From Sulfurimonas sp. (GTDB lineage: Bacteria > Campylobacterota > Campylobacteria > Campylobacterales > Sulfurimonadaceae), in NCBI GenBank assembly GCA_027063505.1, contig JAMORO010000075.1:1-64000 (forward strand): a stretch of 64,000 nucleotides of DNA, in the 5' to 3' direction. The notes beneath the pieces were generated by a model. It was not told the origin of the DNA and ran no database searches. It saw only the letters and a list, made by a program, of their open reading frames with translations. Shown piece by piece: positions 1-64,000 of this stretch (the stretch's first letter is position 1; every line of letters begins with the position of its first letter). Made by a program: the position numbers and the translations under genes.

Positions 1-87
1 GTTAGAAGTCATAGCTATTTAGGAAACCTTTCACCTTCTAAATTTGAAAAAAATAATGTGGTGTTACAACTGGAAACAGCTGCTTAG
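1..87 (+). mobile_element. C-terminal fragment of an IS3-family-like (rve/DDE) transposase; runs off the left edge
   Basis: Frame 1 translates as VRSHSYLGNLSPSKFEKNNVVLQLETAA*, resembling the (R)RHSxLGYLSPxxFE C-terminus of IS3-family transposases; stop TAG at 85-87. Confidence 0.7.
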
Positions 88-115
88 AAATGTATTATAA
101 AGAGTATGAATTTAA

Positions 116-490
116 GTTACCACTCCAGATACATACATTGATGATTTTACTAAAGAGAGTTTTGAAGAAACAAAGTATATTTTAGATCAGCCTTATGAAG
201 AGGGTCTATCACCTGATGTTTATAAAGAGTTCCATGATTTTATAATTTACTATATTATCTCAAATAATATGGACCTACGAAATAATAATCTTTTTTTGGA
301 TGATTATGTTATAAGCATTATGAGTGATAATATAGATAAAGTAATCAGCTACTTTGGTCCTACAGAAGATAAACAAAATGACCATTTAGATAATGTCATT
401 ACTAATATTGATACAGAAGAGTTGGTTCTCGTTACTGACATAGTTTTAAAAGAAGAAGAAATTGAACGGATAAAAAAGCTTTTGACCTAA
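116..490 (+). pseudogene. Hypothetical ORF, probably 5'-truncated; open reading continues upstream of the called ATG at 269 to 116
   Basis: Frame is open from 116 (TTPDTYIDDFTKESFEETKYILDQPYEEGLSPDVYKEFHDF...) with no ATG before 269; follows directly on the transposase end. Confidence 0.45.
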
Positions 491-592
491 TTATTTTTGA
501 TACAATACGAAAAATATAAATTAATCAATCACTTTAAGTTTCAAAATTTTTGGTACCGTTTTTGGTGATGTTTTATTTTAGAGGGCTCTGAA

Positions 593-991
593 ATGCCCTA
601 TAGAAAGGGGTTCAGCATGACTTTGCGGGTTTATTATGAAGATACAGATACTGGTGGGGTGGTTTATCATTCTAACTATTTAAACTTTTGTGAAAGAGCT
701 AGAAGTGAAGCTTTTTATGAAAGAGGAATGACTCCAGTATTAAAAAATGGTCATTTTGTTGCTCGTAAGATTATTGGGGAGTATATTTCAAGTGCAAAAC
801 TTGGTGATATCCTTGAGGTTACAACAGAACTTATAAAGATGAAAGCTGCATCTTTTCTACTCAAACAGTATGTATATAGAGGTGAAGAGAAAGTTTTCGA
901 ACTAGAGATACTTTTAGCATATATAACCTTTGAAGGGAAACCTCAAAAGATAGATATAGGGACGAAAGAGCTACTCCTCAGTCTCTTCTAA
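593..991 (+). CDS. ybgC: YbgC/4-hydroxybenzoyl-CoA thioesterase family acyl-CoA thioesterase
   Basis: Hotdog-fold motif YYEDTDTGGVVYHSNYLNFCERARSE. Confidence 0.88.
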   Translation: MPYRKGFSMTLRVYYEDTDTGGVVYHSNYLNFCERARSEAFYERGMTPVLKNGHFVARKIIGEYISSAKLGDILEVTTELIKMKAASFLLKQYVYRGEEKVFELEILLAYITFEGKPQKIDIGTKELLLSLF

Positions 992-2320
992 AAGAGTGAT
1001 AGGTCGTGTGTATTTGACAAATTTAGAGCGAGCTGGTTGGAGAAGTTCTATCTTATAACTCATTTGGTTCTCTTTAAGTTGACTACGATAGATTCTATCT
1101 TCATCTGTAATAAGCGAGTAGAAAAAGTCTACCCCTACTGTAGTTGTATAATTTATCCAGTCATATACTATATCATTACCTAAAAGAGAGTTTGTCTCTA
1201 TAAGTACATTATTATGTTCTGTAATAGAGTTAGCTACAATCATATCTTTTCTATCAATATACTGAGTCATTGAGAGTAGAAGAGGATCGTAGTTTATCTG
1301 TGTTGAGAGAATATTTGTAGTGTTTGTATCATAAAGTGTCAGTTGTGACATAATCATACCACTTTTAATGATAGGAGTATTAATGAAAAAGGAACCATCA
1401 ACTATATTTTCATTCTCTTTAAGATAGTTTTCTAGATTTGTTGTTCTTCTCGAAACATAAAAATTAATGACTTCTTTTGGTTCTTTTTCAATTTCCACTT
1501 CTTCAGGAGTAGTTTCATAACTACTCTCTTCTTCTGCAAAAACACTAAAAGTATCACCAAAAAGAGAACTACTATTATTAGAAATATCTTCTAGTTTCTC
1601 AACTGGAGTTGGATTTAAAAACTCCTCTTTTTGATGGATTGCTAACTTTTTACCTGTTTGTGATTTATCTGAAAAAATTATAAGAGGAGAGACTGCTTCT
1701 TTAAGGAGTAAATCACTCTGTTTTGTATAGTCAATCGCTCCAAAAATTAAGAAAGGTGAGCTTGTGTTAACATCCTTTTTATTTATAGTTGGAAAGTAGA
1801 TATGTGTAGCTGGATTAATCTCAATAATATTATCTGCACCTTGTGTAGTAACAGGAGCAATAACATACTCAAAACCATCTGCTTTTATCTGGTTTAGAGC
1901 AGAGGCAATGTCTTCACTACCTTCACTCTCTATTTTATAACTTTTCAACATAAAAGGGTGGCTTTTTGTCATTAGATATGCAAATGCTGCATTTGTTGTA
2001 GAAGCAGCATACTTTCCTATCCTTTTATATGGAAGAAGTAGGGCGATTTTAAGCTGCTCTCCATCATGAAATGCACCAAGGTTGAAGATAGAAACAAACA
2101 TAACTCGTGCTTCGTTTTGGTTAATATTATCAAGTTTCGTATATGCATGCGAAAGAAAAGAAAATATCATACCATTATCAAGATACTCTTGAAGACACTC
2201 CTCGTCACACTCATAAGGATCAAGATCTTGTATATAAGTCTTTGGTAGAGGGATATTTGATATCATAAAACTTTGTGAAAATAGTATGACAGGTAGTAAG
2301 ATAAGAAAAATATGTTTCAT
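971..2320 (-). CDS. Hypothetical exported protein
   Basis: 449-aa ORF with N-terminal signal-like hydrophobic segment (MKHIFLILLPVILFSQS); convergent 21-bp overlap with ybgC. Confidence 0.7.
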   Translation of the reverse strand: MKHIFLILLPVILFSQSFMISNIPLPKTYIQDLDPYECDEECLQEYLDNGMIFSFLSHAYTKLDNINQNEARVMFVSIFNLGAFHDGEQLKIALLLPYKRIGKYAASTTNAAFAYLMTKSHPFMLKSYKIESEGSEDIASALNQIKADGFEYVIAPVTTQGADNIIEINPATHIYFPTINKKDVNTSSPFLIFGAIDYTKQSDLLLKEAVSPLIIFSDKSQTGKKLAIHQKEEFLNPTPVEKLEDISNNSSSLFGDTFSVFAEEESSYETTPEEVEIEKEPKEVINFYVSRRTTNLENYLKENENIVDGSFFINTPIIKSGMIMSQLTLYDTNTTNILSTQINYDPLLLSMTQYIDRKDMIVANSITEHNNVLIETNSLLGNDIVYDWINYTTTVGVDFFYSLITDEDRIYRSQLKENQMSYKIELLQPARSKFVKYTRPITLLEETEE

Positions 2321-2525
2321 ATAGTGCTCTTTATAATTTTTTAGTTTAGAGTAGGGACTTGTTTAGTCTGCTAATTATATCGGATTGAATTTAATGTGAG
2401 TATAAATAATTGGAACTATCCAAAAAGTCTTTAAATTACAGATATTTTGATAATGAAGAGCTCTTTAATATTTACTATATTAGAATGTGTTTAGATTCTA
2501 AGCATAAAGTGAACAAGGATATATT

Positions 2526-3032
2526 ATGATCTTTTCAACAGATAAACAAGTTAGTGTCTCCGGAGATCATTGTTGTACAGCAAAGCCAAAAGGTAAAAGT
2601 GCATGTCCAGAGTGTAATGTAAGAGCAAAAGGTGTTTTAGGTAAAACAGTAGAAACTCTCTTGAGAGGTAAAAGTAAGTCTGATTTATCTTGTTTTGATG
2701 GTTTTTACTACTGTAAGACACCCTCTTGTAAGATTATTTATTTTAGAGAAGGTACAAGTCTAACTCAAAAAGATATAAATGTTATAGTAGGGCTAAAGAA
2801 TGGAGCAAGTCCTGCAACAGTATGTTACTGTTTTGAATGGACAAAAGAAAAAATCAAATCTGAGTTAGAAAAAACAGGAAACACTATCGCATTAGAAGAT
2901 ATTAAGATAAAAATGAAAAATCCAGGATGTGCTTGTGAAGTGATGAACCCAAGTGGTAGTTGCTGTATAGGCGATATAACAAAGGCTATTAAAGAGATTA
3001 AGTCTGAACAAATAGAAGAAATTATTTCATGA
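2526..3032 (+). CDS. CopZ N-terminal-domain-like Cys-rich (Zn/[2Fe-2S]) protein
   Basis: CC...CPEC...CYCFEWT...CAC...CC cysteine pattern resembling the N-terminal domain of archaeal CopZ / BFD-like [2Fe-2S]; stop overlaps the sbcD start (ATGA). Confidence 0.65.
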   Translation: MIFSTDKQVSVSGDHCCTAKPKGKSACPECNVRAKGVLGKTVETLLRGKSKSDLSCFDGFYYCKTPSCKIIYFREGTSLTQKDINVIVGLKNGASPATVCYCFEWTKEKIKSELEKTGNTIALEDIKIKMKNPGCACEVMNPSGSCCIGDITKAIKEIKSEQIEEIIS

Positions 3033-4216
3033 AAATATTACATACATCAGATTGGCATTTAGGTCAGAGTTTTATGGGAAAAAGTCGTGAAGAAGAACAT
3101 CAAGCATTTTTAAGTTGGCTTCTTAAAACCATAGAAGATGAGAAAATTAATGTACTTATTGTAGCTGGTGATATTTTTGACACAGGTACACCTCCTAACT
3201 ATGCACTAGAACTCTATTACAATTTTCTTACAAAACTTTCTTTGTCTTCTTGTGAAAATATTATCATAACCGCTGGTAATCATGATTCTATCGCTACTTT
3301 AAAAGCTCCTAAGCAACTACTTCAAGCACTCAATATTCATGTCATAACAAGTGGTGATGAAAATGAAAATGAAGTTCTTGAAATTTTTAACAAAGATAAA
3401 TTAGAGGGGATTATTTGTGCTGTTCCATTCTTACGAGACTATGTAGTTCGTCAATCCGTAAGTTCTCAAACTTTGAATGATAAAGAGACCTCACTTACAG
3501 AGGGAATAAAGGAGCACTATGAAAGTGTCTATAAACAGGCTTTAAAGCTTTCAAATGAGCAAGACATACCAATCATAGCTACTGGACATCTAACAACAGT
3601 AGGTAGTAAAACAAGTGAGTCCGAGAGAGAAATATATATAGGCGGTACACTAGATATAGATAGTGGTTTTTTAGGAAAATATTTTGATTATGTAGCTTTA
3701 GGTCATCTTCATATCAACCAAAAAGTTGGATCTGAACATGTACGATATTGTGGCTCTCCTATACCTCTTAGTTTTAGTGAATCTTCGTCACAAAAAAAAG
3801 TAAATATTGTAGAGTTTGAAAATGAAAATATGACAGTTACTGAGTTAGATATACCACTTCATAGACCTTTGTTAGTTCTTCGTGGAAATCTTAGTTCAAT
3901 TTTAAAAGAGCTTGAAAATGTTCTAGATAAGAGTACCTGGATAGAAGTCCATCTTAATGATGAAAATCCTTTCCATGCAAATCAAGTCATTAGAGATAAA
4001 GCAGGGGAGTTAGAGTTGATACTCCTTGCTGTAAAGATAGATAGAGTTGAGAAAATACTTCAGGCAGAAGATTTTGATGTAATAAGTCTCGATGAGTTGA
4101 ATCCTTTAGATGTATTTCAACGGCGTATAGAAAAAGATGCTTTGAAGGATGAAGCTTTTGTAAAAGAGCTTGTTGTTAACTTCAAGCAAGTCGTTAATGA
4201 GGTTCAAAACACATGA
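3029..4216 (+). CDS. sbcD: Exonuclease subunit SbcD (Mre11-type)
   Basis: MKILHTSDWHLGQ, GDIFDTG, GNHDS, GHLH phosphoesterase motifs; adjacent to sbcC. Confidence 0.93.
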   Translation: MKILHTSDWHLGQSFMGKSREEEHQAFLSWLLKTIEDEKINVLIVAGDIFDTGTPPNYALELYYNFLTKLSLSSCENIIITAGNHDSIATLKAPKQLLQALNIHVITSGDENENEVLEIFNKDKLEGIICAVPFLRDYVVRQSVSSQTLNDKETSLTEGIKEHYESVYKQALKLSNEQDIPIIATGHLTTVGSKTSESEREIYIGGTLDIDSGFLGKYFDYVALGHLHINQKVGSEHVRYCGSPIPLSFSESSSQKKVNIVEFENENMTVTELDIPLHRPLLVLRGNLSSILKELENVLDKSTWIEVHLNDENPFHANQVIRDKAGELELILLAVKIDRVEKILQAEDFDVISLDELNPLDVFQRRIEKDALKDEAFVKELVVNFKQVVNEVQNT

Positions 4217-7200
4217 AAATACTCTCACTAAAATCTCTTAATATTAACTCCCTTAAAGGTAAAACGGAGATTAACTTTGCAGAGCTAACAAAAGATAGTG
4301 CACTTTTTGCCATAACAGGGCCAACAGGTTCGGGAAAAAGTACTATACTTGATATCATCTCTTGTGCTCTGTATGGCCGAACAGCAAGACTAAAAAATCC
4401 AAATGACTTAATGTCACGACATTCGGGTGAAGCTTACTGTGAAGTTGAGTTTGAGATAAGAGGTAAAGTATACCGTTCATCATGGACACAAAAAAGAGCA
4501 CGAAAAAAACATGATGGTGCATTTCAGACAGCTAAAATGGAACTTATTGATTTAGAAGAAGATAAAATCTTACCTTTAAAATCAAGAGAAGTACCTAAAA
4601 AGATAGAAGAACTTTCAGGTTTGGACTTTGGTCGTTTTACTCAGTCTATGCTACTTGCACAAGGTGGCTTTGATGCCTTTTTAAAAGCTGATGAAAAAGA
4701 ACGCTCAGTTCTGCTTGAGAAGATAACTGGAACACAGATTTATGCAGAGATATCAAAAGCTATCTTTGAAAAGCATCGTGATTATCAGCAAGAGATGGAC
4801 TCAGACTTAAAAATCTTAGAGTCCATAGAACTTTTAGATGAAGAAACAGTTCAAATAAAACAAACAAAGCTTGAAGAGAATATACAGGAGAAACATAAAA
4901 CAGATGAAGCACTTAAAAAATTAAACTTAGCCTTACAGTGGATACAAAAGCTTTCAGAACTTATACTAGAAAATAAAAAGTATGAAGAAAATTTTATCGA
5001 TGCTAGTAAACTAAAAGAAGAGAAAAAAGAGTTTTTTATTAAGTTGTCTTTAGCTAACAAAGCTGTAAATATCTCTTCTCCTTTTACATCTTTTACTTTG
5101 CTTAAAGAGAGTCTTGAGGTCGATAGAACTACATCTAGTATACTTTCTAAAGAGATAGAGATTTTGGATGAAGATATAAAGAAAAAAGAGGAAGTCTATA
5201 CTCTTGTGCAAAAAGAGTTGCAAAAAGAGACTCAAGAGTTTGATATACAAAAACAAAAACTCAAACTTGCTCGTGAGATTCAAACGCAAGAAAAGAGTAC
5301 TGCTTTAGATATAACTAAAACACAAGTTTCATTAAAAAGTAAAAAGAAAAGTTTAGTAGAAATCTCAGAATCTTTAAATACTCTTCTTGGAACATATAGC
5401 CAAATACAAGAGGAGATAGAGACTAAAAAATCATACTTAAAAAATAATGCTAAAGATGAAAAACTAACCTCAACTCTTGGAATTATAGGAGAGAATATAA
5501 GTCGTTATAGGGATGAAGAACAAAACCTTAATGCGACTCAAAAAAAGCTTGCACTCTTAAGTAGTACACTTTTTGAAGAGGAAACAAAACATAAGACTCT
5601 CAAAGAAAAAACCGAGCAACTCTCCTTAGTACTTCAAGAAAAAGAACTTGAGTATAAAAAGCTTGATGAAGGGAGTTTAAATGATGTGAAAAAAGAAGAG
5701 AGTATTGGAAAAAGTTTACAAGATTTGGAACTACTTCGAAGAACACTAGATAGTTATTTCGTTGTTACAAAAAAAAGAGATGATGAACAAAAAGAGTATG
5801 AACTTTACCTTATAAATGAAAAGCTTCTACTTGAAACACAAGTGATACTGCAAGAACACATACAAGAGATAAAAAAACATATAGAGACACTAAGAGCAAA
5901 AAAAGAGAAAGAGCAACTTCTTAAAAAGTATGAAGAGGATAGAGTTAAACTCATAGATGGTGAAGCTTGTTCTCTTTGTGGTTCTACAACTCACCCATAT
6001 GCTAGTGAGTCTTATGTGACTCATATAGATGAAACTGAAACTATGATAAACACTCAGTTACAAGAACTAGAAGAAAAAGAGAAGAACTTAAAAGAGTTAG
6101 TGTCTAGGCTAGTGACTGTGCAAACAAGGATAGAGACATCAAAACTAGAGCTTGAAAAGTTGAATATTGAGAAAGAAACCTTAGAATCTGTATTTACACA
6201 GCACTCTTTTGAACTCAGAGCCGATAGTAAACTTCAGCTTACAGAAAAACAAGAGGAACTCACTAAAGAACTGTATCTTTTCAAGCAGAAGCGTATCAAA
6301 AAAGATGAACTCCTAAAACAGAGAGATAACGCGAGAGAAGAGTTTCAAACACAAGAGAAATCATACACTGAGTTAAATACAAACATACAAAAAATGAGTG
6401 CTCAAAAAGAGCAAGCAGCTTCAACACTAGTTTCTCATGAATCCAAAACTAAAGAGTATCTAGAAAATCTAATCTCATATTTTAAAGAGTTTAATATTAA
6501 TTTGGAAATGCAAAGTATAGAGACTCAGTTCTCAGAGCTTAGAAGAAGAAAAAACATATATACCAAGACACTAGAAGCTTTAAGAGTTTTAGAGTCAGAG
6601 TTAAACAGATGCGAAGTAGATAAAAAAGAGAGTCAGACTAAAGAAGTGGCGATAAATGCAGGAATAGAATCAGATCGTAAATATCTTACAGAGTTAGAAG
6701 AGAGTAGTAAAAAACTTTCAGCCTCTCGTATAGAGATACTAAATGTAGCCGACTTAGAGGCTCATGAAAAAGAGATAAATAATAGCTATGAAAAGATACA
6801 AAAAAAAGAGCAGGATTCAAAAGAGACACTTAACGAACTCATAACAAAAAGTGAAGAACGCTCTTCGTATAAAAAAGCACTAGATCTAAAAATAGTAGAG
6901 AATGAGACTAAGGTAAAAGAGTTAAGTACAAAACTAGAAGAGTTATATGCCCAAAATGATTTTAAAAATGAGCAAGAGTTTCAGGCTGCACTTCTTAGTA
7001 ATGAGGAGAGAGAATCACTACTCACTTTTTGTAAGAGTATAGAAGATAAGTACACACAAACGCAAACGCTACAAGTGCAAAGTGCTTCAAGACTCAAAAC
7101 TCATCAAGAAGAGCCACTTAGTGAGAGACCTAGTGAAGAGTTACAAACTATGCAAGTACTCTTAGAACAAAAAGTAAATGCACTTCAAGAGAGTATAGGG

Positions 7201-7788
7201 AGTGATAAAAAAGAACTAGAGATAAACAAGGACAATAGCGACAAACACAAAGAGAGAATCCTCTCACTACAAAAGAAAAAAGAAGCTTTTAAAGTATGGG
7301 TAAAACTAAACGAACTTGTAGGTTCAGCAGATGGAACAAAGTTTAAAAAGTTTGCACAAGGCATCACCCTCGACCAGCTCATAAACTTAGCAAACCAGCA
7401 TCTAAGCATCTTAAGTTCTCGTTATACATTAACAAGAAGTGAGAACAAACTACTAGAACTTGAAGTCATCGATGCATACCAAGGTAATGTAGTCCGCCCT
7501 GTGAGCACTCTCTCAGGTGGAGAGAGCTTCATCGTGAGTCTAGCCCTAGCTCTTGGTCTCTCAGAACTAGCAAGTCAGAAAATAGCCATAGACTCCCTCT
7601 TTTTGGATGAAGGTTTTGGAACACTTGATGAAGAGAGTTTAGAAACTGCTCTTAATGCTCTAAACTTATTACAAAGTGGTGGGAAAATGGTCGGTGTCAT
7701 TTCACATGTGGAGGCTCTTAAAGAGCGGATACCTTTACAGATAAAGGTAATACCTCGTGGAGATGGGACTAGTTTTGTTGAGGTTTAA
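4213..7788 (+). CDS. sbcC: Exonuclease subunit SbcC (Rad50-type SMC ATPase)
   Basis: Walker A GPTGSGKST, long coiled coil, CSLC zinc hook, signature TLSGGESF, Walker B LFLDEGFGTLD. Confidence 0.94.
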   Translation: MKILSLKSLNINSLKGKTEINFAELTKDSALFAITGPTGSGKSTILDIISCALYGRTARLKNPNDLMSRHSGEAYCEVEFEIRGKVYRSSWTQKRARKKHDGAFQTAKMELIDLEEDKILPLKSREVPKKIEELSGLDFGRFTQSMLLAQGGFDAFLKADEKERSVLLEKITGTQIYAEISKAIFEKHRDYQQEMDSDLKILESIELLDEETVQIKQTKLEENIQEKHKTDEALKKLNLALQWIQKLSELILENKKYEENFIDASKLKEEKKEFFIKLSLANKAVNISSPFTSFTLLKESLEVDRTTSSILSKEIEILDEDIKKKEEVYTLVQKELQKETQEFDIQKQKLKLAREIQTQEKSTALDITKTQVSLKSKKKSLVEISESLNTLLGTYSQIQEEIETKKSYLKNNAKDEKLTSTLGIIGENISRYRDEEQNLNATQKKLALLSSTLFEEETKHKTLKEKTEQLSLVLQEKELEYKKLDEGSLNDVKKEESIGKSLQDLELLRRTLDSYFVVTKKRDDEQKEYELYLINEKLLLETQVILQEHIQEIKKHIETLRAKKEKEQLLKKYEEDRVKLIDGEACSLCGSTTHPYASESYVTHIDETETMINTQLQELEEKEKNLKELVSRLVTVQTRIETSKLELEKLNIEKETLESVFTQHSFELRADSKLQLTEKQEELTKELYLFKQKRIKKDELLKQRDNAREEFQTQEKSYTELNTNIQKMSAQKEQAASTLVSHESKTKEYLENLISYFKEFNINLEMQSIETQFSELRRRKNIYTKTLEALRVLESELNRCEVDKKESQTKEVAINAGIESDRKYLTELEESSKKLSASRIEILNVADLEAHEKEINNSYEKIQKKEQDSKETLNELITKSEERSSYKKALDLKIVENETKVKELSTKLEELYAQNDFKNEQEFQAALLSNEERESLLTFCKSIEDKYTQTQTLQVQSASRLKTHQEEPLSERPSEELQTMQVLLEQKVNALQESIGSDKKELEINKDNSDKHKERILSLQKKKEAFKVWVKLNELVGSADGTKFKKFAQGITLDQLINLANQHLSILSSRYTLTRSENKLLELEVIDAYQGNVVRPVSTLSGGESFIVSLALALGLSELASQKIAIDSLFLDEGFGTLDEESLETALNALNLLQSGGKMVGVISHVEALKERIPLQIKVIPRGDGTSFVEV

Positions 7789-7982
7789 TTAGTCTCATAA
7801 ATTAAAAAAAGAAGGATAGAAATGCAATTGACTGTGAAAAATCTCTTAAAAATGTTGTCTTAACTAATTAGGGTAGTATACTTCTTTGAAAATTATTATA
7901 TCTAGTTGTAGTTAACGATAAGCTTCAAATGTGCTGTTATAGGGGTTGTTTGTGGGTGGTTATAGCTACTTGTAATTCTGTG

Positions 7983-8639
7983 CTAGAGGCAACTCTTTAT
8001 AGTATTTAAATCATTTAATGTTGTTTTTTTAGACTCAGGGTTTCTGAGTAGAAAGCTTGGGTGATAGATAGGAATAAGTTTACTATCGTTAAATGCTATC
8101 ACATGGCCACGTACATTTTCAAAGTTTCCTGTATCTCCACTCAGGTGTGAATAAGCCTCTTCTCCAAGAGTTATGATAACTTTTGGTTTTATAAAATCTA
8201 TCTGAGAGAAAAGATACCCTTTACAAGAGTTAAACTCAGAGGGGGAAGGCTTGTTTGTACTGAGTGGTTTACATTTTATACAGTGTGTAAGAAAAATATC
8301 TGTTATATCTAGCTGAAGTACTTTCTCTATCATGTTCTTTAATGTTTCACCCGCTCTACCACTGTAGTATGAGTTTGTACTATCTTGGCTCTGTGAAACA
8401 CTATAATCAACAATGAGTAGGTTTGCTTTTTCATTACCATAACCACTCATACTTTGTGTTCTTGATTTACTTAAATCACAAAGATAACATGAGTCTATAT
8501 TTGATGATAACTCTTTTAAACTAATGGGAGTAGCATAACTTGTTTTTTCATTTATGTTAAAATGGTCAATATATTCAAAACCAATGGCTTTTAGCCGATA
8601 TAAGTTTTGAAGTAAAACAAGGTTCTGGTATGACTTCAT
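7983..8639 (-). CDS. Uracil-DNA glycosylase superfamily protein (Fe-S family 4-like, divergent)
   Basis: CYLC..., HCIKCKPL...C, HPSFLLR motifs; motif 1 divergent. Confidence 0.75.
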   Translation of the reverse strand: MKSYQNLVLLQNLYRLKAIGFEYIDHFNINEKTSYATPISLKELSSNIDSCYLCDLSKSRTQSMSGYGNEKANLLIVDYSVSQSQDSTNSYYSGRAGETLKNMIEKVLQLDITDIFLTHCIKCKPLSTNKPSPSEFNSCKGYLFSQIDFIKPKVIITLGEEAYSHLSGDTGNFENVRGHVIAFNDSKLIPIYHPSFLLRNPESKKTTLNDLNTIKSCL

Positions 8640-8727
8640 TTTAGCTACTACTCCTAAGTTATTTTAACTAGGAGTATATTTAAAAGGTGGTTAAAATATA
8701 CTTTAGATTTAAAAATAAGGTGCAAAG

Positions 8728-10296
8728 ATGTTAAAGAATAAACATGGACTAGAGATTAGTACATTTAAGATTCACTCTTCGAGTGAAGTATTATCTGTTG
8801 TGGCTCAATGTGCCCATATAAAGAGTGAACATATCATTATCCATATTGTCTCTTTTATTCATAACACTGTTCTTGTTCAAACACTTAAAAAAGAGTTAGA
8901 AAAGAAATTTATTACGGCAGAAATCGCCCTTTTAAAACATGATGATAAAGCACAAACTATACTAAATATATATACTCTTGAAGATGTGGAAGATGAAATC
9001 TCTCTTTCTGATCTCGTGATAAATGAGATACATTTAGATTTTTTAAGTAAAGATAGAAGCGAGAAGACTTTTAGAGAAAATCTTTTTAGCCGTTACTTTA
9101 CAGATAACTTGACGAATCTTCCAAATATTTATCAGTTAAGAAAAGATTTACAAAATAGTGAAGAACATGGTCTTGTCCATGTAAAGATAGATAATTTTTC
9201 CACCATAAATAGTTTCTATGGATTTATAGTTGGAGATTTTGTAATAGAAGAGATTGCAAAGTATTTAAAAGATACTATAGATGAGAAAGTATATAGACTC
9301 TCAGGAGCAGAGTTTGCCTTTACACTAGAAAATTCAAAAAGTTTTTATGAGTTAAAAGAGTACTTACAAAATCTGTATGAAGAGATAAAATGCTACTCTG
9401 TATCGTATCAAAATAGTAAAATATTTGTTGATTTTACCTTTGCTTCAGCAGTAGGAGATAAAAATAAAAACATTTTTTCAAAGGTTTCTATGGCTCTTAG
9501 TTATGCACAAGAGATAGGTGTTCCTTTTTGGATTTATGAAGATAGAATGAATTTTGAGGATGACTATAAGCAGAACTTAAAACTCTCAGAAACTGTACGA
9601 GAAGCAGTAAATAAATCAAATATTGTTCCCTATTTTCAAGCTATAGTAGATAATATAAGTGGCAATATTGTTAAGTATGAGTGTCTAGCTCGTTTAATAG
9701 ATAAAGAGGGAAATATTCTTTCTCCTGTACTTTTTATCCCTATCGCAAAAAAGATAAAAGTCTATACTCAAATTACAATTCAAATGATAGATAAATCATT
9801 TTTAGCTTTTGAAAATAGCCACTATAAATTTAATATAAATCTCTCTATCGAAGATATTATGAATAGTGAGATATTTCATTATATAATTGAAAAGTTGAAA
9901 AATTCTTCAGCTTCGGACCGTGTGACTTTTGAGATATTAGAGTCTGAGGCAATAGAGGATTTTGATAAAATAAAGAAGTTTATTTATGAGATAAAACGCT
10001 ATGGTGCAGAGATAGCAATAGATGATTTTGGAAGTGGGTACTCAAACTTCTCTTATCTTATTAGGCTCAAGGCTAATTATATTAAGATAGATGGCTCTCT
10101 AATCAAAGATATAGATATAAATGAATCTTCACTTTTAGTCGTAGAGACTATAGTATCCTTTGCTAAAAAACTTGGAATGAAGACAGTTGCCGAGTATGTT
10201 CACTCTAGCGTTGTGATGAACAAAGTAAAAGAGCTTGGGATAGATTACTCACAAGGATTTTATATTGATGAGCCTACTATAAAAACAGATTTATAG
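8728..10296 (+). CDS. GGDEF (degenerate)-EAL domain protein, likely c-di-GMP phosphodiesterase
   Basis: SGAEF in place of GGDEF; EAL-domain motifs ECLAR, DDFGSGYSN, IKIDGSLI. Confidence 0.88.
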   Translation: MLKNKHGLEISTFKIHSSSEVLSVVAQCAHIKSEHIIIHIVSFIHNTVLVQTLKKELEKKFITAEIALLKHDDKAQTILNIYTLEDVEDEISLSDLVINEIHLDFLSKDRSEKTFRENLFSRYFTDNLTNLPNIYQLRKDLQNSEEHGLVHVKIDNFSTINSFYGFIVGDFVIEEIAKYLKDTIDEKVYRLSGAEFAFTLENSKSFYELKEYLQNLYEEIKCYSVSYQNSKIFVDFTFASAVGDKNKNIFSKVSMALSYAQEIGVPFWIYEDRMNFEDDYKQNLKLSETVREAVNKSNIVPYFQAIVDNISGNIVKYECLARLIDKEGNILSPVLFIPIAKKIKVYTQITIQMIDKSFLAFENSHYKFNINLSIEDIMNSEIFHYIIEKLKNSSASDRVTFEILESEAIEDFDKIKKFIYEIKRYGAEIAIDDFGSGYSNFSYLIRLKANYIKIDGSLIKDIDINESSLLVVETIVSFAKKLGMKTVAEYVHSSVVMNKVKELGIDYSQGFYIDEPTIKTDL

Positions 10297-10302
10297 TAGA
10301 GT

Positions 10303-12348
10303 TTACTTTGTATTCATTTTACAAATACCCCATGGTTGTTGATTGTTTATATGTACCATAAAGTACTTGGAGAGGGAATCATCGTACTCTTTGATGAGTT
10401 TATTAAAGAGTTCTTTTGCATGATTTAAATCGTTATTGATATATGAATCAAGTGCTTCATCATACATTATTTTAATCTTTTTTGTCTCTTCTGTTGTTGG
10501 CATTAACTCATAAATCAGAACAGCTTCATTTTTCCCTTTTACTGCAACTGGTTCAATTTTTCTATAGATAAACTCATGAGTGAGTTTTACAACTGTAAAC
10601 TCAGTTATCAAAATATTTACACCATAGTTTTTAGTTAAGCCCTCTATTCGTGAACTTAAGTTTACTCCATCACCCATAATTGTGTAGTTAAAACGACTGT
10701 CTGAACCCATGTTTCCAACAACAACTTCGGCACTATTTATACCTATTCCAATGTTTATAGGAGGGGTACCTTCTTCTTTTAGCTGTTTATTTAAATTATT
10801 CAGTTTGTTAATCATATCTAGTGCTGTAAAGCAAGCCTGATCCGCATGATCTACTACATCAACAGGAGCATTAAAAAACGCCATGACTGCATCACCTATG
10901 TACTTATCTAACATACCTTTATGCTGCATTACAGACTGAGTCATGGGTGTAAAGTATCTGTTGAGTAGAGTAACAAGACTACTCGCATTCATAGACTCAG
11001 ATATACTTGTAAATCCACGAATATCACTAAAGAGGATACTGAGTTCTTTATTTTCTCCACCGAGTGTTAAAGTCTTTGGATTTTTGATGAGTTGGTCAAG
11101 TAGGTCAGCCGAAAGATAAGCAGAAAAGGCATCTTTTATAAAACGGCTACTTTTTTCTTGTCTTCTAAACGCTATCCCTTCAATCACAATAATACTTAGG
11201 ATGAGAGATGTAAGAGGATAAAAAAGATCTATATAAATCATTTGAGATATAAACAGATACCTTACAATAATATATATGAGTATATAAGTAGTTATATTTA
11301 TAACTGTACGTATTTTAACTTCTTTAACGAAGAGGATAAGTAATAGAGGAAGTAAAACCATTAGAATTACTAAAAGAGTAGTAATGTTTTCATACTCAAC
11401 TATAAGATGATTCTCTAAAAAGTTAGAGATAAATGTATAATGCAGAAGTGGACCATACATCATACCAACAGGAGTACTCACAACATCACCAGCCCCAACC
11501 TCTGTGATACCTAAAATAACTATTTTATTTTTAAATATATCTGGGGATATTTTTCCTTGCATAAGATCTAAAAATGAGATAATTTTATACTCTTTTCTAT
11601 CATAAAAGTTTAGTCTAATAAAACCATTAGGATTAAGATGTATCTCTCTGTCTGCAAGTGAAACAGTATTAGCATTTACTCTTTGTACATCACTATCAAA
11701 CTTGAGTCGTAGTCCTTGTACAGCAAGTGAAGGGTAGAGAAAGTTTTCATAGTAAACAGCAAGGGGGTATGAGCGCATTAAGCCATCATTTTCAGGAAGT
11801 GTAGTAAAACTTCCTGAAAGAGTACAGCTTTGAAGTATGGGAAGTATGTTTAACTCTGCAAAAGGGGAGGCAATAAATGATGGTTTTTTGTATTGTGCTA
11901 CTTGAGATTGAAGTAGATCTAGTGCAGAGTCTTCTAATGTTTGTATCTCATCGGTAGTAATAGTCTGTGTAGATTTTTCTCTTAAAAAAAAGCCACAAAC
12001 ACTTGCATTAATATTTTCAAATGATTGAGAGAGAAGGGTATCTGCATATGTATTTGTAGGTTCTGAAAATATCATATCCATAAGTAGTATATCTGCTTGA
12101 TCTAAAAGAGAGATACCTTCTGCAAGTATCTCTCTCTTCCAAGGCCATCTTCCATACTCATTGACACTTTTTTCATCTATGGCAAGAAAAACAATATCTT
12201 GGTTGATTCTTTTCTTTTGAAGATCAAAGTTAATATCATTAAAACGGAGTGAAAAACTCTCAAAAGGTTCTATATGCTTTATCTCGATGAAAAGCATAAG
12301 AACTAAGATAAAAAGAGTAGGGAATAGGTATAAAAGAAGTTTCTTCAT
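10303..12348 (-). CDS. CHASE2 domain adenylate/guanylate cyclase (class III)
   Basis: CHASE2-like N-terminus (VFLAIDEKSVNEYGRWPW), TM helices, cyclase motifs LFSDIRGFTSISE, DKYIGDAVMAFFNAP, YTIMGDGVNLSSRIE. Confidence 0.92.
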   Translation of the reverse strand: MKKLLLYLFPTLFILVLMLFIEIKHIEPFESFSLRFNDINFDLQKKRINQDIVFLAIDEKSVNEYGRWPWKREILAEGISLLDQADILLMDMIFSEPTNTYADTLLSQSFENINASVCGFFLREKSTQTITTDEIQTLEDSALDLLQSQVAQYKKPSFIASPFAELNILPILQSCTLSGSFTTLPENDGLMRSYPLAVYYENFLYPSLAVQGLRLKFDSDVQRVNANTVSLADREIHLNPNGFIRLNFYDRKEYKIISFLDLMQGKISPDIFKNKIVILGITEVGAGDVVSTPVGMMYGPLLHYTFISNFLENHLIVEYENITTLLVILMVLLPLLLILFVKEVKIRTVINITTYILIYIIVRYLFISQMIYIDLFYPLTSLILSIIVIEGIAFRRQEKSSRFIKDAFSAYLSADLLDQLIKNPKTLTLGGENKELSILFSDIRGFTSISESMNASSLVTLLNRYFTPMTQSVMQHKGMLDKYIGDAVMAFFNAPVDVVDHADQACFTALDMINKLNNLNKQLKEEGTPPINIGIGINSAEVVVGNMGSDSRFNYTIMGDGVNLSSRIEGLTKNYGVNILITEFTVVKLTHEFIYRKIEPVAVKGKNEAVLIYELMPTTEETKKIKIMYDEALDSYINNDLNHAKELFNKLIKEYDDSLSKYFMVHINNQQPWGICKMNTK

Positions 12349-12358
12349 CGGATACTAC

Positions 12359-13105
12359 TTAGTCTTGGTTAAAAAGAGACTCAAAGTATGCAAAAGAGTT
12401 CTCTTCACTTGCATCAAATGACTTCTCTTTTACTTTATTTCCATTAAACCTAACACTATTTCCAGCTTGAAGATCGAACTCTTTAGTAATGATGGGAGTG
12501 ATTTTTTCCTCTTTATCATCTGTGATTCCTAGTTTAAATTTTTCAAAATCACTAAGCTGCTGTTCTGTTCTCTTTTTTAGAGCTTTATCTTGGTCTGTTT
12601 TAAACTTATTAAACTCTTCATCTATTTTTTTTCTATAAAGCTCAAATTTAGCATTAATACTTTCAATCCCTACAAGTCCCTCTTTTAAACTTACAGACTC
12701 TTCATCTTCTATAGCGTTTACAATAAAAGTAGTTCCTTTAATCCCAATAACGGCAAAAGGAGTTGTAACATGTAGAGAGTTTTTTGCATCTCTTGATGTG
12801 ATTTTATACAGGACTTTTCCTGCGAGTTGTTTTGTATCTTTATATGATTCGAAATGTAGAGTAGAGAGTTCATCTAAAATAAGAACAGAATCATCTACAA
12901 GTTTTAACTTTACATGAGAATCTTTTGAACTACTTATAAGGTCACCACTATAAATAGTAAAATCAACAGTTACTTTCTGTTTTCTTATAGAACCGTCACT
13001 TTTAACTTTAACATTTCCATCAACAAGTGTTACACTCCCAACTACCTCTTTTGCACTCAAAAAAGTAGCTAAACTCAATAAAATAAATAAAAAATACTTC
13101 ATCAT
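12359..13105 (-). CDS. FecR domain periplasmic protein
   Basis: Signal peptide; FecR motif VTTPFAVIGIKGTTFIV; immediately upstream of the CHASE2 cyclase on the same strand. Confidence 0.85.
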   Translation of the reverse strand: MMKYFLFILLSLATFLSAKEVVGSVTLVDGNVKVKSDGSIRKQKVTVDFTIYSGDLISSSKDSHVKLKLVDDSVLILDELSTLHFESYKDTKQLAGKVLYKITSRDAKNSLHVTTPFAVIGIKGTTFIVNAIEDEESVSLKEGLVGIESINAKFELYRKKIDEEFNKFKTDQDKALKKRTEQQLSDFEKFKLGITDDKEEKITPIITKEFDLQAGNSVRFNGNKVKEKSFDASEENSFAYFESLFNQD

Positions 13106-13204
13106 AACTCCCCTAACAATATAGAGTTAAGTATAGCATTTAATCACATAAAATATGGTTATAAATATTAAAAAAAAGGAGGATTGAAAAATAAGAAGTG
13201 AGAA

Positions 13205-13230
13205 TAGCTAAGAGAAATTTCTCTTAGCTA
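13205..13230 (-). terminator. Perfect 13-bp inverted repeat downstream of the superoxide reductase-like gene; candidate terminator
   Basis: TAGCTAAGAGAAA/TTTCTCTTAGCTA; followed on the minus strand by a T-rich but interrupted tract. Confidence 0.6.
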
Positions 13231-13248
13231 AGGGTGGAGAGAAAGAAC

Positions 13249-13635
13249 TTACTGAGCTACTTCAACTACTACTGCAGTTGATTCCCAGATACCGTGTTTA
13301 GTACAGTACCCGTGTGCAACTAAGTTAAGTTTTTTACCCATTGGACGGATAGTAAAAGTCACTTCACAGTGAGATTTTTCATTTCCTAAAGTTCCTGGTA
13401 CAAAAGTAGCCATTGCTAATTTAGTTTCACCATTGAAAAGAGTGATAGACTCGATATAGTGATCGAAATCATCTGGGTGAGTATACTCATTACCCATTTT
13501 AACATTAACTTTTAAAGTTTCGCCTTTTTTAGCTTCACCTTCAACTGTGATGAATGGTGAGTGACGGTCGATTAAATCTTTTTTAGCTTCACGCTCTACA
13601 TTGTCGATATTTTCGTATACATTTACTTTTGGCAT
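13249..13635 (-). CDS. Superoxide reductase (neelaredoxin/desulfoferrodoxin-like)
   Basis: His/Cys Fe-site pattern: RHSPFI, HPDDFDHYI, CTKHGIWES. Confidence 0.8.
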   Translation of the reverse strand: MPKVNVYENIDNVEREAKKDLIDRHSPFITVEGEAKKGETLKVNVKMGNEYTHPDDFDHYIESITLFNGETKLAMATFVPGTLGNEKSHCEVTFTIRPMGKKLNLVAHGYCTKHGIWESTAVVVEVAQ

Positions 13636-13817
13636 ATTAAATCCTTATATTATTTTTTAATTTTGGTATTGTATCTTTAAAAACATTTACTCTACACTTA
13701 AATCAGAGTATATTTATCTTGTTTAAGATTTGTTTTATTTTCTTTATTTCATTTTAACTCATCTTTAACCATTAAGTAGGTAAAATCGCAATAATTATTA
13801 AATAAAAGAGATTAACT

Positions 13818-15836
13818 ATGTTAAAACCACTACTAATTGAAATCGGTGTTGAAGAGCTTCCTGCGGTTCCACTTTTAAAAGAGTTGAAAAATATTGAAAA
13901 AAAATATGCAAATATTTTAGAAAAATATTCACTATTATGTGAGTTTGAATTTTACTACACACCAAGACGTTTAGTTATTTGGCATAGAGAGTTCAAAACT
14001 ACTCAAGAAGATAGTATTGAAGAGTTTTTTGGTGCACCTTTAGTTGTTGCATATAAAGATGGTGAACCTACTCCCGCAGCTAATGGTTTTGCTAAAAAGT
14101 GTGGTGTTTCACTTGATGCACTCAGTTCAGCTCAGAAGGGTGGTAAAGAAGTTCTTTACTACAAAAAAGATGTAGCAGGAAAAGCAGCAACTGAGTTACT
14201 TCCTGAAATTATCACAACATGGATAAAATCTCTAGAGTTTGGAAAAACTATGCGATGGGGAAGTTCAAGCGAGAGTTTTATTCGTCCTATTCGATGGGTA
14301 AATGTTATGCTTGGTGATGTACTTGTACCGATGTCTCTTTTTGATGTGGCATCTAAAAAAGAGACTTTTGTACATCGTATCTCTAACTTTGATGCTTTAG
14401 AAATTACTGGTGCAAAAGATTACTTTGAAACTTTAAAATCAGGTGGAGTAACACTTTTTCCAGAGGAGAGAGCAGCGAAGATTCAAGCCGATTTTAAAGA
14501 GATAGAAAAAGAGAGTGGTTATACTATAGAAGTTGATGAAGAACTTTTTGAAGAAGTTGTAGCTATTACAGAGAATCCTACAGCACTTTTAGGCTCTTTT
14601 GATGAGGGATTTTTACGACTGCCTCCTGAGGTTATTGTTACTTCTATGAAAGAGCACCAGAGATACTTTCCTGTTTTTAAAGATGGAAAACTTGTCAATA
14701 AGTTTGTCGTTGTCTCAAATGCTCTCACAGATGATTTTAGTGAAGTAGTAGCAGGAAATGAAGTTGTTCTTCGTCCTCGTTTAGCTGATGGACTCTTCTT
14801 TTGGGACAATGATATAAAAGCGGGACTTAGTACAGAAGGCTTATCAAAGATTACTTTCTTTAAAGGTTTAGGTACAGTTACAGATAAAATAGCTAGAGAG
14901 GGTGTCATCGCGAATAAGCTCTTTGACCTCTTTGGTTTAGCTTGTAAGAAAGAGAACTTAAATCGTGCTGTAGAACTTGCAAAAGCTGACCTTATGAGTG
15001 AAATGGTATATGAGTTTACAGAACTTCAAGGTCTTATGGGCGCTTACTATGCAGCAGAGCAGGGTGAAAATGAGCAAGTAGTTACTGCAATAAAAGAGCA
15101 ATACCTTCCAGATGGTGAAGATAGTGATCTACCTTCAACACCTCTTAGTGCAGTAGTCGCGATGAGTATAAAACTAGATACTCTTTTAGCTCTCTTCTCA
15201 GTAAACCAGATACCAACAGGCTCACGAGATCCTTTTGCACTGCGTCGTGCTGTAAATGGTATAGTGAAAATTGTGAATGCATTTGAGTTTAACTTTGATC
15301 TTGTCTCTACTATGAAAGAGTTATCAAAAAACTATGCAGAGATAGACTTAGAGAAGTTAGAAAACTTTATCTTAGAGCGTATTAAACGCTATTACGATGT
15401 AAACCCTTCTATAATAGAAGCAGTTTTAGCATCAGGAGAGAGAGATCTACTCGCTCTTGGCCGTAAGATAGAAGCCCTTAACACTCTTGTAAATGCTGAA
15501 GGTTTTGATGAAGTAAGTACAACTTTTAAACGTGTTGCAAACATCACAAAAGATTTAGATTTAAACAGTGTTGGTAGTGTAGATAGTGAACTCTTTGAAG
15601 AAGAGGTAGAGAAAGAACTTTATAGAAGATTTACAGAGGTAAATGAAGCTCTATATAGCTCTTATGAAGAGGAGTTAGATGCACTTTTAGGGCTTAAACC
15701 AGAGCTTGATACCTTCTTTACAAATGTCATGGTAAATGCAGATGACGAAGCTGTGAAGAACAATAGAAAAGCATTAGTTGCAAGTGTTTATAAAAGTATC
15801 TTAAAAATTGCAGATATTAAAGAGGTAAGTGTTTAA
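13818..15836 (+). CDS. glyS: Glycyl-tRNA synthetase beta subunit
   Basis: LLIEIGVEELPA N-terminus, RPIRW, HQRYF, GSRDPFALRR motifs. Confidence 0.96.
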   Translation: MLKPLLIEIGVEELPAVPLLKELKNIEKKYANILEKYSLLCEFEFYYTPRRLVIWHREFKTTQEDSIEEFFGAPLVVAYKDGEPTPAANGFAKKCGVSLDALSSAQKGGKEVLYYKKDVAGKAATELLPEIITTWIKSLEFGKTMRWGSSSESFIRPIRWVNVMLGDVLVPMSLFDVASKKETFVHRISNFDALEITGAKDYFETLKSGGVTLFPEERAAKIQADFKEIEKESGYTIEVDEELFEEVVAITENPTALLGSFDEGFLRLPPEVIVTSMKEHQRYFPVFKDGKLVNKFVVVSNALTDDFSEVVAGNEVVLRPRLADGLFFWDNDIKAGLSTEGLSKITFFKGLGTVTDKIAREGVIANKLFDLFGLACKKENLNRAVELAKADLMSEMVYEFTELQGLMGAYYAAEQGENEQVVTAIKEQYLPDGEDSDLPSTPLSAVVAMSIKLDTLLALFSVNQIPTGSRDPFALRRAVNGIVKIVNAFEFNFDLVSTMKELSKNYAEIDLEKLENFILERIKRYYDVNPSIIEAVLASGERDLLALGRKIEALNTLVNAEGFDEVSTTFKRVANITKDLDLNSVGSVDSELFEEEVEKELYRRFTEVNEALYSSYEEELDALLGLKPELDTFFTNVMVNADDEAVKNNRKALVASVYKSILKIADIKEVSV

Positions 15837-15842
15837 TCATTA

Positions 15843-16931
15843 ATGTATGATATAGCGGTTATTGGGGCAGGGATTAATGGTTCTTGTATCGCCTATGAGC
15901 TAACACAAGCGGGTAAAAAAGTCCTTCTCTTAGATAGTGAAGGCATCGCACATGGTGGCAGTGGTGCGGCCGGTGCTTTTATAAGTCCGAAGTTCTCTAA
16001 GAGCGGAGAACTTAAAGATATTCTCCACACAGCGTTTTCTTACTCTATGGCGTTTTATGAAAAGAACTTCCCTCAACTCCTTACAAAATCTCCCTTACTT
16101 CATATAGCTAAAAATGAAGAGGATGATGCTACGTTAAAGATCTATAAAGAAAAAACAGACTTAGAGCTTTTAGCATTAACTGCTCCTACTCGTGAATCTG
16201 TATCCATAAATGCAGGAATAGTAAATGCTAAACCTATGTGTGAAGCACTCGCTAAGTTCGCCACATTTAAAAAAACAAAAGTAGAAAGTTTGGAGTATAG
16301 TGATGGTGTTTGGGTAATTGATGAAATATATAGTGCCAAAGAGGTTGTTTTAGCAACTGGTGCATATAGACAACTTCTTAATGAGCCTTACATTAAACTT
16401 CGTGGTGTTTGGGGACACCGTATAGATATTAAAACTACAACAAACAATCCTCACTCCATTCATCAAGAGGTCTCTATCTCTCCAAGTAAAGATGGTGTTT
16501 TAGCGATAGGTGCTACACATAATGTTCACTATCATCCTGAGTCTTCACAAGAGCCGTACAGTTTTGAAGCGGGAAGAGTAGAGCTTTTACAAAAAGCTGC
16601 CAAAAGTATACACCTTGAAGATATAGAGATTATTAAAGACTATATAGGATTACGTTCAGGCTCTTTTGATTATATGCCGATGGTTGGTTCTTTAGTGCTC
16701 TCTCATGAAACTCTTCAAAATAAAAACATAAACTTTCATACAAAAAAGCCAGATTATAGTGCGTACAGTTACTACCCAAATCTTACTATGATAAATGGTA
16801 GTGGTGGGTATGGTTTTGTGTTAGCTCCATACTTAGCGAAGGTTTTAAGTGAGTATATACTGAGTGCAAAAGAGATAAGTCCAAGACTCTCTCCTTCACG
16901 TTTTTTTGCAAGGTGGGCAAAAAAACTATAG
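15843..16931 (+). CDS. FAD-dependent oxidoreductase (DAO family, MnmC oxidase-domain-like)
   Basis: GxGxxG Rossmann MYDIAVIGAGINGSCIAYEL; SGAAGAFISPK, RGVWGHRID, YMPMVGS, NGSGGYGFVLAP. Confidence 0.75.
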   Translation: MYDIAVIGAGINGSCIAYELTQAGKKVLLLDSEGIAHGGSGAAGAFISPKFSKSGELKDILHTAFSYSMAFYEKNFPQLLTKSPLLHIAKNEEDDATLKIYKEKTDLELLALTAPTRESVSINAGIVNAKPMCEALAKFATFKKTKVESLEYSDGVWVIDEIYSAKEVVLATGAYRQLLNEPYIKLRGVWGHRIDIKTTTNNPHSIHQEVSISPSKDGVLAIGATHNVHYHPESSQEPYSFEAGRVELLQKAAKSIHLEDIEIIKDYIGLRSGSFDYMPMVGSLVLSHETLQNKNINFHTKKPDYSAYSYYPNLTMINGSGGYGFVLAPYLAKVLSEYILSAKEISPRLSPSRFFARWAKKL

Positions 16932-17666
16932 TCGTATTTTTACGACTTTATGTGGTGTCTCTTTAAAAACTTCTTTAAAAGCATTTGCACGAATCTCTTT
17001 CATCTTTCCAGTGGCAATAGGAAGTAAAAAATATGCTTGTTCTATCGCTTCATCAGCATCGTAATTATTGTCATGAAGAAAAACAACCTGTTTATCTAGT
17101 TTCGTTACCTGTTTGGCTAATGCTCTTGCATAAGAGATGATAGCTTTATGGTGTCTATCATACTTATGACCCATTCCTAGAAAAACAAACTTGCCACTAA
17201 GTCGGATGTTTGGAACATCTATGTAGTTAAGCTCTCTATCGTAGCGTGTAAACTGAGTTGAAGTAAGTTTATCTATGTCCGAGTCAAACTCCTCTATGAT
17301 TGGAGTGGGTGCTATATTACTACGGTTATAATTAAAGAGATACTTTATCTCAACTAGCTTTCCAGGGTAGATATTTTTGAGTCCTGCATTTATGACATAA
17401 CTCATTGGGTCTTCATTTAAAGGTACAAACTCATCATACTGCTCAAATCCCTCTTCTTTTAAAAATGGACTCAGAGAGTAACCTCTTGGGCTTAGTTCTG
17501 GATTGTAGAGGATGATAGTACCACAGACAGTTTTACGCTTTTTTTTAAGCATTCTCTCTATATCTTCTCCCGTTATAATATCTTCATCATTTTCATTGAA
17601 GTATATATAGTGACCATTAATATAATCCATATCAAAGTTCGTTGTAAATTTTCCAAATATTTGCAT
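16926..17666 (-). CDS. Hypothetical protein
   Basis: 246-aa ORF in an otherwise filled interval; no recognised family. Confidence 0.7.
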   Translation of the reverse strand: MQIFGKFTTNFDMDYINGHYIYFNENDEDIITGEDIERMLKKKRKTVCGTIILYNPELSPRGYSLSPFLKEEGFEQYDEFVPLNEDPMSYVINAGLKNIYPGKLVEIKYLFNYNRSNIAPTPIIEEFDSDIDKLTSTQFTRYDRELNYIDVPNIRLSGKFVFLGMGHKYDRHHKAIISYARALAKQVTKLDKQVVFLHDNNYDADEAIEQAYFLLPIATGKMKEIRANAFKEVFKETPHKVVKIRL

Positions 17667-17714
17667 TTATTTAATTCCTCGCATTATTGATGAAATTATA
17701 CTACAATTCTTGCC

Positions 17715-18515
17715 ATGATTTATATGGCTTTTCTTTTTTTTACATTTTTGGTTTTACTACTTGCTTTTTACCATTGGCAGTTCTATATGGTCTTTACTCC
17801 TACTTTCCATAAAGAGCGAGAACTTGGAGTGAACTCTTCTCTTCTTTATATGCAGACAGAAGATGGGATAGAGCTTGAAGGTGTGATTTATGAGCCTCAA
17901 AATCCTAGAGCTACACTTTTAGTTTTTGTAGGTCGTTCTCATGATGCTGTTGCTCTTATAAATAAGCTTTCCCAGGCATATCCACACTCTCGAGTAGTGG
18001 CATTTAACTACCGCTCTTATGGGAAAAGTGGGGGAGTTATAAATGAGAAAAATCTTTTGAGTGATGGACTTAAAATAGCAAAACTAGTACAAAAAAACTA
18101 TGGTGACTTCTATCTTTTAGGTTACTCACTGGGCTCTAATATGGCTGCTTATGTGGCAAGAAAGCAAACTGTTAAGGGACTCTTTTTGGTAGGTGCATTT
18201 GATTCTATCGCATCCTTGGCAAAGAGTAAGTTTGTTGATCGTAGCTTTTTCCCTATGGTAGACTTGTCAAAGATTTTCCGTTACAAACTTACAACAGGAG
18301 AGTATGTATCAACTGTAAATACGAAAACATATCTTTTTGTTAGTAAAGATGATGAAGTAACATACATAGAGAATGCAAGAGTACTTCAAAAAAAGGTCAA
18401 AAATTTAGACTATTATGTAGAGCTTGAAGGTCTTAACCATAAAGAGATACTTTGGGCGAGAGCAGTAACAGATAAAATAAATGAGGTGTTAAATAGTGAA
18501 ACTACTACTAAGTGA
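17715..18515 (+). CDS. Alpha/beta hydrolase
   Basis: N-terminal TM helix; VAFNYRSYGKSGG and GYSLGSNMA nucleophile elbow. Confidence 0.87.
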   Translation: MIYMAFLFFTFLVLLLAFYHWQFYMVFTPTFHKERELGVNSSLLYMQTEDGIELEGVIYEPQNPRATLLVFVGRSHDAVALINKLSQAYPHSRVVAFNYRSYGKSGGVINEKNLLSDGLKIAKLVQKNYGDFYLLGYSLGSNMAAYVARKQTVKGLFLVGAFDSIASLAKSKFVDRSFFPMVDLSKIFRYKLTTGEYVSTVNTKTYLFVSKDDEVTYIENARVLQKKVKNLDYYVELEGLNHKEILWARAVTDKINEVLNSETTTK

Positions 18516-18864
18516 GAATTTTTTTAGAATTTACTTTCTTTTTACATTAAGTGTTATTGAGTTTTTAGCAACGACTACTATACATATAGAAGCTATGGAG
18601 AGTATTTGGGATAAGGCAAATCATTTTAGTGCTTTTTTTGTACTCTACATACTACTGAGTTTTAGTTTTAGAGAGTTAAGTACATATGTAAAAGCTGCTA
18701 TTTTACTGCTTTATGGTTTACAGATAGAAGTAGTACAGAGTTTTATTGATGGAAGATTTTTTTCACTTTTAGATGTTGTAGCTGATAGTATTGGGATTTT
18801 TATCGGTATAGTTGTATATGCGGCTCTGAGTTCTTACCTACAAAGAAGTAAAAACTCGGTCTAA
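18496..18864 (+). CDS. VanZ-like membrane protein
   Basis: Hydrophobic; DKANHFSAFFVLY and IEVVQSFIDGRFFSLLDVVADSIGIFIG typical of VanZ-like proteins. Confidence 0.75.
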   Translation: MKLLLSENFFRIYFLFTLSVIEFLATTTIHIEAMESIWDKANHFSAFFVLYILLSFSFRELSTYVKAAILLLYGLQIEVVQSFIDGRFFSLLDVVADSIGIFIGIVVYAALSSYLQRSKNSV

Positions 18865-18871
18865 GGAGTAT

Positions 18872-19681
18872 CTAGAGAAGCTTCTTCATCAGTTCTATAT
18901 GGTAAGACTCTTGGTAGTTTACAAAGTCAAAAAAGTTTGAGAGATCTTCATCTTTGATAGCATCGCTTAACTCTTTACACATGATTTTTGCAGCTTCCTC
19001 CTCCTCTATACCATCTTTTACAAACTGCTCTAAATCTTTAACAACATAGGTCATCTCATGAAGCATTCTTGGAAGTGTAAGAATCCCTAATTTTGCCATC
19101 ATATTTCCAAAAGATTTAAGATGAAAGTGTGATTCATCTATGAGGTCTTGAAAAACATTAAAGTGCATAACATCTTTTGTTCTTGCTTGCATATAAGCAT
19201 AGATAAGGATGAGTTCATACTCTTTGTAAGACTCTTCAAACAAAAAGAGTGTAAGGGCATCTATCTGATCTTGGGCAAGATTTTTATCTATCCACTCTCT
19301 CTTCATATTAAACGCTGTGATAGTTTGGTTGTTAAACTCACAAGAGAGAATCTCTTTAAGATACTCTAAGAGATAAACATCATCTGTTTTCATTCTCTCA
19401 CCTAAGATATCTTTAGGGTAGTTTGCTATAGCATTTGTAACAGAACTCTCAAGTGCATGGATGATTTGAAAACTAGTATCGAGTTTTTGGAGTGTTAACT
19501 CTCTATCGTAGTTATAATCATCTCCTTTTTCTAAAATATCACTTCCTAACCATTTCATATGTCTAAACGCTATAAGTGAAAACTCATAGAGTCTTGACTT
19601 GATAGCTTCATCGCTAATTGCAAATGAGGCAAAGGTAATCTCTAACCAGAGTTCATGTTTTTGTTGGTAGAGTTTATTCAT
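18872..19681 (-). CDS. Hypothetical protein, possibly ferritin-like helical protein
   Basis: All-helical appearance with ESYH and DESH elements; overlaps the NifU-like gene by 8 bp. Confidence 0.6.
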   Translation of the reverse strand: MNKLYQQKHELWLEITFASFAISDEAIKSRLYEFSLIAFRHMKWLGSDILEKGDDYNYDRELTLQKLDTSFQIIHALESSVTNAIANYPKDILGERMKTDDVYLLEYLKEILSCEFNNQTITAFNMKREWIDKNLAQDQIDALTLFLFEESYKEYELILIYAYMQARTKDVMHFNVFQDLIDESHFHLKSFGNMMAKLGILTLPRMLHEMTYVVKDLEQFVKDGIEEEEAAKIMCKELSDAIKDEDLSNFFDFVNYQESYHIELMKKLL

Positions 19682-20141
19682 TACTATCTCCTTCTATAGG
19701 TGTCTCACAGCTCTCTTTCATTTTAAAGAGGTGTAACTCCTCTTCTAAACCATTTTGAAGATTCTCAAAGTTTTTAAGTGAGGCTATAAAGGCACTAAAG
19801 ACGATGTCAGCACATACCTGTTGTTGGGGTGTCATATCTCCTAGTTTATCATTCATCTTAGCGATGGCCTTGTTTGCATACTCGATATTGTTGTTCATAA
19901 TCATTTCAGTAAACATAGAACCAATTACTACAGTATCTTGACATCCATTTGTAGCGAACTTAACATCTATAATAATATCTCCATCAAGAAGTGTATAAAA
20001 GATGACATACTCTCGTGTTTTTTCATCAAGAGCAACTCCTACACCACTAGCATTATCTAGTTTTCCGTAGTTTTTAGGACTCATGAGGTGTTCTAAAACC
20101 TCAGGGTTCATTCCTTCTGGCATTTTTGTATCTTCAAACAT
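19674..20141 (-). CDS. NifU/IscU-like Fe-S scaffold family protein
   Basis: EHLMSPKNYGKLDNASGVG, DVKFATNGCQDTVVIGS, CADIVFSAF. Confidence 0.82.
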   Translation of the reverse strand: MFEDTKMPEGMNPEVLEHLMSPKNYGKLDNASGVGVALDEKTREYVIFYTLLDGDIIIDVKFATNGCQDTVVIGSMFTEMIMNNNIEYANKAIAKMNDKLGDMTPQQQVCADIVFSAFIASLKNFENLQNGLEEELHLFKMKESCETPIEGDSNE

Positions 20142-20149
20142 ATTTTCTC

Positions 20150-20860
20150 CTAGTATAAAATTTTAGCAAGATAGAGCCCATTTGCTGGAGCAGGGCGACA
20201 GTTATGGTTACTCGTGAGTGCGAGTTTCTCTTGTATTTGAGTGGCGTTTAAAGAGAGTAGTGCTCCTACCATAAGGCGTATCTGACTTCTTAAAAAACCA
20301 TTGGCTACAAAGTGTAAAATGATGTAATCCTTATATCTATATGCAAAAGCTTTATAAATTTCTCGAACACTGCTTCCTGTATCACTTCCTGTTTTCATAA
20401 AGTGACTAAAGTCATGAACACCTTGAAAAAGTGAGATATTTGAGTTTATCTCTTTAAAGCAAACAGTTTTTAAAAAAGTGATGAATTCAGCTTCAAAAGG
20501 ATTACTCTCTCCCTCTTTTAAGATGTAACGGTAACTCCGTTTTTTAGCACTGTATCGTGCATGAAACGCTATAGCAACTTGTGTAACATCTTTTACATAG
20601 ATACTACTCTCAAGCATCTCGTTGAGAGTTTTTTTTAATTTTTTTGCATCACTCCAGTAGTGGGGTAGATCAACATGACATACCTGCCCTGTAGCATGAA
20701 CTCCTTTGTCCGTTCGACCACTTGCAACTACTTTTGAGTCTATACCAAGTTTTTTTAGAACTCTCTCAAAAGTTCCTAGTACAGTATTACTTGTCTCAGT
20801 CTGAGTTTGTGAACCAAAGAAATGTGTACCGTTATAGGCCATAGTAATTTTAACTCGCAT
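20150..20860 (-). CDS. truA: tRNA pseudouridine(38-40) synthase
   Basis: MAYNGTHFFGSQ, SGRTDKGVHATGQV, FHARYSAKKRSYRY. Confidence 0.95.
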   Translation of the reverse strand: MRVKITMAYNGTHFFGSQTQTETSNTVLGTFERVLKKLGIDSKVVASGRTDKGVHATGQVCHVDLPHYWSDAKKLKKTLNEMLESSIYVKDVTQVAIAFHARYSAKKRSYRYILKEGESNPFEAEFITFLKTVCFKEINSNISLFQGVHDFSHFMKTGSDTGSSVREIYKAFAYRYKDYIILHFVANGFLRSQIRLMVGALLSLNATQIQEKLALTSNHNCRPAPANGLYLAKILY

Positions 20861-21880
20861 CTAAAACCGAACCAGAATTTTTCTTTTGTAGTAGGTATAG
20901 GTAAGGAGTGTCCAGAGTATAATAACAACAGGGATAGTGTAAAAACCAAGAAGTTTCTGTAGTCCCATAGTTGCACCATAAAAAAGAACAATACCTAAAA
21001 ATAGAAAGAGATATATTTGAGACTTTTGATGTCTTGAGTGTACTATACCAATAGCTGCTGCTAAGAAGAGCCCCATTACTGGAAATAGACTTAATAAAAA
21101 GTCTGTGATAAACATCTTTTTCTTTACTTTGTGTCGTTCTGGTGAGAGCCAGTAATCGAGAGGTTCACGATAAACATCTAATTTTGTTTTCATAGTATCA
21201 TTTAAGAGCATCATCTCAAAGTTTATCTGTGTAAATTTTTCCTTAGAGTAACTATAGCCTTGACCATTATAGAGTTTAAGTCGAAGAATACCAGAGTCAT
21301 TGAGAAGTTTAGCTCGTTTTGCAGAGATAAGAATTTCCTCTTTATCATTTTTGTTAAATAAAAAGACCTTTGAGAAACTCCCATCATCATTTTTTTTACC
21401 AAGATAGAGTAACCAGTTTCCAAAACTATTTCCAAACTCACTTGCAGCAAGGTTAAACTGGGCTTCACTCTTCTTATAGGAGATAAAGTTACTGGATAAA
21501 ATTTTAGAGTGTGGAAATATAATAAAAAAGTTAAAAAGCAAGATAACAGAGAGAAACATCGCTGGTTTTAGAAGTGTTTTTATAAGATATGAGGGTTTTA
21601 TACCTAGTGAAAAAATGACAACTATCTCATTTTCATTAGAGAGTCTAAAGAGGGAGAGTGTTGCTGCTATAAAAAAGGTCACAGGAAGAGTATAAAAAAG
21701 TAGTTCAGGAACTCTAAAGAAATAGAGCTTAGTCATCTCCCATACTGTGAGTTGAATTACTGCTGTATATGTTGCTAGCTTGATAAGAAATATAACAGAT
21801 GCAATAGCAAAAAGAGAAAGAAATATGGAGAAAAATATCGAAGATAAATTTGAGATAATATATTGACGAAGTTTATTCAT
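20861..21880 (-). CDS. LptF/LptG (YjgP/YjgQ) family permease
   Basis: Six-TM architecture; ELLFYTLPVTFFIAATLSLFRLSNENEIVVIFSLGI. Confidence 0.87.
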   Translation of the reverse strand: MNKLRQYIISNLSSIFFSIFLSLFAIASVIFLIKLATYTAVIQLTVWEMTKLYFFRVPELLFYTLPVTFFIAATLSLFRLSNENEIVVIFSLGIKPSYLIKTLLKPAMFLSVILLFNFFIIFPHSKILSSNFISYKKSEAQFNLAASEFGNSFGNWLLYLGKKNDDGSFSKVFLFNKNDKEEILISAKRAKLLNDSGILRLKLYNGQGYSYSKEKFTQINFEMMLLNDTMKTKLDVYREPLDYWLSPERHKVKKKMFITDFLLSLFPVMGLFLAAAIGIVHSRHQKSQIYLFLFLGIVLFYGATMGLQKLLGFYTIPVVIILWTLLTYTYYKRKILVRF

Positions 21881-21881
21881 A

Positions 21882-22697
21882 CTAGTAGTTCGCCTCTATA
21901 TAAGCAAGAATAGGTGATTCATAAATAAACACTATAAAAGTAGCAAGAGTTAAAAATGGGACAAAAGGAACTCTCTGCTCCTCTTTGGAAGCCTTTATAA
22001 CAGCGAGCATTACGGGAAGTGCTAAAAGTGCTGAAAGAAAAACTGCTACAAGAGTGAGTTTTACCCCAAGAAGGGCCCCCATAGTTGCTGCAACCATAAT
22101 ATCACCTTCTCCCATAGCTTCTATAAAAGGTGTTCTATCATAGTGTTTATTCCAAGATGTTTTAGTTTTAAGACCTGCTCTATAGACGGAAGAGGTCATA
22201 TAGTATGAGAGTGTAAAACGGAGTAGTGTAAAACCACCTGCAAAGAGTAGGGCATTTTGTAAGTTAAGTAAAAAGCCATCCGGAGTCCATGCTCCTAGAA
22301 TTGCGAAAACAATAGCAAGTAGATTAAGTGAGTCAGGAACCATTTTATACTTAAAATCTATCATAGAGAGAGCCAGAAGCATTAAAAAACTAAGTGCTAT
22401 AAAAAATGCTGGAATTGAAAGTCCATATTGATTTGCAATAGTTAAAAAAATGACTCCTGAAGTAAGCTCTATTAGTGGATACTGAATAGAAATTTTACTT
22501 TTACAAAAACTACACTTTCCCCGTAAAAAGAGCCATGAAAAGAGTGGAATGTTATGCCAAGGTTTAAGTTTACTACCACAAGAGTAACAGTATGAGCCTT
22601 CAAAAACAACACTTTCCTCTTTTGGAATACGTAAAATCACAACATTTAAGAAAGACCCGAACAGGAGACCAAAGATAAAAGAAAAACTAAGCTCCAT
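21882..22697 (-). CDS. Prepilin peptidase (A24 family)
   Basis: FGSFLNVVILRIP, two CxxC (CYSCG, CSFC), IDFKYKMVPDSLNL, GEGDIMVAATMGALLG. Confidence 0.93.
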   Translation of the reverse strand: MELSFSFIFGLLFGSFLNVVILRIPKEESVVFEGSYCYSCGSKLKPWHNIPLFSWLFLRGKCSFCKSKISIQYPLIELTSGVIFLTIANQYGLSIPAFFIALSFLMLLALSMIDFKYKMVPDSLNLLAIVFAILGAWTPDGFLLNLQNALLFAGGFTLLRFTLSYYMTSSVYRAGLKTKTSWNKHYDRTPFIEAMGEGDIMVAATMGALLGVKLTLVAVFLSALLALPVMLAVIKASKEEQRVPFVPFLTLATFIVFIYESPILAYIEANY

Positions 22698-23375
22698 CTA
22701 TTTTAGCCCTCCAAAACGACGTTCTACTTTAGTGAACTTTTTAATAATTTTTTCTAAATCTTTTGGGGTAAAATCAGGCCAGAGAGTCTCTGTAAAAAAG
22801 AGTTCTGCATAGGCAGATTGCCATAATAAAAAATTTGAGAGACGATGATCACCGCCTGTTCTTATGAGTAAGTCTACAGCATGTTTACAGTCAAGTTGAT
22901 TACTTAACATCTCTGTTGTAATATTCCCTTCAATATTTTTAAGTTTATTTACTGCTCGAATTATCTCATCTTGTGCCCCGTAGTTTAAAGCAAGGTACTG
23001 AACAAGACCATCACAGTGTGCAGTTTTTTCCTCTATCATTCGAATAGTTTTTTGGAGTGACTTACTAAATGCTCTAATATCCCCAACCGGTTCAAAACGA
23101 ACATTTAGTTCTAGGTATGTTTGGAGCTCTTTTTTAAGATAGTTATCAAGAAGTTTCATTAAAAACTCCACTTCTAAACGTGGCCGTTTCCAGTTTTCTG
23201 TAGAAAAAGCATAGAGTGTTAAGTACTCTATCTCCTTAGAATGAGAGCAGTAAGTCGTAATTGCTTTAACGACTTTAGCTCCCTCTTCATGGCCTTTTAC
23301 TCTTTTTTTACCTTGAAGTTCAGCCCATCGACCATTTCCATCCATAATAATTGCTATATGTTTTGCTTTATTCAT
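22698..23375 (-). CDS. uppS: Undecaprenyl diphosphate synthase (cis-prenyltransferase)
   Basis: HIAIIMDGNGRWA, LTLYAFSTENWKRP, DLLIRTGGDHRLSNFLLWQSAYAELFF. Confidence 0.96.
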   Translation of the reverse strand: MNKAKHIAIIMDGNGRWAELQGKKRVKGHEEGAKVVKAITTYCSHSKEIEYLTLYAFSTENWKRPRLEVEFLMKLLDNYLKKELQTYLELNVRFEPVGDIRAFSKSLQKTIRMIEEKTAHCDGLVQYLALNYGAQDEIIRAVNKLKNIEGNITTEMLSNQLDCKHAVDLLIRTGGDHRLSNFLLWQSAYAELFFTETLWPDFTPKDLEKIIKKFTKVERRFGGLK

Positions 23376-23391
23376 TATAATTACCTATCTT

Positions 23392-24666
23392 TTACTCTTG
23401 TAAACTTTTTGCATTTTTTAGTATTGTAAATGCTACACTTAATTTATCTGATGTTGGTATAGAAACTTTCTTATCTTGAGTGATGAAATCTACACTGTTT
23501 GTATCACTTCCAAAGCTACTAGAGTTTTCTAAGATATTTAGACACACTGCATCTAGGTTTTTATTTTCTAACATCGCAGTAGCATTCGAGATGGCACTTG
23601 AAGCATCAAGTTCTGCTTTAAAGCCGACAATACTAATACCTTCTTTATCAATAGTAGCAAGTATATCACGGTTCTTTTTGAGTTTTAACTCCCAACTCTC
23701 TCCTAGCATCTCTTTTTTTAGTTTTCCCTCTTGTGCAAACTCAGGAACATAGTCACTCACAGCGGCAGCCATAAAAAGAAATGGTTTTTTTTGAATAAGA
23801 TGAATCTGCTCATCACGAACCAATGTTGCTTTGGAAAGCTTGCCTTTTTTAGCAATACGAATAGAATCAATAAGATACTCATGCATCTCCTCACTATCTT
23901 CGACATCTAAAGTATACACGTCTTCGGGTAGATCTGTATCAAACTTTGTACTGATGAGATTTACATCTGCACCTTTACAGTAGAGAGCAGTTGCCATAGC
24001 AGATGCCATCTTTCCACTAGAAAAGTTAGATATATAGCGAACTTCATCTATCTTTTCTATTGTACCACCACCTGTTACAATGACTCTTCTGTCAGACCAA
24101 AATTCATCTTTTAGGAGTTCTCTAGCCGTCGCCCAAAAGATATTTTGAGGTTCTGCCATCGCACCATCTCCTGTAGTTTTACAAGCAAGTTCTTTTGTTT
24201 GAGTCTCTAATATTGTATAGTTTGCTATACCGAGCATTTTCAAGTTTGCTTGTGTCATAGGGTTTTGAAGCATATTTGTGTTTGCTGAAGGTGCGAGGAT
24301 TTTCATCTTACTAAATGCTAAAGCACATTGAAGTAGCATTGTATCAGCAATAGCATTTGCAAGTTTTGCAATAGTATTTGCTGTAGCTGGTGCAATAACC
24401 AGAACATCTGCCCACTGTGTTGCTTTAATATGGTTATGATCATTTACCCATGATTCATTTGTATCATCAAGCACTTGCTTTGAAGTAAGTGTCTCATATG
24501 TTAGTGGTGTGATAAATTTCTTTGCCGCTTCACTCATCACTACTTTTACTTCGGCTCCTGCTTTGGTAAACATACGAGCGAGTTCAACTGTTTTATAGAC
24601 AGCAATAGAGCCTGTAACAGCTAAAAGAATTTTTCTATTTTTTAGTAAATTATCTGGTATCGTCAT
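23392..24666 (-). CDS. coaBC: Bifunctional phosphopantothenoylcysteine decarboxylase/phosphopantothenate-cysteine ligase
   Basis: LLAVTGSIAVYK, VLVIAPATANTIAKLANAIADTML, TGGGTIEKIDEVRYISNFSSGKMA. Confidence 0.95.
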   Translation of the reverse strand: MTIPDNLLKNRKILLAVTGSIAVYKTVELARMFTKAGAEVKVVMSEAAKKFITPLTYETLTSKQVLDDTNESWVNDHNHIKATQWADVLVIAPATANTIAKLANAIADTMLLQCALAFSKMKILAPSANTNMLQNPMTQANLKMLGIANYTILETQTKELACKTTGDGAMAEPQNIFWATARELLKDEFWSDRRVIVTGGGTIEKIDEVRYISNFSSGKMASAMATALYCKGADVNLISTKFDTDLPEDVYTLDVEDSEEMHEYLIDSIRIAKKGKLSKATLVRDEQIHLIQKKPFLFMAAAVSDYVPEFAQEGKLKKEMLGESWELKLKKNRDILATIDKEGISIVGFKAELDASSAISNATAMLENKNLDAVCLNILENSSSFGSDTNSVDFITQDKKVSIPTSDKLSVAFTILKNAKSLQE

Positions 24667-24868
24667 TTATAAAATCTTTAATATTATTTTTAATTCTTAA
24701 TATTCTACCAAATTAGACTTAGAGTTTATTTTAGAGTATATTTTATTAAATGGGTTTTGTGTAAAATTAACACATTTTTATCACAAGTTTTATAAAAAAA
24801 ACTTATTCTATAGACTATCATGTGATATTATTGTAATATAAGTACAAATTATTTCATAAAGGTCCAAA

Positions 24869-27814
24869 ATGAAACTATCTTTAATTGCATCAACTATTTT
24901 AATAACATCTATGACATTTCAAGGGTGTGGTAGTGACTCTAAAGAAGATACACCTCCACCTAAAAAAACTCTTGACCAAGTAATATTTGAAGAGTCAACA
25001 GATAGTCTATTAGATACTATAAAAGATATGTTTTCAAGTGACTCTGATGAGTCTGATAAAACATCTGAAGATAGAGCAGAAGAGTTAGATACAATGCTCT
25101 CAGATTTAGCTAATAATACAAGTAGTGTAGAAGAGTTTACTCAAAAGGCACTTGATGTTACTGTTCTATATGTTGTGAACGAGTACGCATTCTTTGATGT
25201 TGCAAAAGATTACTTATTAGATGATGATTGGGAGTATGAGAACAAAAGAAATTTAACACTCTCAGAGTATATCTATCTCTCAAGTGCTACGATTGTTGGA
25301 TATATAGGTGATTATTATGAAGAAGCAACAAATGGCGGATTTTTTGCACCAGCAAGAGGAATTTTCTCTGATAGTACTTCTGATATTTTAGATAAAATTA
25401 TCGATGAACTTTATAATATTCTATTAGAACTAGCAGGTGAGTACTCTTTTGAGTCACTTTGGGATAACCTTTTCCCTACACCAGATGTTATAGTACCTCC
25501 GGAAGATGGTACATATACAAAAATAGATCCAAATCAAGATTTTGAATTTACAGCAAATGATATTAACTCAAAAGCATATTTTGTAGCATCAGAACAGTAT
25601 ATGACTGTTACCTTTGAAAATGATGGCCTCCGTGGTTATGGAGATATTGGTTATGGTATTGGTGCTGATTTTACTAGTGATTTAAATAGTGATGGTACAT
25701 TCTCTATAGTTATGAATGATGTAGAATATATTTTAACGATGAAGTATAGAGATCCTGATTACTGTACTGCTACAGAGATGTTAGACACTAAAAATGGTAT
25801 TACTTATCCAGCATATTGGTTTACAAATGAGACAGTTTATGAAGAGGCATCAAATGTTACAACAGCTGAGTCTCTCTGTCATATCCACTCTACAGAGTAT
25901 GAAGCAAAAGAGATTGCTAAAGATGGTGTCTTAGAAGCAATAGCAGATGAGAGAGAAGGACATTTCCCTGTAACAGGTTCTACATCTGAAATAGTCAATG
26001 CACTCGTTGATGGTGTAGATAACAGTTCTGATGTAACAGATGCAAAATATTTTGCTCGTAAGATGAGACATGGTGTTTTCTCTATCTACACAACAAATGG
26101 ACAAACACATACACTTCAAGCAACTGAAAATGAAAAAATTACACGGGAGTTACTCCCTCTTGCTGCTTCAAGTGCTTTAGGTATGGAAAAGTTAATGAAT
26201 GGAGCATATGATTCTTCAGTTGCATTTCAAGATGAAGTTAATCGTGATTTAAATAATTCAGTTACTGAGGTAAATGCACGTTTTGATGCACTTATAGTTG
26301 CAACTGATCAAGCAATGAATAGAACAACAAGTGAAACAAATTATCATGGTGTGTCTGATGTCACAGTTTACGGTGATATTGTTGATTTTGAAGCAAAAGA
26401 TAAACAGATTAGCTTCTTTTCTAACACGGCTAAAGCAGAAGTAACTATTAAAATTTATAATGATCAAAATAATGGAATTAATGCTGATGTTGTCTTTCAA
26501 ACTTTTGTAACTACTACATTAATTGGTGATTCAGATGTTAAATTTTCAGATATAGATGCAACTTCAGATACAAGTTACATATCTGGAAATGATTATAAGC
26601 TTAATATTAAAAGTTTTAATTATCATCGAGCAAATGGTCTTATGAGCATAACTGGAGATGGTTACCTTGGAAATGCATCTAGACTTACATTTGATGAGTA
26701 TACGATTCTTGCAAACTTTGTAGAAGAACCTACTATAGAATTGAAAAAATTTAGTGCTACAATGAATGGTTCAATTACAACAGCTCAAGGAAGAGTATTT
26801 GATGGTAAATTAGTATTCGATGGTGATAATACAGATAACTCTAAAATGGATGGAACTCTTATCGGTATTGATGATGAGCCTAAAATAGTAGGTGTTATTA
26901 GAACTTCACTCTCTTCAGAAGAGGTTACAGAATGGGTGGCAACTCATGATAGTGTATCGACAGAGGATGCAGGTGATTTAGACAATATAGGTGACCAGAG
27001 TTACTCTATGGATGTTTTAGTTAGTAAAGATGATAAAAGTGTAAGTGCCGATATGCTTGTAAAACGTGATACTAGTAAAGATACATGGACTTACTTGATG
27101 AAAGATTTAGCAGTAAGTGACAATAATGGAAATATGCTTGCTTCAAAAATTTATCTTATTCAAAAAGGGGCTAATACTTTAGCACAAACTCTTGAAAAAG
27201 TAGCGATGAATGGAACAACACTTGATTCAGATATGAATAGATTAATCAACCTTGGTTGGGATGTGGCAAGTGATTTTGATGAGATAGGTATTGAAGGATT
27301 AAAAATAACTATGAAACCAAATTCTGGTGATGTTATTATAAATAGTACGATTAATGTTTTAAACAATGGAACTGAGATGAGTGCAACAATGCAGAGTAGT
27401 TATGACTATGCAACAACTCATATTAATTTAGATGGTGATTTTTCAACTGTTGTAACAGAAGAGAGTGGTGAAAATATATATAGTAATACTTTTGAAATTG
27501 CAGGTTCAATAATTGTTGATAGTTTATTTGACTATAGTTATTCAGTTGACTATACAGATTCAGAACAACTTATACTGTTCACGCGTAAAGATAGTAACTA
27601 TCAGATGGGATTTAAGTTAACACAAAATGCAGTTGTTGGTGGGGATTCATATGGTGTTCTCGCAGATTTTGTTATGAATGATGCGTATGATGTTCTTGAA
27701 GCTATGAAAGTAAAAGATAGTAGTGGTCGTACACTTGGTGACTATAATCGTACTGTAAATAGCCTACAGATAGAGTTTACAGATGATGTAAAAGAGTATA
27801 TGTATTTATACTAA
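24869..27814 (+). CDS. Large hypothetical lipoprotein
   Basis: Signal peptide with lipobox-like FQGC; 981 aa, acidic, beta-rich appearance; no recognised family. Confidence 0.8.
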   Translation: MKLSLIASTILITSMTFQGCGSDSKEDTPPPKKTLDQVIFEESTDSLLDTIKDMFSSDSDESDKTSEDRAEELDTMLSDLANNTSSVEEFTQKALDVTVLYVVNEYAFFDVAKDYLLDDDWEYENKRNLTLSEYIYLSSATIVGYIGDYYEEATNGGFFAPARGIFSDSTSDILDKIIDELYNILLELAGEYSFESLWDNLFPTPDVIVPPEDGTYTKIDPNQDFEFTANDINSKAYFVASEQYMTVTFENDGLRGYGDIGYGIGADFTSDLNSDGTFSIVMNDVEYILTMKYRDPDYCTATEMLDTKNGITYPAYWFTNETVYEEASNVTTAESLCHIHSTEYEAKEIAKDGVLEAIADEREGHFPVTGSTSEIVNALVDGVDNSSDVTDAKYFARKMRHGVFSIYTTNGQTHTLQATENEKITRELLPLAASSALGMEKLMNGAYDSSVAFQDEVNRDLNNSVTEVNARFDALIVATDQAMNRTTSETNYHGVSDVTVYGDIVDFEAKDKQISFFSNTAKAEVTIKIYNDQNNGINADVVFQTFVTTTLIGDSDVKFSDIDATSDTSYISGNDYKLNIKSFNYHRANGLMSITGDGYLGNASRLTFDEYTILANFVEEPTIELKKFSATMNGSITTAQGRVFDGKLVFDGDNTDNSKMDGTLIGIDDEPKIVGVIRTSLSSEEVTEWVATHDSVSTEDAGDLDNIGDQSYSMDVLVSKDDKSVSADMLVKRDTSKDTWTYLMKDLAVSDNNGNMLASKIYLIQKGANTLAQTLEKVAMNGTTLDSDMNRLINLGWDVASDFDEIGIEGLKITMKPNSGDVIINSTINVLNNGTEMSATMQSSYDYATTHINLDGDFSTVVTEESGENIYSNTFEIAGSIIVDSLFDYSYSVDYTDSEQLILFTRKDSNYQMGFKLTQNAVVGGDSYGVLADFVMNDAYDVLEAMKVKDSSGRTLGDYNRTVNSLQIEFTDDVKEYMYLY

Positions 27815-27834
27815 AAAGTCACTCTTCTCGACAT

Positions 27835-27862
27835 TAGTAATAGTATATTTATACTGTTACTA
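27835..27862 (+). terminator. Hairpin downstream of the lipoprotein gene, candidate terminator
   Basis: TAGTAATAGTATA-TT-TATACTGTTACTA inverted repeat with a single G-T pair. Confidence 0.4.
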
Positions 27863-27969
27863 AAATATACACTCTTTTCACTTCTTTTCAAAAAAACAAT
27901 AATTACTCTTTTACCATTAATATTTCTTATAAAATAAAAGTAGATAGAATATAATAAAAGGTAACTGAT

Positions 27970-28773
27970 ATGACAAAAACACTTCTAGAAAATATTGAAA
28001 CTGTTCCTGCTCTTCCTGAGACTGTACAAGCTGTAGAAAGAATTTACAATGATGAGAACTCTACTTTAGAGGAGATGCAAAAAGCGATAGAAAAAGATCC
28101 TCTTCTTACAGCAAATATATTAAAAATTGTAAACTCACCTATGTACGGTTTAAAAAATCAAGTAAGCACAATAAAACAGGCAATTTCCCTCTTAGGAAAA
28201 GATTCTGTTCGAATGTTTGTTTTAAGTAGTGTAACAAGCTCTTTTGAGATTGATCTCTCCCCATATGATATGACACAGGAGCAGTTCTCCTTAGCTTGTG
28301 ATAGACAATTAGCACTTATGTTACATTGGTTGATTCGTAGAAAACCACAGCGTTTAGCACTCTTAGGACCTGCCTCATTTCTAGTAGATATTGGCCGTGT
28401 AATAATTGCAAAAACATTAATTGCAGATGGGAAAGAGGACATTATTAAAATAGCAACTCTTGCAGGAGAAGATATTGCACAAGCAGAAAAAACAGCTTGT
28501 GGTGCACAGACAACAGATGTAACGGCAACACTTTTTGCAAAATGGAATTTTAATCCGGATGTAGTTCATATTATTCGTTATAGTGATGATCCAGAAGGTA
28601 CTGTCGAAGAGGATAGAGAGATGGCAGCAGAACTTAAAGTTGTTCGTGAAACGGTAATGCCAAATGGTGAGATAACAGAAGAGTCAATTGCAACAGCCAA
28701 AGAGACTATAGAGGAGTTTGGTCTTCATCTAGAGTCCTATGAAAAAGCTCTTGATAAAGTACTTAATAGTTAG
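27970..28773 (+). CDS. HDOD domain protein
   Basis: LPALPETVQAVERI, LLTANILKIVNSPMYGLKNQVSTIKQAISLLGKDSVRMFVLS. Confidence 0.9.
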   Translation: MTKTLLENIETVPALPETVQAVERIYNDENSTLEEMQKAIEKDPLLTANILKIVNSPMYGLKNQVSTIKQAISLLGKDSVRMFVLSSVTSSFEIDLSPYDMTQEQFSLACDRQLALMLHWLIRRKPQRLALLGPASFLVDIGRVIIAKTLIADGKEDIIKIATLAGEDIAQAEKTACGAQTTDVTATLFAKWNFNPDVVHIIRYSDDPEGTVEEDREMAAELKVVRETVMPNGEITEESIATAKETIEEFGLHLESYEKALDKVLNS

Positions 28774-29126
28774 AAAGTTATGACTTTTATATGTTCACTC
28801 TGTAGTGCCTGAGTGAGCATATCCCCTGTATGAATAAGTTCTACACCAAGAGCTTCTAACTCTTTTGAAATGCCATAATCATCTGTACAGACAACACAAG
28901 CATTAAATTTTACACCACTTCTCTTGACAACTTCAAACTGTTTTTGAATCTCTCTATCGCTTACTAAAAGTTTAGCAGAAGGTCCCCAAATCATTATGGT
29001 CGCTTTATCCCAGTATCCTCTATCTAGCATAACACTACCATAGAGAAGAATGAGCTTTTGTGCTACTTCTTTCTCTTGGCTGGACCAAATGATAAGAAGT
29101 TCATTTGGCATGTTATTTTTTTCCAA
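28770..29126 (-). CDS. DsrE-family-like protein
   Basis: [53 protein letters not shown]; start may be the internal ATG at 29111. Confidence 0.7.
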
Positions 29127-30417
29127 AGTGTTTATAGAAGTAATCTTTTATTGTTCGTAGTTTTGTTCTACTAAGTGCTAAGTTACCACTAGTAATAGTA
29201 CCGCTTGGGATAGTACTTCCAGCAGCGATCATTACATCATTTTCTATGGTAACCGGAGCGATGAGTTGTGTATCACTTCCCACAAAAACATTTTTACCTA
29301 TGATAGTCTTATATTTTTTAACACCATCATAGTTACAAGTAATAGTTCCTGCACCAATATTTGTTCCCTCATCAATCTGAGAATCACCTAAGTAGCTTAA
29401 GTGTCCCGCTTTAACACCTTTAAGGCTTGATTTTTTCACTTCAACAAAGTTACCAATATGTGTATCTTCTATATATGAAGCAGGGCGGAGATGGGCGAGT
29501 GGTCCAACATCGGAGTTTTTGACAATACTATCTTCTATAACACTTCCTGATTTTATATGAGACTCTTTTATGAGTGTCTCACCGCAGATACGACAGCCAT
29601 TTTCAACTATACACTCTCCTTCAAACGCTACTGTAGACTCTATGTATATAGTAGAAGGAAGTTGCATAATTACACCTGCATTCATCCATCTCGTTTTAAT
29701 TCTCTCTTGCATAATCTCTTCAGAGTCACTAAGATCTTTTTTAGAGTTTACCCCTTTAAAGTGCTCTTCATCTACTAAAAGTGGTGCTATTTTTAAGCCA
29801 TCTGCTTTAGCCATTGCTATAACATCTGTTAAGTAGTACTCCTCTTGAGCATTATCATTACTTAAAAGTGGAATATACTTCTCGATAACTTCTTTAGAAA
29901 AAGAATAAATACCAGCATTAACAGTTGTAGTTTTTAACTCTACTTCATTCGCATCTTTCTGTTCTACTATATACTGTACTTGTTCATCTTTTATGATTAC
30001 TCGACCGTAGCCACTTGGATCTTTCAAATCAAAAATAGACATAATAACATCAGCATCTGTATCTAAAAATCCTTGAAGAGCATCTGCTGTAATGAGAGGC
30101 ATATCTCCATTTAGCACTAAAACTTTTTTATTTTTTGGTGCTACATTTTTCATAGCACCACCAGTTCCAGGAAAATTTTCAGCATCTTGGACTACAAAGT
30201 TTACATCTTCAAAGAGTGCAGACATCTGCTCTATAACTAGCTCTTTTTGATGTGCTACAACAACACTAATATCATTAGATATCTCTTGTGATGCTTTTAT
30301 AATGTGATAAAGCATAGGTTTACCACTTATAGTGTGGAGCACTTTTGCCTTAGGTGATTTCATACGGCTACCTTTTCCAGCAGCTAAAATAATTATACTA
30401 ATGTTCTCTTTATTCAT
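29113..30417 (-). CDS. glmU: Bifunctional UDP-GlcNAc pyrophosphorylase/GlcN-1-P acetyltransferase
   Basis: [28 protein letters not shown], left-handed beta-helix hexapeptides; ORF extends upstream to 30486 but [16 protein letters not shown] gives a start at 30417. Confidence 0.96.
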
Positions 30418-30511
30418 ACTATCCCTTTGTTTTTCGAAATGTAATTTTAACCAAAAATTGATTAGTTTTGTGGTATTATAAGTCAATTATAATTTTATGC
30501 AAGGTTTTTAA

Positions 30512-31276
30512 ATGGATTTAGGTACGGTCATTGGTATTGTTTTAATTTTAGTGCTGCTTCTTGGGGCTATGACTATGGGTGTTGGTGTCGGCGCTTATAT
30601 TGATATCCCTTCAGTTTTGATTGTTGTTGGTGGTAGTATCGGGGCACTAATGATCTCATTTAAACCAAATCAGATGAAAGCCTTTACAAAAATCTTTGGA
30701 AAAGCGATCAAGCCAGGGGAAGAAGATCCTCAGGAATTGATTAAAAAACTTGTTGAGTTCGCAACTAAGGCTAGAAAAGATGGTATCTTAGCCTTAGAAG
30801 GTGATGTAAATGATGAAGAGAATGAGTTTCTTAAAAAAGGACTCTCTATGGCGATTGATGGAAGTGAACCTGATACTATTCGTGATCTTTTAGAGATAGA
30901 GATGGAGCAGACGAGTACTCGTCATAAGATCCATGGTTCTATCTTTAATCAGTGGGCTGGTCTTGCTGGGGCTATGGGAATGGTTGGTACACTTATTGGA
31001 CTTGTTGCGATGCTTCTAAATATGGCAGACCCCTCAGCTATTGGGCCATCAATGGCAGTTGCCCTTCTGACTACTATGTATGGTGCTATCATTGGAAATG
31101 TTTTTGGAACACCTATCTACAATATCCTAGCAATTAGAAATGATGAAGAGACTATTATTAGGGAGATGATTATCTCGGGGATAATGTCTATTCAATCTGG
31201 TGATGCTCCTCGTGTTCTTGAAGCGAAACTTCTCGCATATCTCGCACCTACTGACCGTGTCAGTCAGTTTGACTAG
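30512..31276 (+). CDS. motA: Flagellar motor stator protein MotA
   Basis: Four-TM stator; WAGLAGAMGMVGTLIGLVAMLLNM; followed by motB. Confidence 0.94.
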   Translation: MDLGTVIGIVLILVLLLGAMTMGVGVGAYIDIPSVLIVVGGSIGALMISFKPNQMKAFTKIFGKAIKPGEEDPQELIKKLVEFATKARKDGILALEGDVNDEENEFLKKGLSMAIDGSEPDTIRDLLEIEMEQTSTRHKIHGSIFNQWAGLAGAMGMVGTLIGLVAMLLNMADPSAIGPSMAVALLTTMYGAIIGNVFGTPIYNILAIRNDEETIIREMIISGIMSIQSGDAPRVLEAKLLAYLAPTDRVSQFD

Positions 31277-31285
31277 AGAGCTATA

Positions 31286-32062
31286 ATGGGTAAGCAAAAA
31301 TGTCCAGAGTGTGAAGAGTGTCTTCCTGCTTGGCTTGCAGCCTTTGGAGACCTTATGTCTCTTCTCTTATGTTTCTTTGTTTTACTTCTCTCTATGAGTA
31401 GTATGGATGCAAAGAAAATCTCAGAAGCGATTGGTTCACTTTCAGGTGCGATGAGTGTACTTGAGGGTGGAACAAAAACAGAAATCTCTAAACAACGTAT
31501 TCAAGAGTCAACGCCTATTGAATCTCAAGATGAAACGAGTGAGATGGTCAACCGTGTGCAACAAGCAGCAAGTGATGCAAATGAGATGATGGAACAGTCA
31601 GAAGGACCAACTATTACAGTGGAAGAAGCACAAGAGGGTTTTGTGATTGAACTGCCAGCTGCTCTTTTATTTAAGGCAGGAAGTGCAACAATAGAGAATC
31701 AGGATGCACTCCTTTTCTTAAAAAGAATGGCATTAATAATAGAAGAATTACCTAATGATATGGAAGTAAGTGTGCAGGGTCATACTGATGAAGGAAGACC
31801 AGGAGCAACAAGCCCCTTTAAAGATAACTGGGAGCTCTCAACTGCTCGTGCTATTTCAGTACTGCATGAACTTCTTTTAGATGGAGTAGAAGCTTCGCGG
31901 GTAAGTGCTTCTGGTTATGCTGAGTTTAGACCAGTTGCAACAAATGCTACGGCAAGTGGAAGAGAAAAAAATCGTCGAGTTGAACTTCATTTCTATGGAA
32001 AGAAAAATGAGAAAGATGCAAAAGCTGATCTCTCCGTTTTAGATAAGGCAGTTAGTAAGTAA
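31286..32062 (+). CDS. motB: Flagellar motor stator protein MotB
   Basis: WLAAFGDLMSLLLCFFVLLLSMSSMD plug/TM; OmpA-like GHTDEGRPG...NWELSTARA. Confidence 0.95.
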   Translation: MGKQKCPECEECLPAWLAAFGDLMSLLLCFFVLLLSMSSMDAKKISEAIGSLSGAMSVLEGGTKTEISKQRIQESTPIESQDETSEMVNRVQQAASDANEMMEQSEGPTITVEEAQEGFVIELPAALLFKAGSATIENQDALLFLKRMALIIEELPNDMEVSVQGHTDEGRPGATSPFKDNWELSTARAISVLHELLLDGVEASRVSASGYAEFRPVATNATASGREKNRRVELHFYGKKNEKDAKADLSVLDKAVSK

Positions 32063-32799
32063 TGTTGAGAGTACTCTTTCTGACATTCGCTTTTTTCTCT
32101 TACTCATTTGGAGCAGAGAGTGTAACAATTCCAACAATGAACCTAAACCTTTCTGCTCCTGATACACCAGGACAGTTAGTATCATCATTAAATATTTTAG
32201 TCGTCTTAACACTTCTTTTTTTAGCCCCATCTATGGTGCTTGTAATGACAACATTTACTCGCTTTGTTATAATTTTTGGTTTTTTACGTCAAGCGTTAGG
32301 AACACAACAAGTACCTCCGACACAGTTACTAGTAATGCTCGCAATGATACTTACTTTTTTCGTAATGGAACCTGTCGGTACAAAGGCTTATAATGCAGGA
32401 ATAAAACCATATATAGCTGAAGAGATAGGCTATGAAGAAGCTTTTAATAAGACAGCACTCCCTTTTAAAAACTTTATGATTAGAAATACAAGAGAGAAAG
32501 ATTTGGCACTCTTCTTTCGTATACGTAAGATGGAAAATCCTCAAACAGTTGCGGATGTTCCTCTCTCTATTATTATCCCTGCCTTTGTTATTAGTGAGCT
32601 TAAAACGGCATTTGAAGTCGGTTTTTTAATCTTTTTACCCTTTTTAGTTATTGATATGGTTGTTGCATCTATTCTTATGTCTATGGGTATGATGATGCTT
32701 CCCCCTGTTATGATATCCCTGCCATTTAAGATACTTGTCTTTGTTCTTATAGATGGCTGGAATTTACTTATAGGCAATATGATTGCCGCAATAAAGTAG
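32062..32799 (+). CDS. fliP: Flagellar type III export protein FliP
   Basis: TRFVIIFGFLRQALGTQQVPPTQLLVMLAMILTFFVM, PFLVIDMVVASILMSMGMMMLPPVMISLPFKILVFVLIDGW. Confidence 0.97.
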   Translation: MLRVLFLTFAFFSYSFGAESVTIPTMNLNLSAPDTPGQLVSSLNILVVLTLLFLAPSMVLVMTTFTRFVIIFGFLRQALGTQQVPPTQLLVMLAMILTFFVMEPVGTKAYNAGIKPYIAEEIGYEEAFNKTALPFKNFMIRNTREKDLALFFRIRKMENPQTVADVPLSIIIPAFVISELKTAFEVGFLIFLPFLVIDMVVASILMSMGMMMLPPVMISLPFKILVFVLIDGWNLLIGNMIAAIK

Positions 32800-32808
32800 G
32801 AGAAAAAT

Positions 32809-33924
32809 TTGGAATGTAAACATTTTGGTGAGTGTGGTGCTTGTAGAATTTATGAGTCTGGATACAGTGGACAACTTCAAGATAAAATAGCTTTAAATAG
32901 GGACAGATTCGCCTCTTTTTATAGTGGAAACATAGCAGTTTTTGAATCGCCTGATGCACACTACCGCTCACGAAGTGAGTTTAAACTCTGGCATGATGGG
33001 GATGCAATACACTATGCAATGAATAATGCTACAAAAGATGGTGTTATCTTTGTAGAAGAGTGTCCTCAAGTAAACAGGTATATAGCAGAACTTATGCCAA
33101 ATCTTTTAAACGCTATTAGCGAAAAAGAGATAGGATTTAAACTTTTTGGTATTGATTTTCTCAGTAGTTCAAAAGGGGAAATAGTTGTCTCTTTCCTCTA
33201 TCATAGAAGATTAGATGAAGAGTGGGAGTTAAAAGCTAAAGAGATAGCAACTAGACTTGGTATATATATAATTGGAAGAAGTCGTAAGCAGAAGGTAGTA
33301 ATAGGACAAGATTATGTTACTGAAACACTAAGTATTAATTCAAGAGAGTATAGCTTTAAACATATAGAAAATAGTTTCACACAACCAAATGCTACTGTGA
33401 ATGAGAAGATGATTACATGGGCTATGGAGCAGTATAAAGATGCAAGTGGTGATTTACTTGAACTCTATTGTGGTGCTGGAAACTTTACTATACCTTTTGC
33501 AACAATATTTGAAAAAGTATTAGCAACTGAAATTTCTAAATCTTCTATAAATGCAGCAAAAGAGAATATGAAACTCAATGCTATCTCAAATATAGAATTT
33601 TTAAGAATGGATGTTGAAGATTTTGTAGGTGCACTTGATGGTGTTCGTGAGTATAGACGAATGAAGGATATTGATATAAATAGTTATAATATTGATAGTA
33701 TCTTTGTTGATCCACCTCGAAGTGGTATGGATGAACGTTCTTGTAAATTTGCATCACGATACAGTCACATAGTATATATATCTTGTAATCCAGAGACTCT
33801 TGTCAGAGACTTAGAGTTACTCCAAAGGACTCATGAGATTATAGAGATGGCTATCTTTGATCAGTTTCCATATACTCATCATGTTGAGATGGGTGTAAAG
33901 CTTCTTAAAAAAGGAATCAAATGA
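32809..33924 (+). CDS. trmA: tRNA (uracil-5-)-methyltransferase family protein (TrmA-like)
   Basis: YRSRSEFKLWHDG, ENSFTQPNATVNEKM, LELYCGAGNFTIP, VDPPRSGMDE, YISCNPETLVRDL; TTG start. Confidence 0.9.
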   Translation: MECKHFGECGACRIYESGYSGQLQDKIALNRDRFASFYSGNIAVFESPDAHYRSRSEFKLWHDGDAIHYAMNNATKDGVIFVEECPQVNRYIAELMPNLLNAISEKEIGFKLFGIDFLSSSKGEIVVSFLYHRRLDEEWELKAKEIATRLGIYIIGRSRKQKVVIGQDYVTETLSINSREYSFKHIENSFTQPNATVNEKMITWAMEQYKDASGDLLELYCGAGNFTIPFATIFEKVLATEISKSSINAAKENMKLNAISNIEFLRMDVEDFVGALDGVREYRRMKDIDINSYNIDSIFVDPPRSGMDERSCKFASRYSHIVYISCNPETLVRDLELLQRTHEIIEMAIFDQFPYTHHVEMGVKLLKKGIK

Positions 33925-34568
33925 GAGTAATATTGTCATTACTGTTTTTACTTAATAGTTATACATTTGCTGATGAGATAGATCGTATTGAGTCGATTGT
34001 AAAAGAGATAGAGACACTGAGAAGTAACTATGTAAAAGTGGAAGAAAAATTAGAAATCTCGCAACATAGATTTAGAGACCTTCAAGAAAAGAACACTATT
34101 TTAGAGAGTGAATTAGAACTTTATAGTAACTATACACAAAAAGAAGAAGATTATAGCATGAAAATTAAATCTTTGGAAAAAAAGATAAAATCATTAGAAA
34201 AAAAAGTAAAAACCAAACAAAGTATAGATAAAAATTGTAAAAATGTTATTATTGAAAAAAGAATAGTCAAAGAAAAATTGGATAATAATCTATTTCCTAA
34301 TCTAAAAATGAAAGAAAAATATAAAGACTTTGAAATTGAGTATACTCAAGCAAAAACTTTTAGAACAAATAAACAAGCTGAAATTTATGATATTGTTGAG
34401 GGAAATGTTATTAGAATATGGGAAGAAGACCGCTCTTTTACCTCTAATGAAAAGACATCTCAGTGGATAAAAATTACAGGGTATTTTGTTGAAAAAGTAT
34501 GGCAAGCTTCAAAAGAGGAGTTATGGATTAAACAAGAAGATACAAAACTAAGAGAGATAGATAACTAA
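33921..34568 (+). CDS. Exported coiled-coil protein with SH3-like C-terminus
   Basis: Signal peptide, Lys/Glu-rich coiled coil, C-terminal region (FRTNKQAEIYDIVEGNVIRIWEED...WIKITGYFVEKVW) resembling bacterial SH3. Confidence 0.65.
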   Translation: MRVILSLLFLLNSYTFADEIDRIESIVKEIETLRSNYVKVEEKLEISQHRFRDLQEKNTILESELELYSNYTQKEEDYSMKIKSLEKKIKSLEKKVKTKQSIDKNCKNVIIEKRIVKEKLDNNLFPNLKMKEKYKDFEIEYTQAKTFRTNKQAEIYDIVEGNVIRIWEEDRSFTSNEKTSQWIKITGYFVEKVWQASKEELWIKQEDTKLREIDN

Positions 34569-34570
34569 AT

Positions 34571-35977
34571 ATGAAAAAAATTCTTATAATTAGTGATGGT
34601 AGAATTGGTGAGCATTTTATTCAAAGGGTAAGTGAAACTTACACAAGCGAAAATATTTACTATATCGTTCAGACTAAAGCTAAAGAGTTTATTGATATAA
34701 ATCCAGCACGTTTTAAATTTTATGAGTTTGATCCAACAAGTCTATATAAGCTAGCAAATCTTCTTAAAATGGAGTTTATACAAGTCTTTATTGCTATGGA
34801 TTCTCAGATAGATGCTGAAAATACTATTAAAAATATACGTACTATAAAGAAACAACTTCGTATTATCGTTCTTAACAAATGGAATATTCAGAATGAAGAT
34901 GCAAATGTTGTCTTTGTTAATGAGCAAGAACTCGTTGCATCGCGTTTACTAGATTATCTACCAAATGTCCCAGTAATCGCACAAAATGTGGGAGTAGGCG
35001 AGGGTGAGATAATGGAAGTTCTTGTTCCCTTTGGAAGCTCTTTTGTCTATCGACATATTGGTGCTATTGAACAGAAAAACTGGAAAATTACAGCTATATA
35101 TAGAAATCGCAAGCTTATTATTCCCTCTAGAAGAAAGATGATTCAACCTAATGATCTTTTATTACTTATAGGTGAACCTGCTGTTTTAAAATCAGTTTAT
35201 CGTTCGATTAAACGTGAGTTAGGGCAGTTTCCTGAGCCTTTTGGTACAAATCTTTTACTCTATATTGATATGAATATTGTAAATCATAAAACTATCAAAG
35301 AGGCTATTCGTCGTGCAGTTTATGTGCATAAAAAATTTAAACATAACTTAGTTATAAAAGTGACTAACCCTTCGAATCTAGATATTCTAGACTATATAAA
35401 AGAGTTTAGAAGTATTAATATCATTGTAGATATAGATTATGATAGTGTAAATTTAAAAGAGATGTTTCATAATGATGTGAAACACTATCATGCTGGTTTA
35501 GTGATTGTTTCTAAAGAGATGTTTGCAGACTGTTATGTACGAGAAGCTCTTTATGAAGCACATGTACCTGTCTTGAAGCTTTCAGATAGAAAGTTTTCAA
35601 CACTCAAAGAAGCGGTATTAATTTTATCTGATAATAGAGATTTGGAGAAGATAAGTGCTACTATCTTTGATATTTCTGAACAGATGAACTTCAACATCGA
35701 GTTGATAAATTACATGAGTGAACATCAAGAAGAGAAAGAACAAGTTATTGAGCACTACACAAATCTCTCGACTATTTTTTCAAAATCAATTAAAATTGTT
35801 AAAGAGGATGAAAATCCTATCCGCTGTTTACAACAAAAAGAGAATTTTATTCAATTACTTCCTTTTACGAAAAAGCTAACTACACGCCGCTTGTTCTCCC
35901 TGTTCTCAACAGATAGTGAGAAACTTTACTACAAACTTGATGATTATCATCAGATATTTATTCCTGTACAACTCTGA
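34571..35977 (+). CDS. TrkA/RCK-type regulatory protein
   Basis: N-terminal Rossmann-like ILIISDGRIGEHFIQRV; TrkA-C-like region (WKITAIYRNRKLIIPSRRKMIQPNDLLLLIGEP). Confidence 0.75.
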   Translation: MKKILIISDGRIGEHFIQRVSETYTSENIYYIVQTKAKEFIDINPARFKFYEFDPTSLYKLANLLKMEFIQVFIAMDSQIDAENTIKNIRTIKKQLRIIVLNKWNIQNEDANVVFVNEQELVASRLLDYLPNVPVIAQNVGVGEGEIMEVLVPFGSSFVYRHIGAIEQKNWKITAIYRNRKLIIPSRRKMIQPNDLLLLIGEPAVLKSVYRSIKRELGQFPEPFGTNLLLYIDMNIVNHKTIKEAIRRAVYVHKKFKHNLVIKVTNPSNLDILDYIKEFRSINIIVDIDYDSVNLKEMFHNDVKHYHAGLVIVSKEMFADCYVREALYEAHVPVLKLSDRKFSTLKEAVLILSDNRDLEKISATIFDISEQMNFNIELINYMSEHQEEKEQVIEHYTNLSTIFSKSIKIVKEDENPIRCLQQKENFIQLLPFTKKLTTRRLFSLFSTDSEKLYYKLDDYHQIFIPVQL

Positions 35978-36038
35978 TTTAGCCACTTTTTAGTATTTTT
36001 TAAGTATTATTTATCATATTAACAATTTTGGATAAATC

Positions 36039-37088
36039 ATGCAAGTAAATATCCCTCTTAAGCAGGTAGTAGACAACTCATACGATATAACTATAGACAC
36101 AATAAAGCCAGTTCATTTTGATACGAAAGTGGCTATTATTACTAACCCTAAAGTAGCTGGACTTCATTTAGCTTATCTTTTAAGTAAGGTTACGGCAAAA
36201 GAGCTCTATATTATTACGGTTCCCGATGGCGAAGAGTATAAAAATCAAGACTCTATAAATATAATTTTAGAATCACTTTTCAACCATAAGTTTAACCGAA
36301 AGTCCATGCTTATAGCATTTGGTGGTGGTGTAATTGGCGATATGACTGGATATGCTGCTAGTATCTATCAAAGAGGCATTAACTTTGTACAGATTCCAAC
36401 AACACTTCTCTCTCAAGTAGATGCAAGTGTAGGTGGGAAAACTGGAATGAATAATAGTTATGGTAAAAATTTAGTAGGGGCTTTTCATCAACCAAAAGCA
36501 GTTTTAATAGATCCTCATTTTTTATCAACATTACCTTCTCGTGAATTTGGTGCTGGAGTAGCAGAGATAGTTAAAATGGCTGTGACTTTTAATAAAGATT
36601 TTTTTGAATTTTTAGAGAGTGCAGATCTTAAGGATAGTGATGTTCTTCAAGAGGCTATAAAGCAAGCGGTACAAACTAAAGCGAATGTAGTAGCACAAGA
36701 TGAGAAAGAGAATGGAATAAGAGCAGCACTGAATTATGGACATACTTTTGGTCATGTTATAGAAAATGAGACAAAATATAAAAAGTATCTTCATGGTGAA
36801 GCGGTCTCTATTGGAATGGTTATGGCAAATGAAACTGCAGTGAAAATGGGACTTATGGATAAGAATGAAGCACTAAGGGTAAAAAGCTTTTTAGAGAAGT
36901 ATAATCTTCCTGTTTCCTATAAAATTAGTGATTCAGAAAGTTTTTATGAAACATTTTTCTTAGATAAAAAAAGCTCTGATTCACAAATTACTTTTATTAT
37001 TCCTGTTGGACTAGGAGATGTTAAAATAACTGACTCATGTGACAAAGAGTTAGTTATTTCTGTTCTAAATAGTTTTGGAGAGAGTTGA
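36039..37088 (+). CDS. aroB: 3-dehydroquinate synthase
   Basis: AFGGGVIGDMTGYAASIYQRGINFVQIPTTLLSQVDASVGGKTGMN, LNYGHTFGHVIE, HGEAVSIGM. Confidence 0.98.
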   Translation: MQVNIPLKQVVDNSYDITIDTIKPVHFDTKVAIITNPKVAGLHLAYLLSKVTAKELYIITVPDGEEYKNQDSINIILESLFNHKFNRKSMLIAFGGGVIGDMTGYAASIYQRGINFVQIPTTLLSQVDASVGGKTGMNNSYGKNLVGAFHQPKAVLIDPHFLSTLPSREFGAGVAEIVKMAVTFNKDFFEFLESADLKDSDVLQEAIKQAVQTKANVVAQDEKENGIRAALNYGHTFGHVIENETKYKKYLHGEAVSIGMVMANETAVKMGLMDKNEALRVKSFLEKYNLPVSYKISDSESFYETFFLDKKSSDSQITFIIPVGLGDVKITDSCDKELVISVLNSFGES

Positions 37089-38812
37089 TGCACTCTTTAC
37101 TCTTTAGCTTTCTTCTTCTATTTTCATTTACAAATCTTTTAGCTATTAGTGATCTTACACTAGGAAGTACAGATGAAGTAAATAGTTCACATCCAATGTT
37201 AAGTAGTGAGCAGTTAGCAGAGCTAGAAGCGATAGAAGAACAGAGTAGACTTGATAAAATTGCAAAAGAAAAGAGAGAAGAGCTAGAACTGCAACGTGCC
37301 CAAAGTGTAAAACTCTATAAAGAAAAACTTGCACTTCTGGAAAATGAAATTTCAAGTAAAAATAGTTGGATTAAAAGTTATGCTTCATATCTAACATCTC
37401 TTGAAGTTCGTACAAATCTTGAAAAAATAAACAGTAGGATTAAGCAGTTAAGTAAAAATGCAGACACCTTAGCAGAGCATGATGAACTCAATGCTTTAAT
37501 CGCTAAAAAAGATATTTTAACATCGCAAGTTGAGAAGTTAAAGAGTAAAGGTGCTGCACCTTTTTCAGAGTTAATTACACCTCCTGCAATTGGGGAGATT
37601 GATGATATTACCAATCCTTTTGATATATTTACAGGTTTTTCTACAATAAAAACACTAAATACAAATTTTGAAGAATATAAACAAAAACGTGATACTTTGA
37701 TGAGACTAATTATATTATTAAGAAAAGAGAAAGAGATCTATAAAAATCTTGCAAAAATAGATTCTAAAGAGGCTTATCAGGAAATAATAGCTTATAAAAG
37801 CAAGCAATTAGAACATTTTGAGACTGCACTTGATACTATAAATATTACTTTAGAAGTCTATCAAAAACGTATAGAAATTGTAATTATCAATATTAACAAG
37901 GGTATTGAAAAACAGATATATAGAGTTATAAAAATAAGTATAGTTATTTTTGTAGTCTTTTTTATCTTTTTCCTTTTAAAACTAGTTGTAAAGAAGTATA
38001 TTACGGATAATGAACGCTTCTATATGGCAAATAAGATTATTACCTTTACAAACTTTATTTTTATTATTTTGATTCTCTTCTTTAACTATATTGAAAATGC
38101 TTCGTATCTTATTACTATCTTAGGGTTTGCATCTGCAGGTATAGCTATTGCTATGAAAGATTGGTTTATGTCTATACTCGGATGGCTTGTGATTGTTATT
38201 GGAGGGAGTGTACATGTTGGTGATAGAATACGTGTCGATATGGATGGTATGAAGTATGTTGGAGATGTTATGGATATCTCACTTCTACGTATGACAATAC
38301 TTGAAGATATTACACTTACTTCTATTATGCAAAACCGTAGAGCAGGGCGTATCATCTTTGTACCAAATAACTATGTCTTTACACGCATGATAGCTAACTA
38401 TACGCATCAGTCTTTAAAAACAGTTTGGGATGGTGTTAAGATTACTATTACCTTTGACTCAAATCATAAAAAAGCGATGCATATTGCTAAAGAGATAACA
38501 AGAAAGTTTTCAAAAGGTTATACTGAAATCACAAGAAAACAGTTAAATAAGCTGCGCCAAAACTATAGCCTTAAAAACACAAATGTTGAACCAAGAATCT
38601 TCTCTTTTATAGAGTCTAATGGTATGGATATTGAGGCATGGTATCTTACAAATGCTTATGGAACACTCACTTTAAGAAGTGTTATCTCCACTGAGATTGT
38701 TGATGCATTTAATGCTGAGGATGACATAACTATAGCATACCCAACACAGAAGCTATATATGGAGAGAGAACCAATGAAAGCTCCTTTTGATGAGAATGAG
38801 GCACTAGCATAA
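37085..38812 (+). CDS. MscS-family mechanosensitive channel
   Basis: Signal, long coiled coil, TM helices, GFASAGIAIAMKDWFMSILGWLVIVIGGSVHVGDRIRVD, VPNNYVFTRMIANYT. Confidence 0.9.
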   Translation: MMHSLLFSFLLLFSFTNLLAISDLTLGSTDEVNSSHPMLSSEQLAELEAIEEQSRLDKIAKEKREELELQRAQSVKLYKEKLALLENEISSKNSWIKSYASYLTSLEVRTNLEKINSRIKQLSKNADTLAEHDELNALIAKKDILTSQVEKLKSKGAAPFSELITPPAIGEIDDITNPFDIFTGFSTIKTLNTNFEEYKQKRDTLMRLIILLRKEKEIYKNLAKIDSKEAYQEIIAYKSKQLEHFETALDTINITLEVYQKRIEIVIININKGIEKQIYRVIKISIVIFVVFFIFFLLKLVVKKYITDNERFYMANKIITFTNFIFIILILFFNYIENASYLITILGFASAGIAIAMKDWFMSILGWLVIVIGGSVHVGDRIRVDMDGMKYVGDVMDISLLRMTILEDITLTSIMQNRRAGRIIFVPNNYVFTRMIANYTHQSLKTVWDGVKITITFDSNHKKAMHIAKEITRKFSKGYTEITRKQLNKLRQNYSLKNTNVEPRIFSFIESNGMDIEAWYLTNAYGTLTLRSVISTEIVDAFNAEDDITIAYPTQKLYMEREPMKAPFDENEALA

Positions 38813-40059
38813 TGAAAAAAGTATTTTTTAAAACCTTTGGATGCCGTACAAATATCTACGATTCACAAGTGATGATGTCTGCAATGAAAGATTATGAAGT
38901 AACAGAAAATGAAGCAGAAGCAGATGCTATAGTTATCAACTCTTGTACTGTAACAAATGGTGCAGATACGCATGTTCGCTCTTATATCTCTGGAGTTGAG
39001 AAGAGTGGAAGCGAGGCACAGCTCTTTTTGACTGGATGTGGTGCTCATACAAAAGGTGAATCTCTTCTTAAAGAGGGACGTATACATGGTGTTTTTGGTC
39101 AGAGTGAAAAAGAGAAAATAGATACACTCCTTAAGCAAGAAAAACCCTTCTATGACCCGGGTGACTTAAATCATATTGATGATATGATTGTTGATGACTT
39201 TGTTGGAAAGAGTAGGGCTTTTATAAAGATTCAAGAGGGGTGTAACTTTCGCTGCTCTTACTGTATTATTCCTTTTGTTCGTGGTGATGCACGAAGTATG
39301 AATGAAGATAAAATCTTAGAGCAGATCTCCCGTTTAGCACTTAACGGCTTTGGAGAGTTTATCTTAACAGGTACAAATGTTGGCTCTTATGGACAAGATA
39401 CAAAAAGCTCTTTAGCAAAACTTATGAAAAGAATGTCGCAGATACGTGGTGTTCGTAGAATTCGTTTAGGGAGTGTTGAGCCTATTCAAATAAGTGATGA
39501 ATTTAAAGAGATTTTAGATGAGCCGTGGATGGAGAAGCATATGCATATTGCACTCCAACATACCTCTCCTAAAATGTTAAAACTGATGAATAGACGTAAT
39601 GTCTATAGACAAGATAGAGATCTTTTTGAATTTTTAAGTGAGAAAGGTTTTGCAATAGGTACTGACTTTATAACTGGGCACCCAGGAGAGAGTGAAGAGT
39701 TATGGTTAGAAGCTATGAGAAATGCACAGGAGTTACCACTGACACATCTACATGCATTTAGTTACTCTAAGCGTGATGGTACACCCTCTGCAACTATGAA
39801 ACCCGAGGTAAATGGTAAACTAGCAAAGCAGAGACTTCATGAAATTCAAGATTTAGTTAATATTAAAAACTATGAATTTAGAAAAGCCTACAATGGGGAC
39901 TTAGAGCTCCTTGTTGAGTCTGAAAAAAATGGTAAATTTTATGGTTTTGATCAACACTATAATAAAATTATTATAGAGTCTCAAGAAGATTTAGTTGGAA
40001 ACTGGGTGAGTATTTCTAACTATGAAGTTAAAGAGGATGGAAACTATGCTCACATCTAA
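38812..40059 (+). CDS. mtaB: tRNA (N6-threonylcarbamoyladenosine37-C2) methylthiotransferase MtaB
   Basis: FKTFGCRTNIYDSQVM, VINSCTVT, radical SAM CNFRCSYC, FGFGEFILTGTNVGSYG-type region, TRAM-like C-terminus. Confidence 0.93.
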   Translation: MKKVFFKTFGCRTNIYDSQVMMSAMKDYEVTENEAEADAIVINSCTVTNGADTHVRSYISGVEKSGSEAQLFLTGCGAHTKGESLLKEGRIHGVFGQSEKEKIDTLLKQEKPFYDPGDLNHIDDMIVDDFVGKSRAFIKIQEGCNFRCSYCIIPFVRGDARSMNEDKILEQISRLALNGFGEFILTGTNVGSYGQDTKSSLAKLMKRMSQIRGVRRIRLGSVEPIQISDEFKEILDEPWMEKHMHIALQHTSPKMLKLMNRRNVYRQDRDLFEFLSEKGFAIGTDFITGHPGESEELWLEAMRNAQELPLTHLHAFSYSKRDGTPSATMKPEVNGKLAKQRLHEIQDLVNIKNYEFRKAYNGDLELLVESEKNGKFYGFDQHYNKIIIESQEDLVGNWVSISNYEVKEDGNYAHI

Positions 40060-41698
40060 ATCAAATCGTTTAACACTTTTTATCTCAGCTTTTATTATAG
40101 TTGCACTTATCTTATTTGCTCTTTTAAGAGATACTGCAGATGCAGTAACACTCAATGAAGCTATTAAATTGCTTGATGCGAAGAAAGTTGAAAAAGTTGT
40201 AGTTACAAAAAAATATGTTTATTTAAAAACAGAGAAAGCGAACTATAAAATAGCATCTTCTCAAGTTACTCCAAAAATGTTTCTCTCTTATAAGGTTGAA
40301 GTTGGAAGTGAATCAAATATACTTGTATACATTCTTCTCTTTATCCTTTTAGCTGGTTTTGGCTCATTAGGTTTTAGATGGTGGCAAAAACGAGAAGGAC
40401 TAGAGATAACTACAAATGGTATACAAAAAAATGTAACTGCTCATCCCTCACAAGAGAGTGTCGGTGTAGTTGAGTCTACAACAAGTGATGTAAGTTTTGA
40501 TGATATAGGTGGTATTAGTGATGTTAAAATAGAGTTAGAAGAGATTATAGACTTTATGAAAAATCCTAAACGCTATAAGAACTTTGGTGCACGAATGCCT
40601 CGTGGTGTTTTACTTGTAGGGCCTCCTGGTGTAGGTAAGACCATGATAGCTAAAGCAGTGGCAACAGAAGCGGGAGTTCCTTTTTTCTATCAGAGTGGTG
40701 CCTCTTTTGTTCAGATATATGTAGGAATGGGTGCTAAACGAGTGCATGAGCTTTTTGCCGCAGCGAAGAAAAATGCACCTAGTATCATATTTATAGATGA
40801 GATTGATGCTGTTGGCAAAAAACGTGGTGGTGAGCGAAGTGATGAGAGAGAGGGTACACTTAACCAACTTCTAACTGAAATGGATGGATTTGAGGGATCA
40901 AGTGGTGTTATAGTTGTTGCTGCAACTAATAAGATAGAAGTTTTAGATGATGCACTACTTCGAGCAGGACGTTTTGATAGGCGTGTATTTGTTGAACTTC
41001 CAACAAAGCGTGAACGTGAATCTATTTTGATGAAGTATCTCTCAAAAGTACCACATGACCTAGATGTAAAAATAGTAGCAAATATGACAGTTGGATTTAA
41101 TGGGGCATCGTTAGCAGCACTTGTAAATGAAGCTGCACTACTTTCACTTCGACAGAATGATTTTCATGTTACGATAGATCATTTCTATGAAGTAAAAGAT
41201 AAAGTGATGTTTGGAAAGAAAAAGCTACAGATGCTTAATGATAAACAAAAAGCATATCGTATTACCTATCAAGCAGCAAAGGTGAGTGTAGCAACTTACT
41301 TTGATATTCCCTTTGAGAAGTTAATGCTCTCAAATGAAAAACTAACACCGGCAACAAATGAGCCTTTTATAAAACAGGAGTTAGAAGCACGTGTTAAGAT
41401 GCTTCTAGCAGGAACGGTTGGCTGTGATATTAAGTATGATGAGCACTCTAGTAGCGTTGTAAAAGATCTTGATGAGTCAAAAGAGATAGTGATTAAAATG
41501 TGTAAAGATTATGGTATGGGATCTTCTCTTATCTCTACAGATAATGAAGAGAAGGTTATTATAGAACGTCTTTATAATGAATGTAAAAGCCTCCTTCAAG
41601 CAATGCCTATAGTTTTAGAAAATGTTGAGGCTATACTGTATGAGCGAGAGAGTATTAGTAAAAATGAAGTAAAAAGTTTGATAGATGAAATTTTATAG
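40046..41698 (+). CDS. FtsH-family membrane AAA+ protein with degenerate protease motif
   Basis: GPPGVGKTMIAKAVA, IIFIDEIDAVGKKR, LNQLLTEMDGFEG, ALLRAGRFDRR; HEXXH replaced by YQAAK. ORF opens at 40022; start taken as the ATG at 40046 (MLTSKSNRLTLFISAF). Confidence 0.9.
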   Translation: MLTSKSNRLTLFISAFIIVALILFALLRDTADAVTLNEAIKLLDAKKVEKVVVTKKYVYLKTEKANYKIASSQVTPKMFLSYKVEVGSESNILVYILLFILLAGFGSLGFRWWQKREGLEITTNGIQKNVTAHPSQESVGVVESTTSDVSFDDIGGISDVKIELEEIIDFMKNPKRYKNFGARMPRGVLLVGPPGVGKTMIAKAVATEAGVPFFYQSGASFVQIYVGMGAKRVHELFAAAKKNAPSIIFIDEIDAVGKKRGGERSDEREGTLNQLLTEMDGFEGSSGVIVVAATNKIEVLDDALLRAGRFDRRVFVELPTKRERESILMKYLSKVPHDLDVKIVANMTVGFNGASLAALVNEAALLSLRQNDFHVTIDHFYEVKDKVMFGKKKLQMLNDKQKAYRITYQAAKVSVATYFDIPFEKLMLSNEKLTPATNEPFIKQELEARVKMLLAGTVGCDIKYDEHSSSVVKDLDESKEIVIKMCKDYGMGSSLISTDNEEKVIIERLYNECKSLLQAMPIVLENVEAILYERESISKNEVKSLIDEIL

Positions 41699-42206
41699 TG
41701 GCTTTTCTCTTCAAAACGAAGTGTATCTTTTTGAGAGATATTTAAGAAAAAATGACTATACTGTAGTAGGGTTTAGTTATGGAGCTATTAAAGCACTTCA
41801 GAATGTTATAGAAACACTAGATAAGGGTGAAAGAGTAGATACTTTACAACTCTTATCTCCTGCATTTTTTCAAACAAAAGATAAAAAGTTTAAACGATTA
41901 CAACTTCTTTCATATAAGAAAAACCAAGCACAATATATGCAGCAGTTTTTATCAGGATGCTTTGCTCCTTATGAAGCTAAAATAGTAGAAAGTAGAGAAA
42001 CAATTCAGGAAGAACTATCAGAACTTTTAGAGTATGAATGGTGTTCTGAAACACTATTGTCTCTTACTAAAAGAGGTTTAAAAATAGAAGTTTATTTAGG
42101 TGGAGCAGATGCAATTATTGATGTTGCAAGTGCAAGAGAGTTTTTTTTAGAATTAGCAACTGTTACATATATTAAAAATGCAAACCATTTTTTACAATTA
42201 AATTAA
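41685..42206 (+). CDS. bioV: Small alpha/beta hydrolase, BioV-like pimeloyl-ACP methyl ester esterase
   Basis: VVGFSYGAIKAL nucleophile elbow, GGADAIID Asp, NANHFL His; small size matches Helicobacter BioV. Confidence 0.68.
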   Translation: MKFYSGFSLQNEVYLFERYLRKNDYTVVGFSYGAIKALQNVIETLDKGERVDTLQLLSPAFFQTKDKKFKRLQLLSYKKNQAQYMQQFLSGCFAPYEAKIVESRETIQEELSELLEYEWCSETLLSLTKRGLKIEVYLGGADAIIDVASAREFFLELATVTYIKNANHFLQLN

Positions 42207-42227
42207 AAATGATACATAGGAGTTATA

Positions 42228-42761
42228 ATGAGTGAGATAAAAATAGGTGTGATTACTGCAAGTGATAGAGCAAGTAAAGGTATTTATGAAGATATTAGTG
42301 GTGTAGCTATTCAAGATACTATGAAAGATTACTTAAAAAGTGAGTTTGAGATTGTTTACAGATGTATTCCTGATGAGCAAGATATTTTAGAATCAACAAT
42401 GAAAGAGCTTTGTGATGAAGCAGGGTGTTGTTTAGTTGTAACAACAGGTGGAACTGGTCCTGCACTTCGTGATGTAACTCCTGAAGCTACTGAAAATGTA
42501 TGCGAGAAGATGATGCCAGGTTTTGGAGAACTTATGCGTCAGGTAAGTCTACAGTATGTGCCAACGGCAATACTCTCACGCCAAACAGCTGGTATTAGAG
42601 GTAAATCACTTATAATTAATTTACCAGGAAAACCAAAGTCCATTCGTGAGTGTTTAGATGCAGTTTTTCCTGCAGTTCCTTACTGTATAGATCTTATTGA
42701 AGGACCATTTTTAGAGGTTAATGAAGAGGTTATTAAAGCCTTTAGACCGAAGGCTAAGTAA
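42228..42761 (+). CDS. mogA: Molybdopterin adenylyltransferase
   Basis: GVITASDRASKGIYEDISG, VVTTGGTGPALRDVTPEAT, NLPGKPKSIRECLDAVFPAVPYCIDLIEG. Confidence 0.96.
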   Translation: MSEIKIGVITASDRASKGIYEDISGVAIQDTMKDYLKSEFEIVYRCIPDEQDILESTMKELCDEAGCCLVVTTGGTGPALRDVTPEATENVCEKMMPGFGELMRQVSLQYVPTAILSRQTAGIRGKSLIINLPGKPKSIRECLDAVFPAVPYCIDLIEGPFLEVNEEVIKAFRPKAK

Positions 42762-42769
42762 AAAAGTTT

Positions 42770-44113
42770 ATGTATCTCTTAAAAAGGGTAATAATAGCTT
42801 CTATTTTAATCCTTTTATATTCAGTGTCAATTTCTGCTGGAGAGTTTATTGTAAAAGATGTAGATAGTAATAAGAGTAAAAACAGTACATGGATAGCACT
42901 TCCTTACCTTTTTAGTTCTGATTCTACAGGTTTAACAGCTGGTGTTATAGGTATTTTTAATGGTTTTATACAACCTCAAATGAGTATGTTTATAACAGCT
43001 TACATGGGTGAAAAAATTCCTGTAGAAAATATTAGTCTTGCTGGTGATTATAAGCATGATGAGGCTCGGTCTCGTGGCATTGGCTTTGGAGTATCAGGGT
43101 ATAGACCCAGCTTTTTCAAAAGAACATTTCTCTCATTACTTGGGAATTTTGCTTATTATCCTAATCAAAAAGTATATTTCAAAGGTGCTAATGACTCAGT
43201 GAAAAATGAAGAGTCAACTGATGTCACAAACTTTACACCCTTTAGAACACAAGGGTACAATAATTGGGTAAGAGTTGATTTTCGTTATGTTTTACCAATA
43301 GGTGAAGGAAAAACAACTATAACTCCAATTATAAAACTAAAAAATGGTATTACCATTAATCGTGATAATATAGGAAATGGGACACCTTTTAGCACAGGAC
43401 AGACTATCATCGGTACAGAAATATTTTATACAAAATTCACTGCAGATAGACTTACAAAATCACCCTCTTTAAATAGTAATGGTTTAAGAGTCTATATGGA
43501 ACATGATAATACAGACTATCCAAATAATCCATCTCGAGGTTATAATATGAAGCTGAGATTTTCAGCAGATTTTGGACTGAGTAATTCAAATCAAAAATGG
43601 AATGCTATTGAAGCGAGTTACTCTCACTATTTTGAACTTCCAAATTTCACATGGAGTAGACAAAATGTGATAGCTTTTAATGCTTGGAGTGCATACTCAC
43701 CATCGTGGGATAAGTCTAAGCTTAATGATGCTGGATTTTTAGATAAAAATCAACCTCCTATGTGGGAGGGAGCGAGACTCGGTGGCTATAGAAGAATGAG
43801 AGCCTATGATACAAACCGTTTTAGTGATAAAGCGGCAATTTATGGAGCATTAGAGTATAGAGTTATTCCTGATTTCAATCCAATGCATGGGCAGAAATGG
43901 AATCCCATCGCTATTGACTGGTTTCAGACAGTGCTCTTTGTTGAGGCAGGTAGAGTAGCCCCAAGATATGATTTACGACTTTTAAGTAAGGATTTAAAGT
44001 ATGATGTTGGTGTGAGTTTACGAGCCTTAACCGCAAAAGTACCTATGCGATTTGAAGTGGCTTATGGAGAAGAGGGTGTTAATATGTGGGTTATGATAAA
44101 ACAGCCTTTTTAG
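42770..44113 (+). CDS. Outer-membrane surface antigen (D15/Omp85 barrel-like) protein
   Basis: Signal peptide, NDTDYPNNPSRGYNMKLRFS-type motif, GGYRRMRAYDTNRFSDKAAIYGALEYR, C-terminal aromatic residue. Confidence 0.8.
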   Translation: MYLLKRVIIASILILLYSVSISAGEFIVKDVDSNKSKNSTWIALPYLFSSDSTGLTAGVIGIFNGFIQPQMSMFITAYMGEKIPVENISLAGDYKHDEARSRGIGFGVSGYRPSFFKRTFLSLLGNFAYYPNQKVYFKGANDSVKNEESTDVTNFTPFRTQGYNNWVRVDFRYVLPIGEGKTTITPIIKLKNGITINRDNIGNGTPFSTGQTIIGTEIFYTKFTADRLTKSPSLNSNGLRVYMEHDNTDYPNNPSRGYNMKLRFSADFGLSNSNQKWNAIEASYSHYFELPNFTWSRQNVIAFNAWSAYSPSWDKSKLNDAGFLDKNQPPMWEGARLGGYRRMRAYDTNRFSDKAAIYGALEYRVIPDFNPMHGQKWNPIAIDWFQTVLFVEAGRVAPRYDLRLLSKDLKYDVGVSLRALTAKVPMRFEVAYGEEGVNMWVMIKQPF

Positions 44114-44123
44114 GGGCTATTTA

Positions 44124-44900
44124 CTATATACTTAGTCTAATTCCTACAGGGCAGTGATCACTTCCTGTAATGTAGTCTAAGATAAAGGCATCCTCTAAAG
44201 ACTCACAGAGATCTTCACTGATGAAGAAGTAGTCTATTCTCCAGCCTACATTGTTGAGTCGTGCATTTGAGCGGTAAGACCACCAGCTGTATCTATCAGC
44301 TTCATCTCCATTAACATAACGAAAACTATCTACATATCCATGTTCTAAAAGTTTATCTATCCACTCTCTCTCTATTGGTAAAAATCCAGATGTTTTAGAG
44401 TTAGCTTTAGGATTTTTAAGATCCATCTCTTTATGTGCGGTATTTACATCACCACAGATGATGATACTTTTTCCCTCCTTTCTTAAAGCTTCACAGTGAG
44501 CAAGAAGATCATCATAAAACTTCATCTTATAGTCAAGTCTCTCTTGATTTTTCTGACCATTCGGAAAGTAGATATTAAAAAGAACTATATCATCATAATG
44601 AGTCTCAACTATACGTCCTTCATTCATAGTGTCTATATGGTTATCGGTAGAAGTATAATCACTTTTTAACATAGAAAAAGTAGCCGTACCGCTATACCCT
44701 TTTTTCTCTGCAGAGTTTACAGTAAGCTCTACATACTCTTTGTCAAAGAGGCCATAAGGAATTTGCTGGGGAAGAGCTTTTATCTCTTGGAGACATAAGA
44801 TATCTGTATCTCTCTCATCTATCCATTTAAGTGCTTCTTTAGTACCTACAGCACGAATACCGTTAACATTCCACGAGATTATTTCTATTGAGTCTGACAT
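44124..44900 (-). CDS. xth: Exodeoxyribonuclease III
   Basis: ISWNVNGIRA, LCLQEIKA, GDVNTAHKEMDL, RIDYFFIS, GSDHCPVGI. Confidence 0.95.
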   Translation of the reverse strand: MSDSIEIISWNVNGIRAVGTKEALKWIDERDTDILCLQEIKALPQQIPYGLFDKEYVELTVNSAEKKGYSGTATFSMLKSDYTSTDNHIDTMNEGRIVETHYDDIVLFNIYFPNGQKNQERLDYKMKFYDDLLAHCEALRKEGKSIIICGDVNTAHKEMDLKNPKANSKTSGFLPIEREWIDKLLEHGYVDSFRYVNGDEADRYSWWSYRSNARLNNVGWRIDYFFISEDLCESLEDAFILDYITGSDHCPVGIRLSI

Positions 44901-44955
44901 AAAATTTTACCTTCTAAAGTTTTAGAAGATTGTAGCTAAACTTTTTTAATATTTC

Positions 44956-45008
44956 TCTCGTTCCCATCGCTCCGCTTCTTTCTCGTTCCCATCGCTCCGA
45001 GTGGGAAT
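44956..45008. repeat. REP-like element: tandem TCTCGTTCCCATCGCTCCG (x2) plus hairpin TTCCCA...TGGGAA
   Basis: Identical 19-bp copies at 44956-44974 and 44981-44999; second copy forms an inverted repeat with TGGGAA at 45002-45007; lies upstream of the RAYT. Confidence 0.8.
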
Positions 45009-45087
45009 GCATATAAATATATGACAAAATGCAATAAAAGTTATACAGTAAAATAATTTCTATTATAATAGTAAAAAGGAAATTATT

Positions 45088-45621
45088 ATGGGAAGAAGTA
45101 GATATAAAGTTCACGAAGTAACTGTTCCATATTTCATTACTTGTACTATTTTACACTGGATACCTATCTTTACTAGGACACAGACAACAGACATAATATT
45201 TTCAAGTCTGAAATACCTCCAAAAAAGTGATAATCTTAAAATACATGCTTATGTCATTTTAGAGAACCATCTGCATATGATAGTTAGTAGTGATGATATA
45301 GCAAAAAGTATGGCACGGTTTAAATCTTTTACAGCAAGAGAAATTATAAACTATTTGAAAGAAGAGAATGCGAAGAGTATTTTAGAACAGTTGGCATTTT
45401 ATAAAAAAGCACATAAAACAAAGAGTGAGTTTCAGCTATGGCAAGAGGGTATGCAACTTAAACAGATACTAAGTGAGCAGATGATGCGAGAGAGAATGCA
45501 GTATATACATAACAACCCTGTTAAACGTGGTTATGTTGATGATGGGGTTCATTGGCGTTATAGTAGTGCTCGAGATTATGAGGGAGTTCAGGGGTTGATT
45601 TTGATTGATAAGGAGTTTTAA
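45088..45621 (+). mobile_element. REP-associated tyrosine transposase (RAYT; IS200/TnpA_REP-like Y1 HUH family)
   Basis: FITCTILHWIPIF, HLH motif in ILENHLHMIVSS, QYIHNNPVKRGYV, HWRYSSARDY. Confidence 0.9.
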
Positions 45622-45632
45622 ATTAGTGATGA

Positions 45633-45655
45633 GTTTCCATGCAGAGCATAGGAAC
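45633..45655. repeat. REP-like hairpin A downstream of the RAYT
   Basis: GTTTC-C-ATGC-AGA-GCAT-A-GGAAC. Confidence 0.75.
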
Positions 45656-45677
45656 TAGAAAAGAGGGATTATAGAGA

Positions 45678-45702
45678 TGCTACCATGCAGAGCATAGTAG
45701 CA
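45678..45702. repeat. REP-like hairpin B downstream of the RAYT
   Basis: TGCTAC-C-ATGC-AGA-GCAT-A-GTAGCA. Confidence 0.78.
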
Positions 45703-45724
45703 AGAGGTGTAGAGAGTTTAGTTA

Positions 45725-46606
45725 TTAAACGAAGTCTACTTTTGTAACATGGTGTTTCATACCAAGTGAATCAGCAGGGCAACCAAGTGCAAGACCTAGC
45801 ATCTGTTGCATATGAAGAACAGGAAGTTCTACATCACGGCCAATAGCCTCTGAAAGGTGATCTGTTTGAGTATCAAGTTTTAGGTGACAAAGAGGACATG
45901 GAGTTACAATCCAGTCAGCATTTTGATCCATAGCTCCTGCAACAACATTACCAGCTAAGATAGCTGAAGTTTTTGGTGCTTGAAGTTCAACATGGAAACC
46001 ACAACATTTGTTCTTCTCTTCATACTGAACACTCTCTCCACCACAAGCGATGATTAAATCATCTAAAGAGCGAGGATTATAAGCATTCTCTGGTGTTTTA
46101 TGTGTTGTGTTTTGAAGCTCTGAAGGGCGAATATTATGACAACCATAAAATGGTGCAATATTAAACTGACTTAGAGGTGTAACAACCATCTCTTTAATCT
46201 TATCAAGACCGATATCATCAATGATAGCATAGAGGAAGTGAGTGATTTGTGAAGTACCTTTGTACTCTAAACCAACTTCTGCTAGCTTTTCATTAACCTT
46301 AGCTTTTAGCTCTGCATTTTCATCTAAACGGTGTTTAGTCATAGCGGTGTTTAGTTGACAAGTATTACAGATAGTTACCATTGTAAGACCATGTTTTTCA
46401 GCATAAGCGATATTTCTAGCATTAAGAACTAGAGATAAAAAGTCATCATAATCTTGTAAGTGAGAAGCACCACAACAAGAAGCCTCTGTTAACTCTACTA
46501 GCTCTATATTTAGTTTCTCAGCAACTGCCATTGTAGACATATACTGCTCAGGAGTACTCTGTTTAGCAGTACAACCTGTAAAAAGTGCGTATTTTAATTT
46601 TTCCAT
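45725..46606 (-). CDS. sdhE: Succinate dehydrogenase/fumarate reductase subunit E-type (HdrB-like CCG domain) protein
   Basis: CCG-type motifs EASCCGASHL, KNKCCGFHVEL, TPCPLCHLKLD; follows sdhB. Confidence 0.87.
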   Translation of the reverse strand: MEKLKYALFTGCTAKQSTPEQYMSTMAVAEKLNIELVELTEASCCGASHLQDYDDFLSLVLNARNIAYAEKHGLTMVTICNTCQLNTAMTKHRLDENAELKAKVNEKLAEVGLEYKGTSQITHFLYAIIDDIGLDKIKEMVVTPLSQFNIAPFYGCHNIRPSELQNTTHKTPENAYNPRSLDDLIIACGGESVQYEEKNKCCGFHVELQAPKTSAILAGNVVAGAMDQNADWIVTPCPLCHLKLDTQTDHLSEAIGRDVELPVLHMQQMLGLALGCPADSLGMKHHVTKVDFV

Positions 46607-46616
46607 TTATTAACTC

Positions 46617-47597
46617 CTAGAACTTTGCAGTTGATGAAGATTTAACTAATTTTTTAATCTCATCTAAATTATCTGATTTTGTGATGCCCCATGGTGGAAC
46701 AATTTTACCTTTAACAAACATTCTTGCTGCTAATGGTAGGTGTTTAACAACTGCTAAACCTTCAGAGTAAAGAACCATACCACCCTCATCAAGTACACCA
46801 TTTCGTGCAATTGAGTGTTTAAAACCAACAGCATGACGAGTAGCAACATTTGAAGTTGCAACACCCTCTTTAAAGAGCATTTGATGAAGTTTAGTGATTT
46901 TTTCTATTGGATTAACATCTTTAGGACATACTTCCGCACACTCAAAACATTTTACACAGTCCCAAAGACCTTGACTCTCTTTATGTAAGTCTTGAAGTCT
47001 TGAATCATGAGCATCATCACGAACATCTGCTTCAAATCTATAAGCTTTAGCAAAAGCAGCTGGACCAAAGAAGTCTTCATTTACTTCAACAACCGGACAA
47101 GCATAGTGACAAGCACCACACTGAATACAGAGGTCAGCTTCATTTAACTCTTCAGCCTCTTCAGGTGTTACTAGATGCTCATGCTCAGGATGTTCATCAA
47201 CATCCGAAATAAGATAAGGCTGAATAGCATCATGTTTTTCCCAGAAGTCAGCTTTATCGATAATCATATCTTTAATAGCACGTTTCTTACTTAATGGTTC
47301 GATGACAAGTTCGTTTCCGAAAGTCTCTATCATTGTAGTCATAGACTCTTTACATGCAAGTGTTGAACGACCATTTACTTTGATAGCACATGCCCCACAG
47401 ATACCGTGACGACAAGATCTCCTATATGAAAAGCTTCCATCATGGTCCCATTTAATTCTATTTAGTATATCTAGTACAACTTCTTCAGAAGTGACATCCA
47501 TATCATAGTTTTCATAGTATGGAAGATAATCTTCATCAGCATTAAAACGAAATACCTTAAAGTTTACTTTTTGTGTAGTTATTGTGTTTGTACTCAT
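46617..47597 (-). CDS. sdhB: Succinate dehydrogenase/fumarate reductase iron-sulfur subunit
   Basis: YRRSCRHGICGACAIKVNG, CIQCGACHYACP, CVKCFECAEVCPKDV. Confidence 0.95.
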   Translation of the reverse strand: MSTNTITTQKVNFKVFRFNADEDYLPYYENYDMDVTSEEVVLDILNRIKWDHDGSFSYRRSCRHGICGACAIKVNGRSTLACKESMTTMIETFGNELVIEPLSKKRAIKDMIIDKADFWEKHDAIQPYLISDVDEHPEHEHLVTPEEAEELNEADLCIQCGACHYACPVVEVNEDFFGPAAFAKAYRFEADVRDDAHDSRLQDLHKESQGLWDCVKCFECAEVCPKDVNPIEKITKLHQMLFKEGVATSNVATRHAVGFKHSIARNGVLDEGGMVLYSEGLAVVKHLPLAARMFVKGKIVPPWGITKSDNLDEIKKLVKSSSTAKF

Positions 47598-47612
47598 AAG
47601 TTTCTCTTCCTT

Positions 47613-49325
47613 TTAGTATGTTCTAGCTTTAAGTTCATGCTTACCAAGAACAACTTTCATATAGTCAAGTTTGATTTCGCCATTTTTATCCATGTATGCC
47701 ATAGTGTGTTTTAGGAAATCTTCATCATTTCGAGTATCAAAGTCTTCTCTATAGTGAGCACCACGACTCTCATTTCTTGCAATAGCACTCTCAACAATAA
47801 ATAGAGAGTAATCAAGCATATGACCGAACTCAATAGCTTCTTGAAGCTCAGTATTAAATACTTTTGATTTGTCTTTGATACGAATGTTTTGAAATCTTTC
47901 ACGAAGTTCTTTAACAGTGTCAATAGCAATTTGAAGTGTCTCTGCTGTTCTAAATGCACCTGCATTTGCAGTCATACACTGTTGTAGCTCTTCACGTAAA
48001 CCAGGTACTGTTTCGCTACCGTTGTTTCCAAGAATAAAATTAATTTCAGCTAGAGCAGTTGCTGCATCTTCTTGAGAAGCAGGGCGAAGTTCAATAGAAT
48101 CAATCTCTTCAACCATTGTTTTACCAACAAAACGACCAAAAAGAAGTGCTTCAAGAACAGAGTTCGCACCAAGACGGTTCGCACCATGAACAGATACACA
48201 AGAACACTCACCAGCTGCATAGAAACCTTCGATAAGCTCATCGTTATTTTTACGAACATTACCAGCGATATTAACTGGAATACCACCCATAGAGTAGTGT
48301 GCAGTTGCAGAGATAAGAATAGGCTCTTTAATCATGTCAAGACCTAAGAAAGTGATAGCTAAATCACGAAGTTCAGGAAGTCTTTCCATAATAAGATCTT
48401 TTCCAAGGTGTGTCACATCAATGTACACAGCATCTTTTCTTGGACCAACACCACGACCTTCGCGAATTTCGTTAAGGATAGCACGGCTTACCACATCACG
48501 AGATGCAAGTTCCATAGCATTAGGAGCATATTTCTCCATAAATCTTTCACCCTTAGAGTTAAAAAGACGTCCACCTTCACCACGAGCAGCTTCAGAGATT
48601 AAAACACCATTTCCTGAAAGACCTGATGGGTGAAACTGTACAAACTCCATATCTTCTAACGGAAGACCATGGCGAGCAACGATTGATAAACCATCACCAG
48701 TATTTGCATGTGCATTTGAGTTGATTTTATATGAACGTGCATATCCACCAGTAGCGAACATTACAGACTTAGCATTAAAGATAGCCATCTGCATATCACG
48801 GATGTTAAATGCAACAATCCCAGATACTTTACCATCTTTGTAGATTAAGTCAGCTGCATACCACTCATCCCAAAACTTAACACCAGCACGGTGTGCTTGT
48901 TCATAAATAGTTTGTAAAAGTGTAAGACCTGTTCTATCTTTTGCATAACATGCACGAGGAGAAGATTGTCCACCAAAAGGACGTTGTGCGATTTTACCGT
49001 CTGGAGTTCTACTAAAAGCAGCACCCATTCTTTCAGCCCAACGAATAGTTTCAGGTGCTTTTGAACACATAAACTCAACAGCATCTTGATCTGCTAAATA
49101 GTCAGAACCTTTTACTGTATCAAATTCGTGAAGCTCAACACTATCTTCATCACTAAACGCAGCATTAACACCACCTTGTGCCGCACCAGAGTGACTTCTT
49201 AGTGGGTGTAGCTTTGTAATAACAGCAACTTTTTTTCCTGCATTTTGCAATTCTCTAGCTGCAGCACATCCCGCAAGACCTGCTCCAACAACAATTGCAT
49301 CGTAAGTATAAATAGGAATACTCAT
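47613..49325 (-). CDS. sdhA: Succinate dehydrogenase/fumarate reductase flavoprotein subunit
   Basis: VVGAGLAGCAAARELQ, RSHSGAAQGGVNA, HYSMGGIPVN, GECSCVSVHGANRLGANSVLEALLFGR. Confidence 0.96.
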   Translation of the reverse strand: MSIPIYTYDAIVVGAGLAGCAAARELQNAGKKVAVITKLHPLRSHSGAAQGGVNAAFSDEDSVELHEFDTVKGSDYLADQDAVEFMCSKAPETIRWAERMGAAFSRTPDGKIAQRPFGGQSSPRACYAKDRTGLTLLQTIYEQAHRAGVKFWDEWYAADLIYKDGKVSGIVAFNIRDMQMAIFNAKSVMFATGGYARSYKINSNAHANTGDGLSIVARHGLPLEDMEFVQFHPSGLSGNGVLISEAARGEGGRLFNSKGERFMEKYAPNAMELASRDVVSRAILNEIREGRGVGPRKDAVYIDVTHLGKDLIMERLPELRDLAITFLGLDMIKEPILISATAHYSMGGIPVNIAGNVRKNNDELIEGFYAAGECSCVSVHGANRLGANSVLEALLFGRFVGKTMVEEIDSIELRPASQEDAATALAEINFILGNNGSETVPGLREELQQCMTANAGAFRTAETLQIAIDTVKELRERFQNIRIKDKSKVFNTELQEAIEFGHMLDYSLFIVESAIARNESRGAHYREDFDTRNDEDFLKHTMAYMDKNGEIKLDYMKVVLGKHELKARTY

Positions 49326-49455
49326 TAATTTTCCTTCAAAATAGAACTATAATAATAAGGCTGATTATATCGTGTATAAACTTTATAAAGGTTAAAAAAG
49401 GAGTTTGTGATGGTTTACTAAGTGTGTGTTACTATTTGAGTCATATTTAGTTTTA

Positions 49456-50667
49456 CTAAATATGTTTCTCTGCAAGATCTCTTGTCTGTAAGATTTTATT
49501 GATACCTATACTTTTAGCATAAACGAGGATTTCCTTAGCTTGACGCATCGCTTCATCCAAGTTTGTATTATTTGGTTTAATGATAAAACCACCACTAACT
49601 GTTATAGTAACAGCACCCTTTTCTGGTACATTAAACTTTAGCTCTTCAATACTTTGACGGACTAGTTCCATATCTTTAAAAGCCTGTTCTTTACTTGATC
49701 TAGAGAAGATAAGTGTAAACTGATTATAGTCAGTTCTTGCAATTACATCTACGGGTTGTTCGTGTAAAGATATAGTATATGCGAGTTTCTTAAGTATGTT
49801 TTGTGTCATCTCTTGTGAAAAGGCACGTTTTGTTTTTGAAAAGTTATCTATCTCTAAAATTGTTACTGCGGTAAAGTTACTATCTTTTAAGTTCTTTTTA
49901 TTGGAGTATGCATTAATCATTCCTTTGTGGTTATTAATACCGGTAACAGGATCTGTCATTGTTGGATTATCAGTAGTGACATTTTTTCTATTCATTCGCA
50001 TTGAAATTGCATCTGCTTCTATAGAGTAGATTTCGTGGTTTATCTTGTTTTTATCTATTTGATATAAAAATTCGATGTCTTGATAGATTGAGTAGAGCTT
50101 TTTTCTATACCACAGTGTTGCAAATAGAAGAATTATAAAATTCACAATAGTAGCGATCTTAATAAGATTAAATTTTGCTTGATTATATTGAATATTTTTT
50201 ATAAGCATATTATTAATATGTTGGGTTATATTTGAAAAAGCATTCTGTAGATTTGCATTTGCTTGTTCTCTAGACTCTCTATCTTTTGTGTTTACATAGT
50301 ATTCATGTGCAGCTTGATTAAAGGCCTCTGTATAATCTTTTAATTGTTCTAAATGACCAAGATACTCTTCAGAATTTCCAAATAAATACCTATCAGAATA
50401 GTCATACTTATACATATTTTTGAGTTTATCTATCTCTTGGAGAAGTTGTGTACTTTTACCATTAAACTGAATCAAAGCAAGCTCTATGTCATCTTTTTTT
50501 AATGTAGTGAGAGAAGATATTATTCTCTTTTGTTTATTGAGATTATTTACTTTTTCAAATGACAACTGCTGTTCTAAAGTGAGCATCATTGCAAGAAATG
50601 AGATCATAAGAACAAAAAAGAGATAAGTGTTTAAGTTCATAAATATTTTTTTAATTGAGTGTTTCAT
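49456..50667 (-). CDS. Membrane protein with degenerate GGDEF domain
   Basis: Two TM helices flanking a periplasmic region; DPVTGINNHKGMINAY and TDYNQF in place of GGDEF. ORF extends to 50859 but start likely at 50667 (MKHSIKKIF). Confidence 0.82.
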   Translation of the reverse strand: MKHSIKKIFMNLNTYLFFVLMISFLAMMLTLEQQLSFEKVNNLNKQKRIISSLTTLKKDDIELALIQFNGKSTQLLQEIDKLKNMYKYDYSDRYLFGNSEEYLGHLEQLKDYTEAFNQAAHEYYVNTKDRESREQANANLQNAFSNITQHINNMLIKNIQYNQAKFNLIKIATIVNFIILLFATLWYRKKLYSIYQDIEFLYQIDKNKINHEIYSIEADAISMRMNRKNVTTDNPTMTDPVTGINNHKGMINAYSNKKNLKDSNFTAVTILEIDNFSKTKRAFSQEMTQNILKKLAYTISLHEQPVDVIARTDYNQFTLIFSRSSKEQAFKDMELVRQSIEELKFNVPEKGAVTITVSGGFIIKPNNTNLDEAMRQAKEILVYAKSIGINKILQTRDLAEKHI

Positions 50668-50745
50668 ATATAATTTTCCTAAAAATGTTATAATAACTAG
50701 ACATTTTATATCTACCGTAATTAATATATGCTTAAAGAAGATTGA

Positions 50746-51564
50746 TTGAACAAAGAAAATTATTTTATATCTCATTTTAACAGTAGCCGCATTGGTGATG
50801 ATGGAGCACTTATTGATGGTTTTGTATACTCTAAAGATGCATTTTTTGAGAATATTCATTTTAAAAAAGAGTGGCTCAGTTTTGAGGAAATAGCTAGACG
50901 AGCGATGTTAGCAAATCTTTCTGATGCAATAGCCATGAATGCAACTCCAAAGTATGCACTTTTAAGTGTAGCAATGCCGAGTTCAATGAGTAAACAAGAT
51001 ATGAAAGAGTTAGCAGATGGCTTTATAAAAACAGCCTCAAAATATGGTGTAGAGATTATTGGTGGAGATACTATAGGTAATACTAAACTTGATATTACAA
51101 TCACTATTATTTCAAAAGTAAAGATACCTTTACTACGCTCGGGTATAAGACATAATCAGCTTCTTGCTTATACTGGAGTTCTAGGAAACTCTGCGAAAGA
51201 TTTAAAAAAGTTATTTAACTTAGGTAAAATTAATAGTCGTTCAAAGTTTCTAAATATTGAACTTAGATCTGATTTTATTAGAAAATCAGAACGAATTTTA
51301 GAAGCAGGTATGGATATTTCAGATGGTCTCTTTAGTGATTTAGATAAACTTGCATCAGTTAATAGTATTGGTTTTAAATTTCATTATAAGCTTGCAAAAA
51401 AAATGGCTTGTAGTGGAGAAGAGTATGAAATGTTAATCGCATTTGATAAACGCCATCTTAAAGCTATAAAACGCCGTGCTAAGCAGACACGAACACCACT
51501 TAATATCTTTGCAACTGCTGTACGAAGTAGATATACAAACCGCTGTAAAGCACATCATTTTTAA
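50746..51564 (+). CDS. thiL: Thiamine-monophosphate kinase
   Basis: RIGDDGALID, RRAMLANLSDAIAMNATPKYALLS, IIGGDTIGN, GMDISDGLFSDL; TTG start. Confidence 0.9.
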   Translation: MNKENYFISHFNSSRIGDDGALIDGFVYSKDAFFENIHFKKEWLSFEEIARRAMLANLSDAIAMNATPKYALLSVAMPSSMSKQDMKELADGFIKTASKYGVEIIGGDTIGNTKLDITITIISKVKIPLLRSGIRHNQLLAYTGVLGNSAKDLKKLFNLGKINSRSKFLNIELRSDFIRKSERILEAGMDISDGLFSDLDKLASVNSIGFKFHYKLAKKMACSGEEYEMLIAFDKRHLKAIKRRAKQTRTPLNIFATAVRSRYTNRCKAHHF

Positions 51565-51578
51565 GGAATATAAAAAAT

Positions 51579-52652
51579 ATGGATAGATTTTATTCACTTG
51601 CACATGCAAGTATTGATTTTCGTTTTAAACAGTCTCCACGGGACTTTGTTGTTGAAGAATTACCTCTTTATGAATTTTCAGGGGAGGGTGAACACCTTAT
51701 TCTTCTTGTACGAAAGAAAAACCTTTCAACAAATGAGATGGTTGGTCAAATTGCTCGTTATCTTGGAATAAAAAATAAAGAGATAGGATATGCAGGGCTT
51801 AAAGATAAGCATGCAATGACTAAACAGTATATTTCAATACATAAAAAGCATGAAGAAGCACTCGATAATTTTAATTTTGATGGAATAAAAATCATCTCAA
51901 AAACTTATCATAATAATAAGATAAGAATAGGTCACTTAAAAGGAAATCGTTTTTATATAAAAGTAAAAAAAGTAAATCCTACAAGTGCTGCAAAGATAGA
52001 TGAAGCACTCAAAAACATTAAAAATGCAGGGATGCCAAACTACTTTGGATATCAACGTTTTGGTAATGATGGGGATAACCATATACTTGGAGAGAAGTTA
52101 GCAAAAGGTCAAGCTAAAGAGCGTAATCCAAGAGTAAAAAGGTTGCTTATTAATGCTTATCAATCGCATCTTTTTAATCTCTGGCTCTCACGGCGTTTAG
52201 AGATAAATTCTCTTGTGAGTAGTTTTGAAGCGAAGGAAATTGAGACTCTGCTAAATATGCCAAATGATGAAGTAAAAAAGATGAAAGCACAGACACACCC
52301 TTTTAAACTTATTTCAGGTGATACAATGGAACACTATCCTCATGGAAAACTATTTGAGTTTGATGGTGCAGCAGAGGATCTAGAACGTTTTAATGAGAGA
52401 CTTATCAGTGTAACAGGCTTACTTTGTGGTAAAAAAGTAAAGATGGCTACAGGTTTAGCAGGTGAGATTGAAAAGATGTTTGATGATGAGATAAGTGCAG
52501 ATGGAGCACGTCGTTATGCTTGGGTCTATCCAACAGATATTGAAGGTCGCTTTAACCCTATTGAGGCACAGTATGAGATGAACTTTACTCTTCCTAAAGG
52601 CTCTTATGCAACAGTGCTTATTGAAGAGATAGCAAAAAGAAAAATCAACTAA
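51579..52652 (+). CDS. truD: tRNA pseudouridine(13) synthase TruD
   Basis: FKQSPRDFVVEELPLYEFSGEGEHL, IGYAGLKDKHAMTKQY, NYFGYQRFGNDGDN. Confidence 0.96.
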   Translation: MDRFYSLAHASIDFRFKQSPRDFVVEELPLYEFSGEGEHLILLVRKKNLSTNEMVGQIARYLGIKNKEIGYAGLKDKHAMTKQYISIHKKHEEALDNFNFDGIKIISKTYHNNKIRIGHLKGNRFYIKVKKVNPTSAAKIDEALKNIKNAGMPNYFGYQRFGNDGDNHILGEKLAKGQAKERNPRVKRLLINAYQSHLFNLWLSRRLEINSLVSSFEAKEIETLLNMPNDEVKKMKAQTHPFKLISGDTMEHYPHGKLFEFDGAAEDLERFNERLISVTGLLCGKKVKMATGLAGEIEKMFDDEISADGARRYAWVYPTDIEGRFNPIEAQYEMNFTLPKGSYATVLIEEIAKRKIN

Positions 52653-52668
52653 AGGAATATATATAATA

Positions 52669-53490
52669 ATGAATAAAAGACATATTACATCAGCCATTTC
52701 ACAAGCTTTTGGAAAATTTGCGAGTAAAGAGTTTTCTCCATGGTTTCAAACTATTGTAAACAAATCGTATGTAGGTTTAATGGGTTTAGATATGAGTGAG
52801 TTTCATAATCCTAGTACATATAAAAGTCTTAATGCTCTTTTTACTCGTAACCTAAGAGAGCCAAGAACTTTTTCTCTTGATGGAGATGACTTTATCTCTC
52901 CTTGTGACTCTCTAATTTCAGAGACAGGAACTATTACAGATGATTATGCCCTTCAGATTAAAGGGATGCGTTATAAGTGTGCTGACTTTATCGGAAGTGA
53001 GTTTAGTGATCAAGAGAAAGCTATCGTTACGGATGGTACATTTATCAACTGTTATCTTTCTCCTAAAGATTATCATCGTTATCATATTCCTACAAATATA
53101 AAAGTAATAAAGGCAGTCCATATTCCGGGAAAATTTTATCCTGTTAATATGCCATCTTTAAAAAAACGTCTTAATCTTTTTATAGAAAATGAAAGAGTAG
53201 TTATTTTATGTGAAGCTGCAAATGGAAAAAGATTTTATATGATTTTAGTAAGTGCTTTAAATGTTGGTGTGATGCAGGTCTCTTTTGAGCCTAGAATTCA
53301 GACAAATGCTATTGCTACATCACCTCAGACATATACATTTGAAAATTTACACTTAAATAAAGGTGATGACTTTGGATGTTTTGAGATGGGATCAACTATC
53401 ATTATTCTCACTGAAAAAGATATGTTAGATGTGAGTGTAAAAGCTGGTGATAATGTAAAGTTTTCACAAACTATAGCAAAATTTAGATAG
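52669..53490 (+). CDS. psd: Phosphatidylserine decarboxylase proenzyme
   Basis: SLNALFTRNLREP, SPCDSLISETG, LSPKDYHRYHIP, FEMGSTIIIL (GST-type processing site). Confidence 0.94.
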   Translation: MNKRHITSAISQAFGKFASKEFSPWFQTIVNKSYVGLMGLDMSEFHNPSTYKSLNALFTRNLREPRTFSLDGDDFISPCDSLISETGTITDDYALQIKGMRYKCADFIGSEFSDQEKAIVTDGTFINCYLSPKDYHRYHIPTNIKVIKAVHIPGKFYPVNMPSLKKRLNLFIENERVVILCEAANGKRFYMILVSALNVGVMQVSFEPRIQTNAIATSPQTYTFENLHLNKGDDFGCFEMGSTIIILTEKDMLDVSVKAGDNVKFSQTIAKFR

Positions 53491-53496
53491 TTATTT

Positions 53497-54222
53497 ATGC
53501 TTGAAGCTGAAAAAAAAGATTTTATAAATTCTATGTTTAGTGATCAGGCTATTTTTGAAAAAAATGTTTTAGATGTATATAGTGTGACAGATAGAGAAGA
53601 AATTATGCAGATTCTATCATCTCAAATTATTAACACACTGCTCAAAGAAGAGCTAAACTTTTTATATATGAAAGATATGAATAACTTTAAGTTTTCACTT
53701 ATACGAAATATACTATTTAAAGAGATAGCAAATGAGTGGGTCTCGTATGGAGAAGAAAAACTAGCACTCACACAAGAAGAAGCTTTAGAAACTATTCAAA
53801 TCAGAGAACATGTAGTTTTTCTCTTTGGGATTGTTAAAGAGTATTATGAAGAGTATAAAGAGCTCTTTTTTGAGGTTATCGCCGATAGCTTTATCTCACT
53901 TGTTTCCTATATGCCAAATGCTACGCAGAGTAATGAACTCATAGAGTATATTCTAAAGAGTCCTTTTATCAAAGATGAAAATGTAGTTGTTATACACACC
54001 TATAGTCAACTCTGGGCTCGTGTAAGAAATGCACATGATAGGAAAAAAAAGTTTTTGACAAATATGCAAGTGAAAGTTGCAGAAGAACAAGATAGAGGAA
54101 GTAAACATAAGTATGAACTCAAAGAAAGAGAGCTTCAAGAGAAGCCTTTAGCATACTTTGATGATGCTACTCTCCGTTTACGTAACACTATGGTTACATA
54201 TATGAAGAGTTTAAAAACCTAA
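53497..54222 (+). CDS. Hypothetical protein
   Basis: 241-aa ORF directly after psd, filling the interval to ychF. Confidence 0.7.
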   Translation: MLEAEKKDFINSMFSDQAIFEKNVLDVYSVTDREEIMQILSSQIINTLLKEELNFLYMKDMNNFKFSLIRNILFKEIANEWVSYGEEKLALTQEEALETIQIREHVVFLFGIVKEYYEEYKELFFEVIADSFISLVSYMPNATQSNELIEYILKSPFIKDENVVVIHTYSQLWARVRNAHDRKKKFLTNMQVKVAEEQDRGSKHKYELKERELQEKPLAYFDDATLRLRNTMVTYMKSLKT

Positions 54223-55319
54223 ACGTTAAATCTAAAGTGCATTACATCGCCATCTTGCACTATATACTCTTTACCCTCAAGTCTCATCTTTCCAGCATCT
54301 TTAGCTTTGTTCTCACCACCACATTCAACATAGTCGTTAAACGCGATAACTTCAGCACGAATAAAACCTTTTTCAAAGTCGTTGTGAATGGCAGCTGCCG
54401 CACGAGGAGCTGTTGAATTTTGGCGGATAGTCCAAGAACGAACCTCTTTAACTCCAGCAGTAAAGTAGCTCATAAGACCAAGTTTCTCAAAACCTTTGTG
54501 GATGATCTGCTCTAAACCAGACTCAGTAACACCCATGTCCGTTAAGAACTCTTGTGCTTCATCATCATCAAGACCGATTAGCTCCTCTTCTACTTTTGCA
54601 CAGAGTTTAATAAGTTCACAGTTCTGCTCTGAAGCGTGTTTTTTAAGAGCTATCATATACTCATTATCTTCTAAAAGACCATCTTCATCAGTATTGGCAC
54701 CATACATAATCTCTTTATCAGTTAAAAATCTTACTTCATTTACAAGCTGTGCATACTCTTCTGTATCTGTTTTATCAAAGTTTCTAGCGAGGTTTCCATC
54801 ACCTAAAAACTCTAAAAGTTCTTCTGCAAACTCTAAGACTGCTCTAGCAGACTTGTCAGCTTTTGCTTGTTTTTTAAGTCTATCTATTCGGTTTGAAAGA
54901 ACTTCGATATCAGCAAGAATTAGCTCACCTTCTATGATTTCAACATCACGTAAAGGGTCAATACTTCCCTCAGTGTGAACAATATTTTCATCTTCGAAAC
55001 ATCTAACGATGTGTAAGATTACTTCTGTTTCACGAATATTTGAAAGAAATTTATTACCAAGACCTTCCCCTTGAGATGCACCTTTAACAAGACCTGCAAT
55101 ATCGACAAAGTCTAAAGTAGAGTATTGAATACGCTCAGGGTTAACAATCTTAGCAAGCTGGGCTAAACGCTTATCTGGAACTGGAACAACTGCTTTATTT
55201 GGCTCTATCGTACAGAAAGGATAGTTAGCCGCCTCTGCATTTTGTGCCTTAGTTAGTGCATTAAAAGTTGTTGATTTACCTACATTTGGAAGTCCTACAA
55301 GTCCGATTGCTAATCCCAT
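54219..55319 (-). CDS. ychF: Redox-regulated ATPase/GTPase YchF (Obg-like)
   Basis: GLVGLPNVGKSTTFNALT, YPFCTIEPNKAVVPVPD, DIAGLVKGASQGEGLGNKFL, TGS-like C-terminus. Confidence 0.97.
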   Translation of the reverse strand: MGLAIGLVGLPNVGKSTTFNALTKAQNAEAANYPFCTIEPNKAVVPVPDKRLAQLAKIVNPERIQYSTLDFVDIAGLVKGASQGEGLGNKFLSNIRETEVILHIVRCFEDENIVHTEGSIDPLRDVEIIEGELILADIEVLSNRIDRLKKQAKADKSARAVLEFAEELLEFLGDGNLARNFDKTDTEEYAQLVNEVRFLTDKEIMYGANTDEDGLLEDNEYMIALKKHASEQNCELIKLCAKVEEELIGLDDDEAQEFLTDMGVTESGLEQIIHKGFEKLGLMSYFTAGVKEVRSWTIRQNSTAPRAAAAIHNDFEKGFIRAEVIAFNDYVECGGENKAKDAGKMRLEGKEYIVQDGDVMHFRFNV

Positions 55320-55387
55320 CTCATACCTTTGTTAAATATTTTTTGAAATTATATCTAAGTAAGATTAAATAAGCGAAGCGGTAGAAG

Positions 55388-55903
55388 TTATTGCATCTTA
55401 TTTAAAATCTCTAAAGTTTTAGTAACATCATAAATAGCACTATGATACTGTTCATCATCAAACGCAATGTTGTAGTGTAAACATGTTTCAATAAGCTTTG
55501 GATTTTTGAGATTACCTCTAGCATTGAGTGCTTTAACGATTTTTTTATTCTCTTTCATAGTACAAAAGTGATTTTCAAACGAGAGTAAGTCTCCAATATG
55601 TCGAAGTTCAAAAGATATATTATGTGCGACTAATGTTTTACTGTTTTTACAAAACTCTACAAAGTCAGCATCGTCTTCAAAATACTCTTCATATGTAAAA
55701 TCTTTTCTAAGTCTTTCTAATCTATCAGGAGTGAGTTTATGAACTGCTAGGGCATGAGGATTTACTTCATACTCTGAAAAATAGTATCTATGGAAAGTAT
55801 CCATGACCTTGTACTCTTTCTTTATGAGTTCAACACGAAAGGCAGCTACTTCTATTACATCATGGATATTTGCTGAGTTGGTTTCAAAATCTAATATTAT
55901 CAT
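55388..55903 (-). CDS. 3'-5' exonuclease (DnaQ-like DEDD fold)
   Basis: IILDFETNSANIHDVIEVAAFRV, VAHNISFELRHI, HSAIYDV. Confidence 0.85.
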   Translation of the reverse strand: MIILDFETNSANIHDVIEVAAFRVELIKKEYKVMDTFHRYYFSEYEVNPHALAVHKLTPDRLERLRKDFTYEEYFEDDADFVEFCKNSKTLVAHNISFELRHIGDLLSFENHFCTMKENKKIVKALNARGNLKNPKLIETCLHYNIAFDDEQYHSAIYDVTKTLEILNKMQ

Positions 55904-56335
55904 TTAGAATCCTTGATGATATTTTGTAAGATAATCATTTAAAATTTTTCCATGATCAAATACAAGTTTGTTCAGTTCTAAATCTTTTAGTGAAATTATC
56001 ATAGCTTTTTTAGCATCGTCAGCACCAACGGGAGTGCCATAAGCTTTGCAAACATATACAACTGAAGCGGTGTGAAACCTTTTATCACGAGCAGGGTCAG
56101 AATAGACTCCAAACAGCTCTTTTATCTCAACAGTAAGAGAAATCTCTTCTTTCATTTCCCTGACAACAGCATCTTCAACACTCTCTCCAAAATCAACAAA
56201 TCCACCAGGAATTGCTAAACCAAGAGGAGTATTTTTTCTTTGTATTAAAACAATTCCTAAGAACTTCTCTTTAGAATTATATATCTCAACTATACCATCA
56301 GTTGTAAGATAGGGTGTCTTTGGCTTCCAGCTCAT
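55904..56335 (-). CDS. NUDIX hydrolase
   Basis: Nudix box GGFVDFGESVEDAVVREMKEEISLTV. Confidence 0.93.
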   Translation of the reverse strand: MSWKPKTPYLTTDGIVEIYNSKEKFLGIVLIQRKNTPLGLAIPGGFVDFGESVEDAVVREMKEEISLTVEIKELFGVYSDPARDKRFHTASVVYVCKAYGTPVGADDAKKAMIISLKDLELNKLVFDHGKILNDYLTKYHQGF

Positions 56336-56378
56336 TTATTAGTTCCTATATGGTGGAATTATACTTTAAATACCTTGA

Positions 56379-56513
56379 CAAAGAAGATACTTAAACCGAG
56401 CATTATCTTCCAATACACTATGGTTGGGAGGAGACGATGCTTATAGAGCTATAGCGATAAGTGTATATAAAAGAGTTAATGTACTAAACCAAATATGGTT
56501 AGCCTCTAAATAA
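56379..56513 (+). pseudogene. Possible remnant of a coding sequence (44 codons, no in-frame ATG)
   Basis: QRRYLNRALSSNTLWLGGDDAYRAIAISVYKRVNVLNQIWLASK* reads protein-like in an otherwise unassigned gap. Confidence 0.35.
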
Positions 56514-56554
56514 GTATTTTTAAATTAAAATGACTTTTTATCATCTATAGAAAA

Positions 56555-57970
56555 TTATTTGATAGCTTTTAAAAACTCAGTCATAAAGCGAACACCAGCA
56601 CCCGTTCCACCATAAACATTTACATCCCAAGGTGATTCTGTGTAAGCAGAACCTGCTATGTCAAAGTGCAGCCATTTATCTTTGTTCTCTTCTTTTATAA
56701 AAGCATCTAAGAAAAGCCCAGCTGTAATAGCACCACCGTAAGGTTTATTAGAGATGTTACAGATATCTGCTATTTCACTTTTTATCTGTTTTTTAAGATG
56801 TTTGTTAAATGGTAAAGATGCCGTTAACTCACCTGAAGCAGAAGCTGCTTTAGAGAGTGAGTGTTTGAGTCTGCTTGAGTGACCCATAACACCTGTTGTA
56901 TACTGTCCAACCGCTACCATACAAGCACCTGTAAGTGTTGCAAAGTCAAACATATAGTCCGCTTCTACTTTATCTTGTGCATAGTCTAGAACATCAGCAA
57001 GTACTAAACGTCCCTCTGCATCAGTGTTACGAACCTCTATGGTCTTACCACTTCTACTTACTAGAACATCATCAGGTTTGTAGGCATCACCACCTATCAT
57101 ATTTTCAACTGCACCGATGAAAGCATTTATCTCAACATCAAGTTTCATTTCAGAAGCAGCTTTTATGATACCAAGCACGGCACAAGCACCCGCTTTATCC
57201 ATCTTCATAGTCACCATTGAAGTACCCGGTTTAAGTGAAAGGCCACCACTATCATAAGTAAGACCTTTACCAATTAAGTTTATTTTTTTCTTTGCATTTT
57301 TAGGTTTATAAGAGAGATGAATAAGCTGTGACTCATGGCGAGATGCACGCCCAACTGCTAACATAGCAGTACAGTTCTCTTTTTTAAGTGCTTTTTCATT
57401 GAGTATAGTACAGCCAAGGCCATTCTCTTTTGCTAGATTTTTTGCTAGTTTAGCAAATGTAGGTGGATTTAAATCTTCTGGTGTAGTGTTTACAATGTCA
57501 CGAGTAAAACAAGTTGCATCTGCAACTATAACTGCATCACTAAATACTTTTATCGCTTTTTTATAGTCATCTTTTATATATATAAGAGAGAGATTTTTTA
57601 GAGATTTTTTACTTTTTTTCGATTTATATACATCATAACTGTAGCCACCAAGTAGAAAACCTTCAACTAATGCAGGAATTAAACTCATATCATCTATCGC
57701 AATATTTGCACTTTTATAGTGAGTGCTCTTAAGTGCTTTTATAGCAACTGCAGATACGCTTCTTATATTTTCACTTGTAACCTCTTCCACGCCACAAACT
57801 AAACTATTTTTCTCATGTAAAAAGCAGATAGAATCTTGACTCGCTTTAAAACCAGCAAGTTTTAGAAGTTTTTTATTTTTACTCTTTTTTAGCTCTTTTT
57901 TTGTGATGTAGACAAGAGAAATATCACTCTTAGCATCGGCTATATTTTGATTTAATAATTGTATATTCAT
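56555..57970 (-). CDS. pepA: Leucyl aminopeptidase (M17)
   Basis: LIGKGLTYDSGGLSLKPG, MDKAGACAVLG, NTDAEGRLVLADVLDYA. Confidence 0.96.
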   Translation of the reverse strand: MNIQLLNQNIADAKSDISLVYITKKELKKSKNKKLLKLAGFKASQDSICFLHEKNSLVCGVEEVTSENIRSVSAVAIKALKSTHYKSANIAIDDMSLIPALVEGFLLGGYSYDVYKSKKSKKSLKNLSLIYIKDDYKKAIKVFSDAVIVADATCFTRDIVNTTPEDLNPPTFAKLAKNLAKENGLGCTILNEKALKKENCTAMLAVGRASRHESQLIHLSYKPKNAKKKINLIGKGLTYDSGGLSLKPGTSMVTMKMDKAGACAVLGIIKAASEMKLDVEINAFIGAVENMIGGDAYKPDDVLVSRSGKTIEVRNTDAEGRLVLADVLDYAQDKVEADYMFDFATLTGACMVAVGQYTTGVMGHSSRLKHSLSKAASASGELTASLPFNKHLKKQIKSEIADICNISNKPYGGAITAGLFLDAFIKEENKDKWLHFDIAGSAYTESPWDVNVYGGTGAGVRFMTEFLKAIK

Positions 57971-58345
57971 TTAGTTTATCCACCCTTTTGCTTCATTTAA
58001 ATCGTAGAAAAATTTTACTTCACCATGCATAAACCAGTCACCCATTTTACTTAAATACTCCTGCCATTTTTTGGTACCAACTATAGCTATCTTTAGAAAA
58101 GTATCTTTATACTCCATACCAAACTTGAAATCATCCCATGCTGCTTCAAGCTCCCAACCTTCAAACTCTGTTGCATCAAGAAGCATATTTACCTTTACAT
58201 TAGGAATACTCTGCATCGCTTGTTCTATCATTGGAACCATTACACTATAGTCAGCATGTGTTAACTTTCCACTAGCTTTGAGTGTTACATCTAAAACACC
58301 ATTGTTTGGAGTAATCTCTATTGCCATATTTTCTGTTATTTGCAT
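57971..58345 (-). CDS. STAS/SpoIIAA-like domain protein
   Basis: DVTLKASGKLTHADYSVMVPMIEQ, VNMLLDATEFEGWELEAAWDDFKFG. Confidence 0.85.
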   Translation of the reverse strand: MQITENMAIEITPNNGVLDVTLKASGKLTHADYSVMVPMIEQAMQSIPNVKVNMLLDATEFEGWELEAAWDDFKFGMEYKDTFLKIAIVGTKKWQEYLSKMGDWFMHGEVKFFYDLNEAKGWIN

Positions 58346-58358
58346 TATATTTTCCTTT

Positions 58359-59558
58359 TTAGTCGAAATGAAGTATATCTTTAGCTTGAATCATATCTTT
58401 ATCACCACGACCACTAAGGTTAACGATGATAAGTTTATCTTTTATATTTGGTATTTTTTTAAGGTATGCCACTGCATGAGAAGACTCAAATGCTGGAATA
58501 ATTCCCTCTTTTTGACTTAACCATACAAAAGCATCTAGTGCTTCTTGATCTGTGATGTTTCCATAACTAACGCTTTTATTATCTTTATGAAAAGCATGTT
58601 CAGGTCCAATCCCTGGGTAGTCAAGTCCTGCACTTATAGAGTGTGCTTCAAGAATCTGGCCATCCTCATCTTGAAGAAGATAAGACATCTGACCATGTAA
58701 AACACCAGGTCTCCCTTTCTCTAAAGAACAACCATGTTTATCTGTCTCTACTCCAAGGCCACCAGCTTCAACACCTATACACTCAACATTTTCATCTTCT
58801 AGAAAGTGCTGAAACATTCCAATGGCGTTTGAACCACCACCTATACATGCAATAATATGATCTGGAAGACGATTCTCTTTCTCTAGTATCTGTGCACGAG
58901 CTTCCCAACCGATGATAGCTTGAAAGTCTCTTACCATCATAGGGTAGGGGTGTGGTCCAGCAACTGTTCCAATGATATAAAAAGTATCTCTAGCATTGGT
59001 AACCCAGTGGCGAATTGCATCATTCATTGCATCTTTGAGTGTACGACTTCCAGACTCTACTGAGTGTACTTTAGCACCAAGAAGTTTCATACGAAAGACA
59101 TTGAGTTCTTGGCGCTCTACATCTTTTGCACCCATAAAGATCTCACACTCCAACCCAAGAAGAGCAGAGATAGTAGCCGTAGCAACACCATGCTGACCAG
59201 CACCAGTCTCAGCGATTACTTTCTTGTACCCAAGACGTTTTGCCATAAGCCCTTGAGCGATAACATTGTTTACTTTATGCGCTCCTGTATGGTTTAAGTC
59301 TTCGCGTTTAAAGTATACTTTTGCACCAAGTTCATTAGAGATGTTCTCAGCATAGTAGAGAGGAGAGGGGCGTCCTACATAATCGTTAAGATAGTAGTGA
59401 ACCTCTTTCCAAAACTTTTCATCAAAGCGAATAGCGTCATACTCATCTTTAAGTTTTAAAAGGGCTGGCATAAGTGTTTCAGGAACATATCGTCCACCGA
59501 AGATACCGAAGTGACCGTTATCATCCGGATCGAATTGTGATGCTTTTGGAATATACAT
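58359..59558 (-). CDS. trpB: Tryptophan synthase beta subunit
   Basis: [30 protein letters not shown] lysine, [23 protein letters not shown]. Confidence 0.97.
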
Positions 59559-60106
59559 TAGTTAACCTCTATTAGTGAATATACTGAAGTTTTTTCTTCT
59601 AGTTTTTTGATACCATCTAAGAATGTAAGACCGATAATAAAACAGCACTCAACACACTCAGCTCCGGTCTGTTTTACAAGAGTTGCAGCTGCATTTGCAG
59701 TACCACCAGTTGCTATTAAGTCATCAATGATGAGAACACGTGCACCTTTCTCCTCACCAAAAGCATCAATATGTACCTCTATCTCATCTACACCATACTC
59801 GAGTGCATACTTCTCACTGATAGTCGTATAGGGAAGTTTACCTTTTTTACGGATAGGGACAAATCCAATCTGTAACATTTGAGCTAAGGCTGCTCCAAAA
59901 ATAAAGCCACGGGCATCAATACCAGCAATGTACTCTAAATCATACCCTTTATAACGCGTATAGAGGTGGTTCATTAAAATGCTATAAGCCTCTTTATTAT
60001 TAAGTAGGGTTGTGATATCTTTAAAAACAATTCCCTCTTTTGGAAAGTCTTTAATGTCTCGGATTGAAGATTCTATAATTTTACGTTCTGTATTACTCAG
60101 TGTCAT
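59558..60106 (-). CDS. apt: Adenine phosphoribosyltransferase
   Basis: [50 protein letters not shown]. Confidence 0.97.
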
Positions 60107-60115
60107 TTTCTGCCT

Positions 60116-60448
60116 TTATAATAGTGCATCGATTCTACCCTCAAGGGCTTTAATCTTACCGTTGAGTCTATCTGTCTCTTGTCTATGTTTTGAGTTACGT
60201 TGTTTTAGAACTTTTAGTTCATTTCTAAGTTTTGTAAGCTCTTCACTTAAAATATCTACATTCCCAAGTGCACGTTGGAGTTGAATCTGATACTTACGAA
60301 TAAGTATCTCCGCCTCATGAAGTGTAAGTTTCATGAGATCATTACTCCGCTGCTCTTTATTTGTAATACTTTTAAAGTAGTACATCTTAACAAAGAGCCA
60401 TACAGAAACAATAGAGAGTATAGTTAAAAGTGACCATTCCCAAAACAT
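60116..60448 (-). CDS. Hypothetical membrane-anchored coiled-coil protein
   Basis: N-terminal TM helix followed by coiled coil. Confidence 0.65.
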   Translation of the reverse strand: MFWEWSLLTILSIVSVWLFVKMYYFKSITNKEQRSNDLMKLTLHEAEILIRKYQIQLQRALGNVDILSEELTKLRNELKVLKQRNSKHRQETDRLNGKIKALEGRIDALL

Positions 60449-60472
60449 ATATGTGTCCTTAAATTTATTTTA

Positions 60473-60901
60473 CTAAAGTTCGATTTTCTCTACACGACCG
60501 CAGTGTCTGCCACCATCAAATGAACCAGCAATCCAAGCATCAAGAATTGATTCAGCAACACCTTTTCCAACGATACGCTCTCCAAAACAGAGAATGTTAG
60601 CATCATTGTGTCCACGTGCAACCATCGCAGTGTAAGCATCATGACAGAGTGCAGCACGGATACCCTCATGACGATTTGCAGCCATACTCATACCTATTCC
60701 ACTTCCACAGATTAAGATTCCATGTGCATCACTACTCTCAAGAACTGCAGTTGCTACTTTATGTGCATAATCTGGATAATCCACTCTATCTTTAGAGTAC
60801 GGACCCATATCTTCAACTTCGTGACCTTTCTCTCTCAAAAGCGCAACTGTATAATCTTTTAACTCAATTCCTGCATGATCTGTTGCAACAAAAAACTTCA
60901 T
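60473..60901 (-). CDS. rpiB: Ribose-5-phosphate isomerase B
   Basis: FVATDHAGIELKD, VDYPDYA, GILICGSGIGMSMAANRHEGIRAALC, ARGHNDANILCFGERIVG. Confidence 0.97.
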   Translation of the reverse strand: MKFFVATDHAGIELKDYTVALLREKGHEVEDMGPYSKDRVDYPDYAHKVATAVLESSDAHGILICGSGIGMSMAANRHEGIRAALCHDAYTAMVARGHNDANILCFGERIVGKGVAESILDAWIAGSFDGGRHCGRVEKIEL

Positions 60902-60910
60902 TTAATCTCC

Positions 60911-61588
60911 TTAAGATAGTAGTAAACCAAGAATGGTTTGAACGGGTAAAAATAGTACATAGTCTTTCATCGGTGTCATTAAAATAATAAGTACGATGAT
61001 TATGCCGTAACGCTCATTTTTATAAAAAAACTCTGCGACAGCGTTTATTTTGTATTTTAACGCAAGATGCATTAAAAAGTGAGCTCCATCAAACTGCGGG
61101 ACAGGGAGTAGGTTAAATACTCCAAGTACTACATTGATGACAAGCAGTTGAAAAACAAATAGATAAGCAAAAACATAATAGAGTGAATCTGCTGTTGTTG
61201 GTTGGCTCATAGCTACAACAGCTATGGAAGCAAATGCAGCCATAGTAAAGTTATAAACTATTCCGGCTAAATCAACTTGCATTGCAGCATTGTAACCGCC
61301 ATTACGTATAACTGTCGCTGTATTTATTGGTACAGGTTTTGCCCAACCAAACAAAAAGCCACTCTCTGCTCCAAAAAGCATAGGTAAAAAGTACATAGTA
61401 GCAGGAACGATTATTGTTCCAACCATATCTACATGACTTATAGGATTTATAGTAAGACGACCTGCATTTTTAGCTGTTGTGTCTTTATACATATATGCGA
61501 CCCAACCATGCATTATCTCATGTCCAATAATAGCAACAGCAAGTGCTAAGACAGCCGCTGCTATTTTTAAAATATCAAGTGATTCCAT
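60911..61588 (-). CDS. Site-2 protease family (M50) membrane metalloprotease
   Basis: IIGHEIMHGWVAYMYKD (HEXXH) and NLLPVPQFDGAHFL. Confidence 0.93.
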   Translation of the reverse strand: MESLDILKIAAAVLALAVAIIGHEIMHGWVAYMYKDTTAKNAGRLTINPISHVDMVGTIIVPATMYFLPMLFGAESGFLFGWAKPVPINTATVIRNGGYNAAMQVDLAGIVYNFTMAAFASIAVVAMSQPTTADSLYYVFAYLFVFQLLVINVVLGVFNLLPVPQFDGAHFLMHLALKYKINAVAEFFYKNERYGIIIVLIILMTPMKDYVLFLPVQTILGLLLS

Positions 61589-62459
61589 GGTACCCTTGAT
61601 CTTCTCTCTTACGCTCTTTAATCGCTCTGTCTAAGTGCTCTGGTGCTTCAAGATCTGTTGGTGTTTTACCAACTCTATCCCATCTTATTTCCCAGTTATC
61701 ATCTATACTAAAGTAGATAAACCATGGAGTGCCTTCAATGTTATCATAAGGAACACCACCCCAAAAACGGCTATCGTTTGAGTGGTCACGGTTATCTCCA
61801 ACCATATAGTAAGTTTCATCTTCTACTTTTTTATAAAAAGCATTAAATGGAAGGTTATAGTTTGGCATAAACTCTTTTACATCTACAGGCATCATATCTA
61901 CACTTGATTTATCATATAAAAATCTTTGAAGATAGGCTTCATAAATGTTACTGTTTTCATCTTTATGAATACCAGGGTGCTGATGAGCCATTGGACTTTT
62001 CACCCAGAGTCTATTAAGTAAGAGTACTAGGTTCTCTTTTGGATAGTTAGCTCTTATGTAGTCATCTCCTTGATGTGGACGAAGATATAACTCATCTCTA
62101 TCTGTAAAGAGAATTTCATCACCAGGAAGTGCAAAACAGCGTTTTACAAAATGCTGCTTAGGGTTATTTGGGTATCTAAATATAACTATATCACCACGCT
62201 CTGGTTTGTCACCATCAAAAAGACGAAGATCATCACTCCAAGGCATAATAGACATCTCTAAAAAAGGAATATGTGGCATTGAAACGCCATAGGCAAACTT
62301 CTTAGCAAAGAGGTGATCTCCTACAAGAAGAGAGTCTTTCATACTTCCACTAGGAATTCTAAATGCTTGTGCTATAAAAAATATAACAAAAAGGACAATT
62401 ACTACAGTACCTGTCCATGAGTTTGAGAATCTATAGGCTTTATGTAGAGTCTCTTTCAT
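61575..62459 (-). CDS. lepB: Signal peptidase I
   Basis: FRIPSGSMKDSLLVGDHLFAKKFAYG, RGDIVIFRYP, KRCFALPGDEI, YYMVGDNRDHSNDSRFWGGVP. Confidence 0.97.
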   Translation of the reverse strand: MKETLHKAYRFSNSWTGTVVIVLFVIFFIAQAFRIPSGSMKDSLLVGDHLFAKKFAYGVSMPHIPFLEMSIMPWSDDLRLFDGDKPERGDIVIFRYPNNPKQHFVKRCFALPGDEILFTDRDELYLRPHQGDDYIRANYPKENLVLLLNRLWVKSPMAHQHPGIHKDENSNIYEAYLQRFLYDKSSVDMMPVDVKEFMPNYNLPFNAFYKKVEDETYYMVGDNRDHSNDSRFWGGVPYDNIEGTPWFIYFSIDDNWEIRWDRVGKTPTDLEAPEHLDRAIKERKREDQGYHGIT

Positions 62460-63320
62460 TTAGCTATTCTTTTTTTGTGCATTTATTTTAGCTGCTTTGA
62501 GTGTGTTTTGAAGAAGCATCGCGATTGTCATTGGTCCAACACCCCCTGGGCTTGGTGTAATATATGAAGATTTTTTACTTACATTTTCAAAGTCAACATC
62601 ACCAACAAGTTTTCCCTCTGCTGTTCGACTTACTCCAATATCCACAATAACAACATCATCTTTTACCATATCTTCTGTTATAAGGTTTATAACACCAACA
62701 CCAACAAAAATCATATCTGCATTAAGCGTGTGCTTTTTTAAATCATCTGTATAAATATGACATACTTCAACTGTTGCTTCAGCATTTAGAAGTAGTGAAG
62801 CCATCGGTTTTCCAACTATGTTAGATGCACCAATTACAACACAGTTTTTACCTTTTACATCAATGTCATACTCTTTGAGCATCTCTATTACACCCAGTGG
62901 TGTACATGGAACAAAACCATCAAGGTTAGTAACAAGACGACCAACATTAAAAGGGTGAAACCCATCAACATCTTTAGCAGGGTCTACTAGCTCTAGTAGT
63001 TTAGTAGTATCTATCTGTGGAGGGAGTGGTAGTTGAATCAAAATTCCATCAATACTTGGATTTTCATTCATACTAACGATAGTACGCTCAATCGCCTCTT
63101 GAGAGATGTTTTCAGGCATATCGTGAGTGATAGAGTAAAAGCCTACACGGTCACAAGCTTTTTTCTTCATACCTACATAAGCAGCACTTGCAGGATCTTG
63201 ACCAACAAGTACAACTGCTAAACCAGGAGTACATCCACAACTCTCTTTTAATCTTTTTACTTCATCGCTAACTTGAAGTTCTATCTTTTTTGAAAGTTTT
63301 CTACCATCTAGTAACTGCAT
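62460..63320 (-). CDS. folD: Bifunctional methylenetetrahydrofolate dehydrogenase/cyclohydrolase
   Basis: VVLVGQDPASAAYVGMKKKACDRVG, DGILIQLPLPPQID, KDVDGFHPFNVGRL, PSPGGVGPMTIAML. Confidence 0.97.
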   Translation of the reverse strand: MQLLDGRKLSKKIELQVSDEVKRLKESCGCTPGLAVVLVGQDPASAAYVGMKKKACDRVGFYSITHDMPENISQEAIERTIVSMNENPSIDGILIQLPLPPQIDTTKLLELVDPAKDVDGFHPFNVGRLVTNLDGFVPCTPLGVIEMLKEYDIDVKGKNCVVIGASNIVGKPMASLLLNAEATVEVCHIYTDDLKKHTLNADMIFVGVGVINLITEDMVKDDVVIVDIGVSRTAEGKLVGDVDFENVSKKSSYITPSPGGVGPMTIAMLLQNTLKAAKINAQKKNS

Positions 63321-63380
63321 TTAAACCCCATATATATTATTTTTGTTATTATACCTTTTTAAACTAATAATAGGCTAACA

Positions 63381-63722
63381 ATGAAATATCTACTTTTATT
63401 ATTTTCTCCTCTTTACATCTATGCTACAAGTAGTTTTATTACTCCTAAAGAGTATGCTGCACAACTCTACAAAAACCCACGAGGGATTGGCTGTCAAAAG
63501 TGTCATGGTGAGAACGGAGAGGGAAAACTCATCGCTAAGTATAAACATAAAGGGAAGGAGAGAGAGTTCCGTGGTCCAAAAATAAACAGTATAAACTATA
63601 ATGAATTTTACAAAGCAATTAATCGAAGAAAATCAGGAATGCCGCGCTACTTTTTAACAAACAAAGAGATAGAAGCACTCTATCTGCATCTCCATAGAAA
63701 TGAGGTTAAAAATGCTCAATAA
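63381..63722 (+). CDS. c-type cytochrome (monoheme, periplasmic)
   Basis: Signal peptide; heme motif CQKCH; distal GMPRYF Met. Confidence 0.87.
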   Translation: MKYLLLLFSPLYIYATSSFITPKEYAAQLYKNPRGIGCQKCHGENGEGKLIAKYKHKGKEREFRGPKINSINYNEFYKAINRRKSGMPRYFLTNKEIEALYLHLHRNEVKNAQ

Positions 63723-64000
63723 AATCAAAGAAGCCTATGAAAACAGGGATTTAGAAGCATTAGATAAACTAGCAACTCCTACTTTTAGAAACATTAATAA
63801 AAATAGTGATTTTAAATCTGTCTTGATGCTCTCTGCGAATAATATTAAACATTTGAGTAAGATTGAAGAGTTAGAGGCTGATGCCATTATGATAAACCTT
63901 GAAGATGGTGTTTCACATGAGGAAAAGCCTTATGCCTTGGCTTTAGCTGCAATCTTTCTTACTAGACTTACTGAGTGTAGTAAAAAGTTGATAGTTCGAG
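63712..64000 (+). CDS. HpcH/HpaI aldolase/citrate lyase beta-like protein, partial (runs off the right edge)
   Basis: Open frame from ATG 63712: MLNKIKEAYENRD...SVLMLSANNIKHLSKIEELEADAIMINLEDGVSHEEKPYA; resembles the DxxxxDLEDGV motif of citrate lyase beta. Confidence 0.7.
   Translation, partial: MLNKIKEAYENRDLEALDKLATPTFRNINKNSDFKSVLMLSANNIKHLSKIEELEADAIMINLEDGVSHEEKPYALALAAIFLTRLTECSKKLIVR

Follow-up and report, generated by a model that had tools for sequence, protein, structure and literature searches.

RAYTs co-evolve with their own REPs, and dispersed pairs of hairpins with their feet directed outward were reportedly described in 2011 by Bertels and Rainey as REPINs, or BIMEs. In the E. 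coli REPtron, TnpA_REP cuts single-stranded REP at a CT on either the 5′ or the 3′ side of the hairpin and depends on the foot to do so (PMC8266576); the solved structure 4er8 contains this enzyme bound to a REP hairpin. TnpA_Y1 subclass 2.6, equivalent to RAYT group 5, is characterized by the motifs NH[LIV]H, WQ and YIH[QN]NP, a median length of 179 aa, a distance near 82 between the HuH motif and the tyrosine, and associated structures termed “atypical” that are without GT[AG]G (Quentin 2018, PMC6006769). The TIRYT transposases of TIRtrons belong mostly to subclass 2.1 with a C-terminal helix-turn-helix, and their repeats mostly share GGGGWSAS (Di Nocera 2013, PMC3733652).

The locus described here lies in a window of 64,000 nucleotides (the whole stretch of DNA that was analysed) on contig C75 of a 2.1-Mb draft Sulfurimonas genome. 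It is probably a degenerate REPtron, consisting of a RAYT framed by cognate hairpins between xthA and an sdhE-like gene. The features are given below, with hairpin scores from R1, a covariance model trained on 72 hairpins that all come from other genomes, with the window excluded, and with DNA fold z-scores calculated on the strand indicated.

44124-44900, minus strand: exonuclease III-like gene (xthA), neighbour of the RAYT on one side
44957..44974, plus strand: partial copy of the left-hairpin 5′ arm and loop (CTCGTTCCCATCGCTCCG) without the 3′ arm, exact 18-nt match
44982..45013, plus strand: left-end hairpin, foot CTCG outward; R1 34.5 bits, E 8e-8; fold z -3.2
45088..45621, plus strand: intact RAYT of 177 aa with HuH motif NHLH and catalytic-tyrosine motif YIHNNP; matches NF047646 and the 4er8 fold
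45628..45658, minus strand: right-end hairpin 1, foot CTAG, partly degenerate; R1 22.5 bits, E 4e-4; fold z -3.1
45674..45704, minus strand: right-end hairpin 2, foot CTTG, perfect 11-bp stem; R1 15.5 bits, E 0.05; fold z -6.0
45725-46606, minus strand: sdhE-like gene, neighbour of the RAYT on the other side

The initial annotation of this DNA had recognized a TnpA_REP-like open reading frame, and this identification is borne out by a match above cut-off to the NCBIfam model for REP-associated tyrosine transposases (NF047646; E 2.2e-28, 99 bits where the cut-off is 80); the Pfam Y1_Tnp model matches only just above its own cut-off. Each of the 41 aligned homologues also hits this NCBIfam model, and across them the columns of H61/H63, Y139 and N143-P144 are invariant, each of these residues being retained in the window RAYT. 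Close protein homologues in named records are from Sulfurimonas MAGs. A predicted structure of the protein (pLDDT 78, pTM 0.80) has 4er8 as its best fold match (E 1.2e-5), followed by IS200/IS605 transposases; 4er8 was also recovered by a profile search of solved structures, and a single-sequence search of solved structures with the RAYT gave no match. The protein thus combines a curated RAYT family model and a TnpA_REP fold with the HuH motif, single catalytic tyrosine and Y-x-x-x-NP signature of REPtron transposases. With NHLH at residue 60, WQ at 118, YIHNNP at 139, a length of 177 aa and a HuH-Y distance of 78, its sequence fits TnpA_Y1 subclass 2.6, or RAYT group 5.

The hairpins constitute a REP-like family in which the stem has 11 bp and the 5′ foot reads CT[N]G in place of GT[AG]G. 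Alignment A1, comprising 72 hairpins from the flanks of RAYT homologues and from loci around dispersed copies, all in other genomes, has the form CT, 11 bp, a loop of 3-4 nt and CATA. Pairing is maintained in 97.5% of its cells, and the covariation score is 0.480 compared with 0.138 +/- 0.012 in shuffled alignments (0/500 as high) and 0.02-0.12 in slid controls; conservation of the foot and outer stem is partly by construction, because sequences were chosen for resemblance there, whereas the inner three pairs, unconstrained by this selection, covary strongly, as does pair 3-28 beside the foot. The CT[N]G foot, in agreement with the atypical flanking structures of subclass 2.6, sets the unit apart from canonical GTAG REPtrons. 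At pair 4-27, 63 of the 72 sequences have G.T and 8 have G-C, a bias partly due to the search consensus; the opposite strand would present an A.C mismatch at this position, so the CTCG-first strand is the one on which the hairpin forms best. Covariation also links the third base of the foot to the 3′ flank (columns 3 and 28 of A1), giving the combinations CTCG/TGCATA, CTAG/CTCATA and CTGG/TCCATA, so that the foot is partly paired; it is possible that this pairing provides a guide-like link to the choice of cleavage site. A second subfamily, CTCGCTCCCA...TGGGAGTGTATA, with a compensatory change at pair 5-26, is found beside the RAYT at six loci (L012, L014, L021, L022, L024 and L030). The hairpins have no match in Rfam, and the 25 matches listed for the motif in the open literature look like chance strings, such as primers.

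R1 ranks the left-end hairpin and those at 45628-45658 and 45674-45704 first, second and third in the window, placing all three in one family and upholding the proposal that REP-like hairpins lie on either side of the gene. The left-end hairpin has zero mismatches to the family foot and outer-stem consensus. The hairpin at 45674-45704, with a perfect 11-bp stem and a 3-nt loop on the minus strand, is weak by score alone, and its assignment rests mainly on position and perfect pairing. Its outer stem differs from that of the other downstream hairpin, and direct reading of the sequence confirms that the changes between the two are compensatory, as had been suggested. The C/A mismatch given as a shared architectural feature came from reading the plus strand: on the minus strand it is a G.T wobble in the hairpin at 45674, and one true C.A mismatch does persist in 45628-45658. 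The inner stems at the two ends of the window unit do not match, being TCG on the left and TGC on the right.

A survey of 96 non-identical RAYT loci places a family hairpin upstream in 88, downstream in 86 and on both sides in 81, with the feet outward, the inverted arrangement seen in the window and in REPtrons. Among 35 Campylobacterota loci the inner stem varies from locus to locus, yet it is identical at both ends in 63%, compared with 11% after shuffling (0/10000). This end-matching persists in 7 of 15 loci after thinning to <75% protein identity, where 1.2 are expected (0/20000), while left ends are identical in only 1-8% of comparisons between RAYTs that are 60-75% alike. Such matching within a locus agrees with the known co-evolution of RAYTs and REPs.

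Dispersal of the hairpins is absent from the genome in question and present in its relatives. A protein search of the genome found one RAYT, at this locus only, and searches with patterns and the covariance model yielded no convincing hairpin outside it; the whole-genome search thus confines both components to this locus, contrary to the earlier suggestion of copies elsewhere. Two further weak model matches were found in this genome, one inside a reading frame (E 0.13) and one between genes (E 1.3), both positions being judged by eye. The latter (L181, G000:C81:18297-18326) is a perfectly paired hairpin, GTTACCAAGTT/AACTTGGTAAC, that seems to lie between genes and may be a relic or a terminator. 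Also in this genome, a fragment with two stops at G000:C6:48266-48430 has weak RAYT similarity (E 3e-4) and is possibly the remnant of another RAYT.

Among 135 genomes of the genus, 25 carry the RAYT and 62 the exact hairpin pattern, for which the controls showed a single match. Carriers of the RAYT have a median of 18 model matches per genome and other genomes a median of 3 (Mann-Whitney p 8e-8, uncorrected for kinship), an enrichment that, with the hairpins flanking both sides of most homologous genes, bears out the pairing of the RAYT with cognate hairpins put forward in the initial annotation. The RAYT-free genomes G079, G056, G037, G010 and G108 hold 19-53 family hairpins (53 in G079 and 42 in G056), indicating that copy number follows carriage of the gene only loosely; these hairpins may be relics left after loss of the gene, reflect gaps in draft genomes or result from the action of another transposase. 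In a sample of adjacent dispersed pairs, 18 of 23 have their feet outward, often about 21 nt apart.

In many relatives xthA and the sdhE-like gene are neighbours about 75-100 bp apart with no RAYT between them, compared with 827 bp in the window, which implies gain or loss of the unit at this site; an empty-site comparison for its exact insertion ends found flanks too diverged to define them. In two other species a RAYT of the same family lies downstream of the same sdhE-like gene but is oppositely oriented relative to that gene (L108 in G113; L114 and L117, two broken copies, in G114), which suggests repeated insertion at one intergenic site.

Two other readings of the unit were considered. 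Because the downstream hairpins sit between convergent genes, and RAYT-free relatives often have a hairpin in the xthA-sdhE gap when inspected by eye, they could be ordinary terminators lying outside any RAYT unit; this is unlikely, as both are recovered by the covariance model where a hairpin of the unit should lie and in the right orientation, and neither has the T-run signature of a terminator. The compact gene, terminal palindromes, related fold and presence in some species only would also be in keeping with an active IS200/IS605-type insertion sequence. Such elements are distinguished by several near-identical copies and a Y-x-x-x-Q motif, however, and the window has a single copy with YIHNNP, of the Y-x-x-x-NP form; the RAYT is single-copy in nearly every genome and its closest structural match is TnpA_REP, making an active insertion sequence very unlikely. 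The degenerate REPtron remains the preferred reading of the locus.

Of particular interest in this unit is the sequence immediately outside the left-end hairpin, earlier described as a 19-bp tandem repeat. A repeat is present, but what is copied is the 5′ half of the hairpin, over 18 nt: 44957-44974 duplicates 44982-44999 exactly, with a period of 25 and the spacer CTTCTTT. Comparable half-copies, consisting of the 5′ arm and loop, accompany 37 of 456 hairpins from 24 loci, with a period of 16-29 and a copied length of 14-21 nt; one-sided half-copies occur in both Campylobacterota and Gammaproteobacteria. All 37 lie outside the CTCG foot, and the mirror arrangement, a 3′ half on the inside, occurs 0 times. 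When counted by half, orientation and side within 27 nt and at <=1 mismatch, the classes contain 23, 1 and six zeros; the polarity is almost complete, at 23:1 and 36:2, no other class within 27 nt exceeding 1, and the few inside cases are half-copies belonging to the next hairpin. In 48 whole genomes the pattern CTCGTTCCCAN{4,18}CTCGTTCCCA gave 32 matches in 13 genomes and the mirror pattern TGGGAATGCAN{4,18}TGGGAATGCA gave 0, in a test that is only partly independent since it includes survey loci, although several matches are on new contigs and 7 of the 32 come from one contig. The half-copies mostly break at the loop or at the start of the 3′ arm. The spacer goes unrepeated in roughly half of the near-exact cases, among them the window, so a simple tandem made by nicking, copying and ligation cannot explain every half-copy. 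A search of the literature for half-palindromes near REPs found no report.

The favoured but unproven cause of these half-copies is foot-specific nicking by the RAYT, which is preferred over replication slippage because the polarity is so strict. Slippage independent of the RAYT, in which a new strand that has copied the 5′ arm and pyrimidine-rich loop re-anneals to the pyrimidine tract immediately upstream of CTCG, is nevertheless an explanation of some plausibility, if short of an even chance. The six bases before CTCG are pyrimidine-rich, at roughly 60-80% C+T per position, the hairpin loop is CTCC/TCCC-like, and the tract is present on the foot side only, which would give the observed polarity; several near-exact cases (L013, L121, L062, L038 and L051) are also clean tandem duplications. 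Against slippage, the polarity is almost complete while microhomology past the spacer is short or absent, and the pyrimidine tract could itself belong to a recognition or cleavage site. Nested insertion, in which a hairpin element entered the loop of a hairpin already present and stranded that hairpin's 5′ half outside the left end of the element, would fit the usual breakpoints, at the loop or the beginning of the 3′ arm, but it predicts equally frequent orphan 3′ halves past the other end, and inverted 3′ halves outside number 0-1 compared with 23-36; the expected orphans are missing and this origin is highly improbable. Deletion between full tandem hairpins was likewise rejected as a source, with few full neighbours in the same orientation compared with 37 half-copies.

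Nicking by the RAYT can be set within a mechanism modelled on E. coli TnpA_REP, which cuts single-stranded REP near the hairpin in a foot-dependent manner. Our inferences cover binding and cutting by the enzyme, the transfer of strands, and how the half-copies arose, the hairpins being the presumed substrates of the RAYT. The enzyme would bind the single-stranded hairpin folded on the CTCG-first strand and cut just 5′ of the foot, producing a 5′-phosphotyrosine end and a free 3′-OH that could be joined to another strand. The RAYT system has probably spread hairpins in relatives, often as feet-outward pairs; in the genome studied here it has not, and the right end is decaying. The half-hairpins outside the foot could then be scars of cutting, left by a nick upstream of the foot, copying to the loop and re-ligation. 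That the RAYT nicks outside the CTCG foot in vivo, and that the 3′ end copies the 5′ arm to the loop before re-ligation to build outward half-hairpin arrays, is a tentative and rather doubtful proposal. If true, these arrays would be genomic footprints of RAYT action that could seed or renew REP-like hairpins, sequence alone would reveal the active strand and the side of the cut, and the mechanism would become testable.

Among described systems, the E. coli REPtron (GTAG REPs, group 2/subclass 2.2; PMC8266576, 4er8) shares with this unit its fold, HuH motif and single tyrosine, inverted flanking hairpins, a 5′ tetranucleotide foot and a single-copy gene. It differs in that the foot here is CT[N]G, the stem is normally without a central bulge, and NHLH and YIHNNP stand in place of DHLH and YIHYNP; half-hairpin copies lie outside the foot here and are not described in the literature consulted. 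Like TIRtrons (PMC3733652), the unit has a tyrosine transposase with non-GTAG terminal inverted repeats, but its repeats are hairpins of another sequence. The dispersed feet-outward pairs resemble REPINs and BIMEs, although here copies number only tens per genome at the most and the stems of the two arms usually differ. Subclass 2.6 is alike in its flanking structures without GT[AG]G and their copies elsewhere in the genome, and the available part of its description gives no hairpin consensus; the subclass is presented as mostly from Bacteroidetes, whereas the present RAYTs are from Campylobacterota and Gammaproteobacteria (PMC6006769). The locus is a unit of a known kind whose class has been little described, and in its own genome it is not dispersed and is partly decayed. 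What marks this class of RAYT is a different foot, a strand-polar hairpin whose G.T pair is conserved, matching of the two ends at a locus, and half-copies on one side, and it is the one-sided copying of half-hairpins that is new compared with these systems and worth following.
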